Origin: Solibacillus sp. FSL H8-0538
GTDB lineage: Bacteria; Bacillota; Bacilli; Bacillales_A; Planococcaceae
Assembly (NCBI RefSeq): GCF_038003525.1
Contig: NZ_JBBOPI010000001.1
Span: forward strand, 3,182,501 to 3,246,500
DNA: 64,000 bases
Direction of reading: 5' to 3'
Shown: positions 1 through 64,000 of the stretch, one piece after another
How positions within the stretch are numbered: the stretch's first letter is position 1
Layout of the letters: the number at the start of each line of letters is the position of its first letter
Translations under genes and position numbers: made by a program
Notes under the pieces: generated by a model
What the model was told of the DNA's origin: nothing
The model's input: only the letters and a program-made list of their open reading frames with translations
Database searches by the model: none

Positions 1-46
1 TATAAAAAAAGTTCGAAGCGTTATTAAAACCGCCTCGAACACTATA

Positions 47-940
47 CTACAAGCCATATTCGCTTTCAACGAATTGTTTATCCACACAATAATGACGATG
101 AAATACCGATTCATTTTTAGCAATTACAGGTTCCATAATTATATATCCTTTATCTATTAAGTACTCCACGAAAACTTCAAGGTCTACTGAGTAATAGCTT
201 AGTTCAGGATGATCATGTAATTCTTGAATTGTCCAAGTCGACTGTCCTAACATCGTCTCGAGAATATGTTGCGCGCCATCATGTGTTCTTGAGTTGATTA
301 AAAACTCATTTGCTAGGAAAAGTAGTTCTAAACGCTTTTCTAAACTTTCATTACTCATAATCAATTCTTCATATAGTTTATAGATAGCTGGTTCAATTTT
401 TTTCACTTGCGCCCATACAGTAACTTCGGGATATAAACCGCTATCTATAATAGAAAGACGTCCTAAATGATGTAAGGAAGCCACGACATGATTATACGCA
501 TCCAAATGATGGCCGTTTTCGAATAGCTCTTTTCCTTCTAAGTAACGTCGAATTAGCTTCGAGTATTGAATCCCTGTTTTTAGCTTCCGTCCGAAAAACG
601 GGAACTCTTGTAATTCAGAACGTAGCTTAAATAAAAATTCATTGCGGTCAAACATGATTTTACCGTAGAAAATCCAATCCACAAGGCGTTTATTGGAACC
701 GATGAAGATCCATTTACGTAAACGTTCCTCTGTCAAAATGTGCATGACCATCTTTGAATCACCGTACATGTAGTGCTTCGAATAGATTGGGTGTTCCGCA
801 TCTTTTACTACTATAAGAAGAACAGCATCAAACGTATCTGTTATATTTGCAGCGTCTTCTCTTTTATTTATTAAAATTACACCTAATGTATCCGGTTGGC
901 TCGCGCGTTCCTGATAAATAGGGCGCAAAATGTGTTCCAT
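47..940 (-). CDS. ygxA: YgxA-type nucleotidyltransferase-like protein
   Basis: Soluble protein of about 297 residues, recognised from its sequence and from its place next to ygzB and perR, as in B. subtilis. The family has a nucleotidyltransferase-like fold, but its substrate is unknown and I see no clear catalytic motif. The start is set at the ATG ending at 940 because AGGAGG lies 8 bases before it. An upstream in-frame ATG at 988 has no such site. It is divergent from ygzB. Identity is fairly sure; function is open. Confidence 0.8.
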   Translation of the reverse strand: MEHILRPIYQERASQPDTLGVILINKREDAANITDTFDAVLLIVVKDAEHPIYSKHYMYGDSKMVMHILTEERLRKWIFIGSNKRLVDWIFYGKIMFDRNEFLFKLRSELQEFPFFGRKLKTGIQYSKLIRRYLEGKELFENGHHLDAYNHVVASLHHLGRLSIIDSGLYPEVTVWAQVKKIEPAIYKLYEELIMSNESLEKRLELLFLANEFLINSRTHDGAQHILETMLGQSTWTIQELHDHPELSYYSVDLEVFVEYLIDKGYIIMEPVIAKNESVFHRHYCVDKQFVESEYGL

Positions 941-1077
941 AAAAAGTCCTCCTAAAAATATAACATCTGTTGTATGTTGTTTCGACAACCTACATAAGAA
1001 TCCCTTTAAATAGATTATAATTCTAAAATAAATTCAATTTATGTTATAGTAGATTGTATATTGGGGGGGCAAACTAA

Positions 1078-1425
1078 ATGAAAAAATATAAAAATAAAAT
1101 AAATAAAATCCGTTCATTTGCACTAGCGCTTATCTTTTTCGGTTTCGTCATTATGTATGGCGCCATCTTCTTTAGAGAGAATCAAATTTTAGTCTTAATC
1201 TTCATGACGGTCGGTTTACTTTGTATTATTGGTAGTACAGCGGTTTACGGATGGATTGGCTTACTTTCTACAAAAGCCGTTCAAGTCGTATGCCCGAACT
1301 GTGAAAAATGGACAAAAGTACTAGGCCGCGTGGATATGTGCATGTACTGTAACGAACCACTTACATTAGATGCTTCACTTGAAGGCAAAGAGTTCGATCA
1401 ATCATACAATACTAAAAAACAATAA
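1078..1425 (+). CDS. ygzB: YgzB/UPF0295 membrane protein
   Basis: Protein of 115 residues with two hydrophobic segments (about 13-32 and 37-57), followed by a cytosolic zinc-ribbon-like part with CPNC and CMYC at about residues 72-92. The Cys pairs suggest zinc binding. The molecular function is unknown. A run of seven G lies upstream as ribosome binding site, and a strong terminator follows. It sits between ygxA and perR as in B. subtilis. Confidence 0.85.
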
Positions 1426-1431
1426 CTCAAT

Positions 1432-1466
1432 GACGTCACTAAGTTCTCTTAGTTGGCGTCTTTTTT
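1432..1466 (+). terminator. Terminator after ygzB
   Basis: Stem GACG..ACTAAG / CTTAGT..CGTC with a TTCT loop, followed by six T. Confidence 0.8.
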
Positions 1467-1476
1467 GATTGTATAC

Positions 1477-1547
1477 GTCTCTCTCAAAAATTAGGGGAGA
1501 TGACATCCTATATTATGTAGATACGCAAGTTCTCTTTTTTATCCACT
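1477..1547 (+). repeat. Degenerate copy of the ~84-bp two-hairpin repeat
   Basis: Holds a worn hairpin 1 (CTCTC..GGGAG), the spacer GACATCCTATATTATGTAGAT (with few changes) and a worn hairpin 2 ending in ATCCAC. It lies between the convergent ygzB and perR genes. It is recognised by comparison with the good copies at 46638 and 52713. Confidence 0.6.
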
Positions 1548-1578
1548 AAAAAACCTAGCAACATAATTGTTACTAGGT
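1547..1578 (-). terminator. Terminator after perR
   Basis: On the minus strand: stem CCTAGTAAC / GTTGCTAGG, then six T. Confidence 0.8.
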
Positions 1579-1585
1579 TCATTTA

Positions 1586-2032
1586 TTATAACGCTTTTTC
1601 CTCTTCGCCCTTTAGGCAATCCGGACAAGTTCCATATACTTCTAGACGGTGAGAATTTACTTGGAAGCCTGTTACATGTGATGCAAACTGCTCCACTTCG
1701 TTTAAGCCTGGGTAATGGAAGTCGACAATTTTACCGCAACATTCGCAAATCATATGGTAGTGATCGCCTGTTACGAAATCAAATCGACTTGCAGAATCTC
1801 CGTAAGTTAATTCCTTGACTAAGCCTACTTCTCGGAATACACGTAAATTGTTATAAACCGTTGCTACGCTCATATTAGGGAATTTGTGTTCCAGCGCTTT
1901 ATATATATCATCAGCTGAAGGATGAATCATACAATGAATTAAATATTCTAAAATCGCATGACGCTGCGGAGTAATTCTTACACCAGTAGTCTTTAACGTG
2001 TCTAGCGCATCCTTTAAATGCATTTCAGACAT
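1586..2032 (-). CDS. perR: Peroxide-sensing repressor PerR
   Basis: Fur-family metalloregulator that represses peroxide-defence and iron-homeostasis genes. Iron-catalysed oxidation of its metal-site histidines inactivates it. With the start at the ATG ending at 2032 (148 residues) the numbering matches B. subtilis PerR exactly: regulatory-metal ligands H37, D85, H91, H93 and D104, and zinc cysteines C96, C99, C136 and C139 are all present. AGAGGTG at the right spacing supports this start over an in-frame ATG two codons upstream. A Per box lies in its promoter, so autoregulation is expected. Terminator downstream. Confidence 0.96.
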
Positions 2033-2065
2033 CGTCATGCACCTCTTTTCATACATATTATTAAT

Positions 2066-2080
2066 TTATAATTGTTACAA
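2066..2080 (-). promoter_or_regulatory. Per box in the perR promoter region
   Basis: TTATAATTGTTACAA (read on +) matches the Per box TTATAATNATTATAA at all but two fixed positions. It lies just downstream of the perR -10 element, fitting autorepression. Confidence 0.75.
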
Positions 2081-2082
2081 AT

Positions 2083-2112
2083 AGTGTATCGAATTTATCC
2101 ACAGCTTGTCAA
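2083..2112 (-). promoter_or_regulatory. Sigma-A promoter of perR
   Basis: Minus strand: TTGACA, 18-base spacer, TACACT. The -35 is perfect and the -10 fits 4 of 6. Confidence 0.65.
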
Positions 2113-2217
2113 CAATTGCTTGTTCGATAAGGAGATAATTTAGAAACATTAATTTTTTATATAGGCTAATTGAAAATACCTACTAGAAATCACTTATGCG
2201 AGAGTGAATTTTCTCAA

Positions 2218-3165
2218 TTAGTAACCGCGGAGCAAGTTTACTTTATTTTCTAAATCATGTTCACCTTGTAGCCATTTGTGTAAGCTTGGCTTGAAAATTT
2301 CAAGACTGCGCTCCACGTATCGCGAAGAATGACTCGAAAAATGGGGGGAAAGTGTCACATTATCTTGCTTCCATAACAGACTATCTGATGGTAGCGGCTC
2401 TATTTCATACACATCTAATACTGCATGCGCAATTAGCTTTTCTTCCATTACTTGAATAAGCACATCTGTAGCAACAACATCGCCACGACCGAAATTCATA
2501 AAAATTGCCGATTCCTTCATTAATTCAAAATGCTCATAACCGAGCAAATGTTTCGTATACTTTGTTGACGGTAGCATCGAAATAACAATGTCCGCCTTTG
2601 GTAAATGCTGAACAACATCGCCAAGGAAATGCGTTTCATTCATAAATGGCGCGTCCTCGCCACTCCGATTACAACCAATCGTGTATACATCGAACGCTTG
2701 TAATATACGGCCAATTTCAGAACCAATTGCCCCAGGTCCTATAATTAAAGCCGTACTTCCATTTAGTTCAGAAAGATGTGCCTTCTTATTCCATTCACCC
2801 TTTTTCTGTTGCTCATAAATAAACGGCAAGGCACGTTTCAATGCTAAAATATGCGCCAAAATAGATTCAGTCATTGGTTTTTTATGAATACCACGCACAT
2901 TCGAAACAAAAATACCACGTTTAGCAATTGCTTCAGTAGGCATTTTTTCAACGCCGGCCGATGCGACAAAAATCCACTCCAGCTTTTCAGCTATCGCTAT
3001 ATGTTCTTCCGTTAAATCTTCCCCATATGTAACGAGAACTTCAGCCTGGGCTAACTCTTCATTGCGTAACCGTGCATCAAATACAAATTCAACTTGTGGA
3101 AACTCTTCTACTAGCCGCTGACTTAAATCCTTCCTCGGTTCGAACGTAAAATACACTCTCATCAT
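2218..3165 (-). CDS. D-isomer-specific 2-hydroxyacid dehydrogenase family protein
   Basis: NAD(P)-dependent 2-hydroxyacid dehydrogenase fold of about 315 residues. A glycine-rich nucleotide-binding motif (GPGAIGSEIG) lies near residue 145. Catalytic-type residues follow: R in NFGRGD, E in EIEPLP, and H in SPHFSSHS. The substrate is not predictable; the family includes D-lactate, glycerate and phosphoglycerate dehydrogenases. The start is the ATG ending at 3165, preceded by AAGGGGAG; the ATG one codon later is equally possible. It stands alone on the minus strand with a repeat copy upstream. Confidence 0.85.
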   Translation of the reverse strand: MMRVYFTFEPRKDLSQRLVEEFPQVEFVFDARLRNEELAQAEVLVTYGEDLTEEHIAIAEKLEWIFVASAGVEKMPTEAIAKRGIFVSNVRGIHKKPMTESILAHILALKRALPFIYEQQKKGEWNKKAHLSELNGSTALIIGPGAIGSEIGRILQAFDVYTIGCNRSGEDAPFMNETHFLGDVVQHLPKADIVISMLPSTKYTKHLLGYEHFELMKESAIFMNFGRGDVVATDVLIQVMEEKLIAHAVLDVYEIEPLPSDSLLWKQDNVTLSPHFSSHSSRYVERSLEIFKPSLHKWLQGEHDLENKVNLLRGY

Positions 3166-3182
3166 ACTTACTCCCCTTTTCA

Positions 3183-3264
3183 TTAGAAAGACACATCTCG
3201 AGCCAACATGGACGAGGTGAATTTCTTTTTTAGGTAGATAAGAAACTTATGCTTGCTTATCTAC
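3183..3264 (+). repeat. ~84-bp two-hairpin repeat copy, overlapping the end of bcp
   Basis: Begins TTAGAAAGACACATCTCG. Hairpin 1 is worn; hairpin 2 (GTAGATAAG..CTTATCTAC) is clear. The bcp stop codon and its last codons (VDKQA) fall inside hairpin 2. Confidence 0.75.
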
Positions 3265-3720
3265 TAAAAATGATAATACTTGTTCAATGTGGTTTTTCAC
3301 TTTCACCTTGCGCCATTCTTTCACAACTACGCCTTCTTCGTTAATTAGGAACGTCGAGCGCTCGATGCCCATATATTCCTTCCCATACATTTTCTTCAGC
3401 ACCCATACACCGTAGCTTTCTGCAACCGCATGATCCTCATCAACTAACAGTGAAAACGGCAAGCCATGTTTTTCAATAAATTTCGTATGTTTCTTTTCAT
3501 CATCCATGCTTATTCCTAGAATCACTGCATTTAATCGTGAAAAATCTTCATGTGCATCACGGAAATCGCATGCTTCTGTCGTACAGCCAGGTGTCATGTC
3601 TTTTGGATAAAAATAGAGCACAACGTTTTTTCCTTTGAAGTCCTTTAAGTTTACCATTTTGCCTGCTTCATTTATTAAAGAAAATTGCGGCGCTAACTGA
3701 TTTATTAAATTCACCAACAA
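3247..3720 (-). CDS. bcp: Thioredoxin-dependent thiol peroxidase Bcp
   Basis: Peroxiredoxin of the Bcp/PrxQ type that reduces hydroperoxides in the cytosol using thioredoxin. The motif PGCTTEAC holds the peroxidatic Cys46 and resolving-type Cys51, and length (about 157) is normal. All candidate starts are non-ATG: TTG at 3720, TTG at 3717 and GTG at 3714, with AGGAGG 4, 7 and 10 bases away. 3717 is the best spaced, so the true start may be one codon in. The last residues are encoded by a dispersed repeat. It corresponds to B. subtilis ygaF. Confidence 0.93.
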   Translation of the reverse strand: MLVNLINQLAPQFSLINEAGKMVNLKDFKGKNVVLYFYPKDMTPGCTTEACDFRDAHEDFSRLNAVILGISMDDEKKHTKFIEKHGLPFSLLVDEDHAVAESYGVWVLKKMYGKEYMGIERSTFLINEEGVVVKEWRKVKVKNHIEQVLSFLVDKQA

Positions 3721-3776
3721 AATCCCTCCTTACTTTTTCTCTATCGTACCGAACTCGGCCTCACGTTTCAATTTCT

Positions 3777-3806
3777 TTGGCGTAAAAATGCATTTAAGAC
3801 TACAAT
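3777..3806 (+). promoter_or_regulatory. Probable sigma-A promoter of hemL
   Basis: TTGGCG, 18-base spacer, TACAAT, ending 33 bases before the hemL ATG. Confidence 0.5.
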
Positions 3807-3839
3807 AGAAGGGAACTATTTAATTGGAGGCAAAAAATA

Positions 3840-5126
3840 ATGAATCATATAAAATCAGAACTACTTCATAAAGAAGCACTTGAACATATTGTCGGTGGTG
3901 TAAATAGCCCGTCTCGTTCATATAAAGCAGTAGGTGGTGGTGCGCCCGTTGCAATGGCACGCGGAAAAGGATCTTACTTTTGGGATGTTGATGGCAACCG
4001 TTATATTGACTACTTAGCTGCATATGGTCCAATCGTTACAGGTCATGGTCACCCTCATATCGCAAAAGCAATCGCACACGCAGCTGAGACAGGTGTACTT
4101 TTCGGAACACCAACTGAGTATGAAGTGACATTTGCAAAAATGTTAAAAGAAGCAATTCCTACATTAGATAAAGTACGCTTTAATAACTCTGGTACAGAAG
4201 CCGTAATGACAACAGTTCGTATCGCTCGTGCTTTCACTGGACGCACAAAAATCATTAAATTCGCCGGTTGCTACCACGGCCACTTCGACCAAGTTTTAGT
4301 AGCGGCCGGTTCTGGTCCAGCAACGCTTGGTTCTCCTGACTCAGCTGGTGTACCAGAATCAGTAGCTACAGAAGTTATTACAGTACCGTTCAATGATCCA
4401 GAGGCATTCACATTGGCAATGAAACGTTGGGGCAATTTAGTCGCTGGTATTTTAATCGAGCCAATCGTTGGGAACTTCGGTATTGTTGAACCAAAACCAG
4501 GTTTCCTTGAGCATGTACATACACTAGCACAAGAGCACGGCGCCTTAACAATTCATGATGAAGTTATTACTGCATTCCGCTTCCACTATGGTTCAGCTCA
4601 TACAATGCTTGGGTTAAAACCAGATTTAGTCGCTATGGGCAAAGTAATCGGTGGTGGTTTACCAATTGGTGCTTACGGCGGGCGTAAAGAAGTAATGGAA
4701 ACGGTTGCCCCACTTGGACCAGCTTATCAAGCGGGAACAATGGCGGGTAATCCAGCGTCAATGTTAGCTGGTATTGCCTGTCTTGAAGTATTAAAACAAG
4801 AAGGCATTTATGAAGAGATGGACCGTCTAGGAGAAATTCTTGAAAAAGGCATTTTAGAAGCTGCCGCTAAACATAACGTGACGATTACTGTTAATCGTCT
4901 TAAAGGTGCTTTAACAATTTATTTCACTGATGAAATTGTAGAAAACTATGACCAAGCTGAAAAATCTGATGGTGAAATTTTCGGCCGTTTCTTTAAATTA
5001 ATGCTGTCAAAAGGCATTAACTTAGCACCATCAAAGTACGAGGCTTGGTTCTTAACAACTGAGCATTCAGAAGAAGATATTATCGAAACAATTGCTGCTG
5101 TTGACTTTGCATTTTCACAATTGTAA
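3840..5126 (+). CDS. hemL: Glutamate-1-semialdehyde 2,1-aminomutase
   Basis: PLP enzyme that makes 5-aminolevulinate from glutamate-1-semialdehyde in heme synthesis. It spans 428 residues, the usual length. The N-terminal VGGVNSPSR and the PLP-lysine motif AMGKVIGGG (Lys268) are both present. GGAGG precedes the ATG. By position (between bcp and ygaE) it is the counterpart of B. subtilis gsaB, a second hemL separate from the main hem operon; whether this genome has another copy cannot be seen here. Confidence 0.95.
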
Positions 5127-5215
5127 AAATTAGAGAAGCTTCCGTTGACCACAGTGACAAACTTCGGTAAAGTATGTACTTCTAATACGAATAGAAAGAG
5201 AGGACTTAATTTTCT

Positions 5216-6310
5216 ATGAAATTAGGTGCCCGCGTTTTAAAAACTGGTGTTGCAATTGTTTTTGCGTTATTTCTAGCAGAGCTACTTCAAGTACCTTCGC
5301 CAGTTTTCGCAGGAATCGCCGCAATCTTTGCGATTCAGCCTTCCATTTATCGTTCTTATTTATCAATTCTTGAACAAGTTCAAGGTAATCTAATAGGAGC
5401 GACGATTGCCGTTATTTTCGGCATCATATTTGGTCATCATATTGTAGCGATTGGTTTAGCTGCCATTATCGTAATTGGCATCATGATGAAATTCAATTTA
5501 GAAAAATCTATTTCCCTTGCACTTGTAACGGTTGTTGCCGTGATGGAAGTACAAGGTGATGAATTTATTATGTTTGGCCTAATCCGTTTTGGTACGGTCA
5601 TGCTCGGGGTATTTGCCGCATTTATTGTCAACTTAGTATTTTTACCACCACGTTATGAGGTAAAACTATTCACAATGATTAACTCACTACAGGATGATAT
5701 TATTCGTTGGACTCGACTAGCTGTACGTCAAGCGAGTGAGCATACATCAACAAAAATGGCTTTAACAAAATTAAACTCTCGCAAACTAGAATTAAATACG
5801 ATGTATGATTTTTACAAAGAGGAACGTAGCTATTTTAAAAACCAAAAGTATGTGAAAGCACGTAAACTCGTTATCTATCGTCAAATGATCTTAACATCGA
5901 AAAAAAGTTTGGAACTGTTGCAACGTCTTCACAAGCACGAGAATGAGTTAGGCAACTTACCTGAGAATTTTCAATTAATGATTCAGGAACGTCTTGATTT
6001 CTTACTCACATACCATGAGCAATTGCTACTTAAATATACAGGGAAGCTTCGTCCGGAGCATTCGAAATGGACGAGACACGAGGAGTATTTACAAGGTAGC
6101 GAGTTAATGGAAATTTTCATTAAACAAATTGCGATTGCACAAGCAGATGAAGATACGGAACAACAATTTTCAAACTATCATCTTCTGTACATTTTATCTC
6201 GTATTTTAGATTACGAAGAAAACCTTGAGCATTTAGATACGCTGATCGTTTCCTATCGTAGCTATCATAGCAATGAAAAAAACAACGACTTAGAAGCTGA
6301 ATTTTATTAA
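5216..6310 (+). CDS. ygaE: YgaE/UPF0421 aromatic-acid-exporter-like membrane protein
   Basis: Protein of 364 residues. The N-terminal half has about four to six membrane helices (residues 8-140), and a long cytosolic helical C-terminal part follows (about 150-350). This is the layout of the ArAE_1/FUSC group. The group is linked by similarity to efflux of aromatic acids, but YgaE-type proteins have no proven substrate. AGAGAGG lies upstream. It follows hemL in the same direction with a 90-base gap. A shared terminator lies downstream. Confidence 0.8.
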   Translation: MKLGARVLKTGVAIVFALFLAELLQVPSPVFAGIAAIFAIQPSIYRSYLSILEQVQGNLIGATIAVIFGIIFGHHIVAIGLAAIIVIGIMMKFNLEKSISLALVTVVAVMEVQGDEFIMFGLIRFGTVMLGVFAAFIVNLVFLPPRYEVKLFTMINSLQDDIIRWTRLAVRQASEHTSTKMALTKLNSRKLELNTMYDFYKEERSYFKNQKYVKARKLVIYRQMILTSKKSLELLQRLHKHENELGNLPENFQLMIQERLDFLLTYHEQLLLKYTGKLRPEHSKWTRHEEYLQGSELMEIFIKQIAIAQADEDTEQQFSNYHLLYILSRILDYEENLEHLDTLIVSYRSYHSNEKNNDLEAEFY

Positions 6311-6313
6311 TTG

Positions 6314-6357
6314 AAAAGGTTGGAGAAATGCGGAAGCCCGCAATTCCCCAACCTTTT
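6314..6357. terminator. Bidirectional terminator between ygaE and the peptide transporter operon
   Basis: Twenty-base stem AAAAGGTTGG.. / ..CCAACCTTTT with two mismatches and a small loop. A/T-rich flanks on both sides serve both convergent genes. It overlaps the stop codon of the permease gene. Confidence 0.85.
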
Positions 6358-7249
6358 AGTTTTTCATTTTCGGATCTAGCGCATCTCGCAGTCCATCGCC
6401 CATTAAGTTAAACCCAACGACAGTGAGCATAATTGAAAGTCCCGGAAAAATCATTGCCCAAGGTGCATTCATTAAAAACATCCGCGCATCCGCAAGCATT
6501 TTCCCCCATTCCGGCTGCGGTGCCTCAGCTCCTAAGCCTAAGAACCCAAGCGCAGCTGCCTCAATAATCGCCGTTGCAATCGCCAGTGTTCCTTGTACGA
6601 TAACTGGGGTCATGGAATTCGGTAAAATATGTCGCCATAATATGCGCGAGTTTTTCATCCCAATAGCTCGTGCAGCATGAATGTATTCTTCCTCTTTAAT
6701 CGTCAGAACACGTGACCTAATTAATCTACCGAAATTTGGTACGTTAATAATAGCAATCGCAATTAACGCATTGCGCAAAGAAGGTCCTAAAATCGAAACA
6801 ACTGCAATGGCTAATAAAATACTTGGAAATGCTAGCATAATATCAAAAATACGTGAGATGATTGTATCTACCCAACGACCATAATAGCCTGCAATAATTC
6901 CCAAAAAGCTGCCTACAACTGAGGACATTAAGACGGCCGTTAAGCCCACCGTTAGTGAAATTCGTGCTCCGTGCAAAATACGTGAAAAAATATCACGACC
7001 TAAATCATCTGTACCAAACCAAAATTCACCAGACGGGGGCTGCAGACGCATGCTTAAATTTTGGTCGTTTATGCCTTGTGGTGCAATAAACGGACCAATA
7101 ATAGCTAGTAATACAAAGAATGCAACAATCGCTGTTCCCACTAGTGCCGATTTACTTTTTTTGAAGCTTCGCCATGCTTCCTTCCATGGACCAGCTGTTT
7201 GATCCCGATCAGGCACATTTTTTAGTACATTCGGTACAATTTCAGACAT
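6356..7249 (-). CDS. dppC: Peptide ABC transporter permease, DppC/OppC type
   Basis: Inner-membrane permease of 297 residues, last gene of the minus-strand operon. An N-terminal OppC-type stretch is followed by six membrane helices and the ABC permease coupling motif (EEEYIHAARAIGMKNSRI, about residues 190-207). The start is the ATG ending at 7249 with GGAGGGGG upstream, not an in-frame ATG 66 bases further out that lies inside the preceding gene. It forms the membrane channel with the DppB-like protein encoded 16 bases upstream. Substrate is probably short peptides; specificity cannot be read from sequence. Confidence 0.9.
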   Translation of the reverse strand: MSEIVPNVLKNVPDRDQTAGPWKEAWRSFKKSKSALVGTAIVAFFVLLAIIGPFIAPQGINDQNLSMRLQPPSGEFWFGTDDLGRDIFSRILHGARISLTVGLTAVLMSSVVGSFLGIIAGYYGRWVDTIISRIFDIMLAFPSILLAIAVVSILGPSLRNALIAIAIINVPNFGRLIRSRVLTIKEEEYIHAARAIGMKNSRILWRHILPNSMTPVIVQGTLAIATAIIEAAALGFLGLGAEAPQPEWGKMLADARMFLMNAPWAMIFPGLSIMLTVVGFNLMGDGLRDALDPKMKN

Positions 7250-7265
7250 AGTGCACGCCCCCTCC

Positions 7266-8270
7266 CTAGTTGTATTTAATCCTTGAATCAATAACTGTAT
7301 ATAAAAGATCAACAATTAAATTAATCATCACAAATAAGAATGCCACGATTAAAATACCTGACTGTATAACCGGGTAATCACGGTAACCTATCGCCTCGTA
7401 AATATAACGTCCAATGCCAGGCCAGCTAAAAATTGTTTCTGTTAAGATTGCACCACCAAGTAGCAACCCAGTTTGTAAACCAATAATCGTCAGTACAGGA
7501 ATGAACGCATTTTTTAGTGCATGCTTATAAATGACGATTAACATTTTCTGCCCCTTCGCTCGTGCAGTTCGTACATAATCCGAACGCATTACTTCAAGCA
7601 TTGATGCTCTCGTCATACGAGCAATAATGGCTGTAGGAATTGTCGCAAGCGCAAGCCCTGGCAATATTAAATGTTTTACTACAATTAAAAACTGATCAAA
7701 TCTTCCCTGTAGTAAAGTATCAATTAAATATAAGTGCGTAATGGCCGCTACTGGATCTCGTACTTCTTCTCGTCCCGACGTTGGAAGCCATCCTAAATTA
7801 ATACTGAAAATCCATTGTTCCATTAATCCAAGCCAGAAGATTGGCATGGATACACCAATAAGTGCTACGATCATCGCAATATAATCGAACCATGAATTTT
7901 GGAACCAGGCTGAAATAATGCCTGCGTTCATGCCAATAATGACTGCAATGATCATCGCAAAAATTGCAAGCTCAAACGTTGCAGCTAAATATGGCCAAAC
8001 CTCTGATATTATTGGCTGTCTCGTTCGAAGTGAATCTCCTAAATCACCAGTCAAAATCCCTTTTAAATAATCAAAGTACTGCACATACCACGGATTATTT
8101 AAGCCAAGCTTATCCCGCAATGCAGCAATTGCTTCTGCCGTTGCCTGCTGACCTAAAATGACCTGCGCTGGATCTCCTGGTATCGCACGAATAATAAGGA
8201 ACACAATAAACGTCATCCCCAGCAATACTGGAATTAAATGCAATAGGCGTTTCCCTATGTAGTGAAGCAT
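7266..8270 (-). CDS. dppB: Peptide ABC transporter permease, DppB/OppB type
   Basis: Permease of about 334 residues with a family-typical N-terminus (YIGKRLLHLIPVLLGMTF), a large loop, and a coupling motif at the C-terminal side (SDYVRTARAKGQ). The ATG ending at 8270 has AAGGGG 8 bases upstream and is preferred. An in-frame GTG three codons earlier has its ribosome binding site almost touching. It partners DppC. Between it and the binding-protein gene there is a hairpin that may lower its expression relative to the binding protein. Confidence 0.9.
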   Translation of the reverse strand: MLHYIGKRLLHLIPVLLGMTFIVFLIIRAIPGDPAQVILGQQATAEAIAALRDKLGLNNPWYVQYFDYLKGILTGDLGDSLRTRQPIISEVWPYLAATFELAIFAMIIAVIIGMNAGIISAWFQNSWFDYIAMIVALIGVSMPIFWLGLMEQWIFSINLGWLPTSGREEVRDPVAAITHLYLIDTLLQGRFDQFLIVVKHLILPGLALATIPTAIIARMTRASMLEVMRSDYVRTARAKGQKMLIVIYKHALKNAFIPVLTIIGLQTGLLLGGAILTETIFSWPGIGRYIYEAIGYRDYPVIQSGILIVAFLFVMINLIVDLLYTVIDSRIKYN

Positions 8271-8309
8271 CTCCTTCACCCCTTCATCAAATTCATGTTG
8301 AATTTAGAA

Positions 8310-8341
8310 AAAAGGAGAGGCCATTCACCTCCCCTTTCACC
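8310..8341 (-). promoter_or_regulatory. Intercistronic hairpin between binding-protein and permease genes
   Basis: Stem AAAGGAGAGG / CCTCCCCTTT with a short loop. There is no strong T run, so it may be an RNA-stabilising or partly terminating element that favours the binding protein. Confidence 0.5.
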
Positions 8342-8393
8342 AATCAAAGCCTCAATTCAGATAGTGCCTTAACACCCACTGAATATTGTAAAG

Positions 8394-10022
8394 CTACTCA
8401 ATTGAAACATTGTCTAATTTATCTGAGCCTGTTGGATGTGGTAAGAAACCTTTTACTCCCGCTTTTGCAGCAAGTAATGGTGTTGAGTGTGCAAGTGGAA
8501 CCCACGGCGCATCCTCATGAATAATTACTTGTGCTTGTTTGTAAAGGTCAATACGTTTGTTTTCGTCCACTTCAGATTGAGCAGCGATTAATAAATCATG
8601 CACTTCATCATTTGAGTAGTACGCGTAGTTGTTACTGCCGATATTATCTTTATCCAGCAATGTGTAGATAAAATTATCCGCATCTCCATTATCACCTGTC
8701 CAACCTAGCATGAATGCATCGGCTTCACCGTTTTTCGCTTTCTCTAAGTAAGTTGCCCACTCAAATGTTACGATTTCCGATGGAATTCCAACGTCTGCTA
8801 AGTTTTTCTGGATAACTTCAGCAACCTTTGCACCGTCTGGCATATAAGGACGTGGTACCGGCATTGCCCATAGCTCGATTTCCTTACCGTCATAGCCAGC
8901 CTCTGCAAGTAATGCTTTTGCTTTTTCTGGGTCATATGCATAGCCTTCAATATCGTCGTTATAGCCACTAATTGAAGGAGGCATTGGGTTTTTCGCTACT
9001 TGTGCACGTCCTTCAAAGAATGCATCAACAATTGCTTGCTGATCAATTGCATAATTCACCGCTTGTCGTACTAAGACATTATCAAATGGTGGACGAGTAT
9101 TCGTTAACCCAAGGTAACCAATATTCATCGATGGACGTTCGATTAACTGAAGCGCTGAGTTCCCTTCAATTGTTGCACCATCTGAAGGGTTAATACCGTC
9201 CGCTAAATCAATTTCATTTGCAGTGAGTGCATTAAGACGTGCGGAGTTATCTGGAATTGATCGGAATATAACTTTATCTAGCTTTGGTAATCCTGCTTGC
9301 CAATAGCCATCAAATTTTTCAATTGTGATTGAATCATTACGCTTCCAATCTACAAATTTGAATGGACCTGTCCCTACTGGATTATCACCAAATTTGTCGC
9401 CTGCCGCTTCAAATGCAGTTGGCGATGCGATACCGAACGGGCTCATCGCAATATTTTTTAAGAACGGAGCTTGTGGGCGAGATAGCGTGAAGATAACCTT
9501 GTGATCGCCGTCTGCTACAACATCCGTGATAACATCCGCTCCTTCAGCTTTAAACATTGAATTGAAATAATAGAAATCTTCTTCTGTTCCAGCTTTCCAG
9601 CGGTTAATATTTTTCACAACTGCCTCAGCATTGAAGTCTGTGCCATCATGGAATTGAATACCTTCTTCTAAATAGAAAGTGTATGTTAAACCATCTTCAC
9701 TTACTTCCCAATCTTTTGCCAAACCAGGATTAATTGTTGTATCTTGTTCACCAAAATTTAGCAATGTTTCAAATAAGTTTTGAGTTACTTTAAATGACTC
9801 GCCATCTGTTACAATTGCTGGATCTAACGACACTGAATCTCCACCGCGTCCGAATACTAAAACCTGAGGCGGCGCAGCCTTTTCTTCAGTTGTTGTTTCT
9901 GAAGTTGGAGCCGTCGTTGTACTTGTCTCCTCTTTCTCTGTATCCGAGCCACAAGCTGCTAATACCATAGATAGAGCTAATAATAAAAATAGCCCAAATG
10001 ACCAAAACTTCTTGTTTTTCAA
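8394..10022 (-). CDS. dppE: Peptide ABC transporter substrate-binding lipoprotein (SBP family 5)
   Basis: Extracytoplasmic binding protein of 542 residues. It has a lipoprotein signal peptide with lipobox LAAC (Cys24) followed by a Thr/Glu-rich linker. The mature part is an SBP_bac_5 domain with motifs such as FHDGTDFNAEAVVKN. It would deliver oligo- or dipeptides (possibly glutathione or a metal complex; the family is broad) to DppB/DppC. The start is TTG, with GGGAGG 8 bases upstream. It is the third gene of the operon, after the two ATPase genes. Confidence 0.9.
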   Translation of the reverse strand: MKNKKFWSFGLFLLLALSMVLAACGSDTEKEETSTTTAPTSETTTEEKAAPPQVLVFGRGGDSVSLDPAIVTDGESFKVTQNLFETLLNFGEQDTTINPGLAKDWEVSEDGLTYTFYLEEGIQFHDGTDFNAEAVVKNINRWKAGTEEDFYYFNSMFKAEGADVITDVVADGDHKVIFTLSRPQAPFLKNIAMSPFGIASPTAFEAAGDKFGDNPVGTGPFKFVDWKRNDSITIEKFDGYWQAGLPKLDKVIFRSIPDNSARLNALTANEIDLADGINPSDGATIEGNSALQLIERPSMNIGYLGLTNTRPPFDNVLVRQAVNYAIDQQAIVDAFFEGRAQVAKNPMPPSISGYNDDIEGYAYDPEKAKALLAEAGYDGKEIELWAMPVPRPYMPDGAKVAEVIQKNLADVGIPSEIVTFEWATYLEKAKNGEADAFMLGWTGDNGDADNFIYTLLDKDNIGSNNYAYYSNDEVHDLLIAAQSEVDENKRIDLYKQAQVIIHEDAPWVPLAHSTPLLAAKAGVKGFLPHPTGSDKLDNVSIE

Positions 10023-10049
10023 TTTGAAAACCTCCCTAGATATCTATTA

Positions 10050-11030
10050 TCATTGCTGCGTTTCACTATATAGATGACACGCAACAGAATGACCAGGTTT
10101 AACTTGCAAAAATTGCGGTACTATCTTGCTGCAAATATCCATCGCAAATGGACAGCGTGTATGAAAAGTACAACCTGCCGGAGGACTGGACGGGCTCGGA
10201 ATATCACCCGTTAATAAAATTTGTGTGCGCTCAAATAGAGGGTCCGGAATGGGTACCGCGGATAACAATGCCTGCGAATATGGATGCAATGGCTGTTCAT
10301 ATAACAATTCACTTTCTGCTAGCTCTACCATGCGCCCAAGATACATAACACCTACTCGGTCACTGATATGGCGGACAACCCCTAAATCATGCGCAATAAA
10401 AATATAGGTAAGGTTTAAATCATCCTGTAGCCTTTGCATTAAATTCAATACTTGAGCCTGAATTGAAACATCAAGTGCAGACACTGGTTCATCCGCAATA
10501 ATGAGCTTTGGATTCGTCATGAGCGCTCGGGCAATTCCTATACGTTGGCGCTGGCCACCACTAAATTGGTGTGGATAGCGTTTTGCATGATAGGCACTCA
10601 GCCCAACAATTTCCAAGTATTCGATTACCTTTTTTTTGCGCTCTTCCGCACGACCAATACCATGAACAATGAGTGGCTCCTCTAATATCTTTTCTACTGT
10701 ATGCCTTGGGTTTAGTGAGGCATACGGATCCTGGAACACCATTTGAATTTCACGACGAGCTTTTCGCATCTCTTCAGGAGATAGATTTGTTAACTCCACA
10801 CCGTCAAACGTAACCTTACCTTCAGTAGGCTCATATAGACGCATAATAACGCGCCCAGTAGTAGACTTACCGCACCCTGACTCTCCTACAATGCCTAGTG
10901 TTTCCCCTTCAAACAAGTCAAAGGAAATATCATCAACTGCCTTTACATCCCCAGTATGACGACCAAACATCCCAGTACGAATCGGAAAATACTTTTTCAA
11001 ATTTTCAACTTTCAACAGTACTTTCGACAA
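10050..11030 (-). CDS. dppF: Peptide ABC transporter ATPase, DppF/OppF type
   Basis: Cytosolic ABC ATPase of 326 residues with Walker [10 protein letters not shown], signature LSGGQ-like [15 protein letters not shown], Walker B LIIADEP and a C-terminal oligopeptide-transporter extension with cysteines ([10 protein letters not shown]). The start is taken as TTG ending at 11030, because AGGAGGGG lies 7 bases before it. An ATG at 11051 has none. It overlaps the preceding dppD gene by 26 bases, suggesting translational coupling. Confidence 0.9.
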
Positions 11031-12021
11031 GACTAATCCCCTCCTTCTCATCTAGTAAAAAGCATCTAGCTTCATGCGAATCGGACTTTTTGTAGAGAGA
11101 TGGGTTTTCTATTGTGCAGCGTTCTGTCACAAACTCACAACGCGGTGCAAAACGACACCCGATATTAATCGAGCCTGGTTTTGGTACATTACCCGGAATA
11201 GAATACAATGTATCTTTTTTATACCGCATATCAGGCACAGATTGAATGAGCCCCTTTGTATATGGATGCTGAGGATTTTGAAAAATATCGACAACCGGCG
11301 CTTCCTCAACAATTTGCCCCGCATACATGACGATGACACGCTCACAAGTTTCTGCAACAACGCCTAAGTCATGGGTAATTAATAAAATTGCTGTATTTAA
11401 ACGTGCATTTAATTCCTTCATTAGTTTTAAAATTTGCGCTTGAATCGTTACATCCAGCGCAGTTGTTGGCTCATCAGCAATCAATACTTTAGGATCACAA
11501 ACAAGTGCCATTGCAATCATGACGCGTTGTCTCATGCCACCGGATAATTGATGCGGATAATCTTTAATAAGTTCTTCAGCACGTGGTAGTCCAACGAGCT
11601 TCATAATTTCGATTGCCTTTGCGTTAACCTGCTTTTTAGACCACTTTTTGTTATGTATTAAAATCGCCTCTGTCAGCTGGTTACCAATTGTAAATAATGG
11701 ATTTAAGGAGGTCATAGGCTCTTGGAAAATCATCGCTACATCCTTGCCCCGAATCGAACGCATTTGCTTGTCAGACAAAGTGGTTAAGTCTTTGCCGTTA
11801 AGCAAAATTTCACCAGAAGTAATTTTACCTGGCGGACTTGGTACTAGCCCCATGATTGAAAGTGAGGTAACACTTTTTCCACAGCCAGATTCACCAACGA
11901 TAGCCAGTACTTCCCCTTCATGAATAGCAAAACTAATATGATCAACGGCAGCAATATTACCATCGTCCGTAAAAAAAGTCGTTTCTAAATCCTTCACTTC
12001 AAGAATGACGTTTCGACTCAT
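11005..12021 (-). CDS. dppD: Peptide ABC transporter ATPase, DppD/OppD type
   Basis: First gene of the operon, 338 residues. Walker [12 protein letters not shown]-loop, signature LSGGMRQRVMIAMAL, Walker B VLIADEPTTALD and the C-terminal oligopeptide extension with CRFAPRCEF are present. GGGAGG precedes the ATG. It pairs with DppF to power the DppB/DppC channel. A strong sigma-A promoter lies 46 bases upstream. Confidence 0.92.
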   Translation of the reverse strand: MSRNVILEVKDLETTFFTDDGNIAAVDHISFAIHEGEVLAIVGESGCGKSVTSLSIMGLVPSPPGKITSGEILLNGKDLTTLSDKQMRSIRGKDVAMIFQEPMTSLNPLFTIGNQLTEAILIHNKKWSKKQVNAKAIEIMKLVGLPRAEELIKDYPHQLSGGMRQRVMIAMALVCDPKVLIADEPTTALDVTIQAQILKLMKELNARLNTAILLITHDLGVVAETCERVIVMYAGQIVEEAPVVDIFQNPQHPYTKGLIQSVPDMRYKKDTLYSIPGNVPKPGSINIGCRFAPRCEFVTERCTIENPSLYKKSDSHEARCFLLDEKEGISLVESTVES

Positions 12022-12066
12022 GTAGCTTCCTCCCTTTTTCTGAAAATTAAAGTGGAATTTTTTTCT

Positions 12067-12095
12067 ATAATATACTAATTCGAACTATTATTCAA
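12067..12095 (-). promoter_or_regulatory. Sigma-A promoter of the peptide transporter operon
   Basis: Minus strand: TTGAAT, 17-base spacer, TATTAT; 46 bases before the dppD start. No T-box or other riboswitch motif is seen between it and dppD. Confidence 0.75.
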
Positions 12096-12214
12096 TTATT
12101 CTACTTTACGATAATGTATTTTATCTTTGTAAATATACATTAATTCTCTTTTAACCACATTTCTCTAAGTAGACTTACTATTAAGAAAAATGAGTATTAG
12201 AAAGATATCAAAAA

Positions 12215-12256
12215 AAGCTGACTCCCGTGTTCATACCGAAGTCAGCTCTTACAAGA
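12215..12256 (-). terminator. Second minus-strand terminator-like hairpin upstream of dppD
   Basis: Stem AGCTGACT / AGTCAGCT with CGG/CCG extension, followed on the minus strand by a run of T. It lies 140 bases after the ygaD terminator and 120 bases before the dpp promoter. It is either a backup terminator or the remnant of a lost gene. The rest of the 12022-12435 gap shows nothing else clear. Confidence 0.6.
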
Positions 12257-12390
12257 TTTTATTTTATTTTATTTATTAGAAAAGGAAGCTCCCCTCCCCT
12301 TATAATATTGCACTAAAAAGTTGCGTGAAGAGGGTATTAGGTCGATCGCTATATCTGCGTGACCTTGGTATACTATTTTCCTTCAAAGTA

Positions 12391-12435
12391 AAAAGCTGCC
12401 TAGCACCATTTTCGAAAAAATGGCTAGGCAGCTTT
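12391..12435 (-). terminator. Terminator after ygaD
   Basis: Minus strand: stem AAAGCTGCCTAGC / GCTAGGCAGCTTT, then T-rich. Confidence 0.85.
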
Positions 12436-14181
12436 CTAATCTAATTTTTGAACTTGGAATAAATTATTATATACGCCTTTTTTACTCATCAATACTTCGT
12501 GGTTCCCTTGTTCAACAAGTTCTCCATGATCAATAACGAAAATTGTATCTGCATGTGTAATTGTAGAGAGGCGGTGCGCAATTACTATCGTTGTACGGTC
12601 ATGCGCTAAGCGTTCCAGTGAGTCTTGGATGAGTGCTTCACTTTCTAAATCCAGTGCTGACGTTGCTTCATCAAGTACAAGAATCGGAGGGTTTTTTAGG
12701 AACACACGTGCAATTGCCACACGCTGCTTTTGACCACCCGATAATTTCACGCCTCGCTCGCCAACTTTTGTATTATAGCCTTCCGGTAATCCCATTATGA
12801 ATTCGTGAGCATTCGCAGCCATTGCTGCTGCAATCACTTCTTCATCTGTTGCATCCGGCTTACCCATTAAGATATTTTGTTTCACCGAATCACTAAATAA
12901 TATATTGTCTTGTAATACAATTCCTATTTGTGAGCGTAATGATCGTAATGTAGCATCCTTCACATTAACATCATCGATTTTCACAGCCCCTTCTGTCGCA
13001 TCATAAAAGCGCGGGATTAAGCTGACGATTGTTGATTTACCACCACCGCTCATGCCAACAAAGGCCACAGTTTCGCCGGGATTAATCGTGAAATTGATAT
13101 TATTTAATATTGTTTTACCATCTGCCTCGTATTTAAATGAAACGTTGTCAAACTGTAACTTCCCGCGAGATGTAGCAAGCTCAGTCGCACCTTTTTTATT
13201 TTGCACGTCGTATTTTTCATCCATAAGTTCAAACATACGATCCATCGACGCAATCGATTGTGTAAGTGATGTCGACGAACTGACTAAACGGCGTAGTGGC
13301 CCATATAATCGGTCAATATAGGCAATAAACGCCACCATTGTCCCAACTGTTAAATGATCATGAATGACTTGATACCCTGCATAACCAATAACAAGCAGTG
13401 GTGCCACATCTGTAATTGTATTCACAACAGCAAACGACTTGGCATTCCAGCGTGTATGATCTAATGCGGCTTTTTTAAATTCACCATTTGTATCATCAAA
13501 GATTTTTTGCTCATGATTTTCTAATGTAAAACTTTTAATAATGCTCATACCGGCAACACGTTCATGCAAGTAGCTCTGCACACCTGCAAGTGCCTGTGAG
13601 CGTTTACGTGTTAAAGCGCGTAATTTTCCAAAGAAGAACTTCACACTAAAGGCATAGAAAGGGAAGGCAAGAAGCGCCACAACAGTCAGCTTTACATCCA
13701 TTACGAGCATAATCACTATCGCAATTAAAATTGTCGCAAGATCTAGCCACAAGTTCATAAGCCCTGTCATAATAAAGTTTTTTGTCTGCTCAACGTCATT
13801 AATAACTCGTGAAATCACTTCACCAGCACGCGTATTTGAGTAATACTTTAAACTTAACTTTTGTAAATGCCCATATAATTCTTTACGGATATCAAAAAGC
13901 ACTTTATTACTAACATCCTGTGCAAAATATTGTCGGTAATATTCAATTGGCGGACGGATAATAAAGAACACAATAATTGTCCCACCTAGCCAATAAAATA
14001 ACTGCTCCGTTTGCTCTGCTGTCGTCATCGTTTCAGAGCCGATAATGGAGTCAATAACAATTTTTATTAAATACGGTGTAAAAAGAGGAATGGCAAATTT
14101 TAATATACCAATGGCAATCGTTAAAAATAATTCCCATTTATAGGGCTTAACGAATCGCATATACCTTTTCATACTACTCAA
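12436..14181 (-). CDS. ygaD: YgaD-type ABC exporter (fused membrane and ATPase domains)
   Basis: Half-transporter of 581 residues. An N-terminal ABC membrane domain with six helices (about 15-300) is fused to an ATPase domain (about 335-575) with Walker A GMSGGGKST, signature LSGGQKQRVAIARVF and Walker B ILVLDEATSALD. It probably works as a homodimeric multidrug- or lipid-type exporter; the substrate is unknown. The TTG at 14181 aligns with the B. subtilis YgaD start; an ATG three codons in is an alternative. It is followed by a strong terminator. Confidence 0.9.
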   Translation of the reverse strand: MSSMKRYMRFVKPYKWELFLTIAIGILKFAIPLFTPYLIKIVIDSIIGSETMTTAEQTEQLFYWLGGTIIVFFIIRPPIEYYRQYFAQDVSNKVLFDIRKELYGHLQKLSLKYYSNTRAGEVISRVINDVEQTKNFIMTGLMNLWLDLATILIAIVIMLVMDVKLTVVALLAFPFYAFSVKFFFGKLRALTRKRSQALAGVQSYLHERVAGMSIIKSFTLENHEQKIFDDTNGEFKKAALDHTRWNAKSFAVVNTITDVAPLLVIGYAGYQVIHDHLTVGTMVAFIAYIDRLYGPLRRLVSSSTSLTQSIASMDRMFELMDEKYDVQNKKGATELATSRGKLQFDNVSFKYEADGKTILNNINFTINPGETVAFVGMSGGGKSTIVSLIPRFYDATEGAVKIDDVNVKDATLRSLRSQIGIVLQDNILFSDSVKQNILMGKPDATDEEVIAAAMAANAHEFIMGLPEGYNTKVGERGVKLSGGQKQRVAIARVFLKNPPILVLDEATSALDLESEALIQDSLERLAHDRTTIVIAHRLSTITHADTIFVIDHGELVEQGNHEVLMSKKGVYNNLFQVQKLD

Positions 14182-14194
14182 AATTACTTCACTT

Positions 14195-14235
14195 CCTTAC
14201 ATCATAATAGGTTAGAAAGTTATGCTTTCTTAACC
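14195..14235 (+). repeat. Partial copy of the ~84-bp repeat (hairpin 2)
   Basis: CCTTAC..then stem GGTTAGAAAG / CTTTCTTAACC around TTATG. Only the second half of the element is present. Confidence 0.55.
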
Positions 14236-14299
14236 GCTAAGTCAAAAGTTTACCTAAATATCAATTATATAGTACTCACCACTTGTTTTCATGAATAAA

Positions 14300-14324
14300 G
14301 CCTACTAGACATATGCTAGTAGGC
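14300..14324 (-). terminator. Terminator after ygaC
   Basis: Stem GCCTACTAG / CTAGTAGGC; minus-strand flank T-rich. Confidence 0.7.
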
Positions 14325-14335
14325 TTCTCCCATTT

Positions 14336-14890
14336 TTATTCTGGATTTGTATCAGCTTGGATATCACGATTTAACTCATATCGGTTTGTCCATACTTCGA
14401 TAAAATCTGGCGCAAATGGTCCTCGTCTTTGTTGAATCCAGCTAATTAGTATGGTTAAATTACGTTTTAAAATTTTATCAATTACTTCAGGGTAACCCAT
14501 TTCCTTTTTATGCAGCTCGTACTCGTCTTCATCTAGAAGTGCATAGGTCATATCCGGGAACACCTTCACATCTAAATCATAATCTATATACTTGATTGAA
14601 TTATTATCATAAACGAATGGTGAACTAACATTGCAGTAATAATACACACCGTCTTCACGCAACATACAAATAATATTAAACCAGTGCTCCGAGTGGAAGT
14701 AACAAATCGACGGCTCTCGGGTTAACCAAGTCCGACCATCCGATTCTATTACTAGGGTTTTTTCATTCGCACCAATCACGACATTTTTAGTTCCTTTTAA
14801 AACCATTGTTTCTTGCCAGACACGGTGGATACGACCATTGTGCTTGTAGCTATGTATTTGAATCGTTTCTCCTTCTACTGGTAATGCCAT
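14336..14890 (-). CDS. ntdP: Nucleoside tri-/diphosphate phosphatase, YgaC/DUF402 family
   Basis: Protein of 184 residues, DUF402/UPF0374, closely similar to B. subtilis YgaC. Some members of the family are shown to hydrolyse nucleoside tri- and diphosphates. Conserved stretches are IHSYKHNG near the N-terminus, GRTWLTREP, and [10 protein letters not shown] with the acidic metal-binding residues. The ATG ending at 14890 has AAGGTGG 8 bases before it; a GTG four codons upstream is unlikely. It is a single gene with its own terminator. Confidence 0.88.
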
Positions 14891-15049
14891 TTTGAAGCCC
14901 ACCTTTTCGTCTAAGCTATATAATCTACAGTCTTTATTGTATTATAGCAATGCTTAAAGAAAACTTGTAGTTAGAAACGCATAATTTTCGCAACAAAGTA
15001 AAAATAAGACCATCTAATTAACGTTTAATGAGTATTTCCATAATAAAGA

Positions 15050-15087
15050 AAAAGGGGCATCCGACTAATCGGATGCTTCCTTTTTGT
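15050..15087. terminator. Bidirectional terminator after the SASP gene
   Basis: Almost perfect palindrome: AAAAAGG..GCATCCG / CGGATGC..CCTTTTT. Confidence 0.8.
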
Positions 15088-15117
15088 TAGGGAATTCACA
15101 TTGGCAAACCAAAATAC

Positions 15118-15300
15118 TTAGAATTCGTTATTTTGGTTATTGTTATTGCGTTGTTGGTTTTTCTGGTTTTGCTGGTTTTGCTTTAACTTGTTAAATTCTT
15201 GCTCAGCACCAAATTCCTCGTTTTGATGATTTTTCTGTTGTTGATTTTTTTCTTGATTGTTGCTTGGATTGTTGTTTTGATTGTTGTTCTTTCGCTTCAT
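15118..15300 (-). CDS. sspE: Gamma-type small acid-soluble spore protein, single-repeat form
   Basis: Protein of 60 residues made mostly of Asn, Gln and Lys, with one copy of the gamma-SASP core (EEFGAEQEFNKLKQNQQ, about 28-44). Gamma-SASPs are amino-acid reserves made in the forespore and cut by the Gpr protease at sites like EFASE; EFGAE here is a variant of it. B. subtilis SspE has two such repeats, so this is a short form. Position between ygaC and mutY is that of B. subtilis sspE. GGAGGTG precedes the ATG, and a sigma-G promoter fits. Confidence 0.85.
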   Translation of the reverse strand: MKRKNNNQNNNPSNNQEKNQQQKNHQNEEFGAEQEFNKLKQNQQNQKNQQRNNNNQNNEF

Positions 15301-15323
15301 AATGAATTCACCTCCGTGGTCAT

Positions 15324-15353
15324 TATTGTGGTCGGAAGCTGTTCACTTTATGC
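15324..15353 (-). promoter_or_regulatory. Probable sigma-G promoter of the SASP gene
   Basis: Minus strand: GCATA, 18-base spacer, CACAATA. This fits forespore promoters (GNATR, N18, CATNNTA) with one mismatch. Confidence 0.6.
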
Positions 15354-15368
15354 GGATAAATTAAATAA

Positions 15369-16415
15369 TTATTTCAGCTTGTCCCAAATTTTCAGCATCG
15401 GTACTGGCATCGGGAGTTCAGCAATTTCTGCTTTCGAGAAAAAACGCGCATTGTCCGGTAGTTGACTAACCGCGATTAGATCAACTAAATGACTTTCAAC
15501 TTGCCAAGTTAAATGAGAAAAAACATGCATAAATTTTAAGACTGGCACGGAAAATAAATCGACAGTCAATTGATAATTTTGTGCGAGTGTCTTTAATGTT
15601 TCACCTTGTCGCTCTACCATTGGGAACTGCCACATATTCGCAAGTAAACCCTCTTCCGGACGTTTTTCCAATAAAAAACGTCCTTCTCGGTCGCGTACAA
15701 CAAATACGTCAAAATCAATATTTTTCGACTTTGTTTTTTTCGTCTTTACTGGTAGGCTGGCTGGATTTCCTTCCTGAAATGCTGTGCAATAATCACGCAC
15801 TGGGCACAGCAAGCATTTCGGTGAAGTCGGCGTACAAATAAGCGCACCTAGCTCCATTAACCCTTGATTAAAGGAAGATGTATTTTCAGGATCGATTAGC
15901 ATCATTACCGCATCTTCAAAGATTTTTTTCGTTTTTGGAAACGCGATATCGGCATCAATATTTAGGACGCGGCTTAGTACACGCATGACATTGCCGTCTA
16001 CCGCATGCTCTGGCTTACCGTATGCAATACTTAAAATTGCACCCGCTGTATATGGACCGACACCTTTTAATTTTGAAATATCTGGACGGTTATCTGGTAC
16101 GACACCATTATATGTTTCCACAACTTCTTTTACACCCGCTTGTAAATTGCGCGCACGCGAATAATATCCAAGCCCTTCCCACATTTTCAACAGCTCTTCC
16201 TGTGGTGCATAGGCAAGACTTTCAGCTGTCGGGTACTTTTCCAAGAACCGATTATAATAAGGAATAACCGTATCAACACGCGTCTGCTGCAGCATGACTT
16301 CAGAAACCCAAATTTTATAAGGCTCCTTCGTATGTCTCCATGGTAAATCTCGTTTTTCTTCATTAAACCATTCGACTAAACCTTGTCGAAATTGTTTCGT
16401 ATATTGATATTCCAC
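15369..16415 (-). CDS. mutY: Adenine DNA glycosylase MutY
   Basis: Removes adenine mispaired with 8-oxoguanine. Of 348 residues, the N-terminal glycosylase domain (1-220) has catalytic Glu39 in WVSEVMLQQT and Asp140 in VDGNVMRVLSR. The [4Fe-4S] cluster ligands C194, C201, C204 and C210 follow (C-X6-C-X2-C-X5-C). The C-terminal NUDIX-like domain (about 230-345) recognises 8-oxoG. The GTG ending at 16415 is chosen because GGAGG lies just before it; a TTG four codons upstream would contain that site. Confidence 0.95.
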   Translation of the reverse strand: MEYQYTKQFRQGLVEWFNEEKRDLPWRHTKEPYKIWVSEVMLQQTRVDTVIPYYNRFLEKYPTAESLAYAPQEELLKMWEGLGYYSRARNLQAGVKEVVETYNGVVPDNRPDISKLKGVGPYTAGAILSIAYGKPEHAVDGNVMRVLSRVLNIDADIAFPKTKKIFEDAVMMLIDPENTSSFNQGLMELGALICTPTSPKCLLCPVRDYCTAFQEGNPASLPVKTKKTKSKNIDFDVFVVRDREGRFLLEKRPEEGLLANMWQFPMVERQGETLKTLAQNYQLTVDLFSVPVLKFMHVFSHLTWQVESHLVDLIAVSQLPDNARFFSKAEIAELPMPVPMLKIWDKLK

Positions 16416-16530
16416 TGCAACCTCCAAAGAATTTCGATTTTATTTACTGTAAATAGGGTATATTATAAAGATAAATAATATGTTAATTATTTCCGTTCAA
16501 AACGGTTCCATTAACGAGGGGATGATTATA

Positions 16531-17520
16531 TTGGATTCAGGCACACATTTCGTTATGGGAATTGCTTTAGGTGGCATAGCGTTGGCAGATCCAGTTGTGG
16601 CAAGCCATCCGATGACGTTTACCGCCGTTATGGCTGGTGCAATACTCGGCTCACAAGCTCCAGATGTGGATACGATTTTAAAGCTTCGTAACAATGCCGT
16701 CTACATTCGTCATCATCGTGGGATTACACACTCAATTCCTGCCGTTCTATTATGGCCACTTGCAATTACGGCTATTTTATCGTTTATAGTGCCAAACGCC
16801 AACACTTTACACTTATGGCTATGGACACAGCTCGCCGTATTTTTGCACGTATTTGTCGATATTTTTAATGCTTACGGTACACAGGCACTGAGACCCTTTT
16901 CGAAAAAATGGGTTGCACTCGGTGTGATCAATACATTTGACCCGTTCATTTTCGGTATTCACTGTATTGGAATTTTATTATGGGTATTTGGTTCAAACCC
17001 TATTATCATGTTCAGTATTATTTACGTAATCATCACCGCCTACTATGTGCTACGCTTCGCTCTCCAAAAGGCGATTAAAAAAGCCGTACACCATGCCATT
17101 CAAGATGAAGATTTTGTTATGGTAGCACCGACAATCCGCTTCTTTTATTGGCGCATTGCAGCTAAATCAAAAACACATTACTATGTGGGCCGTGCGTATG
17201 GACGAACAATTAATATTTACGATAAATTTGAAATCGAGCCCTTACCAAAAACACCAATCGTTGAAAAGGCATTACAAGATTCCAATTTAGACGCGTTCAT
17301 ATCCTTTTCTCCGCTTTATCATTGGGAAATTTCTGAGCTCGAAAATGGATTAACCGAAGTACGCTTAATCGATTTACGCTACCGTAGTAATGACCGTTAT
17401 CCATTCGTTGCGGTTGCGCATTTAAATGATAGTCTAGACATTATTACTTCGTACACAGGCTGGATTTTCAGCGAAGATAAACTGCAGAAAAAGCTACAAA
17501 TTGGTGCTGGGAACGAATAA
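16531..17520 (+). CDS. yfhP: YfhP-type membrane-bound metal-dependent hydrolase (DUF457)
   Basis: Protein of 329 residues of the LexA-binding/inner-membrane metal-dependent hydrolase family. The N-terminal motifs QAPDVDT and HHRGITHS carry the Asp and His metal ligands. They are followed by several membrane helices (about 75-200) and a soluble C-terminal part. The start is taken at TTG 16531 (MDSGTHFVMG), which matches the B. subtilis YfhP start, with GAGGGG 9 bases upstream. The physiological substrate is unknown. It is divergent from mutY, as in B. subtilis. Confidence 0.85.
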   Translation: MDSGTHFVMGIALGGIALADPVVASHPMTFTAVMAGAILGSQAPDVDTILKLRNNAVYIRHHRGITHSIPAVLLWPLAITAILSFIVPNANTLHLWLWTQLAVFLHVFVDIFNAYGTQALRPFSKKWVALGVINTFDPFIFGIHCIGILLWVFGSNPIIMFSIIYVIITAYYVLRFALQKAIKKAVHHAIQDEDFVMVAPTIRFFYWRIAAKSKTHYYVGRAYGRTINIYDKFEIEPLPKTPIVEKALQDSNLDAFISFSPLYHWEISELENGLTEVRLIDLRYRSNDRYPFVAVAHLNDSLDIITSYTGWIFSEDKLQKKLQIGAGNE

Positions 17521-17566
17521 AACCGCCTCGGACTTGGATTTCTCCAAAGTTCCAAAGCGGTTCTTT
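17521..17566. terminator. Bidirectional terminator between yfhP and yfhJ
   Basis: Stem AACCGC..GGA / TCC..GCGGTT with a T run on the plus side and A-rich flank on the other. Confidence 0.65.
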
Positions 17567-17836
17567 TTATTGTAGTGTGTCTTCGCTAGTATCTAATAAA
17601 TGTGCGTATTTCGGATTATTGCCTGCAAATAGATGCAATTTATCGCCATAGCTTGTAATAAGCTGGTACACAAGCTTTTCTGTATACTCAGCTCCGCGAA
17701 AATCATAACCCGCCTTTGCTGAAGTTGCTTCAAAGTCACTCCATAATAATTCAACCCAGACGCGTGCACGTCCTGTTGGCATATGCGGATTTTTCTCTAA
17801 AAGCTGTTGTGTTAACTTTAATATGCGTTGTTCCAT
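17567..17836 (-). CDS. yfhJ: YfhJ family protein (WVELL domain)
   Basis: Small cytosolic protein of 89 residues with the family hallmark WVELLWSDFE at about 27-36. Function unknown. It is the last gene of the recX-yfhH-yfhJ run, three bases after yfhH, so co-transcribed. Confidence 0.85.
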   Translation of the reverse strand: MEQRILKLTQQLLEKNPHMPTGRARVWVELLWSDFEATSAKAGYDFRGAEYTEKLVYQLITSYGDKLHLFAGNNPKYAHLLDTSEDTLQ

Positions 17837-17839
17837 CTG

Positions 17840-18169
17840 TTATTTACCTGCCTTCATCGGTGCTAAAATAGATACCGGTAGTGCCTCCTCGTAACGGTCA
17901 CTGCCTAAACGGTGCCCCCATGCAAAACGCCCTTTCAATCGATCTACCTGAAAGAACTCTCCCGGTGCCCCGTCAATACGGTACATTTCGCCCGGAATAA
18001 TTTGACTTAAATCTACTAAAAAAGCTGCCGCCATTAAAGCTTTACGCTCATAAACTGCAAACTCATTCACTATACCTAACTGTTCTGCCTTACGTGCCTT
18101 CTCTCTTAAATTGGCAATCTCTTGGCGTAGCTCTTGCTCTGTCATCGCTGCATAATTTTGCTCTGTCAT
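17840..18169 (-). CDS. yfhH: YfhH family protein (DUF1811)
   Basis: Protein of 109 residues. The N-terminal half is helical and charged; the C-terminal half is a small beta domain (MYRIDGAPGEFFQVDRLKG). Function unknown. Its ATG overlaps the recX stop codon (ATGA), showing translational coupling with recX. Confidence 0.85.
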   Translation of the reverse strand: MTEQNYAAMTEQELRQEIANLREKARKAEQLGIVNEFAVYERKALMAAAFLVDLSQIIPGEMYRIDGAPGEFFQVDRLKGRFAWGHRLGSDRYEEALPVSILAPMKAGK

Positions 18170-18969
18170 TCTTCATTCTCCTTCTCTTCAATATAACGAT
18201 TGATGACTTCTACTGGAAAGCCCTTTTGATAAAGTGCCTGCTTCGTTTTGTTGCGGCGCTCACTACCTACAAATTTTGCCGAATACTTGCGCCACACCTT
18301 ATCCCCCTGGTTAGCAATCATATCCGTCCATTCATCATCTTCCCGTTCAAACTTAGTCTGCTCTAGTATTTCCTTTATTACTGTAAACGAATAGCCTTTA
18401 CGCATCAAGACATCTTGAATTTTTTGCTTTACTTGCGAAGGAGTTTTGTTGTCACCAGCTCGAATTTGCTTTTCCGCTAGCTCCATCGCAACCTTTACTT
18501 GTTCCTCATGCGAAAAAGTACCAAGCACCTGCTCCTGTAATCCCCTATCAATGCCCTTCCTCATTAAATCTTGACGAATGGCACCTGGTCCTTTTTTGGC
18601 AGTGCGCTTTTTTGTTTCGAGAAGTGCTTTAGAATAGGTTTCATCATTTAAAAAACCGAGCCGTTCTAGCTTGCGAATGGCCTCTAACACAACAGCCTCC
18701 CCATGCCCTGCATCGTGTAGCTTTTTCTTTACTTCAAATTCACTACGCATTTGATAACTCAAAAAATGTAGTGCTTTATTAAATGCTTTCGCAATTTCAT
18801 CTTCATAAGTGATTTCATCTACTTCAAATTGCTCTAGCACTTTCCCTTTCGTTAAGCCAAATTTAATCAGCGTACCTTCATCAACTGCAAAGGCATATTC
18901 TTCATTTAAATAAATATTATAACGTTCAGGATTATTTTTTTGACGACCAATTTTAGAAATAACAAGCAT
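18166..18969 (-). CDS. recX: Recombination regulator RecX
   Basis: Modulator of RecA filaments, 267 residues. It is built of repeated three-helix modules after a short N-terminal beta region, as in Bacillus RecX (264 residues). Typical stretches are LGFLNDETYSKALLETKK and KKGPGAIRQDLMRKGI. The ATG ending at 18969 has GGAAGTGAG upstream; an earlier in-frame ATG at 19002 lacks a site. It is the first gene of recX-yfhH-yfhJ and divergent from yfhF. Confidence 0.92.
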   Translation of the reverse strand: MLVISKIGRQKNNPERYNIYLNEEYAFAVDEGTLIKFGLTKGKVLEQFEVDEITYEDEIAKAFNKALHFLSYQMRSEFEVKKKLHDAGHGEAVVLEAIRKLERLGFLNDETYSKALLETKKRTAKKGPGAIRQDLMRKGIDRGLQEQVLGTFSHEEQVKVAMELAEKQIRAGDNKTPSQVKQKIQDVLMRKGYSFTVIKEILEQTKFEREDDEWTDMIANQGDKVWRKYSAKFVGSERRNKTKQALYQKGFPVEVINRYIEEKENEE

Positions 18970-19075
18970 GAAACTCACTTCCTTTTGCCTTTTAGTATAC
19001 ATGTTTTTGCAAGACGTTTCATGTATGGATATAATAGGAAAAAGAGTCCGACACTAAAATTTAGGGGGCGTCCGC

Positions 19076-19975
19076 ATGAAGATAGTGATTTCGGGTGGTT
19101 CAGGCTTTGTTGGCCAAAAACTACGTGAGCTTTTATGTGATAAAGGGCATGAAGTACTCATTTTAACGCGAGGAGAAGAGACGGTTAAGGACGGCATCCG
19201 CTATATTCGCTGGATGGATGGCACCAATCCTGAAGAGTCACTTGAAGGCAGTGATGCTTTCATTAATTTAGCTGGTGTTTCACTAAACGAGGGACGATGG
19301 ACGGTGGATCGTAAAAAAGCAATTTATGAAAGTCGCATGGACACAACGAACGAAATATTTCGTATTTTCGAAAATCTTACGAAGCGCCCAACCGTTTTTA
19401 TTAATGCAAGTGCGATTGGAATTTACCCAACGTCTACAACAAACGTTTACACAGAGCAGTCAGAAAACTATGCGACAGATTTCCTTGGCAGCGTCGTTAC
19501 AGACTGGGAAGTAAATGCCGCACGTTCCGAAAAGCTAGGCATCCGCGTATGCTTGGCTCGCTTTGGCGTCATTCTAGGGAAAGAATCTGGTGCGCTTCCG
19601 TTAATCACGCTTCCGTATCAATTAGGTGTAGGAGGAACAATCGGATCTGGGGAACAGTGGCTAAGTTGGATTCATATTGATGATGTGGCGAATGCCATTT
19701 TATTTACGATTGAAAACGAAGAGCTTTCAGGACCGATAAACTTCACATCACCGAACGCCAAACGAATGAAGCAGTTTGGCAAAACGGTTGGACGTGCATT
19801 AAATCGTCCGCACTGGCTACCTGTACCGGGCTTTGCGTTGCAGTTGGCACTAGGCGAAAAGAGTATACTTGTATTAGAAGGTCAGTACGTTGTGCCTGAA
19901 AAACTACTTGCTACAGAATATCCATTTAAATTCATTTCCCTTGAAGATGCAATTATTGACTTGTATAACTCTTAA
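19076..19975 (+). CDS. yfhF: NAD(P)-binding epimerase-like protein YfhF (TIGR01777)
   Basis: Extended SDR protein of 299 residues of the SDR39U1/TIGR01777 group. The nucleotide-binding motif GGSGFVG is at residues 7-13, with DAFINLAGVS near 65 and a C-terminal domain ending in the usual PFKFISLEDAI. The substrate is unknown. GGGGG precedes the ATG. It is followed by a hairpin that also carries the ribosome binding site of pdaA. Confidence 0.88.
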   Translation: MKIVISGGSGFVGQKLRELLCDKGHEVLILTRGEETVKDGIRYIRWMDGTNPEESLEGSDAFINLAGVSLNEGRWTVDRKKAIYESRMDTTNEIFRIFENLTKRPTVFINASAIGIYPTSTTNVYTEQSENYATDFLGSVVTDWEVNAARSEKLGIRVCLARFGVILGKESGALPLITLPYQLGVGGTIGSGEQWLSWIHIDDVANAILFTIENEELSGPINFTSPNAKRMKQFGKTVGRALNRPHWLPVPGFALQLALGEKSILVLEGQYVVPEKLLATEYPFKFISLEDAIIDLYNS

Positions 19976-19982
19976 CTGTTAG

Positions 19983-20014
19983 CGCAACCTACTGAAAAAG
20001 GAGGTTGCGTTTTT
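19983..20014 (+). terminator. Terminator hairpin containing the pdaA ribosome binding site
   Basis: Stem CGCAACCT / AGGTTGCG followed by five T. The GGAGG that serves pdaA (ATG at 20015) lies at the start of the 3' arm, so folding would both stop readthrough and hide the site. Confidence 0.7.
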
Positions 20015-20803
20015 ATGTACAAACATCATCTATACGGCGCAGTCATTATCCTATTTGCGCTTGTTTTATCAACGATTACTTATGCGCGCGCGGATGAATA
20101 TCATTGGGGTTTTAAGCGTAGCACTGACGGCACACCCGCAGAGGCTGGCGCACAACTAGACGGAATGCTAAATCAATACGGCGCTATTTATAAGGGAAGT
20201 ACGGATAACAAAATCGCCTATTTAACATTTGATAATGGTTACGAAAATGGCTTTACCGAAAGCATTTTAAATACCTTGAAGGATGAACAAGTTCCTGCTA
20301 CCTTTTTCTTAACTGGGCATTATTTAACGAGCGCTACAGATCTCACAAAAAGGATGATTGCAGACGGTCATACTATCGGCAATCACTCATATGGGCATCC
20401 AAATATGGCCCGGTTATCTGACGCAGAAATAATCGCAGAGTGGAAGAAATTTGACGATAAGTTGCGAGAACTAACCGGTGTGGAGCGTACTTATTATGCC
20501 CGACCACCTGAAGGAATATTTAATGAGCGCTTGTTAAAAGTAGGCAATGACAATAGCTACCGGCATATTTTTTGGTCCGTTGCGTTTAAGGATTGGCTAA
20601 AGGATGAGCGCCGTGGTTATAAATATGCTTATGATGCCCTCATGCAGCAACTTCATCCCGGTGCTGTCATTTTAATGCATACGGTAGCACAGGATAATGC
20701 AGAGGCGCTGCCAAAATTTATTGCGGACGCAAAGGCAGCTGGCTACACATTTGGCTCGCTTGATGATTTAGTTATGGAATACGAAGGCGTTATGCTGCCT
20801 TAG
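20015..20803 (+). CDS. pdaA: Delta-lactam-biosynthetic de-N-acetylase PdaA
   Basis: Polysaccharide deacetylase (NodB-like) of 262 residues. It removes the acetyl group from muramic acid during formation of the spore-cortex delta-lactam, and is needed for germination. A signal peptide (1-26) leads to the outer side of the forespore membrane. The catalytic motif reads TFDNGYEN (Asp73) rather than TFDDG, as in B. subtilis PdaA. Metal ligands are H124 and H128 in NHSYGHPN, and RPPEGIFNER and LMHTVAQDN follow. Expected sigma-G control is not proven here. Confidence 0.93.
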   Translation: MYKHHLYGAVIILFALVLSTITYARADEYHWGFKRSTDGTPAEAGAQLDGMLNQYGAIYKGSTDNKIAYLTFDNGYENGFTESILNTLKDEQVPATFFLTGHYLTSATDLTKRMIADGHTIGNHSYGHPNMARLSDAEIIAEWKKFDDKLRELTGVERTYYARPPEGIFNERLLKVGNDNSYRHIFWSVAFKDWLKDERRGYKYAYDALMQQLHPGAVILMHTVAQDNAEALPKFIADAKAAGYTFGSLDDLVMEYEGVMLP

Positions 20804-20947
20804 TAAGAAATCTGCTTTCTTTCATTTCCTTGTCGCGTCCGTTATAATGATGGGATGACTAGAAAAGGTAATTCACGCCCGTTTACACTCGGAACGACCT
20901 TGAGGATGATGCGTGAATACTTAGACATTAGAAGGACGTGGAAAGCA

Positions 20948-22324
20948 ATGAGTGAAGCAATAATGGAGCTTGGACAAAAGTTCCCATTAACAATTAAACG
21001 ACTTGGTATTAACGGTGAAGGTGTTGGCTTTTATAAACGTAATGTTGTATTTGTCAAAGGTGCTTTACCTGGAGAAGAAGTAACCGTAAAACTGACAAAC
21101 GTACAACGCAATTTTGCAGAGGCAGAAATTTTAAATATTCGTAAAGCTAGTGAATACCGTCAAGAAGCGCCTTGCCAAGTATACGATGAATGCGGAGGCT
21201 GCCAACTCCAACATATGACGTATGAAGGCCAGCTAAAAAACAAGCGCGACATCGTCATGCAAGCATTAGAAAAATACGCAAGCAATCTCGCACAATCAAC
21301 AGAGGTGCGCCCAACTTTAGGTATGGACAATCCGTGGAACTACCGTAACAAATCGCAGTTCCAAGTACGTAAAGAAGGCAAACGCGTATACGCTGGTTTA
21401 TTTTCAGAAGGCACCAACAAATTATTAAACATTAATGATTGCCTCGTTCAGCAACCTGTTACTACAAAAATCACAGTAGGTACACGTAAAGTATTACAAA
21501 AGCTAAACATTACAATTTATGATGGTAAAAACTTGAACGGCCTTGTTCGTACGATTGTTGTTCGTACAGGTATACGTACGGGTGAAACACAAGTTTGTTT
21601 AGTGACAACACGTAATGAGTTACCACATAAAGCAGAATTAATTGAACGCATTAAAAAAATTGACCCGTCGATCGTGTCGATTACCCAAAACATCAACCGC
21701 GATAAATCCTCACTAATTTTCGGTGAAGAAACAATTGTGTTAGATGGTAAAGAAACAATCCATGAAAAACTTGGCGAATTCGCATTTGACCTTTCAACGC
21801 GCGCATTCTTCCAACTAAACCCTGAGCAAACTGTTATTTTATACGATGAAATTAAAAAAGCAGCCGCGCTAACGGGCAAAGAAAACGTAGTGGATGCATA
21901 CTGCGGTGTTGGGACAATCGGTATGTGGCTTGCAGAAGGTGCTCGCGAAGTTCGCGGGATGGACAATGTCGATGAAGCTATCGCTGATGCCAAAGTAAAT
22001 GCTCGTACGAACGCTAACTTACAGCATGTGCGTTTCTTCCCAGGCTCTTCGGATAAATGGTTATTCCGTTGGAGCAAAGAAGATTATCGTCCAGATGTTA
22101 TCGCAGTAGACCCACCGCGTACAGGTTTAGAGCCAGGCTTTATCAGAACGGTGCTAAAAATTAAACCAAAACGCTTCGTCTATACATCTTGTAACCCATC
22201 GACATTAGCGAAGGACTTACAAGAGCTATCGAAAATTTATGATGTCGAATATATTCAACCAGTGGACATGTTCCCACAGACGGCACATGTTGAAGCGGTA
22301 GCAAAATTAACATTAAAGAAGTAA
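20948..22324 (+). CDS. rlmD: 23S rRNA (uracil-C5)-methyltransferase, RlmD/RlmCD family
   Basis: SAM-dependent tRNA/rRNA methyltransferase that forms m5U in 23S rRNA. From the chosen ATG there are 458 residues: TRAM domain (about 8-65), Fe-S cysteines (C-X5-C-X2-C in CQVYDECGGC, with a further Cys in INDCLV), SAM site VVDAYCGVGTIG and catalytic Cys in SCNPSTL. Upstream in-frame ATGs at 20855 and 20906 are unlikely. A TATAAT at 20842-20847 would place the transcript start at about 20854. B. subtilis has two such proteins (YefA/RlmCD and YfjO); position suggests the YfjO counterpart. Confidence 0.88.
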   Translation: MSEAIMELGQKFPLTIKRLGINGEGVGFYKRNVVFVKGALPGEEVTVKLTNVQRNFAEAEILNIRKASEYRQEAPCQVYDECGGCQLQHMTYEGQLKNKRDIVMQALEKYASNLAQSTEVRPTLGMDNPWNYRNKSQFQVRKEGKRVYAGLFSEGTNKLLNINDCLVQQPVTTKITVGTRKVLQKLNITIYDGKNLNGLVRTIVVRTGIRTGETQVCLVTTRNELPHKAELIERIKKIDPSIVSITQNINRDKSSLIFGEETIVLDGKETIHEKLGEFAFDLSTRAFFQLNPEQTVILYDEIKKAAALTGKENVVDAYCGVGTIGMWLAEGAREVRGMDNVDEAIADAKVNARTNANLQHVRFFPGSSDKWLFRWSKEDYRPDVIAVDPPRTGLEPGFIRTVLKIKPKRFVYTSCNPSTLAKDLQELSKIYDVEYIQPVDMFPQTAHVEAVAKLTLKK

Positions 22325-22356
22325 ATAACCTATAAAATCATTATTAGATTAACTTT

Positions 22357-22392
22357 AAGGCAGTACTCAAAATCCGAGTATTGCCTTTTTAC
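22357..22392 (+). terminator. Terminator after the rRNA methyltransferase gene
   Basis: Stem AAGGCAGTACTC / GAGTATTGCCTT with a seven-base loop and five T. Confidence 0.85.
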
Positions 22393-23080
22393 TTTGTATT
22401 CTGAACCTGTAATTTTATTTAGAAATATTTTAATCATCATTTTAAATTTATGGTAAAATTCATAGCCTTTTAAAAACCTATCTGAGATTTCCATTACTAG
22501 ATATAAACAGGTTTATTTGCCGAACGAATGGCCATCAATTTTTGAGAACACTCCATAATCCTATCTTCATTTTAAACACAAAGCTTATCGAAACAGTTAC
22601 AAAATTTAAATAACGTAAATAATCATGCAAATAACGTGATTTAACGTATTTCCTATACAACATAATATTAAATAAGCGTAAAAACCAATTGGGATGCAGT
22701 TCAGCTTTGTCACATAATTATGTTTATGTTGTGTCTCAATTATGGCAAAGCAGCGATTTTATACTATGTAAATTACCATTCAAAAATAGAACCACCAAAA
22801 AATCCACGAGCAATGTGATAACCCGCTGTTAATTTCACTACGTCGACTGCCACATTGTTCATGTAGAAATCGCTACCTTACTTCAAATCAAATCAAATCA
22901 AGCAATTAGCATGGTTGCCTCCGTACAAATTAATACGAATAAACGAATGAAGTTTAACGGCTCCTATTTGTAAATATACTAGGCCATTTTCTCATCTCCA
23001 CAAATTATTTATTGTTTAGTAGGCGTTCACCATCCCGTTTTTCCCTCCATATCCTATACAAAAAGGAAAAGAGTTGGATT
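22393..23080. other. Gene-poor stretch with possible decayed sequence
   Basis: No complete gene seen. An inverted repeat CTTTG..CATAATT / AATTATG..CAAAG lies near 22704-22755. On the minus strand a 29-codon frame at 22773-22862 ends GFFGGSIFEW. Upstream of it, GGAGG plus ATG (about 22910-22925) opens a frame that breaks at the short tandem run CAAAT x3 (22883-22901). This looks like debris of a short gene; I cannot name it. Confidence 0.4.
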
Positions 23081-24472
23081 ATGGCAATTGAATTAACTGC
23101 TCTGCACTGGATATATATTGGATTTATTGTTTTAATCATTGGATTTATGATGAGAAGGCTAGATACAACAATTATTTGTATTTTGGGGATTTTCACGATT
23201 GCGGTTGTTGCCACAGGGGATCTTACTTCATCCATTAGTAGTATTTTTAACAGCTTTATTTATGCGATTTCCGAACTTTTGCCTACCATTCTAATCATAT
23301 CAATTATTGTAGCGATGAGCCGTGTGCTAATGAAAACGGGGATTAATGAAGTAATGGTTGCTCCATTTACAAAAATCATTAAAAATCCAACACTTGCATA
23401 TTGGACAATCGGAATTTTAATGATGGTCATTTCCTGGTTCTTTTGGCCATCACCATCTGTAGCATTATTAGGTGCGGTTTTGTTACCAGTGGCCATCCGA
23501 GCTGGGCTTCCTGCGCTAGGTGTTGCGATGGCGATGAATTTATTCGGGCATGGAATTGCTTTATCAAGTGATTTCGTTATTCAAGGTGCACCAAAACTGA
23601 CAGCAGACGCCGCCGGAATTCCAGTAGGCGATGTCGTTGCAGCCAGTATACCACTTGTTATAACAATGGGGATTGTGACAACAGTTGTCGCTTTCTTCTT
23701 ATTAAGACGTGATATGAAAAGAGGGACATTAGAGTTAATTGGAACGTATGACAATGGCCTCGATCAAGAAACAGCAGAAGATTTACTTACATCGTCGCAA
23801 AAGAAATTCTTTGCAATTTTCATTCCTATCGCCTTCTTATTAGATGTTGTCGCCATGGCTGTATTTAACCTACAGGGAGGGGACGCAACAGCCTTAGTAG
23901 GAGGCACTGCCGTATTTATTTTACTGCTACTCTGTATCATAGCTCATAAAAAGAAAGGGCTAGAACAGTCAACAAGTTATTTTATTCATGGTTTCCAATT
24001 CGGCTTCAAAGTGTTCGGTCCTGTTATTCCAATAGCCGCTTTCTTCTATCTAGGGGATTCTGGTTTCCAAACAATTATTGGTAATCATTTACCCGACATG
24101 TCTCACGGGATTGTCAATGATCTCGGTGTCGCATTAGCTGCGGTGGTACCATTAACCAAAGAAATTGCCGTTGTAACTCTTACAGGTGTAGGGGCTATCA
24201 CGGGACTCGACGGCTCCGGATTTTCAGGCATTTCACTCGTTGGTTCAATCGGAAGTTTATTTGGTACTGCCATTGGAGAAGGAACCGCTACACTGACAGC
24301 ACTTGGTCAAATCGCTGCTATTTGGGTTGGTGGCGGAACTTTAATTCCATGGGCGCTCATTCCAGCAGCTGCAATTTGTAACGTCAGTCCGTTTGAGCTT
24401 GCGCGGCGCAATTTACTGCCAGTCGTCATCGGGCTAGTAGTGACAACGATTGTTGCGATGTTTTTAATATAG
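23081..24472 (+). CDS. Multi-pass membrane transporter, family not assigned
   Basis: Very hydrophobic protein of about 463 residues with around 11-12 membrane helices. Half-way motifs (NLFGHGIALSSDF near 170 and the Gly-rich SGISLVGSIGSLFGTAIGEG near 385) recall transporters of the ion-transporter/GntP-like superfamilies. I do not recognise the exact family or substrate. The start is taken at the ATG 23081 (MAIELTALHW); the upstream ribosome binding site is weak. The last 50 codons are repeated, broken, at 25391-25543, so a paralogue once lay downstream. Confidence 0.75.
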   Translation: MAIELTALHWIYIGFIVLIIGFMMRRLDTTIICILGIFTIAVVATGDLTSSISSIFNSFIYAISELLPTILIISIIVAMSRVLMKTGINEVMVAPFTKIIKNPTLAYWTIGILMMVISWFFWPSPSVALLGAVLLPVAIRAGLPALGVAMAMNLFGHGIALSSDFVIQGAPKLTADAAGIPVGDVVAASIPLVITMGIVTTVVAFFLLRRDMKRGTLELIGTYDNGLDQETAEDLLTSSQKKFFAIFIPIAFLLDVVAMAVFNLQGGDATALVGGTAVFILLLLCIIAHKKKGLEQSTSYFIHGFQFGFKVFGPVIPIAAFFYLGDSGFQTIIGNHLPDMSHGIVNDLGVALAAVVPLTKEIAVVTLTGVGAITGLDGSGFSGISLVGSIGSLFGTAIGEGTATLTALGQIAAIWVGGGTLIPWALIPAAAICNVSPFELARRNLLPVVIGLVVTTIVAMFLI

Positions 24473-24595
24473 GGAAAGAGTGCAAGGGCTGCAAATTTTT
24501 TAGCCTGCAATTTACTTGCAGTCCGTTAAAGCTATGTGAGAAATACAAGTGCGGTTTGTCTGACTTGTCAGAATCGATATACAACTTATTTTAAA

Positions 24596-24635
24596 ATAAG
24601 CGCCAAAGAGGACTAATTTCCTTATTTGGCGCTTA
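24596..24635 (-). terminator. Strong stem-loop after the transporter gene
   Basis: Stem TAAGCGCCAAA..AGG / CCT..TTTGGCGCTTA. The T-rich flank is on the minus-strand side. On the plus side it may still end or protect the transporter transcript. Confidence 0.5.
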
Positions 24636-24636
24636 G

Positions 24637-24786
24637 AAAGCCGCAACGGGAACTGTTATAAAGACTCAAAAGGATGGCATAAAAACTATGGTGACATATG
24701 TGGATAAGAATAATATTATAATAACATCCTATCCAACTAAAGGATCATCAGTGATTACGACAGTAAAAGAGAAAAAAAAGGAGTAA
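24637..24786 (+). pseudogene. 3' remnant of a polymorphic-toxin-like gene
   Basis: Open stretch of 49 codons that starts right after an in-frame stop at 24634 and ends in TAA at 24784. Its residues include GTVIKTQKDGIKTMVTYVD and IIITSYPTKGSS. The pattern (short beta strands, YVDKNNxIITSYPT near the end) resembles the C-terminal end of secreted nuclease-type polymorphic toxins. No start codon with a good ribosome binding site is present, and the upstream toxin body is missing. The next gene begins 6 bases later, as immunity genes do. Family assignment is an inference from pattern. Confidence 0.45.
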
Positions 24787-24792
24787 TATATT

Positions 24793-25257
24793 ATGAAAAT
24801 AAAATTAGAGACTGATAAAGATATTTCCGACTTAACATTGGAAGAATTCGATAATTATTTTGTAGGGTTTTTAAACTTCTATGTAGAAGATGGTAATAAT
24901 GAAATACTGCTTTTTTCAACAACTTTATATACTACTTTTCTAAATGAATTTAATGATATTTTAATTGATATGTATAAATCACCTGATTGTAAAAAAGAAA
25001 TATCAACTATTGGTAATGCGAATCTTTATACGCTAAAAAGAAAAAGAGAAGTTTTGGAAATTACTGAATTTAATCAGGTTTCAGAAACGATAGATGGAGT
25101 TTATGAATTTAATTTCTTTGATTTTCTAGGGGAATATACAGAAAGGTTGGAACAGCATTTGATTTTCCTGCAAAATACGAACAGTAATATAGTTGAAGAA
25201 TTTAAATTTAATTTATTAAAAAATGAACTGATCCAATTTAAACAGTTAGGGTTATAA
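24793..25257 (+). CDS. Hypothetical protein, probable orphan immunity protein
   Basis: Acidic, AT-rich gene for a cytosolic protein of 154 residues with alternating beta and helical stretches and no membrane segment or signal peptide. No family recognised. AAGGAG overlaps the stop of the toxin-like remnant and sits 9 bases before the ATG, so the two were translated as a pair. Lower GC than the neighbouring core genes and the missing partner suggest a transferred toxin-immunity cassette that lost its toxin. A good terminator follows. Confidence 0.6.
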   Translation: MKIKLETDKDISDLTLEEFDNYFVGFLNFYVEDGNNEILLFSTTLYTTFLNEFNDILIDMYKSPDCKKEISTIGNANLYTLKRKREVLEITEFNQVSETIDGVYEFNFFDFLGEYTERLEQHLIFLQNTNSNIVEEFKFNLLKNELIQFKQLGL

Positions 25258-25264
25258 AGAATGT

Positions 25265-25310
25265 CACAAAGCAGGATGTATTCTTCATTTAACTGCTTTG
25301 TGATTTTTTT
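25265..25310 (+). terminator. Terminator after the putative immunity gene
   Basis: Stem CACAAAGCAG / CTGCTTTGTG followed by seven T. Confidence 0.85.
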
Positions 25311-25390
25311 ATAAGAATTTCAGAAAATCTAAAATAGCTTCAATAATAAACAGACGACATTGAATTGTCTGTTCACATTATTACTAGATG

Positions 25391-25543
25391 TCTTACATAG
25401 GTGGAGGCACACTTATCCCATGGGCACTCATTCCAGCTGCAGCTATTTGTAACGTGAGTCCGTTCTAGCTCGCACGTAGAAACCTTCTTCCAGTTATAAT
25501 CGGATTACTCGCAACAACAATCGTAGCCATATTTTTAATATAA
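25391..25543 (+). pseudogene. 3' fragment of a paralogue of the transporter at 23081-24472
   Basis: 51 codons that align throughout with the last 50 codons of the upstream transporter (GGGTLIPWALIPAAAICNVS shared exactly). They carry an in-frame TAG where the intact gene has GAG (NVSPF-E-LARRN). The rest of the paralogue is gone. Nucleotide identity is lower than protein identity, so the duplication is not recent. Confidence 0.9.
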
Positions 25544-25650
25544 GCTTTCTTAAACAAAAAGAAGACAACAAGCTTTTTTAATCGGAAAAGCGCCCCTTGA
25601 AAAGGAGGGCATTGAAAAACTTACATTTTAAAAATGACGAAGCTTTTGCA

Positions 25651-25692
25651 GTTAATAATAAGGCACTTTTTGTTCAACTTTGAACAGGAAGC
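25651..25692 (+). terminator. Stem-loop, possible terminator of the lost paralogue
   Basis: AAGGCACTTTTTGTTCAA pairs with TTGAACAGGAAGCGCCTT (with G-U pairs), then TGTTTCTTTC. Confidence 0.45.
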
Positions 25693-25807
25693 GCCTTGTT
25701 TCTTTCTATATTCCTTTCTCTTTTTCATTTAGTAGCTTCAATTTAGAATACAAAAAAATCATCCTTTTTAAATGAGAGAATGACGCATTCATTCTTTACA
25801 GTTACAA

Positions 25808-25934
25808 GTTGATTGGAGTGGAGGCGACGACTTCTAGGGGATTAGCGAGCAGCTTGAGACCCTGGACTGAGCGCAGCGAGGGAAGCGGCTCAAGGCTCGC
25901 CCCCAAAAAAGCGTTCGCCGCAACGGAAATCAAC
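25808..25934. repeat. GC-rich ~126-bp repeat element, copy 1
   Basis: Begins GTTGATTGGAGTGG and ends CGCAACGGAAATCAAC, so the ends form an inverted repeat (GTTGATT / AATCAAC). It is much richer in G and C than its surroundings. Copy 2 is at 33143-33268. This copy is the more diverged one. Confidence 0.8.
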
Positions 25935-25944
25935 GACATCGAAG

Positions 25945-25984
25945 AAAAAACCAGTTCTTAAACGATTTCTCGTTCAAGAACTGG
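25945..25984 (-). terminator. Terminator after the PemK-like gene
   Basis: Minus strand: stem CCAGTTCTTGAACGAG / CGTTTAAGAACTGG, then six T. Confidence 0.8.
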
Positions 25985-26042
25985 CTAAACTACATTATAG
26001 ACTTTTTCAGTGGCCCCTTGATAAGTCAGTAACCCATCCACA

Positions 26043-26570
26043 TTATAAATCTAAAAGTTCTAGTATTTGTGAACTGATAAACTCCATACGTTCTTTAGGA
26101 ACTTTTTTTTGTTTCTCTAAAAGTAAACTTTTATGTATAGAAGTTACTTCAGTCACATCAACTTCTACATCATATTTCCCTTTATTTATAAAAACAAATC
26201 CTGGCAGTTGATCCTGTATTAACTTGTTATACCATGGGGCATTTTTATTATTTCGTGAAATACTTAAGACGGGTACTACTTGGACGTATTCAAAATTTCT
26301 GTCCTTATTGAACGTATCATTTGAAATGATAATCACTTGCCTTGGCTTAAACTTCATTACCACTTCTTGCTCCCTCGACTTTTTTCTCCCATCAACTTCT
26401 ATCGGCGAGAAGTCACCATTACGTACTTGTATAGTAGTCGAACCATCTTCTTCTGTTAAAAAACGTAAAGGTTGTTTTGTATCTGAGGGATAATACATAG
26501 CAGCTTGAAAGTAATAACCGCGTTCAATCTGATGCCAATTTTTCGGATTAATAAACATGGACGCTGACAC
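26043..26570 (-). CDS. PemK/MazF-like toxin candidate
   Basis: Protein of 175 residues. Residues about 72-105 (FKPRQVIIISNDTFNK.. and YVQVVPVLSIS) match the beta strands of PemK/MazF mRNA interferases, in the style P-R-x-V-I-I-I-S-N and V-P. The N-terminal 65 residues and the C-terminal tail make it longer than a classical MazF (about 110). The start is GTG at 26570 with GGAGGG 8 bases upstream. The gene begins one base after the stop of a 60-residue basic protein gene, the usual antitoxin-toxin layout. Activity is not shown. Confidence 0.6.
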   Translation of the reverse strand: MSASMFINPKNWHQIERGYYFQAAMYYPSDTKQPLRFLTEEDGSTTIQVRNGDFSPIEVDGRKKSREQEVVMKFKPRQVIIISNDTFNKDRNFEYVQVVPVLSISRNNKNAPWYNKLIQDQLPGFVFINKGKYDVEVDVTEVTSIHKSLLLEKQKKVPKERMEFISSQILELLDL

Positions 26571-26571
26571 G

Positions 26572-26754
26572 CTAAATTCCCTCCGAATAAATTTCTTGAT
26601 AAGTTAGACTGCTCAAGCCCCTATCATTTTTCGTCAGTTGATTAATGATCTTTATATCTTCTGCAGTAGCTGCAGACAGTAAATTTGTTTTTTTATATTT
26701 AGGTTTTTTAAAAGAGGTCTTCTCAACTGGTTTAGTTAATATTTCAGTCGCCAC
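26572..26754 (-). CDS. Small basic protein, candidate antitoxin
   Basis: Protein of 60 residues from the GTG ending at 26754, chosen because GGGAGG lies 8 bases before it. Lys-rich N-terminal third (KKPKYKKT) and acidic C-terminal end (TYQEIYSEGI). No known DNA-binding fold recognised. It is inferred to be the antitoxin only from its size and its one-base spacing to the PemK-like gene. Confidence 0.5.
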   Translation of the reverse strand: MATEILTKPVEKTSFKKPKYKKTNLLSAATAEDIKIINQLTKNDRGLSSLTYQEIYSEGI

Positions 26755-27028
26755 ATGTACTACCTCCCTGCGAATTTTATATTTAACCAATTGCAACACC
26801 GCCTCAAATTTTCGTGATTAAAGTTAGTAAAGAAAAATTATTATTTCCAGGAAAAGTTTGTTCTAATTCAAAGCATTTCCGAAATCCACTTTTTTTCGTT
26901 CTTTAAGGATGGCCTAAAATCAGTATATGCATAATTCCCTTGATAAGTACTGCTTTTAGATTTTGTTCCTACTTCATTTTCGAACGCACTAAGCCCCCCT
27001 AAACCTACTTACAACTTTTTTGCGCACA
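26755..27028. other. Intergenic stretch upstream of the toxin pair
   Basis: AT-rich, no gene seen. It should hold the promoter of the toxin pair, but no clear -35/-10 pair stands out. Confidence 0.4.
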
Positions 27029-27060
27029 ATACATAAGTAAGTTATACTTTCTTATCTACT
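27029..27060 (+). repeat. Partial copy of the ~84-bp repeat (3' half)
   Basis: CATAAGTAAGTTATACTTTC then TTATCTAC; matches the 3' half of the good copies with an internal deletion. Confidence 0.55.
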
Positions 27061-27063
27061 AAA

Positions 27064-27090
27064 AGAGCCTCACACGACGTGAGGCTCTTC
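27064..27090 (-). terminator. Terminator after the chemoreceptor gene
   Basis: Stem GAGCCTCAC / GTGAGGCTC with an ACG-type loop; minus-strand flank CTTTTAG. Confidence 0.75.
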
Positions 27091-27098
27091 ATTATTTA

Positions 27099-28793
27099 TT
27101 ACAACTTAAATTGTTGGATTTGTATATTTAGTTGTTCAGCCATACTTGCTAGCTGATCGGCGCTTGATGCGATTTCTTCCATCGTGCTGGATGTTTGCTG
27201 AATCGTTGCTGTTGTTTGCTCTACACCGGCAGCCGATTCCTCTGAAACAGATGCAACTTCGTCAATCGAATGATTAATCGAATCTGTTTTTACCACAATT
27301 TCTTGCAAATTCGTTGAAATCCTATCAATATTCGTTGTCATGTTTTCTACAGCAGTTGAAATTTGTTCAAATGTTGTGCCTGTGTACGTAATTTGCGCAG
27401 TTCCTTTTTTCACTTCTTCATAACCTGATTGTAGAGAAGACGTAACATTGCTTGTATCACGCTGTATGCGACCAACGATTGTTGAAATATCTGTCACTGA
27501 AAACTGCACTTGTTCAGCTAGCTTCCGTACTTCATCCGCAACGACAGCAAAACCTTTGCCATGCTCGCCTGCGCGTGCTGCTTCAATCGCTGCATTTAAT
27601 GCTAATAAATTGGTTTGGTTCGCAATACTATCAATAACTGAAACGAGTTGGTTAATCTCTTTTGATTGCTCATTTAAGCCTTCTACTTTTTCAACAGCAT
27701 CTTGTACGATACTATCAATCGCATGCATTTGCTCTGTTGAACTATTCATTAACTCTTTACCCGCCGATGTTAATGATTGCACGTTAACTGAATGCTCTTT
27801 TAACACCATACCTTCGCTCGTTGTTTGCTGAATTGTTGCAACAAAGTCCATCATTGTCGAAGCTAAATCGCTAGAAGCAGACGCTTGTGTTTCCGTACCT
27901 GAAGCAATTTCTTGCATTGTCGACGCAATTTGCTCACTACCTAGTTTTACTTCAGTAGCCGACTGTGCTAATTCTTCACTATTACTCGCGACATGTTCTG
28001 AAACTTCATGAATTGACGTTATTGTTGCACGTAATTTTTCATTCATCTCATTTGCTGAGTTCGTTAATATACCAATTTCATCCTGGCGATTAACGTTAAG
28101 TTTTTCTAAATTTAGTTGTCCATCCGCCATTGCTTTCATGCGATTCGAGATGAGCTCAATTGGTTTTGCAATGCTAGAAGCTGTTATAAATGCAGTGATT
28201 ACACCTACAATTAATACTAATGCACTTATGACTAAGCCTACTGTTTTCGTCGAAGTACTTGTCGCTACTACATCTTGTCCTAATTTTTTTATTGTTTCTG
28301 CGCGCTCATTGGCAAGTGTTTCATAGCCGACACGCACTTCATTCGCCAATAAGTTATTATCTATTAAAATTAGAACCGCTTGATTTTGGTCGCCATTTTC
28401 ATATGCAATAAATGCTTCTTCAATAACATTTTTAGTCCATTGTCTTGCTTTTCCCACAATCTTAGCACGCTCTGGTGATTTATCTAATTCATCTAAAATG
28501 CTGTTATTTGCCTCTGCGAATTTTACATACTCATGAAACATTTCTAAATAACTTTTATCACCTGTTAATACGTAATTCATTGATGCCTGTACACGAACAC
28601 TAATTGACGTTGCTAAATTTTGATTTGCTGTCAACATTTCTAATTGTTGCTCAACTAACTCTTCCGATTTTTCTTGCATCGTTCGGTTTGCATAGTAACT
28701 GTATGTTGAAAAACAAGCCATTATAAAAATTAATAACAAAAACGCCCCTAAAATTCTCTTTTTAAGAGTCTTCAAATTGAATAAACCTTGCAT
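27099..28793 (-). CDS. Methyl-accepting chemotaxis protein
   Basis: Transmembrane chemoreceptor of 564 residues. It has membrane helix 1 (about 12-31), an extracellular four-helix-bundle-type sensor (32-182), helix 2 (183-205), HAMP (205-258) and a long cytosolic coiled-coil signalling part. The hairpin tip that contacts CheA/CheW reads [19 protein letters not shown], near residue 390. The ligand is unknown. GGAGGGG precedes the ATG. It is a single gene with its own terminator. Confidence 0.92.
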
Positions 28794-29089
28794 GGTTCCC
28801 CTCCAGAATTTGTACTAAAAACAAAAATATTTCAGAATATAGTAACTTTACAGTATTTTATCCAAAAACAGCATAAGGAAAAAGGCACATCACGAAAATA
28901 TTATTATTTCGATAATCGATACATAATACCCAAATATTATGTTAATTTCTAATACTAAATAATAATGTCCTGCTAAGTTCGTATTTTTTCTATATCAAGT
29001 CACGCATTATTTACGAATAGAACTTAACATAATCCCCAATCCCTCTACATTTTCGTGTAAACTTATTACTAGAACTAGGAGGTTTTACG

Positions 29090-29326
29090 ATGAAAAAATA
29101 CTTATTGATTACGCTATTATTTATCGTATCCTATGCCGTAGTGCACTGGATTGGCGAATTATTTTTCAGTACAGATACTACAACTGCTATGCAAGGTCGA
29201 TCAATGTTGCAATCAGCAGTTACATTCGGAGGTATCAACTTTTTATCAATTTTTGTCTATATATTAATCGCCATTGCCATCACAGCCATCGTGTACTTTA
29301 GCGTAAAAAGCAGACGTTCAAATTAA
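29090..29326 (+). CDS. Small membrane protein, function unknown
   Basis: Protein of 78 residues with two membrane helices (about 3-24 and 48-71) and a basic C-terminus (KSRRSN). AGGAGG precedes the ATG, so it is probably translated. No family recognised. The last six codons and the stop lie inside the terminator stem. Confidence 0.65.
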   Translation: MKKYLLITLLFIVSYAVVHWIGELFFSTDTTTAMQGRSMLQSAVTFGGINFLSIFVYILIAIAITAIVYFSVKSRRSN

Positions 29327-29342
29327 TGAACGCCTGCTTTTT
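29305..29342. terminator. Bidirectional terminator overlapping the end of the small membrane protein gene
   Basis: AAAAAGCAGACGTTCA pairs with TGAACGCCTGCTTTTT; loop AATTAA contains the stop codon. It also serves the convergent MFS gene. Confidence 0.85.
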
Positions 29343-30523
29343 CAAGTAAATTCTAATTGTTTCGTTGTGGACTTGCCAAAGACGATGTAAATGAGCGCAA
29401 TTATTGCGAGCACTAACGCAATTAATACTAAAAAACTCACTTGTTCTATGAATTGTAAGTAAAGACCACCTAAAAACGGCCCACTCAAGCTCCCTATGCT
29501 AAAGAAAATACCACAAATCAAATTCCCTGTTGGCAGTAATTCTTTCGGTGTTAAATCGGCCATATAAGTAATTCCGAGCGAAAACATTGATCCTACACTC
29601 ATACCAGCAAGTGCGAATACACAAGCTACTGCTACAGCAGATGTTTCGAGCTGACTACAAATTCCAAACAGTAGCGTTCCCATTATTAGCGAACCAATAA
29701 TGACTTTGCGACGACCCATTTTATCTCCTAATATGCCAAGTGGAATTTGCGTTGTAATCGCGCCGATTGAAAAGGCTGCTAAAATAATCGATACCATCGA
29801 GACATCAAAGCCTTTACGAAGAGCATACACCGGGAATAAGGCATTGAGTGATGACTCTAAAAATCCGTATACAAAGGGTGGTAAGAACGCAATCCAACTG
29901 TACCGAAACACTAATTTATAGCGCATCCACCCACCATTACTTGCATCCCCTTTTAACGCTTCAGGTTTTTCGTTTTTTACAAAGAACACAAGCGACCACG
30001 CTACTAAACAAAGGAGCGAAGAAATGATAAACGGCAAGGACTCCGATACTTGAATAAGCGGCACAAATAAAGGACCTACAGCAAACCCTACACCAAATGA
30101 TAAGCCGTAAATGGACATACTTTTTCCCAACTTACTATGCGGTGTAGCAGACGTAATCCAAGTTTGAGTTGCAAAATGAAGCGCATGATCCCCAATACCA
30201 ATCAACATGCGCAGTACGAACCAAAACACCACACTTTTCCATAACGGAAATAAAAATAACGAGGCAAATACGAACGCGCCACCGACGACAATAACCGGCT
30301 TATATCCATATTTTCTCAGAGGATGTTCAATAAAAGGTGAAACTAATAATGTTCCTATGTATAAGCCTGTAGCATTCAATCCATTTAATGCGGATGAAAC
30401 GCCATCCGTCTCAAAAATAATTGAAATGAGCGGAAGTAACATTCCTTGCGAAAATCCTGAAATAGATACAATTATAACTAAAATTAAAAATCTACGTTGT
30501 TCATAGCTTAATAAGACACTCAT
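29342..30523 (-). CDS. MFS transporter, YfkF-like
   Basis: Major facilitator superfamily permease of 393 residues with 12 predicted helices. The loop 2-3 region (EHPLRKYGYKP) and loop 8-9 motif (GILGDKMGRRKV) are typical. It resembles B. subtilis YfkF and drug-efflux-type MFS proteins, but the substrate is unknown. The ATG ending at 30523 has GGAGG 5 bases before it. A TTG four codons upstream is less likely. Confidence 0.85.
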   Translation of the reverse strand: MSVLLSYEQRRFLILVIIVSISGFSQGMLLPLISIIFETDGVSSALNGLNATGLYIGTLLVSPFIEHPLRKYGYKPVIVVGGAFVFASLFLFPLWKSVVFWFVLRMLIGIGDHALHFATQTWITSATPHSKLGKSMSIYGLSFGVGFAVGPLFVPLIQVSESLPFIISSLLCLVAWSLVFFVKNEKPEALKGDASNGGWMRYKLVFRYSWIAFLPPFVYGFLESSLNALFPVYALRKGFDVSMVSIILAAFSIGAITTQIPLGILGDKMGRRKVIIGSLIMGTLLFGICSQLETSAVAVACVFALAGMSVGSMFSLGITYMADLTPKELLPTGNLICGIFFSIGSLSGPFLGGLYLQFIEQVSFLVLIALVLAIIALIYIVFGKSTTKQLEFT

Positions 30524-30606
30524 ATGACCCTCCAATATACTTAGATGTTCATATTATCGTATCATATTGGCTATCCTACTTTTTCAAAAAATTGAATAAA
30601 ACTATT

Positions 30607-30649
30607 AAAACCCCAGTAAACTTTATCTCTAAAAGTTCACTAGGGTTTT
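30607..30649 (-). terminator. Terminator-like hairpin upstream of the MFS gene
   Basis: AAAACCCCAGTAAACTTT pairs with AAAGTTCACTAGGGTTTT (two mismatches). Long stem but no gene directly upstream on the minus strand; it may insulate the two divergent units. The rest of 30524-30915 shows no gene. Confidence 0.5.
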
Positions 30650-30896
30650 AGCTATCACTAATATTCATTTGTATTTTCATAAACTACAATCCGACTACAT
30701 GTGCCGAAAACTGTTTACATTCCCTCCCTTTTAATAAATTTGCCAATGCACCTATTTTCTGATCATCTCCTTCTTTTTTCGTTAAAGTAACTTTATCACA
30801 CCACTTCAATATTGTAAATATTCAGAATAAAAAAGTTGCAAATTAATTAAAAAGCCCTATAGGATTGCAAACGCTATAGCATCAATAGAAACCACT

Positions 30897-30925
30897 AACA
30901 CTAATAGCCCGTTTCATGTATAATA
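30897..30925 (+). promoter_or_regulatory. Sigma-A promoter of the SE1561-like gene
   Basis: CTAACA, 18-base spacer, TATAAT at about 30920-30925. It implies an ~85-base leader before the ATG at 31013. Confidence 0.6.
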
Positions 30926-31012
30926 AGGGCAAATCTATCATCACAACTTCTCAACGGGGAGTTTATAAGGAGGGAAACCTTTCGTCGGCACCTGCTGACG
31001 ATGGTGCAACCA

Positions 31013-31212
31013 TGTCAAATCCAATTACAAACAAAGAACAACAAGTAACTTATTTAAAAGAGCGCTTAGAAATCTTCCTTGAAGTGTTAGATGCCATTGA
31101 TCCAGAAACTACAGAACTCGAAGATATCGATCGTTTAATACAAATGATGGACGATATTGAAGATAAGATGGATCAATTCCAAAGCCGTACCGAACCAACT
31201 AAAGCTGAATAA
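31013..31212 (+). CDS. SE1561 family small protein
   Basis: Acidic, helical protein of about 66 residues (EITNKEQQ..ERLEIFLEVLDAI pattern), matching a conserved Bacillales family of unknown function. The start is uncertain. An AAGGAGG at 30968-30974 has no start codon at usual distance. The ATG at 31013 has only a weak site. A longer in-frame ATG at 30916 coincides with the -10 element and so cannot be used from that promoter. Confidence 0.6.
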
Positions 31213-31217
31213 ATTTC

Positions 31218-31257
31218 AAAGTGAGCAAATCGTCATCCGATTTGCTCACTTTTTTTG
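31218..31257 (+). terminator. Terminator after the SE1561-like gene
   Basis: Perfect stem AAAGTGAGCAAATCG / CGATTTGCTCACTTT followed by T run. Confidence 0.9.
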
Positions 31258-31361
31258 CTCTGAAAATTCATCACTTCGGATTCCCTTTTTTTCGAACAAC
31301 TAAAAGAGTATAATATTGAAGGAGTTATAATTAAAATTATTTTTCTGGGGGGAAAAATGTA

Positions 31362-32906
31362 ATGACATACTTAGAAACATTAGAGAAAAGTCTATATGAC
31401 CTAGTAACTGAAACATCAACGAACCTACCAAAGGATGTTCGTCGTGCAATAAAGAAAGCGAAAGAATCAGAGAATGCAGGCACTCGCGCTGCAATGAGCT
31501 TGGACACAATCGCCAACAATATCGCAATGGCAGAAGACAATGTATCACCGATTTGCCAAGATACAGGTCTTCCAACATTCAAAGTGTATACTCCAGTTGG
31601 TGTCAATCAAATCGAAATTAAAGCAGCCATTAAAAATGCAATCGGCGCAACGACTGCTGACGCAAAATTACGTCCAAACTCAGTAGATTCTTTAACAGGT
31701 GAGAACAGTGGCAACAACTTAGGTGAAGGTCTTCCTGTCATTAAATTTGAACAATGGGAAAACGATTATATTACTATTAAATTAATCCTTAAAGGTGGCG
31801 GCTGTGAAAACAAAAATATCCAGTACAGCCTACCAGCAGAACTTGAAGGTCTTGGTCGAGCAGGTCGTGATTTAGATGGTATCCGCAAATGTATCCTTCA
31901 CTCAGTATGGCAAGCACAAGGACAAGGCTGTTCTGCAGGCTTCATCGGAGTTGGGATTGGCGGCGACCGCTCTTCTGGATATGATCTTGCAAAAGAGCAA
32001 TTATTCCGTTCAGTAGAAGACGTTAATCCAAATCCAGAATTAGCACAATTAGAACAGTATATCGTAGAAAAATCAAATACATTTGGCGTTGGTACAATGG
32101 GCTTCGGCGGTGAAGCGACTTTACTTGGCTGTAAAATCGGCGTTATGCACCGTATCCCAGCTTCATTCTACGTTTCTGTAGCATACAACTGTTGGGCTTA
32201 CCGTCGCATGGCTGTTGATATTGACCCAGCTACTGGCGAAATCATTAAATGGCATTACCAAGATGGTGAAAAAATCACATTCAAAGAAGATCAAATACAA
32301 GCTGAAACAACTGGCGATACGTCAAAAGAAATCGTGCAATTAACTGCTCCAATTTCTGAAGAACAAATTCGTTCTCTTAAAGTAGGTGACGTTGTGGCGA
32401 TCACTGGGCGCATGTATACTGGCCGTGACGCGATTCATCATCACTTAATGAGCCATGATGCACCAGTTGATCTAAACGGACAAGTTATTTATCACTGTGG
32501 TCCTGTTATGGCAAAAGACGCAGAAGGTAACTGGACAGTAAAAGCAGCTGGTCCAACTACTTCTATTCGTGAGGAGCCATATCAAGGCGACATTATGAAA
32601 AAATTCGGTATCCGTGCTGTAATCGGTAAAGGTGGTATGGGACCAAAAACACTAAAAGCACTTAACGAACATGGTGGTGTTTACTTAAACGCAATCGGTG
32701 GTGCTGCTCAGTACTACGCAGACTGCATTAAAGGTGTAGACGGTGTTGACCTAATGGAATTCGGTATTCCTGAAGCAATGTGGCACTTAAACGTTGAAGG
32801 CTTCACAGCAGTTGTAACTATGGACTCTCACGGCAACTCACTACACGCAGACGTAGAAAAGTCGTCGCTAGAAAAACTATCTCTGTACGCTGAACGCGTA
32901 TACTAA
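31362..32906 (+). CDS. fumA: Class I (Fe-S) fumarate hydratase
   Basis: Cytosolic [4Fe-4S] hydro-lyase that interconverts fumarate and malate. It is the single-chain form of 514 residues: an alpha-type domain (1-290) with cluster cysteines in PICQDTG (Cys65), GGGCENK and GLGCKIG-type contexts, followed by a beta-type domain (about 320-514) with GRMYTGRDAIHHHL and IGKGGMG. GGGGGG lies before the ATG. B. subtilis uses the unrelated class II FumC, so this oxygen-sensitive enzyme is a notable difference; whether a FumC is also encoded cannot be seen. Confidence 0.93.
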   Translation: MTYLETLEKSLYDLVTETSTNLPKDVRRAIKKAKESENAGTRAAMSLDTIANNIAMAEDNVSPICQDTGLPTFKVYTPVGVNQIEIKAAIKNAIGATTADAKLRPNSVDSLTGENSGNNLGEGLPVIKFEQWENDYITIKLILKGGGCENKNIQYSLPAELEGLGRAGRDLDGIRKCILHSVWQAQGQGCSAGFIGVGIGGDRSSGYDLAKEQLFRSVEDVNPNPELAQLEQYIVEKSNTFGVGTMGFGGEATLLGCKIGVMHRIPASFYVSVAYNCWAYRRMAVDIDPATGEIIKWHYQDGEKITFKEDQIQAETTGDTSKEIVQLTAPISEEQIRSLKVGDVVAITGRMYTGRDAIHHHLMSHDAPVDLNGQVIYHCGPVMAKDAEGNWTVKAAGPTTSIREEPYQGDIMKKFGIRAVIGKGGMGPKTLKALNEHGGVYLNAIGGAAQYYADCIKGVDGVDLMEFGIPEAMWHLNVEGFTAVVTMDSHGNSLHADVEKSSLEKLSLYAERVY

Positions 32907-33030
32907 TATAGTAGTACAACCTTTTTCTGAAGTAACATCCTTATAGAAATTCACATTTTATCACTGCTGCGCGAAAGGCGATAGCCGACAGCGCCAACCG
33001 CAGAGAAAATTATAATTAGTAATTCCTTAA

Positions 33031-33057
33031 AAGGAGCGACTTAAATTAGTCGCTCCT
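33031..33057 (+). terminator. Hairpin, probable fumA terminator (copy 1 of a duplicated hairpin)
   Basis: Stem AGGAGCGACT / AGTCGCTCCT; nearly identical to the hairpin at 33298. Confidence 0.65.
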
Positions 33058-33071
33058 CCAGATTGTTGACG

Positions 33072-33108
33072 AAAGGCATCGAGAGGTTACTCTTGATGCC
33101 TTTTATCA
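33072..33108 (+). terminator. Second terminator hairpin downstream of fumA
   Basis: Stem AAAGGCATCGAGAG / CTCTTGATGCCTTT with GTTA loop, then TTAT..TTTATATTTTTT. Confidence 0.75.
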
Positions 33109-33142
33109 TTTATATTTTTTTAACATCCAATTGTATTACAGA

Positions 33143-33268
33143 GTTGATTGGAGTGGAGGGCGGCGACTCCTGCGGGAATAGCGTGTCCAGGTGAGACCCC
33201 GCAGGAGCTTGCGACGAGGAGGCTCACGGACCGCCCGCGGAAAGCGCCCGCCCGCAACGGAAATCAAC
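33143..33268. repeat. GC-rich ~126-bp repeat element, copy 2
   Basis: Same ends as copy 1 (GTTGATTGGAGTGG.. ..GCAACGGAAATCAAC). Internal stem GACTCCTGCGGG / CCCCGCAGGAG plus further C/G-rich hairpins. It is flanked on both sides by the duplicated hairpin (33031, 33298). Confidence 0.85.
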
Positions 33269-33297
33269 GGATCTTATTATATGTAGTACTACAGTCT

Positions 33298-33332
33298 AAA
33301 GGAGTGACTTAAATTAGTCGCTCCTCTTTTTT
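33298..33332 (+). terminator. Hairpin with T run (copy 2 of a duplicated hairpin)
   Basis: Stem AAAGGAGTGACT / AGTCGCTCCTCTTT then TTTTTT. Confidence 0.75.
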
Positions 33333-33386
33333 ATGGCCTCATTTTTTAATTATCCAAAATTTTCATGTACCTTCCATTCAAATCTA

Positions 33387-33415
33387 TTTACAATACTCAA
33401 GCTCTAGATTATAAT
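33387..33415 (+). promoter_or_regulatory. Sigma-A promoter of pfeT
   Basis: TTTACA, exactly 17-base spacer, TATAAT. The -10 overlaps a perfect Per box. Confidence 0.8.
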
Positions 33416-33423
33416 AATTATAA
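33409..33423 (+). promoter_or_regulatory. Perfect Per box over the pfeT -10 element
   Basis: TTATAATAATTATAA equals the consensus TTATAATNATTATAA at every fixed position. PerR bound here would block RNA polymerase. Confidence 0.9.
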
Positions 33424-33489
33424 ATTAAAAATAAAAACAAAAGTAATTGAAAAGCATTATCAAAAAGCATAATATCAGGTATTTGATAC

Positions 33490-33504
33490 TGATATTCATT
33501 ATCA
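33490..33504 (+). promoter_or_regulatory. Fur-box-like site before the pfeT ribosome binding site
   Basis: TGATATTCATTATCA differs from the 7-1-7 Fur site TGATAATNATTATCA at one position. It ends at the AAGGAGG of pfeT, in a stretch with several TATCA repeats (33459-33504). Confidence 0.55.
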
Positions 33505-33516
33505 AGGAGGATGTAA

Positions 33517-35421
33517 ATGAATATATCTAATCGAGAAAATCTAAATTTAAATGAGAAAATAAAAGAGCACCAAGAATTAATCGCAGCGCTCATTTCCGGT
33601 CTAATTATTTTACTTGCGTGGCGTATGGATACGAATGGGTTAACAACTGCTTCGATTATTGCCTATTTAACAGCCTTTGTTGTCGGCGGGTATGCAAAAG
33701 CAAAAGAAGGCATTGCAGATACAATTGAAAACAAATCATTAAACGTTGAAATATTAATGATTTTAGCAGCTATTGGTTCGGCCATTATCGGTTACTGGAC
33801 AGAAGGCGCGATTCTTATCTTCATTTTTGCTGTAAGTGGTGCACTCGAAACATATGCGATGAATAAAAGTCATCGTGAAATTTCTGCATTAATGGATATG
33901 CAACCTGAGGAAGCTTGGCTAGTACGCGGTGCATTCGAGCCGATGAAGGTTGCTGTTTCTTCTTTAACAGTTGGCGATCATCTTCTTGTAAAGCCTGGTG
34001 AACGAATCCCAGCAGATGGCATTATTATTAAAGGGCTATCTACTATTGATGAGGCAGCGATTACTGGTGAATCAATGCCTATTACAAAACAAGTGAATGA
34101 CGAAGTATTCGCAGGGACTGTTAATTTAAACGGTGCCATTACAATGAATATGACAAAGTCAAACAGCGATACATTATTTCAAAAAATTATTACGCTTGTC
34201 CAATCTGCACAAAGTGAAAAATCGCCTTCTCAGCAATTTATCGAACGATTTGAAGGGACATATGTAAAATCTGTTTTACTCGCTGTTTTAGTGATGATGT
34301 TCCTTCCACACTACCTACTCGGTTGGGACTGGACGACTACATTCTACCGTGCGATGGTACTACTCGTTGTCGCGTCTCCTTGTGCACTTGTTGCAGCGAT
34401 TATGCCCGCGACACTTGCAGCCATCTCAAACGGTGCTAAAAACGGGATTTTATTTAAAGGTGGTCTTCATTTAGAACATTTGAGCTTACTACGTGCGTTA
34501 GCTGTGGATAAAACAGGCACATTAACACAAGGTCTACCGGTTGTAACCGATTTTATCGTGCGTGACGGCTTACAGGAAACGAATGTATTAGCTACGATCG
34601 CAGCAATTGAAAGCCAGTCAAATCACCCTCTTGCTATCGCCATAACAGCATATGCGAAGAATCAGCAAGTTCTAGCTTTTAGCAATGTTGAAATTGAAGA
34701 CGTACCTGGTTATGGTATTAAAGCAGTAGTGAACGGCGAAAAATTTAAAGTGGGGAAACCCGATTTTGTCGGTAACAGTGAAGCTTCTGCATTTAGTAAT
34801 GGTGCACTAGAGCAATTTGCTGCACAAGGAAAAACAGTTATTTTCCTGCGTGATGAAAAAGGAATTGCGGCACTCGTCGCAATGAAGGATACAGTGCGCG
34901 AGGAAGCAAAGCTAGCGATTGATATGCTTCAAGAGCTAGGGATCGATGTAGTCATGCTTACTGGGGATAACGAACGAACAGCAAAAGCGATCGCTACTGA
35001 ATCTGGCGTAAATGCATATGTCGCCGAATGTTTGCCTGAAACAAAAGTGAAACATATTAAAAATTATTTAACAAAATACGAACATGTCGGAATGGTTGGC
35101 GATGGCATTAATGATGCTCCTGCTCTTGCAACGGCAACAGTTGGCATTGCGATGGGTGGCGGCACAGATGTAGCACTTGAAACAGCAGATGTTGTACTCA
35201 TTAAAAACGACTTATCTAAAATCGCTTATGCAGTTCGCCTTTCTCGTAAAATGCAGCGTATTGTAAAGCAAAATATCATTTTCTCATTATCAGTAATCGT
35301 ACTACTCATTACATCAAACTTCTTCCAAGCGATTGATTTACCACTTGGTGTCATTGGTCACGAAGGCAGTACGATCCTCGTTATATTAAACGGCTTACGC
35401 ATGCTAAATAAAAATGTTTAA
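33517..35421 (+). CDS. pfeT: P1B-4-type heavy-metal P-type ATPase, PfeT (ZosA) type iron exporter
   Basis: Membrane ATPase of 634 residues. Like B. subtilis PfeT it has no N-terminal metal-binding domain. It has the actuator motif ITGESMP, the membrane metal site Ser287-Pro-Cys289, phosphorylation Asp331 in DKTGTLTQG, a GDGINDAP hinge and HEGST (615-619) in the last helices. SPC together with HEG(G/S)T marks subgroup P1B-4, whose Bacillus/Listeria members export Fe(II); other metals (Zn, Co) are possible. Per and Fur boxes upstream support a role in iron export under peroxide or iron excess. AAGGAGG precedes the ATG. Confidence 0.9.
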   Translation: MNISNRENLNLNEKIKEHQELIAALISGLIILLAWRMDTNGLTTASIIAYLTAFVVGGYAKAKEGIADTIENKSLNVEILMILAAIGSAIIGYWTEGAILIFIFAVSGALETYAMNKSHREISALMDMQPEEAWLVRGAFEPMKVAVSSLTVGDHLLVKPGERIPADGIIIKGLSTIDEAAITGESMPITKQVNDEVFAGTVNLNGAITMNMTKSNSDTLFQKIITLVQSAQSEKSPSQQFIERFEGTYVKSVLLAVLVMMFLPHYLLGWDWTTTFYRAMVLLVVASPCALVAAIMPATLAAISNGAKNGILFKGGLHLEHLSLLRALAVDKTGTLTQGLPVVTDFIVRDGLQETNVLATIAAIESQSNHPLAIAITAYAKNQQVLAFSNVEIEDVPGYGIKAVVNGEKFKVGKPDFVGNSEASAFSNGALEQFAAQGKTVIFLRDEKGIAALVAMKDTVREEAKLAIDMLQELGIDVVMLTGDNERTAKAIATESGVNAYVAECLPETKVKHIKNYLTKYEHVGMVGDGINDAPALATATVGIAMGGGTDVALETADVVLIKNDLSKIAYAVRLSRKMQRIVKQNIIFSLSVIVLLITSNFFQAIDLPLGVIGHEGSTILVILNGLRMLNKNV

Positions 35422-35426
35422 TTTAA

Positions 35427-35462
35427 AAAGGCAGCTTGCGAAATTCGCAAGTTGCCTTTATC
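35427..35462. terminator. Bidirectional terminator between pfeT and yfkH
   Basis: AAAGGCAGCTTGCG pairs with CGCAAGTTGCCTTT, A/T-rich on both sides. Confidence 0.85.
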
Positions 35463-35464
35463 GT

Positions 35465-36406
35465 TTACAATGCTAGAGATTTTTGTTCTTTTTTGATTTT
35501 TTTTGCAAGCTGACACCTCTGCATCGATGCATTAATGAGCCCGCCAAACATTAGTATCATGCCCGTAAAATACAGCCATAACATTAAAATAATAACCCCT
35601 CCGATACTCCCATAAGTGGCACTAAAGTTGCCGAAGTTATTAATATAAAATGAAAAGCCATACGTTAACATAAGCCAGCCACCTGTTGCAAATATTACAC
35701 CCGGCAAAACACTTAAAAAAGACAGGCGCGGATCGGTGTTCGGTACAATCCAATACATTAAAAGAAGTAGGATGAAAATGAGTGCTGGTGGTGTTATCCA
35801 GCGCACGAAAGTCCAAACTGTTTCGAATGTGTGCTCGACGCCAATATAAGAAAACATTAAATTACCAATTTGGTGGCCGAATACTGGAAACACGAGTGCA
35901 ATCAAAAATACGAGCACTAGTGAAATCGTAAAAATAAGGGACCAAGCGCGATTTAATATACCCGCTCGTCCTTCTACATCATATGCCCGGTTTAAACCTT
36001 TCATCAACGCATCAATCCCTTTAGAAGCTGACCAAATCGTCCCTAATATCCCCACTGATAATAGACCGCCATTGTGAGTCGTTAACACTTCTGAAAGCGT
36101 CCCTTCTATAAGGATATACACTTCTGCTGGCATAATCTCATCTATAAAATCAAAAACTTGCCCCTGCTCTAAATTTAAATACGGAAGCAGTGACACCATA
36201 AAAATTAATAACGGAAAGAATGAAAGCAGGAAGAAGAATGCAAGCTGCGCACCCATTCCACTTATATTTACATCTTTAATACGTATAAATAAGTCCTGGA
36301 CAAATCCTTTTGCAGTTGTTACATCCACTTTAGTTGGATTAGGTGCAATGAAAGAATTTATTAATGCGAGCACTGCTTTTGGCGAGCCTTTTTTATCGCT
36401 TGTCAA
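35465..36406 (-). CDS. yfkH: YihY/BrkB family membrane protein (YfkH)
   Basis: Inner-membrane protein of 313 residues of the YihY family (once misnamed RNase BN), with six to seven helices. Hallmarks are AFFFLLSFFPLLIFM near 58-72 and FSATYGSIGGVIILMLWLY near 265. Function unknown. The start is TTG at 36406, with AAAGGAAG upstream at slightly long spacing. It follows a YtxH-like gene in the same direction and is likely co-transcribed with it. Confidence 0.85.
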   Translation of the reverse strand: MTSDKKGSPKAVLALINSFIAPNPTKVDVTTAKGFVQDLFIRIKDVNISGMGAQLAFFFLLSFFPLLIFMVSLLPYLNLEQGQVFDFIDEIMPAEVYILIEGTLSEVLTTHNGGLLSVGILGTIWSASKGIDALMKGLNRAYDVEGRAGILNRAWSLIFTISLVLVFLIALVFPVFGHQIGNLMFSYIGVEHTFETVWTFVRWITPPALIFILLLLMYWIVPNTDPRLSFLSVLPGVIFATGGWLMLTYGFSFYINNFGNFSATYGSIGGVIILMLWLYFTGMILMFGGLINASMQRCQLAKKIKKEQKSLAL

Positions 36407-36438
36407 AAAGCCACACTTCCTTTCACTCTAGGATGTCC

Positions 36439-36765
36439 TTACTTTTTTTCGTTACTTAAAAAGGCGTCCTTTGTTTCTGTTAGCAAGCTTTGAATTGTTG
36501 AAGGTAATGTTAGCGCATCCTCTGCCTTACTCATTAGCGAGTTATAATTTTCGGATGTATTCGTGTAGAAAGACTGCGCCTGTTCTACTTTTGTCTCAAT
36601 TAAGTTTTGTAACTCTTCTCGATTTTCTACATAGTACGACACAGTTTCCTTTACTTTCTTCGTCGACTCAATAGTATGCTCACGCGTTGATTTATCAAAC
36701 ATACTAACGACTGCTCCTGCTAAAGCTCCTAATGCGATGAACGGTAGTAATTTACTTTTCCCCAT
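36439..36765 (-). CDS. YtxH domain-containing protein
   Basis: Protein of 108 residues with an N-terminal hydrophobic glycine/alanine helix (LLPFIALGALAGAVVSM, 6-22) and a long charged helix, as in YtxH-type general-stress proteins. Probably membrane-tethered; function unknown. AGGAGGAG precedes the ATG. First gene of a probable two-gene unit with yfkH. Confidence 0.75.
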   Translation of the reverse strand: MGKSKLLPFIALGALAGAVVSMFDKSTREHTIESTKKVKETVSYYVENREELQNLIETKVEQAQSFYTNTSENYNSLMSKAEDALTLPSTIQSLLTETKDAFLSNEKK

Positions 36766-36792
36766 AAACTCTCCTCCTACATATGTTTTATT

Positions 36793-36877
36793 AGTGGTTA
36801 AGATAGCATAACCTTCTTAACCACATCATAAAGAACATCTTCTCGACCTATTTTGGGGCGAGATGTGTCTTTCTAAT
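36793..36877 (-). repeat. ~84-bp two-hairpin repeat copy, reverse orientation
   Basis: Minus strand reads TTAGAAAGACACATCTCGCC, then a worn hairpin 1 and hairpin 2 with arms GTGGTTAAGA.. / ..TCTTAACCAC. It is the only long copy in this orientation and the only one between divergent genes. Confidence 0.75.
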
Positions 36878-37026
36878 TCCTTAGATTTATTTTGTAAAAC
36901 GATACCTATGTTTATTTTAACGAAATTCCCATCTTTTTGAAAGTAATGGCGAGCGACATTTATATTGACAACAGCAAGTCAAAATGAAATGATATTTTCG
37001 TATACTTTGAAAGGTAGGGTGCTTAT

Positions 37027-37248
37027 ATGAACTTATCAACGCCATCTCAAGAAAATGTTAATTACATGATTGAGCAAATTAAAGAAAAACTTCGTATGGT
37101 AAACGTAGATGCTATGCAGTCTGATAAATTTAGCGAAGAAAAATACGAGGACCTAAAATATCTTTACGAAATGGTTATGAAACGCGACTCGTTTAGCCCA
37201 AGTGAAATGGAAGCAATCGTTAACGAGTTAGGTAATTTACGCAAATAA
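37027..37248 (+). CDS. yfkK: DUF1128 family protein YfkK
   Basis: Helical cytosolic protein of 73 residues matching the DUF1128 family of Bacillales ([20 protein letters not shown] core). Function unknown. GGTAGGG lies before the ATG. Terminator follows. Confidence 0.85.
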
Positions 37249-37249
37249 A

Positions 37250-37288
37250 AACAAGTCCTGCATTTTGAGTGCGGGACTTGTTTTTTTG
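37250..37288 (+). terminator. Terminator after yfkK
   Basis: AAACAAGTCCTGCA pairs with TGCGGGACTTGTTT, then T run. Confidence 0.85.
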
Positions 37289-37291
37289 TTA

Positions 37292-37391
37292 TTGGCGAGT
37301 TTCATAAAAATACTGGCGAAATTTTAAAAATACTGGCATATTTTTAAATTTACTGGCGACAATTACAAAATAATGGCGATTTCTAAAACAA
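37292..37391. repeat. Tandem repeat, five units of 20 bp
   Basis: Units begin TTGGCGA (37292), CTGGCGA (37313), CTGGCAT (37333), CTGGCGA (37353) and ATGGCGA (37373) and continue with an A/T-rich tail such as AATTTTAAAAATA. Phase is exact (20 bp, first step 21). It lies between the yfkK terminator and the psuG stop codon. Confidence 0.8.
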
Positions 37392-37396
37392 ACCAA

Positions 37397-38305
37397 TTAG
37401 TTATTTAAAGCTACTGCTATACCTGCGCCGATGCGAGCATTATTTTTCACAAGTGCGATGTTCGCTTCTAATGATTTACCTTCAGTTAATTCTTTTACTT
37501 TACCTAGTAGGAATGGTGTTACGTTTTTACCAGCAATCCCTTGCTCAACAGCTTCTTGAAGTGCTTGTGTAATAATACCGTTAATGAAACTTGCTTCCAA
37601 TGCATCTGCTTTTGGAATTGGGTTAGCAATTACTGCACCCCCGCGCAAGCCAAGATCCCATTTCGCGCGCATCATAGCTGCTATTTCTTCTGCTGAATCT
37701 GAACGGAAGTTAACAGCAAATTCTGATTCACGTGTGTAGAATGCCGGAAGTACGTCTGTACCGTAGCCGATTACCGGTACACCTTTTGTTTCTAAATATT
37801 CAAGTGTTAAGCCGATATCTAAAATTGATTTCGCACCAGCACATACTACTGCTACGTTTGTCATTGATAATTCTTCAAGGTCCGCTGAAATATCCATTGT
37901 TGTTTCCGCACCACGGTGAACGCCGCCAATACCACCCGTTACGAATAGCTCAATACCCGCAAGCTCTGCACAAATCATCGTTGCAGCTACTGTTGTTGCA
38001 CCAATTTTTTTCGTCGCAAGTAGGTAACCCATATCACGACGAGAAGCTTTTGCTACACCTTGTGTATTCCCGAACATTTCTAATTCTTCGTCTGATAAAC
38101 CGATTTTAATTTGACCGTCGATTAAAGCGATTGTTGCAGGTACTGCCCCGTTGTCACGAATAATTTGCTCTACCTCACGTGCAGTTCGAACGTTTTGTGG
38201 GTACGGCATACCATGAGAGATAATTGTTGATTCTAGTGCAACGATTGGTAACCCTTTTTCTTTCGCTTCTAAAACTTCCTGTGAATAAGATAAATATTGT
38301 TTCAT
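37397..38305 (-). CDS. psuG: Pseudouridine-5'-phosphate glycosidase
   Basis: Cleaves pseudouridine 5'-phosphate to uracil and ribose 5-phosphate. 302 residues. Conserved motifs are [14 protein letters not shown] at the N-terminus, [22 protein letters not shown] near 130 (Asp/His/Lys active-site region), and [10 protein letters not shown]. Its ATG overlaps the psuK stop (TAATG) and GGAGG lies inside the end of psuK, so translation is coupled. Together the two genes degrade free pseudouridine; no dedicated transporter gene lies next to them. Confidence 0.93.
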
Positions 38306-39393
38306 TATGAATTCCTCCAATTTTTTAGTTGCTCGTTTGATAAATCAACCCGAACCGTTTTATCTGATTGTAATGTTTTCGATGCGCTGACAAGTCCGAG
38401 ATGAATCGCCTCGTCAAATGCTTCCTCGTTTAATACACCATGCAACATGCCGCTAACAAATGCATCTCCTGCACCAGTTACATCTACAATTTCTTTGGTA
38501 GCAACAGCTGGATAATGACTTACTCCTTCTATTGTTCCCGCAATAACTCCTTTTTCACCAAGTGTTAGCACAACATGCTTAGCACCCTTTTGCAGGAGCA
38601 GACGAACAGCGATCTCGTAATCTTCTGCTGATTTCATCGGCATTTTTAAATACGTCTCTGCCTCATCACGATTACAAATAAAGTATTCTACACCGAGTAA
38701 ATCATTTGGCATACGACTCATTTTTGGTGATGATACTGGCACAATGACCAATGGAATTTGACGTAACTTCGCAAAGTTCTTCATATACATCACTGTTTCA
38801 GCTGGACAATTTAAATCGATAATAATACAGCTGGCATTTTGCAAGGCCGCTTCATGCTTTATTAAGACATTTGGCTTAAGTTCATCGTAAATCGACATGT
38901 TCGCCATAGCGACTACAAGCTCCCCATGATCATCTAACACCGCTGTGTAGGACCCTGTAGACTGTTGAGGTAGTCTTTCTACCAAATCTAAATTAATATA
39001 CGCGTGACTTGCCTGCTCGACTAATTGACCGTCATTATCCGCACCAATTGTTGTTAGTAGCTTCACTTGATTGCCGAGGCGTCCTAAATTTTCTGCAATA
39101 TTACGGGCAACTCCGCCAACGCTTTCGCTTACATTTGACGGGTTTGATGTACCTAACTGGACATGCCCCTCAATATGAAATTTCCGATCGACATTTGCTC
39201 CACCAATTGCAACGATGCGATTTTTTTGGGGTAATACATAGGCGCGACCAATAATCTCGCCCTTCTTTATTAATGCCGAAATCGTATTTGCTAGAGCAGG
39301 TCTAGACATTCCGAGCTGCTCTGCCATTTCCAACTGAGATAAATATGGATTTTGTTTAATTAATTGGTAAACAAGCTGTTCTTTTTCATTCAA
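38305..39393 (-). CDS. psuK: Pseudouridine kinase with N-terminal HTH domain
   Basis: PfkB-family kinase of 362 residues that phosphorylates pseudouridine at the 5' position. An N-terminal winged-helix segment (1-55; [20 protein letters not shown]) precedes the kinase domain (about 58-360), which has [11 protein letters not shown]-rich [15 protein letters not shown] and the catalytic [12 protein letters not shown] near 305. The start is TTG with GAGGTG upstream. The HTH could let the kinase also regulate its own operon, as thought for other HTH-PfkB fusions. Confidence 0.92.
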
Positions 39394-39399
39394 TTATCT

Positions 39400-39662
39400 C
39401 ACCTCGCATAAATCAATTACACCTCAGCGTAAATGTCGCTGACGCTTCATTGGCACTTCGCTTTCACGCAGATAAACAATGCGCCAAGATTTTGAATTGT
39501 ACTTAGGCCTACACGATGCAGGTCAGTTAACCGTAGTCGAATGGATGCTTCGAACTTAGGCTAACCTCCTAAATCAACCGCTTTCAAAATCTGTGACATC
39601 CGCTAGGGGCTTTATACTTATTCAGTCTAGGGTTGGACCACGACTGAATAAACATAAACTTT
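39400..39662 (-). other. Long structured leader of psuKG
   Basis: About 270 bases between the promoter and psuK with no gene. On the minus strand it starts with a perfect hairpin TTATTCAGTC / GACTGAATAA. Then come AGGAGGTTAGCCTAAG, a pairing region around CCTGCATCGTGTAGG and CGTCAGCGACATTTACGCTG next to psuK. No known riboswitch class recognised. Confidence 0.5.
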
Positions 39663-39669
39663 TGTTTGA

Positions 39670-39698
39670 ATTATAAACTTTTGTTCGTCAACTGTCAA
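39670..39698 (-). promoter_or_regulatory. Consensus sigma-A promoter of psuKG with direct repeats
   Basis: Minus strand: TTGACA, 17-base spacer, TATAAT, both hexamers perfect. AACAAAAGTTTAT occurs twice (about 39651-39664 and 39672-39685), 21 bases apart, over the -10 and the start region, like an operator pair. Confidence 0.85.
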
Positions 39699-39700
39699 AA

Positions 39701-39739
39701 GAAAATCCCACAAGTAAGTATTCTACTTGTGGGATTTTC
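39701..39739. terminator. Terminator after motAB
   Basis: GAAAATCCCACAAGTA pairs with TACTTGTGGGATTTTC; bidirectional sequence. The psuK promoter begins right beside it. Confidence 0.9.
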
Positions 39740-39742
39740 TAA

Positions 39743-40507
39743 TTAATCTACAATCATCGTGCCATCTTCCGCGATACGTGGTTGTACTAATACTTCTACA
39801 CGACGGTTTTTTGCACGACCTTCTGCAGTGTCATTGGATTCGATTGGACTAAATTCGCCAAAGCCTTTAACGCTAAAGTATTTAGATTCTAGCTCTGAAT
39901 TAGCTTGTACCATAATTTTCAAGAAGTTTACTGCACGCATTACAGATAAATCCCAGTTCGAGCTAAATTCAGCACTGTTCATTGGTACATTATCTGTATG
40001 TCCTGTTACAACTACATTTCGTGCTGGATCAAAAATTAGAATTTTCGACAACTCGTTAGCAATTGATAAATATTCCTGTTTGATAACCGCTTGTCCTGGG
40101 TCAAATAACACGCTATCACGAATTGTAATGAGTAAACCCTCATCTGTCATTTGCGTTTCAAACTGATTTTCTAATTCATTCACCGCAATAAATTCATCTA
40201 CGCGACCTTGAATTTGTTGCAGTTCTTGCTGGTCTTGTGCGTAGCGGATCGCAGCAGAGCTTGCTGTCCCACCATTTGCATCTGATGTTTGGATAACTGC
40301 TGTATTCTCAAGCATACCTGTGCCACCACTAAATACTTGGTTAAATACAGCGGACATTTGCTCCATTTTAGCTTCATCAACTGTACTTGATGCAAATAAT
40401 ACGATAAATAAAGCAAGTAAAAGCGTTAAAATATCGGCATAGGGTACTAGCCAGGATTCATCTACATGCTCTTCATGTTTTTTATGTTTCTTATGCCTCT
40501 TTGCCAA
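39743..40507 (-). CDS. motB: Flagellar stator protein MotB
   Basis: Stator subunit of 254 residues: one membrane helix (about 21-41) carrying the ion-binding Asp25 (VPYADILTLL), a plug/linker, and an OmpA-like peptidoglycan-binding domain (about 130-245, TGHTDNVP and GRAKNRRVE). The TTG ending at 40507 is chosen because it gives MAKRHKKHKK.., matching B. subtilis MotB. GGTGG precedes it, and it overlaps the end of motA by 17 bases. Confidence 0.94.
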   Translation of the reverse strand: MAKRHKKHKKHEEHVDESWLVPYADILTLLLALFIVLFASSTVDEAKMEQMSAVFNQVFSGGTGMLENTAVIQTSDANGGTASSAAIRYAQDQQELQQIQGRVDEFIAVNELENQFETQMTDEGLLITIRDSVLFDPGQAVIKQEYLSIANELSKILIFDPARNVVVTGHTDNVPMNSAEFSSNWDLSVMRAVNFLKIMVQANSELESKYFSVKGFGEFSPIESNDTAEGRAKNRRVEVLVQPRIAEDGTMIVD

Positions 40508-41291
40508 GGCCACCCGCCCCGCTTTCCGTAATTTGCTTACGTTCTTCCATTGGTAAATATGAAGCAAGCTTTTGTTCGATTACACGAGGAGCCTCCCCTT
40601 CTAGAACGGATAAAATCCCCTCAATCATCATTCGCTTTTGCTTTACTTCAACTGCGGATTTACGTTTTAATTTATTTGCGAATGGATGCCATAATACGTA
40701 ACCTGTGAATATCCCTAGAAGTGTGGCTACGAAAGCTGCTGAAATCGCATGCCCTAGCTTATCAATATCATTCATATCTTTTAAAGCCGCAATAAGCCCT
40801 ACTACTGCACCAAGTACCCCAAGTGTTGGAGCATATGTACCTGCTTGTGTAAAAATTAACGAACCACTTGCATGTCGATCTTCCATCGCTTCTACTTCTT
40901 CTGTTAATACATCGCGAATATAGTCCGCATTTTGACCATCAATTGCTAGTGTCAAGCCATTTTTTAAGAAAGGGTCTTCAATATCTGAAGCTTTACTTTC
41001 TAAGGCTAGTAACCCTTCGCGACGAGCTAAATCTGCCCATTGAGAAAACATTTTAATGAGTTCAATGTCATTAGCAAGCTTTGTTTCTTTAAATAGATTT
41101 TTAAATAGCTTTGGAACACGTTTTAATTCACTCATCGGGAATGCAATTGTTACTGCCGCAATCGTACCGACGATAATGATTAAAATTGCTGCTGGATTTA
41201 TTAAAACCTCTGGCGTTACCCCTTTAAAATACATACCTACTATTAACGCAATAAACGCTAGAATTATACCAACTAACGAAGAAATATCCAT
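40491..41291 (-). CDS. motA: Flagellar stator protein MotA
   Basis: Proton-type stator subunit of 266 residues with four membrane helices. Conserved prolines lie in TYAPTLGVLGAVVGLI near 160, with a large cytosolic loop between helices 2 and 3 that contacts the rotor. It is closest in pattern to B. subtilis MotA rather than the sodium-type MotP. GGAGG precedes the ATG. First gene of motAB; no sigma-D promoter could be picked out with confidence. Confidence 0.94.
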   Translation of the reverse strand: MDISSLVGIILAFIALIVGMYFKGVTPEVLINPAAILIIIVGTIAAVTIAFPMSELKRVPKLFKNLFKETKLANDIELIKMFSQWADLARREGLLALESKASDIEDPFLKNGLTLAIDGQNADYIRDVLTEEVEAMEDRHASGSLIFTQAGTYAPTLGVLGAVVGLIAALKDMNDIDKLGHAISAAFVATLLGIFTGYVLWHPFANKLKRKSAVEVKQKRMMIEGILSVLEGEAPRVIEQKLASYLPMEERKQITESGAGGLGKEA

Positions 41292-41814
41292 TTATTGTAC
41301 CTCCAAATACTCAGTCTCTTTTTACTTCGGTTTATTTTAATATTTATTAACATTTATACATACTAGTATAATAGCTATTAATTTATTTTTCGACGAATTA
41401 ATGTTTTTTCTTTCCAATTTCAACACTTTTGATTATATTGTATCAATATTATAAAAATTCCCCGTTCACAAATTGGAGTATTGATTCAAATGGAGTCTAA
41501 TTTTGATGGGAAACTATTATTTTTCGCTGAATTAGTCGTAAAGTCTGTGTCAATCGAAGCTGATAGAGGTACTTGCAAACAACTTACAGAGGACTAGGAC
41601 GCATATCGATACTATATGAAGAATAGTAAGGTAGATCATGTATTGCAAAGTAGAAATCTCTATTTTAATTTATAGTTTCTTCAAAATGTCGCCATACTTT
41701 ACAGAAATTCTATGAGATTTCATTAATTTCTCCTACCAATTAAGTAATTACATAATGTATAATTGGTTGTAACGAACTTTTATATTCTTATATTCTGAAG
41801 GGAGCCCTGCAATT
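41292..41814. other. Intergenic stretch upstream of motA
   Basis: AT-rich, no clear gene. A 35-codon frame at 41490-41597 (ATG, weak GGAG 14 bases away, ending KQLTED) is the only open frame of note and may be debris. Promoters for motA and for the gene at 41815 should be here. Confidence 0.4.
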
Positions 41815-42003
41815 ATGAATCATCATCATCCATTTAGTATTGAGTACTTTACAACTGTTTTAGGTTATTCAGTAGTTCTTTTAATCTGCCTTTGGTTCTT
41901 TATCCATTTCCTACGTGTAGGTTTAAAATCTGAAGAATCAGTTCACATTGATGCAAAAACTGGTAACTTTGCACCTGGTGAATTAGCTAAAAACCATCAT
42001 TAA
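41815..42003 (+). CDS. Small single-helix membrane protein, function unknown
   Basis: Protein of 62 residues: His-rich N-terminus (NHHHP), one membrane helix (about 14-34) and a charged C-terminal tail ending NHH. GAAGGGAG precedes the ATG and a strong terminator follows, so it is a real transcription unit. No family recognised; the histidines at both ends could bind metal, but this is speculation. Confidence 0.65.
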   Translation: MNHHHPFSIEYFTTVLGYSVVLLICLWFFIHFLRVGLKSEESVHIDAKTGNFAPGELAKNHH

Positions 42004-42010
42004 TGTATTT

Positions 42011-42041
42011 AACAGTCGCTCTTGTAGCGGCTGTTTTTTTA
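42011..42041 (+). terminator. Terminator after the small membrane protein gene
   Basis: AACAGTCGCT pairs with AGCGGCTGTT; then seven T. Confidence 0.88.
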
Positions 42042-42166
42042 TTCCCTGCTTTTTGTTTACGGTTTTCACTATTTATAAGTTGTTTACCCTGAAATATGTT
42101 TTTATTATTTGAATTCTTAAAAATTTAATTTAAAATAGATTTTGTAAGGAAAGGGGTATCATAGTT

Positions 42167-42739
42167 ATGTCTTCATTAAAAGAAATTTTAAGCTTCAACG
42201 ACTCGTTTGTAACAGATAAAAAATACGAGCCTTTTATAACGACCAAATATCCAGATAAGCGTATTGTTATTTTATCATGTATGGATACGCGCCTAGTGGA
42301 GTTATTACCAAAAGCAATGAACTTACGTAATGGTGACGTGAAGATCGTCAAAAGTGCCGGTGCGATTGTCAATCATCCATTTGGTGGTATTATGCGTAGT
42401 TTACTTGTAGCAGTGTATGAGTTAAAAGCGGACGAGATTTACATTGTAGGGCATTATGATTGCGGGATGAGTGCAATTGACCCTGATCAAATGCTTGGCC
42501 ATATGGTAGAACGCGGCGTTAAACAGGAAATCATTGATATCATTAGTTATTCTCGAGTTGATTTAAAAGAATGGCTACGTGGTTTTGGCGACGTGACAAC
42601 AAGCGTAATGAAAAGTGTGGATTTAGTGCGTAGTCATCCGTTAATGCCTAAAGGAATACCAGTACACGGACTCGTTATTGACCCAAGTACAGGTAGACTC
42701 GATTTAGTAACGGACGGTAATACTGTTATTAGTAAATAA
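42167..42739 (+). CDS. Beta-class carbonic anhydrase
   Basis: Zinc enzyme of 190 residues that hydrates CO2. Zinc ligands are Cys38 (SCMDTR, with Asp40/Arg42 dyad), His96 and Cys99 (GHYDCG). It belongs to the short YtiB-like beta group of Bacillales. GGAAAGGGG lies before the ATG. Single gene with terminator. Confidence 0.9.
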   Translation: MSSLKEILSFNDSFVTDKKYEPFITTKYPDKRIVILSCMDTRLVELLPKAMNLRNGDVKIVKSAGAIVNHPFGGIMRSLLVAVYELKADEIYIVGHYDCGMSAIDPDQMLGHMVERGVKQEIIDIISYSRVDLKEWLRGFGDVTTSVMKSVDLVRSHPLMPKGIPVHGLVIDPSTGRLDLVTDGNTVISK

Positions 42740-42745
42740 TTGTAC

Positions 42746-42778
42746 AGCGAATTGGTTACATGCCAATTCGCTTTTTTT
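42746..42778 (+). terminator. Terminator after the carbonic anhydrase gene
   Basis: AGCGAATTGG pairs with CCAATTCGCT; then seven T. Confidence 0.88.
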
Positions 42779-42900
42779 ACGAATGGCTAAATAAAATAAC
42801 ATTGTTTTTTATGGAATTAAACATTCCTAGCGAAAACATACTACAACTCTCCACGGCACAAAGAGCGAATTCGAACCACAGCGTTTAATAACGCCTTACA

Positions 42901-42936
42901 AAAAAAAAAGATTAGCGCTGGTAGCTAATCTTTTTA
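42901..42936 (-). terminator. Terminator overlapping the end of the GNAT gene
   Basis: Minus strand: AAAAAGATTAGC / GCTAATCTTTTT, then a long T run. The last codons (KISYQR) and stop lie in the hairpin. Confidence 0.8.
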
Positions 42937-43478
42937 AAATCGTTCTGTAAAATGGCATACATATAATGGTCTACCCATTCACCGTTAATAAATAGCAGCT
43001 CTCTTAGTAAGCCTTCGCGTACAAGTCCTGATTTTTCAAGAACGCGAACAGAACCCTCGTTTTTCGGTGAAACATATGCCTCGATACGGTGAATATTAAT
43101 CGTTTGAAATGCAAATTCAAGCACGAGCTTGACTGCCTCAGTAGCGATACCCCGTCCCACAAAGCTTTTATCAACGGAATAGCCAATGAACGCACTTGAA
43201 TACGGCAAGCGCTTAATGGCATATAGCGAAATATGGCCGATTAATTGCTGTGAATTCATCTCATAAATGCCGAAAGAAAACTCCCGATTTGCATGCAACA
43301 GTTGCAGGCTCTCTAAAATCTTTTTATATTGCGCTTCTTCTGTGTAGTACTCATCTCGGTGCAGCGGCTCATACGTCGACCAAGAATATTTATTGTTCGC
43401 TAGTAACTCCGCTAATTGTCTCGCATCGGATTCTATAAATGTGCGTAATGTACATTGGTCACCGAATAGTCTAATCAC
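42912..43478 (-). CDS. GNAT family N-acetyltransferase, RimJ/RimL type
   Basis: Acetyl-CoA-dependent acetyltransferase of 188 residues. Residues about 80-145 hold the fold core, with the pyrophosphate-binding motif GYSVDKSFVGRGIATEAVKL and the RIEAYVSPKNEGSVRVLEKSG stretch that follows in this group. The target is unknown (protein N-terminus, amino acid or antibiotic). The GTG ending at 43478 is chosen because AAGGGTG sits before it; an ATG at 43535 is possible but has no site. Confidence 0.8.
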   Translation of the reverse strand: MIRLFGDQCTLRTFIESDARQLAELLANNKYSWSTYEPLHRDEYYTEEAQYKKILESLQLLHANREFSFGIYEMNSQQLIGHISLYAIKRLPYSSAFIGYSVDKSFVGRGIATEAVKLVLEFAFQTINIHRIEAYVSPKNEGSVRVLEKSGLVREGLLRELLFINGEWVDHYMYAILQNDFKKISYQR

Positions 43479-43818
43479 GCGATCACCCTTTTTCTGAAAT
43501 AAGCCCCATAAATTCCTTAACATCTTTTCGCACAATACAATTCCTTTCTCCCAATGGGGATGTTCCGTAATAGCTTTTCCTAGTTACGCCATCGCTAATC
43601 CTTCGGTAAAGGCTTCTGCTGTGCTTCCCCCATTAATTCCTAATTTTTTTGCTCCTATCATTTCTACGAAGGATAAAGCAGTTTCGTTCACGTTCATTGT
43701 GAGTCGACGATTTATCCTATGCGAGAAACGTTGTGCATATGTACGAAAATCTATGCACTCATGTTGAATCCATTGACATAGTTAGTGAACATTGTAATTT
43801 CAATAGCATTTTGTGAAG
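43479..43818. other. Gap with possible gene remnant
   Basis: On the minus strand 43584-43697 has a 37-codon frame (MNVNETALSFVEMIGAKKLG.. ) that looks like protein but stops early and has no ribosome binding site. Frame continues after the stop for about ten codons. Probably debris of a decayed gene I cannot name. Confidence 0.35.
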
Positions 43819-44688
43819 CTATTTACTTTTCTTTTTCGCATTATTTTTCTTTTCTTTTTTATCTTCTTCTCTTTCAATTGTCTCTTCTGGTACTTCTAGC
43901 GCTTCTAATTCCGCTAGTGCTTCTGAGGCCTCTTTATGTGCCTCGTCGAATACATTCGTTATATGTAAGCCACGGCGAGCAGCTTCCTTTTCAATATGTG
44001 CGATTGTATCTTTTAATACTTGTATACGTGCATATTGCTTATCATTACCTGGAATTAAAAACCAAGGCGCCTGCTCAGAGTCCGTTTTTGCAAACATTTC
44101 GTCAGCGGCTTCACTATATAAATCAAATTTTTCACGGTTACGCCAATCTTCCTCTGTCAGCTTCCACGCCTTGTATGGATCCTGTGCTCGGGCATTAAAG
44201 CGTTGTAATTGTTCGTCAGCATCAATATGAATCCAAAACTTGATGATAATATAGTCCCCATCTGTTAATAGTTGCTCGAAATTATTAATTTCATTATAAG
44301 CACGCTTCCATTCTGTTTCTGTCGCGAAACCTTCAATACGTTCCACTAGGACGCGACCATACCACGACCGGTCAAAGATAGAAATTTGTCCATGCTGTGG
44401 AAGCTTGCGCCAGAAACGATGCATATAGTTATAACGAAATTCATGTGCTTGTGGTGCTGAAATTGGATGTACAATGAGTCCACGCGGGTCAATGCGTTCT
44501 GTTAGGCGTTTAATCGCGCCACCCTTACCAGCTGCATCCATACCTTCAAATAATATAATTAAACCAATTTTATTATTGAATAAAAACTGCTGAGCGTTTA
44601 ACATTTCATACTGAAGAACTTTTAATTTTTTCTTATACATTTTTTTGTCTAGTTCAAGCGATAAGTCGAGATCTTTGATTTTTTTCAT
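43819..44688 (-). CDS. ppk2: Polyphosphate kinase 2 family protein
   Basis: PPK2-type phosphotransferase of 289 residues that uses polyphosphate to phosphorylate nucleotides (AMP to ADP or ADP to ATP; class not decided here). Walker A GMDAAGKGG (49-57), Walker B FDRSWYGRVLVER near 110 and the lid region (ARAQDPYKAWKLTEED) are present. The C-terminal 35 residues are a charged Glu/Lys-rich tail. AGGAGG lies 10 bases before the chosen ATG (44688); another ATG nine bases upstream is too close to it. Confidence 0.9.
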   Translation of the reverse strand: MKKIKDLDLSLELDKKMYKKKLKVLQYEMLNAQQFLFNNKIGLIILFEGMDAAGKGGAIKRLTERIDPRGLIVHPISAPQAHEFRYNYMHRFWRKLPQHGQISIFDRSWYGRVLVERIEGFATETEWKRAYNEINNFEQLLTDGDYIIIKFWIHIDADEQLQRFNARAQDPYKAWKLTEEDWRNREKFDLYSEAADEMFAKTDSEQAPWFLIPGNDKQYARIQVLKDTIAHIEKEAARRGLHITNVFDEAHKEASEALAELEALEVPEETIEREEDKKEKKNNAKKKSK

Positions 44689-44803
44689 GTATATCATTCC
44701 TCCTTGTTAAGATACTTCCATTTTACTGTAAAATAGGTGTAAATGGTATTTGTTGTTGAAAACTATAGGAATGTATATAATTTTATTGAAAGGAGAGGAC
44801 GTT

Positions 44804-45535
44804 ATGGATCGCATCGTTTTGCTTTTTACGTCTCTTATTGTAATAGCAACATTTACGACTTGCGCATATTGGTTTGAATTAAACGGACAAGCAACGATTG
44901 AAATTTTAAATCGTTTACCGATTTTATTCTTACCTGCTAGTTATGTGTATATGCTATGGATCGTAATATTCGTTAGTTTATTCGTTTGGATGATAAACTA
45001 CTATAAAAACCGACATACGCCTTTACGTGTATCTACACTGCAAACGGCTTTATTTGTTTGTATTAGTGTTTTACAAGTTGCCACTTTATTTACATGGCAT
45101 AGTGAGCTCTATATCGCCTCGATTACATTCTTGGCACTACAACTCCTCTCTATGTTCGGACTTTATATGACGTATCCTCTTAACAGAGAAGGTATTCACT
45201 TACGTATGCCAATTGCTGCACTTTTAAGCTGGTCCTTAATGTTATTTTTAGTCTTTATTCGTTATATTCATGTCTTTTTCGAATGGCCAGACTTCGGCTT
45301 CAGCAACGCCTTATGGGCAGTAATTATTATGACAATTGGTACCGCATTTGCACTTCATTTACGCTATCATCATTTCGATATTATTAGTCCACTTGTCTTT
45401 ATTTGGAGTTATATTGGCATTATTATTGCTTATGGTTTTGAAGAGCTACTCGTTTCAACTGCCGCGTTCTTTTTATGCGGAGTGATGATTGTCGGCATTA
45501 TTTTTATGAAAAAGACACATCTCGCCCTGAAATAA
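44804..45535 (+). CDS. TspO/MBR-related multi-pass membrane protein
   Basis: Membrane protein of 243 residues with seven to eight helices. The stretch NRLPILFLPASYVYMLWIVI (near 37-56) matches the family pattern of TspO/MBR-related proteins of Firmicutes (N-x-L-P-x-x-F-x-P-A-x-Y-V-F-x-I-W). Function unknown. GGAGAGG precedes the ATG. The last eight codons (KKTHLALK) read into the first 19 bases of a dispersed repeat, so the original C-terminus may have been replaced. Confidence 0.65.
   Translation: MDRIVLLFTSLIVIATFTTCAYWFELNGQATIEILNRLPILFLPASYVYMLWIVIFVSLFVWMINYYKNRHTPLRVSTLQTALFVCISVLQVATLFTWHSELYIASITFLALQLLSMFGLYMTYPLNREGIHLRMPIAALLSWSLMLFLVFIRYIHVFFEWPDFGFSNALWAVIIMTIGTAFALHLRYHHFDIISPLVFIWSYIGIIIAYGFEELLVSTAAFFLCGVMIVGIIFMKKTHLALK
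45509..45527 (+). repeat. Partial copy of the ~84-bp repeat (first 19 bases)
   Basis: AAAAAGACACATCTCGCCC; the downstream half of hairpin 1 and all of hairpin 2 are missing. Lies in the end of the coding region above. Confidence 0.55.
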
Positions 45536-45552
45536 AGCAAAACATTCTTAAA

Positions 45553-45599
45553 CACTAAAAAAATCGTAGCGCCTAAATGGCGTCTACGATTTTTTTAGT
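45553..45599. terminator. Strong bidirectional terminator
   Basis: ACTAAAAAAATCGTAGCGCC pairs with GGCGTCTACGATTTTTTTAGT; perfect but for one base. Confidence 0.9.
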
Positions 45600-45605
45600 C
45601 TTCTG

Positions 45606-45687
45606 ATTAGAAAGACACAACTCGCTCAAAATAGGGCGAGTTGATGTCCTTACTTATGTGGATGGGAAAGTTATACTTTTTCATCCA
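45606..45687 (+). repeat. ~84-bp two-hairpin repeat copy, overlapping the end of map
   Basis: ATTAGAAAGACACAACTCGC, hairpin 1 (ACTCGCTC / GGGCGAGT), spacer, hairpin 2 (GGATGGGAAAG / CTTTTTCATCC). The map stop codon and last codons (LLDEKV) lie in hairpin 2. Confidence 0.9.
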
Positions 45688-46429
45688 ATAAAGTTAAAAT
45701 TATCGGTTTATCCTTTGTTACAATAATTGAATGTTCAATTTGTGCAACTAATGATTGATCTGGTGTAACGAATGTCCAGCCATCACCTGATTCAACGATA
45801 TGCTCTGCTTTTGCTGAAATGAATGGCTCTACTGCTAACACCATACCTTCCTTCATAATCGTCGTATCCCAAGCATCATAATAGTTTAAGATGTGATCAG
45901 GTGATTCATGAAGTGAGCGACCCAGACCATGACCAGTTAAGTTCATAATGACTGTTAAGCCGTGATCACGTGCTTCACGTTCAACTGCTTTACCAATTTG
46001 GTTTAATTTTGAACCGGCTTTTATTTTCGTTATCGCACGATCTAATGCTGATTTTGCTACCGCACAAAGCTTTTCTTTATCCTCATAGCCTTCACCAATA
46101 ACGAATGAAATCCCTGTATCTGCAAAGTAGCCATCTAAAGAGCCTGATACATCAATATTAACAATATCGCCTTCTTTGATAACTTTAGAACCCGGAATAC
46201 CATGCGCTACTTCGTGGTTTACACTAATACAAGTGTAGCCCGGAAAATCATATTCGCCTTTAGGACCTGAAATCGCACCAGCCTCCGCAAACATACGGCC
46301 TGCAATTTCATCTAATTCCAGTGTTGTTACGCCCGGTTTTGTCGCAGCCTTCATCGCTTCACGAATTTCCGCACAAATACGGCCGATTTTTTTAAATGCT
46401 TCTATTTCTTCTTGAGTTTTTACAATCAT
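45671..46429 (-). CDS. mapB: Type I methionine aminopeptidase (MapB-like)
   Basis: Removes the N-terminal methionine from new proteins. 252 residues without N-terminal extension. The metal ligands are in NIDVSG, FADTGISF, GHGLG (His), AVEPF (Glu) and QIEHSIIV (Glu). Its location matches B. subtilis yflG (mapB), the second methionine aminopeptidase besides the one in the ribosomal-protein cluster. GGAAGGACG precedes the ATG. The C-terminal residues are supplied by a dispersed repeat. Confidence 0.93.
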   Translation of the reverse strand: MIVKTQEEIEAFKKIGRICAEIREAMKAATKPGVTTLELDEIAGRMFAEAGAISGPKGEYDFPGYTCISVNHEVAHGIPGSKVIKEGDIVNIDVSGSLDGYFADTGISFVIGEGYEDKEKLCAVAKSALDRAITKIKAGSKLNQIGKAVEREARDHGLTVIMNLTGHGLGRSLHESPDHILNYYDAWDTTIMKEGMVLAVEPFISAKAEHIVESGDGWTFVTPDQSLVAQIEHSIIVTKDKPIILTLLDEKV

Positions 46430-46637
46430 GTTAAACGTCCTTCCTGTAACAATGTCTACCCTTTACTATAACATAATTAAAATCTGTTGTAGTAACGCAA
46501 AATCTCGTTAAGTCAAACATCGTTGAAGCTCTTTTTATCATACATTATACGGGAATAACCTTACATATCAATTCAATAAATGCTTAATTACAATGTATGT
46601 TCTTAGCTTATCTATGGCTACCTCACAAGCGGCAAAA

Positions 46638-46720
46638 ATTAGAAAAACACATCTCGCCCAAAATAGGGCGAGATGCTGTCCTTTCTTATGTAGATATGAA
46701 AGTTATACTTTCTTATCTAC
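46638..46720 (+). repeat. ~84-bp two-hairpin repeat, near-consensus copy
   Basis: Hairpin 1 arms CATCTCGCCC / GGGCGAGATG, hairpin 2 arms GTAGATATGAAAG / CTTTCTTATCTAC. Agrees with the copy at 52713 at nearly every base. Lies between map and thiT, upstream of map. Confidence 0.92.
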
Positions 46721-46724
46721 CAAG

Positions 46725-46763
46725 TAAAGTGTAGTTCGCTATAAAAAACGAACTACACTTTTT
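46725..46763. terminator. Terminator after thiT
   Basis: AAAGTGTAGTTCG pairs with CGAACTACACTTT. Confidence 0.75.
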
Positions 46764-46764
46764 A

Positions 46765-47322
46765 TCATTTTGCTTGTAGAAGCTTTGGTGCAGAAGTAAA
46801 TAATAATACTGCAACAATAGCTGTTAATATTGTCGCCGGAAGCATATACGTTCCATTATAAATTATCGAATACGCCCATACATTTTGGTCTCCTGCATAT
46901 TCCGCAAAAAAGATAACGCCTGCTAATGTATGCGCAACGTAACGTAAAAAACCACCTAAAACCGTTCCGATCACGATAAAAACAGCAATTTTTGTTTTAT
47001 CTGCCCTTGCTGCAGCCGTTAATAATGGTTGGCGTACAATTCCAGCTAAACCAACGACAGTAAAAGCAATGCCGTAATCTAGTAGTGCCTGCGCCCAGTG
47101 TAAAATGTACGCACCGAACATCATTTGAAGTACGCCAATGAGTAAGCCCGTTGCGAGTCCTGCTGATAGTCCCCAGCGAATGGACATTAATATAATTGGC
47201 ACCATGACTAAGCTAATGGATCCGCCCTGTGCCCAAAGCGTAAATGTTAATTGGTCTAAAATAATGCCGATTGCTGCGAAAATCGCGATTTCTACGAGCA
47301 TTAATAAACGTTTGTTGTTCAT
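46765..47322 (-). CDS. thiT: Energy-coupled thiamine transporter ThiT
   Basis: S component of an ECF vitamin transporter, 185 residues with six membrane helices. The motifs LWAQGGSISLVMVPI (near 31-45) and the C-terminal WAYSIIYNGTYMLPA form the thiamine-binding site in this family. It works with the shared EcfA-EcfA'-EcfT module encoded elsewhere. GGAG precedes the ATG ending at 47322. A TPP riboswitch and terminator upstream show control by thiamine pyrophosphate. Confidence 0.95.
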   Translation of the reverse strand: MNNKRLLMLVEIAIFAAIGIILDQLTFTLWAQGGSISLVMVPIILMSIRWGLSAGLATGLLIGVLQMMFGAYILHWAQALLDYGIAFTVVGLAGIVRQPLLTAAARADKTKIAVFIVIGTVLGGFLRYVAHTLAGVIFFAEYAGDQNVWAYSIIYNGTYMLPATILTAIVAVLLFTSAPKLLQAK

Positions 47323-47390
47323 AACAAATCTCCTCTCTTTTTTCCGATGTAGGATTTGAGAAGGAATAGAAACTGCAAAGCCTGACGACA

Positions 47391-47411
47391 ATTAGAAAAG
47401 CACATTCGCGC
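47391..47411 (+). repeat. Possible short remnant of the ~84-bp repeat
   Basis: ATTAGAAAAGCACATTCGCG resembles the first 20 bases of the element. It lies in the thiT leader beyond the terminator. Confidence 0.3.
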
Positions 47412-47510
47412 ATGTATGAGCAATAACTCAGCGTCCATACGACATTATCGATAGTACTGACATCGTGTCAGCCTCAACCTAGATGGTGTGACTCGAATGG
47501 CTAGACAATA

Positions 47511-47547
47511 AAAAAAACCGACATCAGGACAGAGCCTGACGTCGGTT
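47511..47547 (-). terminator. Riboswitch-controlled terminator of thiT
   Basis: Minus strand: CCGACGTCAGG / CCTGATGTCGG, then eight T. A second ACCGAC just upstream can pair alternatively (antiterminator). Confidence 0.85.
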
Positions 47548-47565
47548 AGAAGTCGGTTTCTATCC

Positions 47566-47655
47566 ACATCCCTGCGCAAGTGTTAACTTACAGGTTCGAA
47601 GGGTCAGTACATACGTGTACAATCTCAGCCGACAAATCGGCCCCCCTTGTGGGCA
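47566..47655 (-). promoter_or_regulatory. TPP riboswitch of thiT
   Basis: Minus strand shows the THI-box parts in order: GGGGGGCC, GGCTGAGATTG (CTGAGA core), a variable stem GTACA..TGTAC, ACCCTTCGAACCTG, and GCGCAGGGA. Followed by a terminator, so high TPP should stop thiT transcription. Confidence 0.93.
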
Positions 47656-47786
47656 TACATCTTAAATTGCTAGAACATACTCATTGTACTGAACGCAGCA
47701 CTATAATTCAACAACAGATTTTTTTGTTTTCATTACGAATCTTTTTGTTTGCCCTATTCGTATAATTTACAAAGGAGCTGATTTTT

Positions 47787-48113
47787 ATGGACAATACGAA
47801 AGGCTTGAGCGCACTTAATTATTTTAGCATCTTTTTTGCGCCATTTTTATTACCGATTATCGTCTTTCTAATTTCTCAGGATGAAGAGGTTCGTTATCAT
47901 GCAAAACGTGCGTTATTATCACATGTAATCCCATTTGTTATTGGTATAATTATTGCTGCCTTTTTCTTATTTACAGTCATCCTTAGTGGCAATGAACCAA
48001 ATTGGGGTGACACAGTTTTTACGTCTATGTTCCTACTGATGGGCTTATATGCATTAGCCTCATTCTTCATTGTTATTTGGAATGTCATCCAAGGTGTTAA
48101 AGTATTGCGCTAA
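47787..48113 (+). CDS. DUF4870 family membrane protein
   Basis: Protein of 108 residues with three membrane helices (about 12-30, 46-68, 80-103) and the family motif DEEVRYHAKRALLSH between helices 1 and 2. Function unknown. AAAGGAG precedes the ATG. It is followed 69 bases later by a 41-codon gene in the same direction. Confidence 0.78.
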   Translation: MDNTKGLSALNYFSIFFAPFLLPIIVFLISQDEEVRYHAKRALLSHVIPFVIGIIIAAFFLFTVILSGNEPNWGDTVFTSMFLLMGLYALASFFIVIWNVIQGVKVLR

Positions 48114-48182
48114 TGTTCATAGACACTAAAAATTAGGGTATATTAAACTAATTAAACCATTATCTAAAGGAGTGCAAGCACT

Positions 48183-48308
48183 ATGAATATTGGAAAAATT
48201 TTTAAAACGGCCGTAAAAGTTGCCCCGATTGTTTATCCAATCATTAAAAAAATTGTCATTAATAAATCAGCCCTGTCTAACTCTACTACAACAACTCGCA
48301 AAAAATAA
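48183..48308 (+). CDS. Very small basic protein, function unknown
   Basis: 41 residues: an N-terminal amphipathic/hydrophobic helix (KTAVKVAPIVYPIIKKIVIN, 8-27) with lysines, and a Ser/Thr-rich tail ending RKK. AAAGGAG lies 10 bases before the ATG and a terminator follows the stop, so translation is likely. It probably binds the membrane surface; it may belong with the DUF4870 gene. Confidence 0.6.
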   Translation: MNIGKIFKTAVKVAPIVYPIIKKIVINKSALSNSTTTTRKK

Positions 48309-48313
48309 TTAGA

Positions 48314-48357
48314 AAGAGGTAGCCCTTCGCAACGTGCGAACAAGCTACCTCTTTTTT
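48314..48357. terminator. Bidirectional terminator between the small gene and sbcC
   Basis: AGAGGTAGC..CGC pairs with GCG..GCTACCTCT; T run on the plus side; overlaps the sbcC stop. Confidence 0.85.
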
Positions 48358-51300
48358 ATTTAATCACAATGGAAGTACGGCTGTAGCCTTCTTTCAGCTT
48401 TTCAACATGAAGGATTGCTGGCATTGCGGCTTTTAGTTCTGCAACGTGCGAAATAACTCCAATTAATCGACCTGTTTGCTGAAGATCAATTAAAATATCT
48501 ATTGCTTTACGCAATGATTCTTCATCTAATGTACCGAAGCCTTCATCAATAAACATTGTGTCAATATGCACGCTCCCTTGCACCCCTTGAATAACATCCG
48601 CCATTCCGAGGGCTAATGAAAGTGAAGCATTAAATTTTTCTCCGCCTGATAGTGTTTTGACATCGCGTGTTTGACCTGTATTGCTGTCAAACACATCAAT
48701 ACTTAAACCACTTTGTGCATTCCCTTCTTTTCGCCCTGTACATTGTAAATAATATTGTCCGTCTGATAATATACGTAAACGCTCATTCGCTGCTTGCGTT
48801 ACTTTTTCCAAATAGCCAATTTGAGCAAAGCGTTCAAATGAAATTTTATGTTCATTTTGACCACGTACTAAATCATAAACATGCTCAACCTTTGAGAGCT
48901 TTGCTTTGGATTCTTCAATTTCCTGCGCTACCTGTAATAAACTTGTTAAAGTAGAGCGGCATTGCTTTTCATAGTTTTCATTGTTTTTTAATGCAGACAG
49001 TACATCTTCTACTTGTCTATTTACTTGTTGTAGCTGTTGTTCAAGTTCGTTTAAATCCACAAGCTCTTTACCTTCTAATTGTGGCATATCCTCATTAATC
49101 TGCACTGTTAATGTGTGCAATTGTTGTTTATACTCTTCCAACGCTTTCACAATTGCTTGGCGCTCTTCTACACGTAGCTTTGCCTGACTATATGCCTCTG
49201 GTGTTATAAAGCCTTCTGTTTGGAGAGCTTTATTAAAGCGTTCCTTCGTCTCAACTATTTCATTTTGCAATTCTTTCAGACGGGTCCCTACATTCATTAA
49301 GCTCACTTTACATTTTTCTTGGTTTACTTCAGCTTGCTGTAGCTGTATTGTTGCCGTTTCAAATGCTTTTTGTAATAAAGTTAATCGAGTTTTTTCAGAT
49401 TGCAATGCGTAATTAACATCTTCTACGGTTTGATATTGTGGGAGCATGGCTTGTTTACTTTGCGCTAGCTTCCCTTGTTCCTGCGCTAGTTCTGTTTCGT
49501 TTTTGCTTAGGAATGTACGCCCATTTTCTATACGCACCTGCAGCTTTTCAATTTCCTCTATTACTTGTTTTAAACTCGCCTTATTAGCGATTAGTTGCTG
49601 CTGCTGTTGCTTTAAAATAGTTAACTGTTGCTGCTGTTGGGCTAACGTTGCTTTATATGCTGGTAGTTCCGTCATAGTTAATGCGTTCGATTCAAGCTGC
49701 AGGTGTTTCTTTTCAAAGTTCGCAGTTTCAGCATCTAGCTTTGATTTAGCGGCATAATAGTGTTTCATTTCTTCATCCGCTACTGCACGTAATTGGGCTA
49801 CAGTTTTTTCATCTACGCTACTCGCTGATTGTGTATGCAGTGACGGATGCTCGGTGCTACCGCATACAGGACATGCATGACCATGCTGTAAATTAGCCGC
49901 TAAAAAAGCCGCTTGATTACTACGCATTTGACTTTCTAATTGTGTAAATTCTGCCTGTGCTTTTAATGCGTTTTCCTGCTGCTCATTCGCTGCCGCTGTA
50001 TAAATTCGAACATTATTTTGTAGCTCAAGCGTTTCCTCTACAAGCTCAATATTGCGTTGTAGCTGCTGATGTTGTAGAAATACGTTTTCATATGCAGCTA
50101 CTTTAGACTCTAATTCATCAATGTTTGACCGTTGTGTAGCTTGTTCTTCCTTTTTCTTCTGCATTTCCAGCGTTAAATTATTAAATAATCCTTTCGCTTT
50201 TTCAACATTAAGCTCTAATTGTTGAATGTTAGCCTGCATAGTTGCCGCGTCATTGTAAATCGGTACGAGTTGCTCAAGCTTAGAAATTGTTTTTACTAAT
50301 TGTTCACGTTCAGTATCCTTTTCTTTTTCTGCATCAAAAACAGTTTGAGCTTGTACAAATGCTTCACCTGATTGCTGAACGTTCTTTTGTGCTGTTAACA
50401 CTACTTCGATTTGGCGTTGCTCTTGTTCATATACTTTTTTATATTCAAATTCCAATGGCTCAATATTGCTCGCCCTATTTGCCAGTTCATAACGCTGCTG
50501 TTGCTGTTCAAAATGCGTTGCTTGGAGCTGTAATTGATTCAATTGAACTTGACGCTGTTGAAACTTCTCAATACGCTCGTTTAACATTTTCTGTTCGCCA
50601 AAACGTTTATTCGCTTCTTTGAGCTGTTCATTTACCGCTTCATATTGCTGTCGAGACTCTATAGCTTGTTCATTATAATAAGTTGCTTCCTCGTCTAATG
50701 CGTTTTCCAATTGATACATATTTACTGTTGCTGCATCAATTACACTAAATAATTGTGACTCGCGATTCGGAAGCTTACTTTTAACATCTAAAATATATTG
50801 ATTTTGTTTCATTTCGGCTTGTGCAAATTGACTTTGTGCATGCGTTCTTTTGTCTTTTAGCAAGTCAACCATTTTAGTGAAGCGCTCCGTCTTAAATATT
50901 TTCCTGAAAATTTCTTCCTTATGCTTTGATTCAGATGTTAATAGCTTCTGAAATTCCCCTTGCGGTAACATTACGATTTGATTAAACTGCGATTGTGTTA
51001 AGCCGATTAGTTCTTCCACTTTTGCTTGTACTGGTCGCACTTGGAATTTTTCAACGACTGGCTCATTCATGCCACCAGTAATATCATAAAATTCACGTTT
51101 TGAGCCTGCTCCATTAGGACCAAATTTACGCCAAATTCGATACGTTCTACCTCGAACCTCGAAAATCAATTCGACTTCTGTGTCCACTTTTTCATCTGCA
51201 AAATCACTGCGTAAAAAGTTGGCTTTTTCACGATCTTCACCGCTACCTGTATCATATAGTGCATACGTAATAGCATCAAAAATCGTCGTTTTCCCAGCTC

Positions 51301-51412
51301 CAGTTGAACCAGAAACGACAAAAATACCGTGTTCATGGAGCTGTGTAAAATCGATTACTTCAGTATCTTTATAAGGACCAAACGCTGTCATTGTTAATTT
51401 AAGTGGTTTCAT
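48356..51412 (-). CDS. sbcC: DNA repair exonuclease subunit SbcC
   Basis: SMC-like ATPase of 1018 residues that works with SbcD on DNA hairpins and protein-blocked ends. It has Walker A GSTGAGKTTIFDAI (35-48), two very long coiled coils separated by the zinc hook CPVCG (about 513-517), signature LSGGEKFNASLSLALGMA and Walker B MFIDEGFGTLDEESL near the C-terminus. Glutamine runs occur in the coils. Its ATG overlaps the sbcD stop by four bases (ATGA). Confidence 0.95.
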   Translation of the reverse strand: MKPLKLTMTAFGPYKDTEVIDFTQLHEHGIFVVSGSTGAGKTTIFDAITYALYDTGSGEDREKANFLRSDFADEKVDTEVELIFEVRGRTYRIWRKFGPNGAGSKREFYDITGGMNEPVVEKFQVRPVQAKVEELIGLTQSQFNQIVMLPQGEFQKLLTSESKHKEEIFRKIFKTERFTKMVDLLKDKRTHAQSQFAQAEMKQNQYILDVKSKLPNRESQLFSVIDAATVNMYQLENALDEEATYYNEQAIESRQQYEAVNEQLKEANKRFGEQKMLNERIEKFQQRQVQLNQLQLQATHFEQQQQRYELANRASNIEPLEFEYKKVYEQEQRQIEVVLTAQKNVQQSGEAFVQAQTVFDAEKEKDTEREQLVKTISKLEQLVPIYNDAATMQANIQQLELNVEKAKGLFNNLTLEMQKKKEEQATQRSNIDELESKVAAYENVFLQHQQLQRNIELVEETLELQNNVRIYTAAANEQQENALKAQAEFTQLESQMRSNQAAFLAANLQHGHACPVCGSTEHPSLHTQSASSVDEKTVAQLRAVADEEMKHYYAAKSKLDAETANFEKKHLQLESNALTMTELPAYKATLAQQQQQLTILKQQQQQLIANKASLKQVIEEIEKLQVRIENGRTFLSKNETELAQEQGKLAQSKQAMLPQYQTVEDVNYALQSEKTRLTLLQKAFETATIQLQQAEVNQEKCKVSLMNVGTRLKELQNEIVETKERFNKALQTEGFITPEAYSQAKLRVEERQAIVKALEEYKQQLHTLTVQINEDMPQLEGKELVDLNELEQQLQQVNRQVEDVLSALKNNENYEKQCRSTLTSLLQVAQEIEESKAKLSKVEHVYDLVRGQNEHKISFERFAQIGYLEKVTQAANERLRILSDGQYYLQCTGRKEGNAQSGLSIDVFDSNTGQTRDVKTLSGGEKFNASLSLALGMADVIQGVQGSVHIDTMFIDEGFGTLDEESLRKAIDILIDLQQTGRLIGVISHVAELKAAMPAILHVEKLKEGYSRTSIVIK

Positions 51413-52575
51413 AACATGACCTCCTGTGCTTCACGTTCACCGTCTAATAATTGCTGTAACACTTCGTTATACAGTTCCTTTGTTGCTTCATCCGCATCTT
51501 TCCCCGTCATTTCCTGATAAAAGAGTTCAAATAACTCCTCATCGTTCATATTGACGCGACTCATTACTGCAGACTCTGCTGTAATTTGCTGATAAACCGC
51601 TGTTCGCTCTACATGTAGTGCATTCGGATAGACCGTACGTACCTGCTCTGTTGCACCCTTCACATAATCTTCATCCGTGAGCTTCACATACACATAGTCT
51701 TCATTACGTTGATGCTGTAATAGTTCATCTAGGCTCCCCTTTACTATGCGCATATCACGCAAAGGCTTGAATGAACGTTTTTCCACTTGTACCGAGCCAT
51801 CTTTCTGTAAATCCACAACTAAATACCCTTTGTCGTGATTCACCTCTGATTCCGAATATTTTAGTGGTGAGCCTGCATAACGAATCGTTTCATTTAATAC
51901 GTAGTGCGCTTGATGTAAATGACCTAGCGCTGTGTAATTAAACGGTTCGAACAGTGATGCATTAATACATTCGGTACCACCTACTGTTAAACGGCGCTCA
52001 GAATCACTAGTATTAGGTTCAGGTAATCCTTGCTTTGTAATAAAAGCATGTCCAATCATAATATTACGTTTCGTCGTATCCATTGATTGTTGAATACGCT
52101 CGATAATTTTTGCCATTGCTGCCTCATGTGTTGTAATTTCCGCATCACCAAACACATCACGCACTGTGGAAGGTTCTGCAAAAGGAACTAAATAAAAATG
52201 TACATCGCCAAACTCATCCGTTAGCACAACCGGCTCAATGTCGGCAGTTAAATGCCCGACCATATGTAGTCCGCTCGCCTTCATTAAATCACTACCAAAA
52301 TGCAGGCGTGTTGCGCTATCATGGTTACCGGCAATAGCTACTACAGGTATTTTTTCATCGACAACCAATTGTTTAAATGTCTTATTAAGTAATTGAATTG
52401 CTTCTGTTGAGGGAACCGAACGATCATATAAGTCCCCTGCAATAATAATGACGTCGGGCTTTTCTTGTCTAATTTCTTCAATGAATTGCTGTAAAATATA
52501 ACGTTGATCTTCCGTCATGACAACCCCTTGAACTTGCTTTCCTAAGTGCCAGTCTGCCGTATGGAAAATTTTCAT
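51409..52575 (-). CDS. sbcD: DNA repair exonuclease subunit SbcD
   Basis: Metal-dependent nuclease of 388 residues, partner of SbcC. The calcineurin-like phosphoesterase motifs are HTADWHLGK (N-terminus), GDLYDRSVPS, AGNHDS and GHLH, followed by the C-terminal SbcC-binding part. GGGAGG precedes the ATG. First gene of sbcDC. Confidence 0.95.
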   Translation of the reverse strand: MKIFHTADWHLGKQVQGVVMTEDQRYILQQFIEEIRQEKPDVIIIAGDLYDRSVPSTEAIQLLNKTFKQLVVDEKIPVVAIAGNHDSATRLHFGSDLMKASGLHMVGHLTADIEPVVLTDEFGDVHFYLVPFAEPSTVRDVFGDAEITTHEAAMAKIIERIQQSMDTTKRNIMIGHAFITKQGLPEPNTSDSERRLTVGGTECINASLFEPFNYTALGHLHQAHYVLNETIRYAGSPLKYSESEVNHDKGYLVVDLQKDGSVQVEKRSFKPLRDMRIVKGSLDELLQHQRNEDYVYVKLTDEDYVKGATEQVRTVYPNALHVERTAVYQQITAESAVMSRVNMNDEELFELFYQEMTGKDADEATKELYNEVLQQLLDGEREAQEVML

Positions 52576-52712
52576 AGCAAAGCCTCCCTTTTCGTTAATA
52601 ATTCCATTCTATCATGACCGAAAATATAAAAACCACTTTTCACGAACAGACATTCGAGAAAAGTGGTTTTTATTTACAATTTTTTTCGTTTAGTAAGCTT
52701 GCTAATCCATAC

Positions 52713-52796
52713 CATTAGAAAGACACATCTCGCCCAAAATTGGGCGAGATGATGTCCTTACTTATGTAGATAAGAAAGTTATACTTTCTTATCTAC
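52713..52796 (+). repeat. ~84-bp two-hairpin repeat, near-consensus copy
   Basis: Hairpin 1 arms CATCTCGCCC / GGGCGAGATG, spacer ATGTCCTTACTTAT, hairpin 2 arms GTAGATAAGAAAG / CTTTCTTATCTAC around TTATA; all arms pair perfectly. Lies between sbcD and the SGNH gene. Confidence 0.95.
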
Positions 52797-52797
52797 A

Positions 52798-52835
52798 AAT
52801 AAAAACCCTCTTTCTACGACAGAAAGAGAGTTTCC
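52798..52835 (-). terminator. Terminator containing the end of the SGNH gene
   Basis: Minus strand: AAACTCTCTTTCT / AGAAAGAGGGTTT, then T-rich. The last codons (ETLFLS) and TAG are in the stem-loop. The repeat copy at 52713 follows directly. Confidence 0.85.
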
Positions 52836-53734
52836 TTATAGCCAAAATGCATAACATACATGTTGATTGGATGATGACGTTTTTGCACAGACGCATCTAC
52901 AGCTACTTGCTCTGTTTTTCGATCTTCGGATTTTGCATCCTGTTGCAATTGCAAAATTTCCTCAAACGTTAACGGATTTGGTGTTGGCATCGCATTTTCC
53001 GGCATTGCTAATGACTCATTGCCTGCGTAGATTTCTAAAAAGGCATTCGCCATCACTCTGTAGCCGTTTTGATTCGGGTGAACATCTTCTACGTTTGGCA
53101 AATAGTTCGGTCCAGCCACTTCAAACTGTTTGTATACCGGAACAAATGTCGCTTCGGCAATCTCTGCCTCCTGCTGCAAAATTGCATTCAATGTCACTAG
53201 TTGCTTCGTTGTACCTGCTTTTTGAGATTCGTGCACATTCACATAAGGAAAATAATAACCCATTACATAAACCTTGGCATTCGGCGCCTTCACACCGACC
53301 GTTTCTAACAGCGTAGCGAAATCCTTACGTGCGGTATTTAATGCGAAATCTGCAGTAAGCTGGGAAAATGACAGTGTTCCGGCATTCGGATTATGAGAAA
53401 CAAGTCGCAGTAAATCATTCGCCCCTGCTGAAATTGTAATGAGCGTTGCATCTGCTAATAATTCATCTGCCCTCTCCGTCTGCACACTTGCTAATACATT
53501 TGCGACCGTATAGCCAGGAAAAGCAAGTTCTTTTGTAAAGTTTGCTAGCTGACCTGAACGTGTGAGCTGTAATGCAATAAAATCTGTGTATCCTGCATCA
53601 ATTTGCGAATATGGAGTTTGACCGGCCGCTAACGAATCACCGAGCACGATATAATTCTCAACTGCCTGTGCCTTCACTCCTACCGGAAGTAACAAGAAAC
53701 ATGACACCAGGAAAATGAATGAAAGCTTTTTCAT
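52814..53734 (-). CDS. Secreted SGNH/GDSL hydrolase
   Basis: Probable lipase/esterase or acyl hydrolase of 306 residues with a signal peptide (1-22, ending VKAQA). Block I is VLGDSLAAGQ (catalytic Ser), block III SAGANDLLR, and block V DVHPNQNGY (Asp-His). No lipobox, so it is probably released or wall-associated; the substrate is unknown. The ATG ending at 53734 has GGTGG upstream. The last residues are coded inside the terminator hairpin, so the natural C-terminus may have been changed by its arrival. Confidence 0.85.
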   Translation of the reverse strand: MKKLSFIFLVSCFLLLPVGVKAQAVENYIVLGDSLAAGQTPYSQIDAGYTDFIALQLTRSGQLANFTKELAFPGYTVANVLASVQTERADELLADATLITISAGANDLLRLVSHNPNAGTLSFSQLTADFALNTARKDFATLLETVGVKAPNAKVYVMGYYFPYVNVHESQKAGTTKQLVTLNAILQQEAEIAEATFVPVYKQFEVAGPNYLPNVEDVHPNQNGYRVMANAFLEIYAGNESLAMPENAMPTPNPLTFEEILQLQQDAKSEDRKTEQVAVDASVQKRHHPINMYVMHFGYKETLFLS

Positions 53735-53777
53735 TTCGCCACCTGCCTTTATCTCAATAAACATTTGCTAAACTAAG

Positions 53778-55007
53778 TTAAAATGCCCAGCTACCTTTAC
53801 GGAAAATCGGCTCAATTGTACCGTCCGCTAATTCACCGTCAATATCCATTTCCCCACTACCAATCATGAAATCTTCATGAGTAATAGATGTATTAATGCC
53901 TAGTGACTCTAGCTGACCTTGTTCAAGCTCTCGGCCACCTTCGTAACAAGTTGGATATGCTTCGCCAATTGCTAAATGGTTTGATGCATTTTCATCAAAT
54001 AAAGTATTGTAATATAAAATTTCGGATGCTGAAATTGGTGACTCATGCGGTACAAGTGCTACCTCACCAAGATAAGCTGAACCCTCATCTGCTGTAATTA
54101 ATTCCTGCAGTAAATCATTACCTACTTCAGCGTGTGCTTTAACAATTTTACCGCCCTCGAAAGTTAACGTGAAATTGTCAATGACATTGCCTTTGTATAC
54201 AAGAGGTTTTGTGTTTGAAACGACACCGTTAACACCAAATTTCGATGGCATTGTATATACTTCCTCCGTTGGCATGTTTGCAATAAACGCTGTGCCTTCT
54301 GGAGATTTACTACCACCTGTTAGCCATAAATTCTTATCTGGTAGCTCAATCGTTAAATCTGTACCAGGTGCCTTATAAAGTAATTTTTTGAATTTCTTCT
54401 TATTTAGTATAGCTGCGCGCGCTTCTAAATTGACCACATGCGCTTTCCAATTTTCAACGGCACTACCTTCTCCGATGCGTACCGTTTTAAAAATGGCATC
54501 CCAAAGTGCGGAAATCTGTTGCTCAGCTGGTAACTTAGGGAATACTTTGGCAGCCCATTTTGCAGATGGTACGGCAATAATGGACCAAGCAATATTATCG
54601 TTCATTACCGCTTTACGGTAGTTGACGAGTGCTGCACCTGATGCCTTTTGCTGCGCGGAAAGTTTCGCTACATTAATACCCGCAAGTAAATCAGGGTCCT
54701 CTGCGTCAATCCAAAGTAGAGCCCCTTTTCGTTCAATTAATTCCTCGCGCTGCGCCACAATCCATTTTGGAAAATTAGCCATTTCCTCAACATCTGCATG
54801 CTCGTAAAAGGCACGTTCAAAAGTAGCGTCCGTCAAGTTAACATGCACGCGACCTGCCCCTGCTTCATAGGCTTTCTTCACGACTAAACGTGTAAATTCT
54901 AGTGTATCAGTAGATGTATTAATTAATAAATATTGTCCTTGTTGAATGTTTACGCCAACACGTACAGCTAAGTCCGCATATTCGGCAAGCTTTTCTTCAA
55001 AAGTCAT
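53778..55007 (-). CDS. ampS: Aminopeptidase of the M29 family (AmpS)
   Basis: Cytosolic metallo-aminopeptidase of 409 residues, like B. subtilis AmpS and aminopeptidase T. Metal-binding motifs occur in the C-terminal half: FEGGKIV, GEVALVPHESPIS, and HLAIGEAYPTCYEGG (His/Glu), with the final THEDFMIGS. It lies three bases after the helicase gene and its ribosome binding site AAGGGG overlaps that gene's end, so they may be co-transcribed. Confidence 0.92.
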   Translation of the reverse strand: MTFEEKLAEYADLAVRVGVNIQQGQYLLINTSTDTLEFTRLVVKKAYEAGAGRVHVNLTDATFERAFYEHADVEEMANFPKWIVAQREELIERKGALLWIDAEDPDLLAGINVAKLSAQQKASGAALVNYRKAVMNDNIAWSIIAVPSAKWAAKVFPKLPAEQQISALWDAIFKTVRIGEGSAVENWKAHVVNLEARAAILNKKKFKKLLYKAPGTDLTIELPDKNLWLTGGSKSPEGTAFIANMPTEEVYTMPSKFGVNGVVSNTKPLVYKGNVIDNFTLTFEGGKIVKAHAEVGNDLLQELITADEGSAYLGEVALVPHESPISASEILYYNTLFDENASNHLAIGEAYPTCYEGGRELEQGQLESLGINTSITHEDFMIGSGEMDIDGELADGTIEPIFRKGSWAF

Positions 55008-55010
55008 TAC

Positions 55011-56270
55011 TTATTTCCCCTTTTTCATACTGCTAGATTTTGGTTTTGATTTGCTAAATGTAACACCTTTACTACCAGACTTTGCTTTATAGACTGGTTT
55101 TGAGTTTGCTGTTTTATCCGTCGAAGTTGATTTTGATACAGGTACTGTTTTGGAGTTACCCTCTACAAATTCGCCTTGGCTCCAAACTTTTTGAACCGCT
55201 TTTTGAGATAAATCGCGTATATACTTTTTATACGTTTTTTCATCATTGTACGATAGTAATGTCAATACTTCACCATCTGCACCAGCACGGCCGGTACGAC
55301 CAGAACGGTGTGTGTATTGTTCAATTGTGCGTGGTACATCTACATGGATAACATGTGTTAAACCTGAAATATCTAAACCACGTGCCGCAATATCCGTAGC
55401 AATTAAAATACGTGCATCACCTTTACGGAATGCGTCTAACGCTTTTTTACGCTCTTCTTTTTTCATATCTGAATGCAATGCCACAATTGGAGCATCACGA
55501 TACGAAAGCTTATTTTGCTTCATTAATACTTGGTCAATATTGTTAACGAAAGCAAGTCCGCTTAAGCCTTCTGTATTCGCTAAACGACGTAGCATATCCG
55601 TCTTATCACGCTCTTCTACTTTTACGAAAGAGTGTACGACTTTACCGAATTTCACCATATCTTCTGGTTTAATTTTAATACGTACTGGCTCGAACATTAG
55701 GCGCTCAGCAACAAGTTCGATTTCTTCTGTAATTGTTGCGGACACAACAACTACTTGGCGTCCAAATGCTGCATTGTCGATAAATGACTTCACGACTACG
55801 CGGTATTCACGGCTTAGTAGCTGATCGCACTCATCTAAAACTACTGTTTGTACTTCTTTTAATTTCAATTTACCTTGGCGGATTAATTCATTTAAACGGC
55901 CTGGTGTCCCAACAACGATTGTTGGTTTTTTCTTTAATTTTTCAATTTGGCGTGCAGAGTTCGCACCCCCGATTAATTGCTGCACTGTAATATCAGTGCC
56001 TGCTGTCCATTCTCGGATAACTTCGACGATTTGCATCGCCAGTTCTTGTGAAGGAGCTACGATTAAAGCTTGTGTGCTTTTTTTGCTGCCTTCCACCTTA
56101 TTTAAAATGGGCAAAACGAAAGCAAGCGTTTTTCCTGAGCCTGTTGGTGATTCTGCTACGATATCTTTACCATCTACCATCGCTGGAATCATTTCGTCTT
56201 GGATTTTCATTGTCGTTTCGAACGACCATTTATTTTGTAGTGTTTCGTTTAATAAATTGATTACTGACAT
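55011..56270 (-). CDS. yfmL: DEAD-box-type RNA helicase YfmL
   Basis: ATP-dependent RNA helicase of 419 residues, by position and sequence the B. subtilis YfmL type linked to ribosome assembly and cold growth. It has Walker A SPTGSGKT (41-48), GTPGR, motif II as DECD (146-149) in place of DEAD, motif III VSATI, and motif VI HRSGRTGRAG. The C-terminal 60 residues form a basic Ser/Lys-rich tail (KSGSKGVTFSKSKPKSSS). The ATG ending at 56270 has GGTGGAG before it; a GTG four codons upstream is less likely. Confidence 0.92.
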   Translation of the reverse strand: MSVINLLNETLQNKWSFETTMKIQDEMIPAMVDGKDIVAESPTGSGKTLAFVLPILNKVEGSKKSTQALIVAPSQELAMQIVEVIREWTAGTDITVQQLIGGANSARQIEKLKKKPTIVVGTPGRLNELIRQGKLKLKEVQTVVLDECDQLLSREYRVVVKSFIDNAAFGRQVVVVSATITEEIELVAERLMFEPVRIKIKPEDMVKFGKVVHSFVKVEERDKTDMLRRLANTEGLSGLAFVNNIDQVLMKQNKLSYRDAPIVALHSDMKKEERKKALDAFRKGDARILIATDIAARGLDISGLTHVIHVDVPRTIEQYTHRSGRTGRAGADGEVLTLLSYNDEKTYKKYIRDLSQKAVQKVWSQGEFVEGNSKTVPVSKSTSTDKTANSKPVYKAKSGSKGVTFSKSKPKSSSMKKGK

Positions 56271-56426
56271 ATTTTTCTCCACCTTTAGTTCACTTGCGTT
56301 TAGTGTACCATATTCTCTTATCTATTCTCGATTATTCCTTCTTTTAAGTAAGCACGATTGCCATGAGTTTTGCATTCTTATCTTTCTCATAAATACCCAC
56401 AATGAAAATTAACAGGGCCTTTAAGT

Positions 56427-56459
56427 AAAAAACCTGCCCGAATGTGAGCAGGTTTTTCT
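56427..56459 (-). terminator. Terminator after the racemase gene
   Basis: AAAAACCTGC pairs with GCAGGTTTTT; symmetric flanks. The minus-strand T run belongs to the racemase transcript. Confidence 0.85.
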
Positions 56460-56460
56460 A

Positions 56461-57159
56461 CTAATTATTTAATTCATAGCCGCATGCAAGTATTGCCGCT
56501 TCTGCTAGTACAATCAGTGAGTCAATATATTGTTCACCGAGTTTTAGTTCTTTATTAACAATGGACAGCTCTGTGCAACCTAAAACGATGCGATCGCAGT
56601 TTTGTGCGACCATTGCATCTTCAATTTGCTGCCACTGCTCACGCATTACATCTTTACCCGCTTTGACATACTCATAAATGACAGACATGACAAGTTTCTG
56701 CGTTTGTGCGTCTGCTACTACTGGGACAATGCCTACTTCTTCAAGCGCACATTGATATACCTTTGAAGCGATTGTGCCATCTGTTGCTAAAATGCCGACG
56801 CGCTTTGCACCAAGGTTTGCCGCGCGCTTCGCCGTTTCACGAATCATATGCAGCATCGGCACTGGTGAAGCCTCCTGCATTTCATCATAAAATGTATGCG
56901 CCGTATTACAAGGAATACAAATTAAGTCCGCGCCAACTGATGCTAGCTTTACTGTGTCACGCTGTAGCACTGGGACTGGATTTGGTTTTGAGTGATCTAA
57001 AATATAAGCTGTACGGTCAGGAATGGTTGTGTCATTATCAATAATCGTGTGCATATGCTCCTGATCCGCGCTCGCCTTCGTACGACGGACAATCATTTCA
57101 CCAATGAACATTGTTGCCAGTGGGCCGACGCCGCCAATAATACCTAATGTTTTTTTCAT
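56461..57159 (-). CDS. racD: Aspartate/glutamate racemase family protein
   Basis: PLP-independent amino-acid racemase of 232 residues with the two catalytic cysteines in CNTAH (about 84-88) and GCTELS (about 195-200). IGGVGPLAT at the N-terminus is typical of aspartate racemases. It starts one base after the stop of a D-aspartate-ligase-like gene, so it most likely makes D-Asp (or D-Glu) for that ligase. Terminator downstream. Confidence 0.88.
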   Translation of the reverse strand: MKKTLGIIGGVGPLATMFIGEMIVRRTKASADQEHMHTIIDNDTTIPDRTAYILDHSKPNPVPVLQRDTVKLASVGADLICIPCNTAHTFYDEMQEASPVPMLHMIRETAKRAANLGAKRVGILATDGTIASKVYQCALEEVGIVPVVADAQTQKLVMSVIYEYVKAGKDVMREQWQQIEDAMVAQNCDRIVLGCTELSIVNKELKLGEQYIDSLIVLAEAAILACGYELNN

Positions 57160-57160
57160 G

Positions 57161-58387
57161 TTATTCTGTCAGACCTTTGTTGTTAAAATATTTCTTGTAT
57201 TTACGGTAATAGTTTAAGCTATTTAGCGTTAATTTTACCCATCGTTTCGCATTCATATCCTCTTTGTAGAATAATGAATTCGTATATTTACCTTGGCGAA
57301 TTAAGCTTTTCGCTTCCATTTTTAATTTTTCATTTATTGCATATTTAAACAATACGCCATTTGGAATAATCAACCACAAATGCTTGTTTTCTGCATATGT
57401 CAGCTCTTGCTTTAAGTTCAGCATGTGATCATCTGCTACGTACTTCATCAAATTATAACCAGCTGCTGTTACATAGTAGCTAGAACGGCCGTTGCGTAAA
57501 TTAATTTCAAAAAGCTTGTACTTTTTATCGCGTACATCGTATTTCATATCGAAGTTGGCAAAACCTGTGTAGCCAATATCTTCTAGGAAGTAGCGTACTT
57601 GGTCCATAAGCTCTTTGTCGTATGTAGTAACGATGGCTGCATAGCTTCCGATACCTTCTGGTGAATGCTCTTCTAAAATAGGATTACCTAAGCACATTAA
57701 TTTCACTTTACCATCTTTACCAACGTACGCATTTAGTACACGCATATAAGAATCATCACCAGGGACGAATTCTTGGATAATCATTGTATCCTGATAGCTT
57801 GAGCTATAAATGGCTTTTAAGATTGCTGTTTTTTCCGGTTCATCATGTGCAACGAAAACTTTTTTCTTCCCTGGGAAAGAACAAGCCCAGTACTCAACAG
57901 AGTTTGATGCTTTTATAATGATAGGGTATTCAAATGGAGGTGTGAAATCTGAGTAGTTTTCTGCCGTTACTGTTGTTGTACCTGGATATAGGAACTCATA
58001 CTTTTCACACATTTTATAGAAGTTTTCTTTTAGTAAAATTTGATCCATTAACGACTCGTCAATATAAGGTATTGTGAAATATTCTTGCAGCGCTGGCTTA
58101 TTTTTAATAATCAGCTTTGCATAATCATCCCCACATGCTAATAATAAAAGCTTTTTATTAGTATATTGCTGCGCGACTTTTTTTAGGGCGGGCACAAATA
58201 CTTCTTGTTCGTTCAAACGATCAATCTGTTGGAAATTAAGGATACGGCTATCTTGTGTCGCCGTTAAATGAGAACGACCAAGTACTAAAGGTTTTAGTCC
58301 ATACGCTTCGTAAAATGCACGGGCCATTCCATATGCATTCATATCTGATCCTAATAATATCGGTAAAAATGGTTGTTCCATTGCCAT
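57161..58387 (-). CDS. ATP-grasp carboxylate-amine ligase, D-aspartate ligase type
   Basis: ATP-grasp enzyme of about 408 residues: N-terminal domain with GSDMNAYGMARAF, central ATP-binding part (YPIIIKASNSVEYW, IIQEFVPGDDSYMR), and metal/ATP site FEINLRNGRSS near 315. Similar proteins (Enterococcus Asl) join D-Asp to the lysine side chain of the peptidoglycan stem. The adjacent racemase gene supports this role. Lysinibacillus walls carry Lys-D-Asp and Solibacillus Lys-D-Glu, so D-Glu is an alternative. Start uncertain: ATG at 58387 or 58381, or TTG at 58399, all with weak ribosome binding sites. Confidence 0.8.
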   Translation of the reverse strand: MAMEQPFLPILLGSDMNAYGMARAFYEAYGLKPLVLGRSHLTATQDSRILNFQQIDRLNEQEVFVPALKKVAQQYTNKKLLLLACGDDYAKLIIKNKPALQEYFTIPYIDESLMDQILLKENFYKMCEKYEFLYPGTTTVTAENYSDFTPPFEYPIIIKASNSVEYWACSFPGKKKVFVAHDEPEKTAILKAIYSSSYQDTMIIQEFVPGDDSYMRVLNAYVGKDGKVKLMCLGNPILEEHSPEGIGSYAAIVTTYDKELMDQVRYFLEDIGYTGFANFDMKYDVRDKKYKLFEINLRNGRSSYYVTAAGYNLMKYVADDHMLNLKQELTYAENKHLWLIIPNGVLFKYAINEKLKMEAKSLIRQGKYTNSLFYKEDMNAKRWVKLTLNSLNYYRKYKKYFNNKGLTE

Positions 58388-58412
58388 TGTTATTTTCAAC
58401 TCACTTTAGTTT

Positions 58413-58493
58413 GTTAGAATTTGAACGACTCTACTCGACCAAAATAGCCGAGTTGATGTCCTTACGTATGTGGATGAGGATTTCACATCCACT
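58413..58493 (+). repeat. ~84-bp two-hairpin repeat copy upstream of the ligase gene
   Basis: GTTAGAATTTGAACGACTCT, hairpin 1 (ACTCGACC..GCCGAGT), spacer ATGTCCTTACGTATGT, hairpin 2 (GGATGAGG / CACATCC worn). Lies in the 5' region of the minus-strand ligase gene. Confidence 0.75.
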
Positions 58494-58571
58494 GAATTTT
58501 AGTTTATCATATTTTTTCAGATGGTCACGCTTAAAGTATATGATTTGTGATGTTTTTGTGACGTGATGTTT

Positions 58572-58655
58572 TATCCGCGAAAATTTGTGATTTATCCGCC
58601 AAAATTGGGTGGATATCCGCGTAATTTGAGTGGATATCCGCCAAACCGCAAAAGA
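58572..58655. repeat. Tandem repeat, four units of 21 bp
   Basis: TATCCGC recurs at 58572, 58593, 58614 and 58635, exactly 21 bases apart, each followed by a tail like GAAAATTTGTGATT or GTAATTTGAGTGGA. On the minus strand all reading frames stay open and show a seven-residue periodicity. It abuts the truncated end of the acyl-CoA synthetase pseudogene. Confidence 0.85.
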
Positions 58656-58946
58656 GTTGCTCAAAATTACAATGGGCTACTTCCGGCGGTGCTAGCTTTG
58701 TGTTAATCGGCATGACCGTTAGCCCAGCTAGCTGCACCCCATAGTAAATTGCCATAAATACGTCCGAGTTCAAAGTATACTGCGCAACAATCTCGCCTTT
58801 TTGGTATCCTTGACGCGTAAAATAATTAGCTACTTTTTTCGCATAATTATAAAGCTTACGGTACGTCCACTGACTGTTCTCAAAAACGATTGAAGTTCAT
58901 TCGGTCTACTAAGTGCATGTTGCGTTAATACATTTGTTATAAACAT
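58656..58946 (-). pseudogene. Truncated, frameshifted acyl-CoA synthetase (AMP-binding) gene
   Basis: Minus strand starts MFITNVLTQHALSRPNE. It then shifts frame near 58880 and continues QWTYRKLYNYAKKVANYFTR, and VFMAIYYGVQLAGLTVMPIN with TKLAPPEV, the N-terminal region of long-chain fatty-acid-CoA ligases. It breaks off after about 95 codons at the 21-bp tandem repeat. The ATP-binding and C-terminal domains are missing. Confidence 0.88.
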
Positions 58947-59175
58947 ATTGAGACCACGTTTATTTTAAAAAGTTTTAAAATAATTTCTTTAAAGTGCAGT
59001 TGAATACCGTTTTTAACTAGTGTTCCTTCTGTTTTATTCTATTTTTGTACACAGTTCATTGTACCGAGAATGGCCATTCGTACGATTACATAAAGTGTAA
59101 AAATCATTTTTTTAAGTATAATAAGATTAGCAATAGAAGTTTTTTGAAAATCTAAAAAGAGTCGGTGATGAATTC

Positions 59176-59769
59176 ATGCAGTACGCACTTTTAGGAGATT
59201 TCCATTCTCATTTTAAAAATACAAAAAAAGTTTTAAAACACATTAAAAAGACGGCTCCTAACGCTACGATTATTGGCTTAGGGGATTTATATGAATGTAG
59301 GATTAGTAAGAAGAAAGCTCAAACAGTAAGAAATGTTGCTCTTGAGGATGCCGCAATTATTTCAGATAAATTCGAAAGCCTAATAACGTTTCCTTCTATT
59401 ATTGGCAATCAAGAAGAACGCATTGCACTTGTAACTGGTCTTCAGCGCTTCCTCAATTACGACGAAAAAATATTTATTGAACAGGCTACTCTCGTGCACG
59501 GGCATCAATTCGAATGGGACGAGCAGTTCGAACCTACCTTCCCAGAAGTGGGAACACCGCTATTATTTTTCGGGCATAGTCACCGAGCTGCCATTTATAT
59601 AAATGATGTACGCCGTTCAGTCACGTATGATACGCCACTTGATGTAAAGGATCAGCCGTATAAGATTAATGTAGGCTCCATCGTAGAAACCGCCGAATGG
59701 TGTTTATATGATAGTGACGCCATGACCGTAACTTTTAAGCGTTCAAAAGATGTTACAGCTAAAAAATAA
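59176..59769 (+). CDS. Metallophosphoesterase family protein
   Basis: Calcineurin-like phosphoesterase of 197 residues with GDFHSH (7-12), GLGDLYE, GNQEE (in place of the usual GNHE) and FGHSHRA. The size suggests a YfcE/MJ0936-like phosphodiesterase. The substrate is unknown. GGTGATG precedes the ATG. Convergent with the globin-coupled receptor gene; they share a terminator. Confidence 0.82.
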   Translation: MQYALLGDFHSHFKNTKKVLKHIKKTAPNATIIGLGDLYECRISKKKAQTVRNVALEDAAIISDKFESLITFPSIIGNQEERIALVTGLQRFLNYDEKIFIEQATLVHGHQFEWDEQFEPTFPEVGTPLLFFGHSHRAAIYINDVRRSVTYDTPLDVKDQPYKINVGSIVETAEWCLYDSDAMTVTFKRSKDVTAKK

Positions 59770-59795
59770 GAGGTATCCAAGGACGCCTCTTATTT
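59763..59795. terminator. Bidirectional terminator overlapping two stop codons
   Basis: AAATAAGAGG pairs with CCTCTTATTT. The phosphoesterase stop lies in the left arm and the receptor stop in the right flank. Confidence 0.85.
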
Positions 59796-61541
59796 CATAT
59801 ATTGCGTTTTATTTTGTACAAGTATTTGTTGTAGTTGCTGAAGCTTATCAATAACAATTTTAGATGAAATTGTTAAATCCTCTAAATACGTTTCTGCTAA
59901 TTCTTTTTTGCCACTTGTGTAGGCATTAACCGCTTTTTTCGCGATATCATAAACATCTAAATACGGTGCCTCTAGCTCTCGGTAAGCTCGCTCCTTTGAT
60001 AAAATTTCCTTCCCCATGCCGTAATACCACTGCCCCAAATTGGATTCACGCGGCGATTCAATATTAAGCTGTTCCATTTGCTCAAATCCTAGCAGCAAGT
60101 TATAAATTTTCCAGCGCCATAGTAAATGGTCAGTAATAGCTACCTCAATAATATCTTCCTGACTAATAATAATGTTTTTTGAAATCGTAGTTGAACGATA
60201 TTCATCAATCATTTTACTTAAACGATAAATAGCAGTCCCGGTTTCAAAGGCAATTTCTTTACTACGAATCGTACTTTCTGCAATGTTTTTATTGCGCTGT
60301 GCCACTTCAGACGCAGACGCCGCTTGTTCCTTTGTCGTTAAGGTAAGTTCCTCAAAGCGTGCCCCTTGTGTTTGCAATGTTGTGTTTAAATCGGCTAACG
60401 TTTTCGTAATTTGAAGAACATCAGACACACCGATATGTAAGTCAGCTGCTGATTTCTTCGTTAAACGGTCAATATTTTGCGTAATCACTAACAACTCTTG
60501 GATATCGGCATTAATGGACTGGACAGAACGCTTAGTACCATCTGCTAATTTTCGTACTTCTTCGGCTACAACAGCAAAGCCTTTTCCAGACTCCCCAGCA
60601 CGTGCAGCCTCAATGGACGCATTTAATGCTAGCAGATTCGTTTGGTCTGCAATTCCTTGAATGAGTTCCATCACCTTTGATACACTTTTTACACGCTCTA
60701 CTAATCTTGCTACGTCGGTCTGTACAGCTTGCTGACCTTCGTCCGTATTTTGTAAAATCGTTGTTACCTGCTGAAGAGACATTAAGTCATTATTTAACTC
60801 CACAAGAGATACTTTCGTATGTGTTGAAATATCTCCAACAAAGGCCGCTATTTCTTCAATACTTGCGTCTAGATCGCGCATCGAATCATTAGCAGATAAT
60901 ACATCCTTCTGCTGTACTTCTTGGAACTGGATTAATTCTTTAATTTGGTCTAGCTGCGTATTATACTTAATAATTTCTCCAAGGCCATTTACAACAGAGC
61001 CTCCTTGAATTTCAATATACGTTTCAACAATTATTTGAATATCAATTGTTACAAGACTATCATACGCCAGTAGCGTATCGAGCATTTTCCGATGATCATG
61101 TCCACACTCTTTCACAATTAGTGGCAGGATTAGCTGGTTGATAAGCGTATACGCTGAAATCATCCAATTTGGAAGCACGCCAATACGCGCGTGGGTATAC
61201 GCTATTTTACGACGTTTAAAGACATACTCAATGCTCAACTCATCTTCAAAAAGACTCGTAAAATGGCGGTCAAATGTAATTTTCAACCGTTCTACACTGG
61301 AGTTATCATTAATAATCTTTTTAAATTCCGAAATTTCCAGCAGCCGATCATAAAAGCTATCTAAAATATAGTTTCGATTTTCCTTATAAATTCCATGTAG
61401 AAAATTTACGGAATTGCGGCGAATATGCGACAGCGCAAGGAAATCTAACTTTTCTTTAAAGCGTTCGTTTGCTTGAATATCCGAATCTGTCTCCTGCGAA
61501 AAATATTTATAGTTATCAATACTTTTGTTTTTTCCAAACAT
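59790..61541 (-). CDS. hemAT: Globin-coupled chemoreceptor (HemAT-like) with C-terminal CZB-like domain
   Basis: Soluble chemoreceptor of 583 residues with no membrane helix. Residues about 30-185 form a protoglobin sensor with proximal His117 in [15 protein letters not shown], so oxygen sensing by heme is likely. The chemoreceptor signalling part (about 205-470) contains [21 protein letters not shown] further ~110 residues resemble the CZB zinc-binding domain ([10 protein letters not shown] at 471, LGQWYY at 502). Only the first His is kept; the later ligands of CZB are replaced (Asn before LGQWYY, Tyr in APYLDVY). B. subtilis HemAT ends before such a domain. GGGGAG precedes the ATG. Confidence 0.88.
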
Positions 61542-61860
61542 TGTACTCTCCCCTTCTTCTTTTCAATTACACTCCTTGACCGCGTTTCAAAATTCAGAAA
61601 AATTCATTAATCTTATTTTACATTTCCAGTAGTATTAAAGATATACTTTTTTATTCTTATTATGTATTTTTTGAAACATTTACAAAATATATAGTTCTCT
61701 GTGCACTGATTAGCCCCAGATTTTTTACTAATTCTATTAATTCAATAGCTTTTACTGCTCCTAAACCGAAAAAAATATACCTAACATACCCAAATCAGGT
61801 ATTGCTTTCTCCACTTCATATTAAACTGCTCAACCCCTTTTAATTTTCCATAAGAAAGAC
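61542..61860. other. Intergenic stretch upstream of the globin-coupled receptor gene
   Basis: Very AT-rich, no gene and no convincing promoter pair seen. Ends at the terminator of the radical SAM gene. Confidence 0.4.
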
Positions 61861-61896
61861 AAAAAATAGCTATGACATAGGCGTTGTCATAGCTAC
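61861..61896 (-). terminator. Terminator after the radical SAM gene
   Basis: Minus strand: TAGCTATGACA / TGTCATAGCTA, then six T. Confidence 0.88.
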
Positions 61897-61913
61897 TTTT
61901 CTTATCTAAATAC

Positions 61914-62810
61914 TTAATCCTCAGGCAGTTCATCTTCCATACCAAATTTCTGACGGAAGCCGCATTTTTTACATAGTTCTTCTACTGCTTCACGTCTTGA
62001 GAAGCCATCTACTAAATTATTCGCACGATCGCTTTCAATAATATCCCCGAATGATCGCTCATGTACATTCCCTAAATTAATAACTCCTTCACCGTCTAAA
62101 CAGCAAGGGACTACAGAACCGTCCACTAAAATAGCGGCATGTGTACGAAGCGCATGGCAGAACCCTTTACCTTCATCCGCTTTTTCAAGTAAGCTTGGCC
62201 AGCGGAATTCATGGTCTTGATTTAAGTAAATATTTTTCGCGATTTTTACACCCTTACCTGGTTCTACTCTTTCTTCAATACGATAATCCAGTTCATACTC
62301 TTTTTCTAAAATATCGAGCGTTTCACGGTTTCGACGCGCTGCAAGATCTGTCACATGCTCGCGTTGCAGGTTCCATAAACGATACGAAATGATGACATTA
62401 TGCTGGCGTACATCGCGTACAAACTCTAAAATATCACCTAAATATTTCTCGCGGTTTTCAGAGCCCTCATGCCCATCAAAGCTATGCAGCGAGAAATTAA
62501 TTTGCCGTAGTGCCGGCTTACCAAGTAGTTTGTCACGGTTTTTCTTGATAAGCGTGCCATTTGTTGTAATATTAACTTTAAAGCCCTTCTCATGCGCAAT
62601 ATCAAGTAGTTGGCCAATCCGTGGATGTAACAGTGGCTCACCTTTTACATGTAAATAAATATATTTTGTATACGAACTAATTTCGTCTAAAATATTCGCA
62701 AACTGTTCTACTTTAATGAGACCCTTCGCGCGCTCAGTCGGTGGACAAAAGCTACAAGCTAAATTACATACACTTGTAATCTCAATATAAACTTTCTTAA
62801 ATGTTTTCAA
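61914..62810 (-). CDS. Radical SAM/SPASM domain protein
   Basis: Radical SAM enzyme of 298 residues. The cluster ligands are C15, C19 and C22 (CNLACSFC), followed by HVKGEPLLHP and TTNGTL. A C-terminal SPASM-type half has cysteines in GFCHALR, VPCCLDGEG and CKKCGF for one or more extra Fe-S clusters. Such proteins modify peptides or proteins or act in cofactor synthesis, but no substrate gene lies nearby. The TTG ending at 62810 has GGGGAG 8 bases before it and gives a family-like start (MKTFKKVYIEITSVC); a TTG at 62843 is an alternative. Confidence 0.85.
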   Translation of the reverse strand: MKTFKKVYIEITSVCNLACSFCPPTERAKGLIKVEQFANILDEISSYTKYIYLHVKGEPLLHPRIGQLLDIAHEKGFKVNITTNGTLIKKNRDKLLGKPALRQINFSLHSFDGHEGSENREKYLGDILEFVRDVRQHNVIISYRLWNLQREHVTDLAARRNRETLDILEKEYELDYRIEERVEPGKGVKIAKNIYLNQDHEFRWPSLLEKADEGKGFCHALRTHAAILVDGSVVPCCLDGEGVINLGNVHERSFGDIIESDRANNLVDGFSRREAVEELCKKCGFRQKFGMEDELPED

Positions 62811-63060
62811 AGCACTTGCTCCCCGTTCTATAAAAGGTTTCAATTACGCCCTAGCGTACTTTCCATTGTAACAAATTTCAAACATTGACGTTAAAAAAGT
62901 GACTTCCGGCGAAATTGGGAAATCACCATTCTAGTTGTTATGTATATTTACTTATGTTGTACGTTTCACTACGACAAAAAAGAATAAAGGGAAAAGAGCT
63001 AGGGATTGTCCTATTTCTCCAGTACCTTTATCCTTTGGGTTTACAAGATACTTCTTTAAA
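62811..63060. other. Intergenic stretch without a gene
   Basis: No gene, terminator or clear promoter seen. Confidence 0.4.
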
Positions 63061-63255
63061 CTACATACGTGGTTGATTTTCTTTTTTTACTTCCTCAATA
63101 TTCGTATCACTATAAACTGCCGTTCCATATCCACCTTTTTTTGCAAGCATTTCTTTTACTTCATTATAAGACAAGCCTGACTCTGCATTTTTTCTTTTTA
63201 CTTCATCAATATCGGTTCCAGAAGACGTAAATTCCCCTTGGTTGTTATTGGTCAT
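63061..63255 (-). CDS. Gamma-type SASP-like spore protein
   Basis: Protein of 64 residues with two related segments, TDIDEVKRKNAESGLS (14-29) and TNIEEVKKENQ (51-61). These match the gamma-SASP pattern T-D-x-x-E-V-K-x-x-N. GGAGGTG lies before the ATG. It is rich in Asn, Glu and Lys and has no Cys or Trp, as SASPs do. It is probably a forespore protein; no clear sigma-G promoter is visible. Confidence 0.7.
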   Translation of the reverse strand: MTNNNQGEFTSSGTDIDEVKRKNAESGLSYNEVKEMLAKKGGYGTAVYSDTNIEEVKKENQPRM

Positions 63256-63335
63256 AAAGACACCTCCAATTCCATATGCCTTTATGTTCCCTCAAAAAAA
63301 ATATATTATGAATCGGCTATTTTGATGAAATTAGT

Positions 63336-63569
63336 TCACTTCTTATTTTTTTTACTTTTATCGATTCTGTGGTATTCGGAAATTTGAATTACCCGGACAT
63401 TTCTTGTATTCAGGTCGTGATAAATTCCTCTACTATCCGTAAAAACTATATATTGATCCCGTTCACTTTGAATTAACCGTTCTGCATTTTCTTGCGATTC
63501 CACATGAATAAACCTTCTGATATAATGCGCTTCGTCAAAGAAGTACGTTATTTTAAATTCCTTCATCAT
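63336..63569 (-). CDS. Hypothetical protein
   Basis: Protein of 77 residues, basic at the C-terminus (HRIDKSKKNKK), with alternating strand and helix pattern (KITYFFD, HVESQENAERLIQS, YIVFTDSRGIYHDL). No family recognised. AAGGAG lies before the ATG. It is a stand-alone gene between a SASP-like gene and a LysM gene on the other strand. Confidence 0.6.
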   Translation of the reverse strand: MMKEFKITYFFDEAHYIRRFIHVESQENAERLIQSERDQYIVFTDSRGIYHDLNTRNVRVIQISEYHRIDKSKKNKK

Positions 63570-63759
63570 AATTTTTCTCCTTAAATGTATTCCCTATAAA
63601 CAGGTGCATCCACTTTTCTTTTATGCTACCCAAAATGAAACACTTAAAGTCAATACCAGCATCTGACTTAAGGAAGTTTGAAAAAATGCGTCATTTGGAC
63701 ACTCTCTTCATAATGAACATAATATGTAGTGACAGCTATTTTGAACGGAGGTGGTTACA

Positions 63760-64000
63760 TTGATTCACAAAGTTAAACCTGCGGAAACACTGACTCAAAT
63801 TTCAAGAGATTATTGTACGCCACTATCCACAATCCTTAGTGCAAACTCAACTATTAATCCGAATGTAATTTATATTGGTCAATCCATTATTATACCTGGA
63901 TTCCCTAATCCGAATACAATTCCATATCAACTCGAAATTTCAATCACTAATCGTTGGTTACGATTAGTAAAAGAAGGTGCAATACAAAAACAGTACCCAA
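63760..64000 (+). CDS. LysM-L,D-transpeptidase (YkuD) protein, 5' part
   Basis: Start of a cell-wall protein, cut by the window end after about 80 codons. Residues 3-47 form a LysM domain (HKVKPAETLTQISRDYCTPL .. GQSIIIPG) that binds peptidoglycan. From about 57 (YQLEISITNRWLRLVKEGAI) the sequence matches the first strands of a YkuD L,D-transpeptidase domain, whose catalytic Cys would lie outside the window. The start is TTG with GGAGGTGG 7 bases upstream. LysM-YkuD proteins of this layout are often spore or wall cross-linking enzymes. Confidence 0.8.
   Translation, partial: MIHKVKPAETLTQISRDYCTPLSTILSANSTINPNVIYIGQSIIIPGFPNPNTIPYQLEISITNRWLRLVKEGAIQKQYP

Follow-up and report, generated by a model that had tools for sequence, protein, structure and literature searches.

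An 82-bp mobile element with two hairpins, found behind terminators and oriented with replication in Solibacillus

The 3.93-Mb genome of Solibacillus sp. FSL H8-0538 contains at least 150 copies of an 82-bp repeat, which is a real mobile DNA element with two hairpins. The weakest of the 150 candidates scored in a genome-wide model search still has an E value of 2.8e-8, and because all 150 match the model this number is a lower bound. We consider it likely (probability of about 0.7) that the repeat is a non-autonomous element of around 82 bp, similar to REPs and PATEs, that is moved as single-stranded DNA into terminator T-tracts on the lagging-strand template. The evidence comprises its copy number, one clean insertion, its target preference, its polarity relative to replication and selection on the pairing of its hairpins.

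The initial annotation had proposed a dispersed two-hairpin element with many copies on the basis of the window (the whole 64,000-nucleotide stretch that was analysed), and the genome holds far more than the few copies seen there. In this study, 'top' denotes the strand opposite to that read in the initial annotation, so that the T-tract stands first. The copies in the window, together with the parts and target site of the best one, are as follows.

52715..52796, plus strand (top strand minus): best full copy (blastn; covariance model, 115 bits)
52726-52751: hairpin A of the best copy (hairpin 1 of the initial annotation)
52766-52796: hairpin B of the best copy (hairpin 2 of the initial annotation)
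52797..52830, minus strand: target site of the best copy, a stem and T-tract; top-strand flank CTTTCTGTCGTAGAAAGAGGGTTTTTATTT
46639..46720, plus strand: full copy, 94% identical to 52715..52796 (blastn; 105.8 bits)
45607..45688, plus strand: full copy (blastn; 101 bits)
36794..36876, minus strand: full copy (blastn; 87.8 bits)
3183..3264, plus strand: full-length but worn copy (blastn; 72.2 bits)
58419..58495, plus strand: worn copy (covariance model, 54.3 bits)
1463..1549, plus strand: strongly worn copy (covariance model, 40.4 bits)
14194..14232, plus strand: remnant, hairpin B and linker only (blastn, 82% over 39 nt)
27030..27059, plus strand: remnant, hairpin B only (blastn, 93% over 30 nt)

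The copies first listed at 52713, 46638, 45606, 36793 (reverse) and 3183 are thus real, those at 58413 and 1477 are worn, and the partial copies at 14195 and 27029 are pieces of hairpin B; a further partial copy at 45509 is a 17-nt match (blastn, E of 0.026 in the 64-kb window) that may be due to chance. The target site of the best copy adjoins it directly and overlaps the end of a minus-strand gene (52814-53764). The top-strand flank of 46639..46720 is also a stem and T-tract, downstream of a minus-strand gene (46765-47322, Thia_YuaJ), and the copy at 45607..45688 overlaps the 3′ end of a minus-strand Peptidase_M24 gene (45671-46429). The orientation of 36794..36876 is opposite to that of most other copies of its replichore. 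Excluding two copies on the second contig left 148 chromosomal copies for counts of genomic context, or 147 where one copy without a called gene on either side was set aside. Genes and terminators were called with simple custom scripts, and the copies used to build the models R1 and R2 recur in the later search counts.

On the top strand the element consists of hairpin B (GTRGATAAGAAAGTATAAC...YAC), the linker ATAAGTAAGGACA, hairpin A, with a single bulged base in the 5′ arm, and the tail TGTCTTTCTAA, so that hairpins are present at both ends. It starts with GTGG or GTAG in 109 of 148 copies, and hairpin B ends with the reverse complement; in relatives the foot is also GCGG, GTCG and similar, with pairing kept. 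Pairing in both hairpins is under selection. The two arms had been suspected of changing together, and the 150 aligned copies of this genome bear this out, with 169 double-change cells compared with 61.8 (s.d. 5.4) in shuffles, none of 500 of which reached 169, and at most 46 in slid-partner controls; the alignment was fitted to the covariance model. By a cruder count, 17 of 26 pairs had any double change, which was matched by 7 of 500 shuffles and one slid version. Across four genera we found 83 double-change cells versus 23.9 in shuffles, using a structure written from one row of the alignment; the alignment of the 34 copies from four relatives excluded one worn copy (L296). Compensatory changes are therefore seen both within the genome and between genera; in repeated hairpins, such changes alone are no proof of an RNA.

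Mobility is documented at a pair of paralogous IS200 tails, one of which (L074) has the empty site AAGAAAAGA/TAAAATAAG, whereas the other (L073) has 82 bp in between. At this single empty/filled pair the insertion is clean, with 1 nt of ambiguity and no target duplication, which excludes a MITE with terminal inverted repeats and target duplications. Element copies are also nested inside an IS200 and inside another copy of the element, and five copies fill exactly the space between the flank upstream of them and the beginning of a second repeat family. One copy, at 1141917, looks 5′-truncated. Called genes are overlapped by only 6 of the 148 copies.

The element directly follows a T-rich tract on the top strand, with at least five Ts at positions -9 to -2 in 133 of 148 copies; the T-rich controls for this test were 1,500 of 26,406, from intergenic and other DNA. 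Position -1 is A in 77 copies, G in 38, T in 33 and C in none, and the target is a T-tract by preference rather than one fixed tetranucleotide. The terminal CTAA would fit a Helitron-like insertion between A and T with a CTRR end, but only 45 of 148 sites are A|T. Roughly half of the copies, if not more, lie directly behind a predicted intrinsic terminator. Intergenic T-tracts with and without a stem number 69:41 for copies (38 of the 148 failed the T-tract test of this comparison) versus 110:1,239 in the background (odds ratio 19), which consisted of 19 stretches hand-picked in gaps between retrieved regions and containing none of the 148 listed copies. This enrichment may result in part from selection against insertion elsewhere. 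The element had been described as not a simple terminator, and rightly so: a separate stem and T-tract precede it, and the tail of the element itself has no T-run.

Orientation follows replication. DnaA is at the contig start and GC skew flips near 1.87 Mb; with the terminus at this position, 132 of the 148 chromosomal copies have their top strand as lagging-strand template, and 16 run against the fork. Placing the terminus at 1.855 Mb gives 134 of 148, and with this setting the same polarity holds at 27 of 30 convergent sites and at 13 of 15 sites at which both genes are opposed. Predicted terminators with a copy are co-oriented with the fork or counter to it in a ratio of 65:6, compared with 305:237 for those without (odds ratio 8.4, p = 8e-10), and for stem-less T-tracts the ratios are 36:5 versus 574:665. 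The convergent sites and terminators rule out that orientation is a mere by-product of gene direction. All 19 copies with four or fewer changes from the consensus are polar, as are 25 of 31 and 20 of 21 copies in two single-contig relatives; for 34 copies in four relatives the count is 29 by half-chromosome and 27 by local GC skew. The second repeat family uses the same kind of site and is polar at 37 of the 40 of its places that were scored.

Insertion into the lagging-strand template would explain the polarity together with the target site. We suggest that the element travels as single-stranded DNA, probably through an HUH-type enzyme acting in trans, with the top strand as the active strand. 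When the replication fork exposes this strand as lagging-strand template, the element would enter it immediately 3′ of a T-rich tract, one in which the Ts are followed by A, G or T and which is preferably that of an intrinsic terminator; no target duplication would result. Terminators may serve as safe harbours because the upstream transcript stays whole.

The nearest candidate enzyme in this genome is the resident IS200 TnpA, and a narrower form of the explanation, the probability of which lies within that given above, is that this enzyme moves the element. Three full-length IS200-type TnpA (Y1) genes are present, along with a 26.5-bit fragment, and terminator stems precede two of the three resident IS200 copies as well as, judged by eye, 11 of 14 IS200 loci of relatives (29 examined). 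Against this, the ends of the element are not those of the resident IS200 copies (left-end alignments were equalled in 2,032 and 624 of 5,000 shuffles), and no IS200 with the same ends was found as owner. Furthermore, no Y1_Tnp domain exceeded the Pfam cut-off in 6 of 11 relatives with at least three copies among the matches listed. Ten of these relatives were picked by hand from the family search and four of them have Y1_Tnp over the cut-off; the eleventh, G131, from outside that set, has three matches and two full Y1 genes. We therefore regard this narrower form as possible but doubtful. A REP partner gene (a cognate, REP-flanked tnpA_REP) was not found among the Y1 genes of this genome. In 46 TnpA loci of relatives the best element-model matches were 20.7 and 18 bits, so that no autonomous element sharing its ends was found and the RAYT loci of relatives were rejected as the source; the 17 RAYT-type loci reached at most 18 bits. 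The 18-bit match is a REP-like hairpin with a similar tail that adjoins a RAYT gene in L212, a single weak case.

The initial annotation had also offered a nucleoid or recombination site. A replichore-polar functional DNA site, such as a segregation or nucleoid motif, that was selected by the host and then spread would make polarity a matter of function rather than of insertion, and would fit both the polarity of the chromosomal copies and a copy in the rimP leader that is kept in three genomes. We consider it improbable, given the copies inserted in IS200 and in another copy, the T-tract and terminator target, the shared polarity of the second repeat family and a patchy distribution. Of 261 family genomes, 29 (counting this one) match the element model under strict filters; a narrower search of 40 relatives gave 31-38.5 bits in four other genomes. 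In the wider search at most 17 candidates were scored in each genome, so that counts per genome are 'at least' values. Plasmid and phage collections, in which records close to this genome may be absent, yielded no match.

We give similarly little credence to a cis-acting RNA element (a leader, 3′-end stabiliser or attenuator) that has spread to many genes. The selected pairing and the rimP-leader copy are compatible with it, as are the 86 of 147 copies whose neighbouring genes on both sides are read in the top-strand direction, but 31 of 147 have an upstream gene on the opposite strand. As copies abut terminators, transcription would need read-through or a promoter of their own. G·U versus A·C mismatches number 17:27 between genera on the top strand. 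Within the genome, on the strand of the initial annotation, they number 232:133, but 115 of the 232 G·U are contributed by two pairs that are fixed in a single subfamily, and without both pairs the ratio is 117:132; no RNA strand is therefore clearly preferred. This balance and the nested insertions weaken the earlier suggestion of an RNA element. The only Rfam matches in the window, TPP and Bacillaceae-1, are both away from the copies, excluding an RNA of known family.

Group IIC introns insert behind terminators, as does this element, and the apparent 5′ truncation noted above would suit a retroelement-like process of that kind, but the genome has no reverse transcriptase domain (PF00078, RVT_1) at E 0.01, 82 bp hold no intron domains or structure and no window copy matches Rfam, so that this reading is largely refuted unless the enzyme was lost.

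Among known systems, the small interspersed structured repeats of Firmicutes, including SPRITE, RUP and BOX of pneumococcus and bcr1 of the Bacillus cereus group, are similar in kind; bcr1 makes target duplications. RUP and BOX also do so, unlike the 82-bp element, and SPRITEs are enriched near the 3′ ends of genes (PMC3049150, in part) but are themselves terminator-like, whereas our element sits behind a separate terminator. The earlier proposal of a MITE- or REP-like family stands as far as a small mobile hairpin repeat is concerned (copy number, clean insertion, rare gene overlap, paired hairpins), but not for target duplication or a REP partner gene. REPs with TnpA_REP (RAYT) are likewise short, intergenic and numerous, with bulged hairpins. 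Excerpts of PMC6006769 describe REP anatomy and hairpin recognition by TnpA, and the GTGG/GTAG start, with its reverse complement at the end of hairpin B, resembles 'double foot' REPs. Unlike REPs, however, the element combines two unlike hairpins within its 82 bp, targets terminators and has feet that vary in relatives, in a genome with only IS200-type Y1 genes and a weak fragment. PATEs and other ends-only derivatives of IS200/IS605 are also short and hairpin-bearing, without target duplication and often moved in trans (PMC7290912, in part), but here no autonomous partner with the same ends was found. Lagging-strand polarity is shared with IS608 and ISDra2, which prefer the lagging-strand template and the orientation of which follows replication (PMC5371812, in part). 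An IS605 set in another bacterium showed no strand preference, as 10 of its 22 elements lay on the leading strand (PMC7290912, in part), and polarity is therefore not universal in the IS200/IS605 family. Titles and abstract openings, mostly of papers outside subscription, contained no description of the 82-bp element or of terminators as an IS200 target.

If our explanation is true, this is a very small mobile element with a nearly full set of the signs of single-stranded DNA transposition. Two subjects that are usually studied separately, terminators in their role as safe harbours and landing on the lagging-strand template, would meet in it, and its many copies and simple site make target choice testable from genomes alone. 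It also raises the question of which enzyme moves the element in genomes without a detected Y1 transposase. More tentatively, this bacterial family may harbour 'terminator parasites' of less than 100 bp that travel as single-stranded DNA with the help of an enzyme that is no recognised Y1 transposase. With a terminator hairpin and T-tract in the lagging-strand template as their landing pad, which other repeats and IS200 would share, such elements could multiply into hundreds of copies while costing the host little.

The dispersed two-hairpin repeat described in the initial annotation is a real element of about 82 bp, recovered within the window by both blastn and a covariance model. Two of the partial copies proposed there were borne out as remnants of its second hairpin (14194 and 27030, +), and the third, at 45509, amounts to just 17 nt.

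Copies of the element and other features in the window
52715, +, full copy
46639, +, full copy
45607, +, full copy
3183, +, full copy
36794, reverse, full copy
58419, worn copy
1463, worn copy
14194, hairpin-2 remnant
27030, hairpin-2 remnant
45671–45688, last codons and stop of a Peptidase_M24 (methionine aminopeptidase-like) gene, which seem to derive from the copy at 45607–45688
47552–47657, −, TPP riboswitch upstream of a Thia_YuaJ transporter gene
39508–39575, −, Bacillaceae-1 RNA, scoring just at the gathering threshold

The window covers positions 3182501–3246500 of the first contig, C1. In the source genome (3.93 Mb, with a second contig of 191.6 kb), blastn found at least 40 long copies. 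A covariance model trained on 30 of these and three more from the window (R1) matched all 150 scored candidates, of which 148 are chromosomal and 2 belong to the second contig; the whole-genome search proposed at the outset thus returns many copies (at least 150), not few. In 380 kb of other stretches R1 gave 19 matches at E 0.01, at 17 distinct places, so the real copy number is above 150, and a rough extrapolation puts it nearer 280, worn copies counted. Among 112 full-length copies, 6 are identical to another copy and a further 12 differ from another by a single base. Such near-identical sequences point to recent movement, for which gene conversion would be an alternative.

On the top strand, which is opposite to that of the initial annotation, the element opens with hairpin B (in its simplest subfamilies GTRGATAAGAAAGTATAACTTTCTTATCYAC). 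Next come ATAAGTAAGGACA and a single bulging base, either T or G, and then hairpin A (CAWCTCGCCC...GGGCGAGWTG), with TGTCTTTCTAA as the tail. TCTAA is the terminal sequence in 113 of 148 copies, and among the stretches compared conservation is highest over the final 12 positions. Folding is much stronger than in shuffled sequences on both strands, as RNA and DNA alike (z about −10 to −13). The arms change together, as had been suggested: 150 aligned copies contain 169 doubly changed cells, compared with 61.8 (s.d. 5.4) after shuffling and 32 to 46 with slid partners, and 17 of 26 pairs show a double change, a count also attained in one slid version and in 7 of the 500 shuffles. The same holds between genera: a four-genus set of 40 copies (33 of 34 from four relatives, two from Lysinibacillus and five from the source genome) has 83 such cells compared with 23.9 (s.d. 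4.2) shuffled and at most 8 slid, and 12 of 19 pairs compared with 7.2 and at most 7. Between genera, neither G·U nor A·C mismatches clearly prevail (17:27, P = 0.17). Within the genome the ratio is 232:133 over all pairs, but it too is balanced (117:132, P = 0.37) when two pairs that are fixed in a single subfamily are set aside. Hairpin pairing is preserved, yet the RNA of a single strand is not visibly the reason.

The copies are polar with respect to replication. DnaA and DnaN domains lie within the first 4 kb of the chromosome contig and GC skew reverses near 1.87 Mb; of 148 copies, 132 have the top strand pointing along the fork, which makes it the lagging-strand template. Gene direction (leading for 568 of the 777 genes called) is insufficient as the sole cause, as seen in copies between convergent genes (27 of 30 with the fork, P = 8 × 10−6 against one half) and in those to which both genes are opposed (13 of 15, P = 0.007); the counts are 82 of 86 between same-sense genes and 12 of 16 between divergent genes. 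At predicted terminators the ratio of with to against the fork is 65:6 where a copy is present and 305:237 where there is none (odds ratio 8.4, P = 8 × 10−10), and T-tracts without a stem run 36:5 with copies, compared with 574:665 for others. Polarity is complete in copies with at most four changes from the consensus (19 of 19), and is 49 of 54, 29 of 33 and 4 of 5 in older classes.

Positions −9 to −2 contain at least five T in 133 of 148 chromosomal copies, and position −1 is A in 77, G in 38, T in 33 and C in none. A strong upstream stem (score 12) precedes 53% of copies, compared with 6% of 1,500 T-rich control positions. Intergenic T-tracts with copies divide 69:41 between stem and no stem, compared with 110:1239 in the background (odds ratio 19), with 38 copies not passing the T-tract test used. 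Selection can contribute to this enrichment, because insertion behind a terminator does little harm.

One insertion event is directly visible: two resident IS200 copies (L074 and L073) differ by exactly the 82-bp element, the junction AAGAAAAGA/TAAAATAAG being empty in L074 and holding 82 bp in L073, with no duplication and one base ambiguous. A further copy, at 570071, is nested within another one. A second family (about 187 bp; 44 matches at at least 40 places, for example L228–L239) starts at the same site type and has the same polarity (37 of 40 places scored). Of 12 of its loci displayed, two lie behind an 82-bp copy and ten behind a stem, judged by eye, and at five places (482648, 498276, 2512999, 2660527 and 2766984) an 82-bp copy fills precisely the interval from the upstream flank to the start of the second family. 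At their left ends the two families are alike (equal score in 9 of 5,000 shuffles). The copy at 482648 has no intact hairpin B and resembles a deletion between ATAAG repeats; that at 1141917, also without one, looks 5′-truncated and lies behind another stem. A third repeat, of about 129–157 bp, has its middle part in common with the second family.

R1 matched 29 of 261 family genomes, source genome counted, in 6 of 19 genera, under strict filters and with scoring limited to 17 candidates in each genome. A sample of 40 relatives gave matches in four other genomes (31 to 38.5 bits), and two Lysinibacillus genomes were among the matches listed when the genome collection was scanned with a pattern. 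A model for one genus, g14 (R2), put the copy numbers of three genomes at 31, 21 and 32; in the two that are single contigs, with a DnaA motif in the first 3 kb, 25 of 31 and 20 of 21 copies are polar. One copy, in the rimP leader, is common to the source genome and two Lysinibacillus genomes (L105:9607–9724, L177 and L178), with hairpin B less well kept than hairpin A and the tail; some copies are therefore old and inherited by descent.

The source genome encodes three full-length IS200-type Y1 transposases and a 26.5-bit fragment; at E 0.01 neither a reverse transcriptase domain nor a RAYT-like Y1 gene was found in it, and a search there for likeness between IS200 ends and the element found none. 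Two of its three IS200 copies lie behind a stem and T-tract. Among relatives, with 29 IS200 loci examined, 11 of 14 displayed lie directly behind terminator-like stems by eye (L191, L194, L197, L199, L200, L201, L203, L204, L206, L207 and L208), the flank of the remaining three being truncated or out of view. Eleven relatives have at least three R1 matches; Y1_Tnp exceeds the Pfam cut-off in four of the ten searched together and is absent above it in six, and the eleventh, G131, searched separately, has two full Y1 transposases. A constant Y1 partner is thus not demonstrated; where Y1 was not found, the enzyme may have been lost, may act from elsewhere or may be of another kind. Many relatives have one RAYT-like Y1 gene of roughly 190–250 amino acids (L211–L227), and upstream of that in L212 is a REP-like hairpin with a tail, GAATTGTGTCTTTTGAA, resembling that of the element.

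In combination, duplication-free insertion, preference for a 5′ target, a hairpin at either end and polarity towards the lagging-strand template are the marks of single-strand transposition published for IS608 and ISDra2 (PMC5371812; PMC6006769); one IS605 set elsewhere is described as having no strand preference (PMC7290912). From these marks we hold that the element is probably a non-autonomous element of that mode, REP- or PATE-like in looks, and claim membership of neither family. Compared with the literature that we located, what appears to be new is an 82-bp unit, present well over a hundred times, that joins terminator landing to fork polarity.
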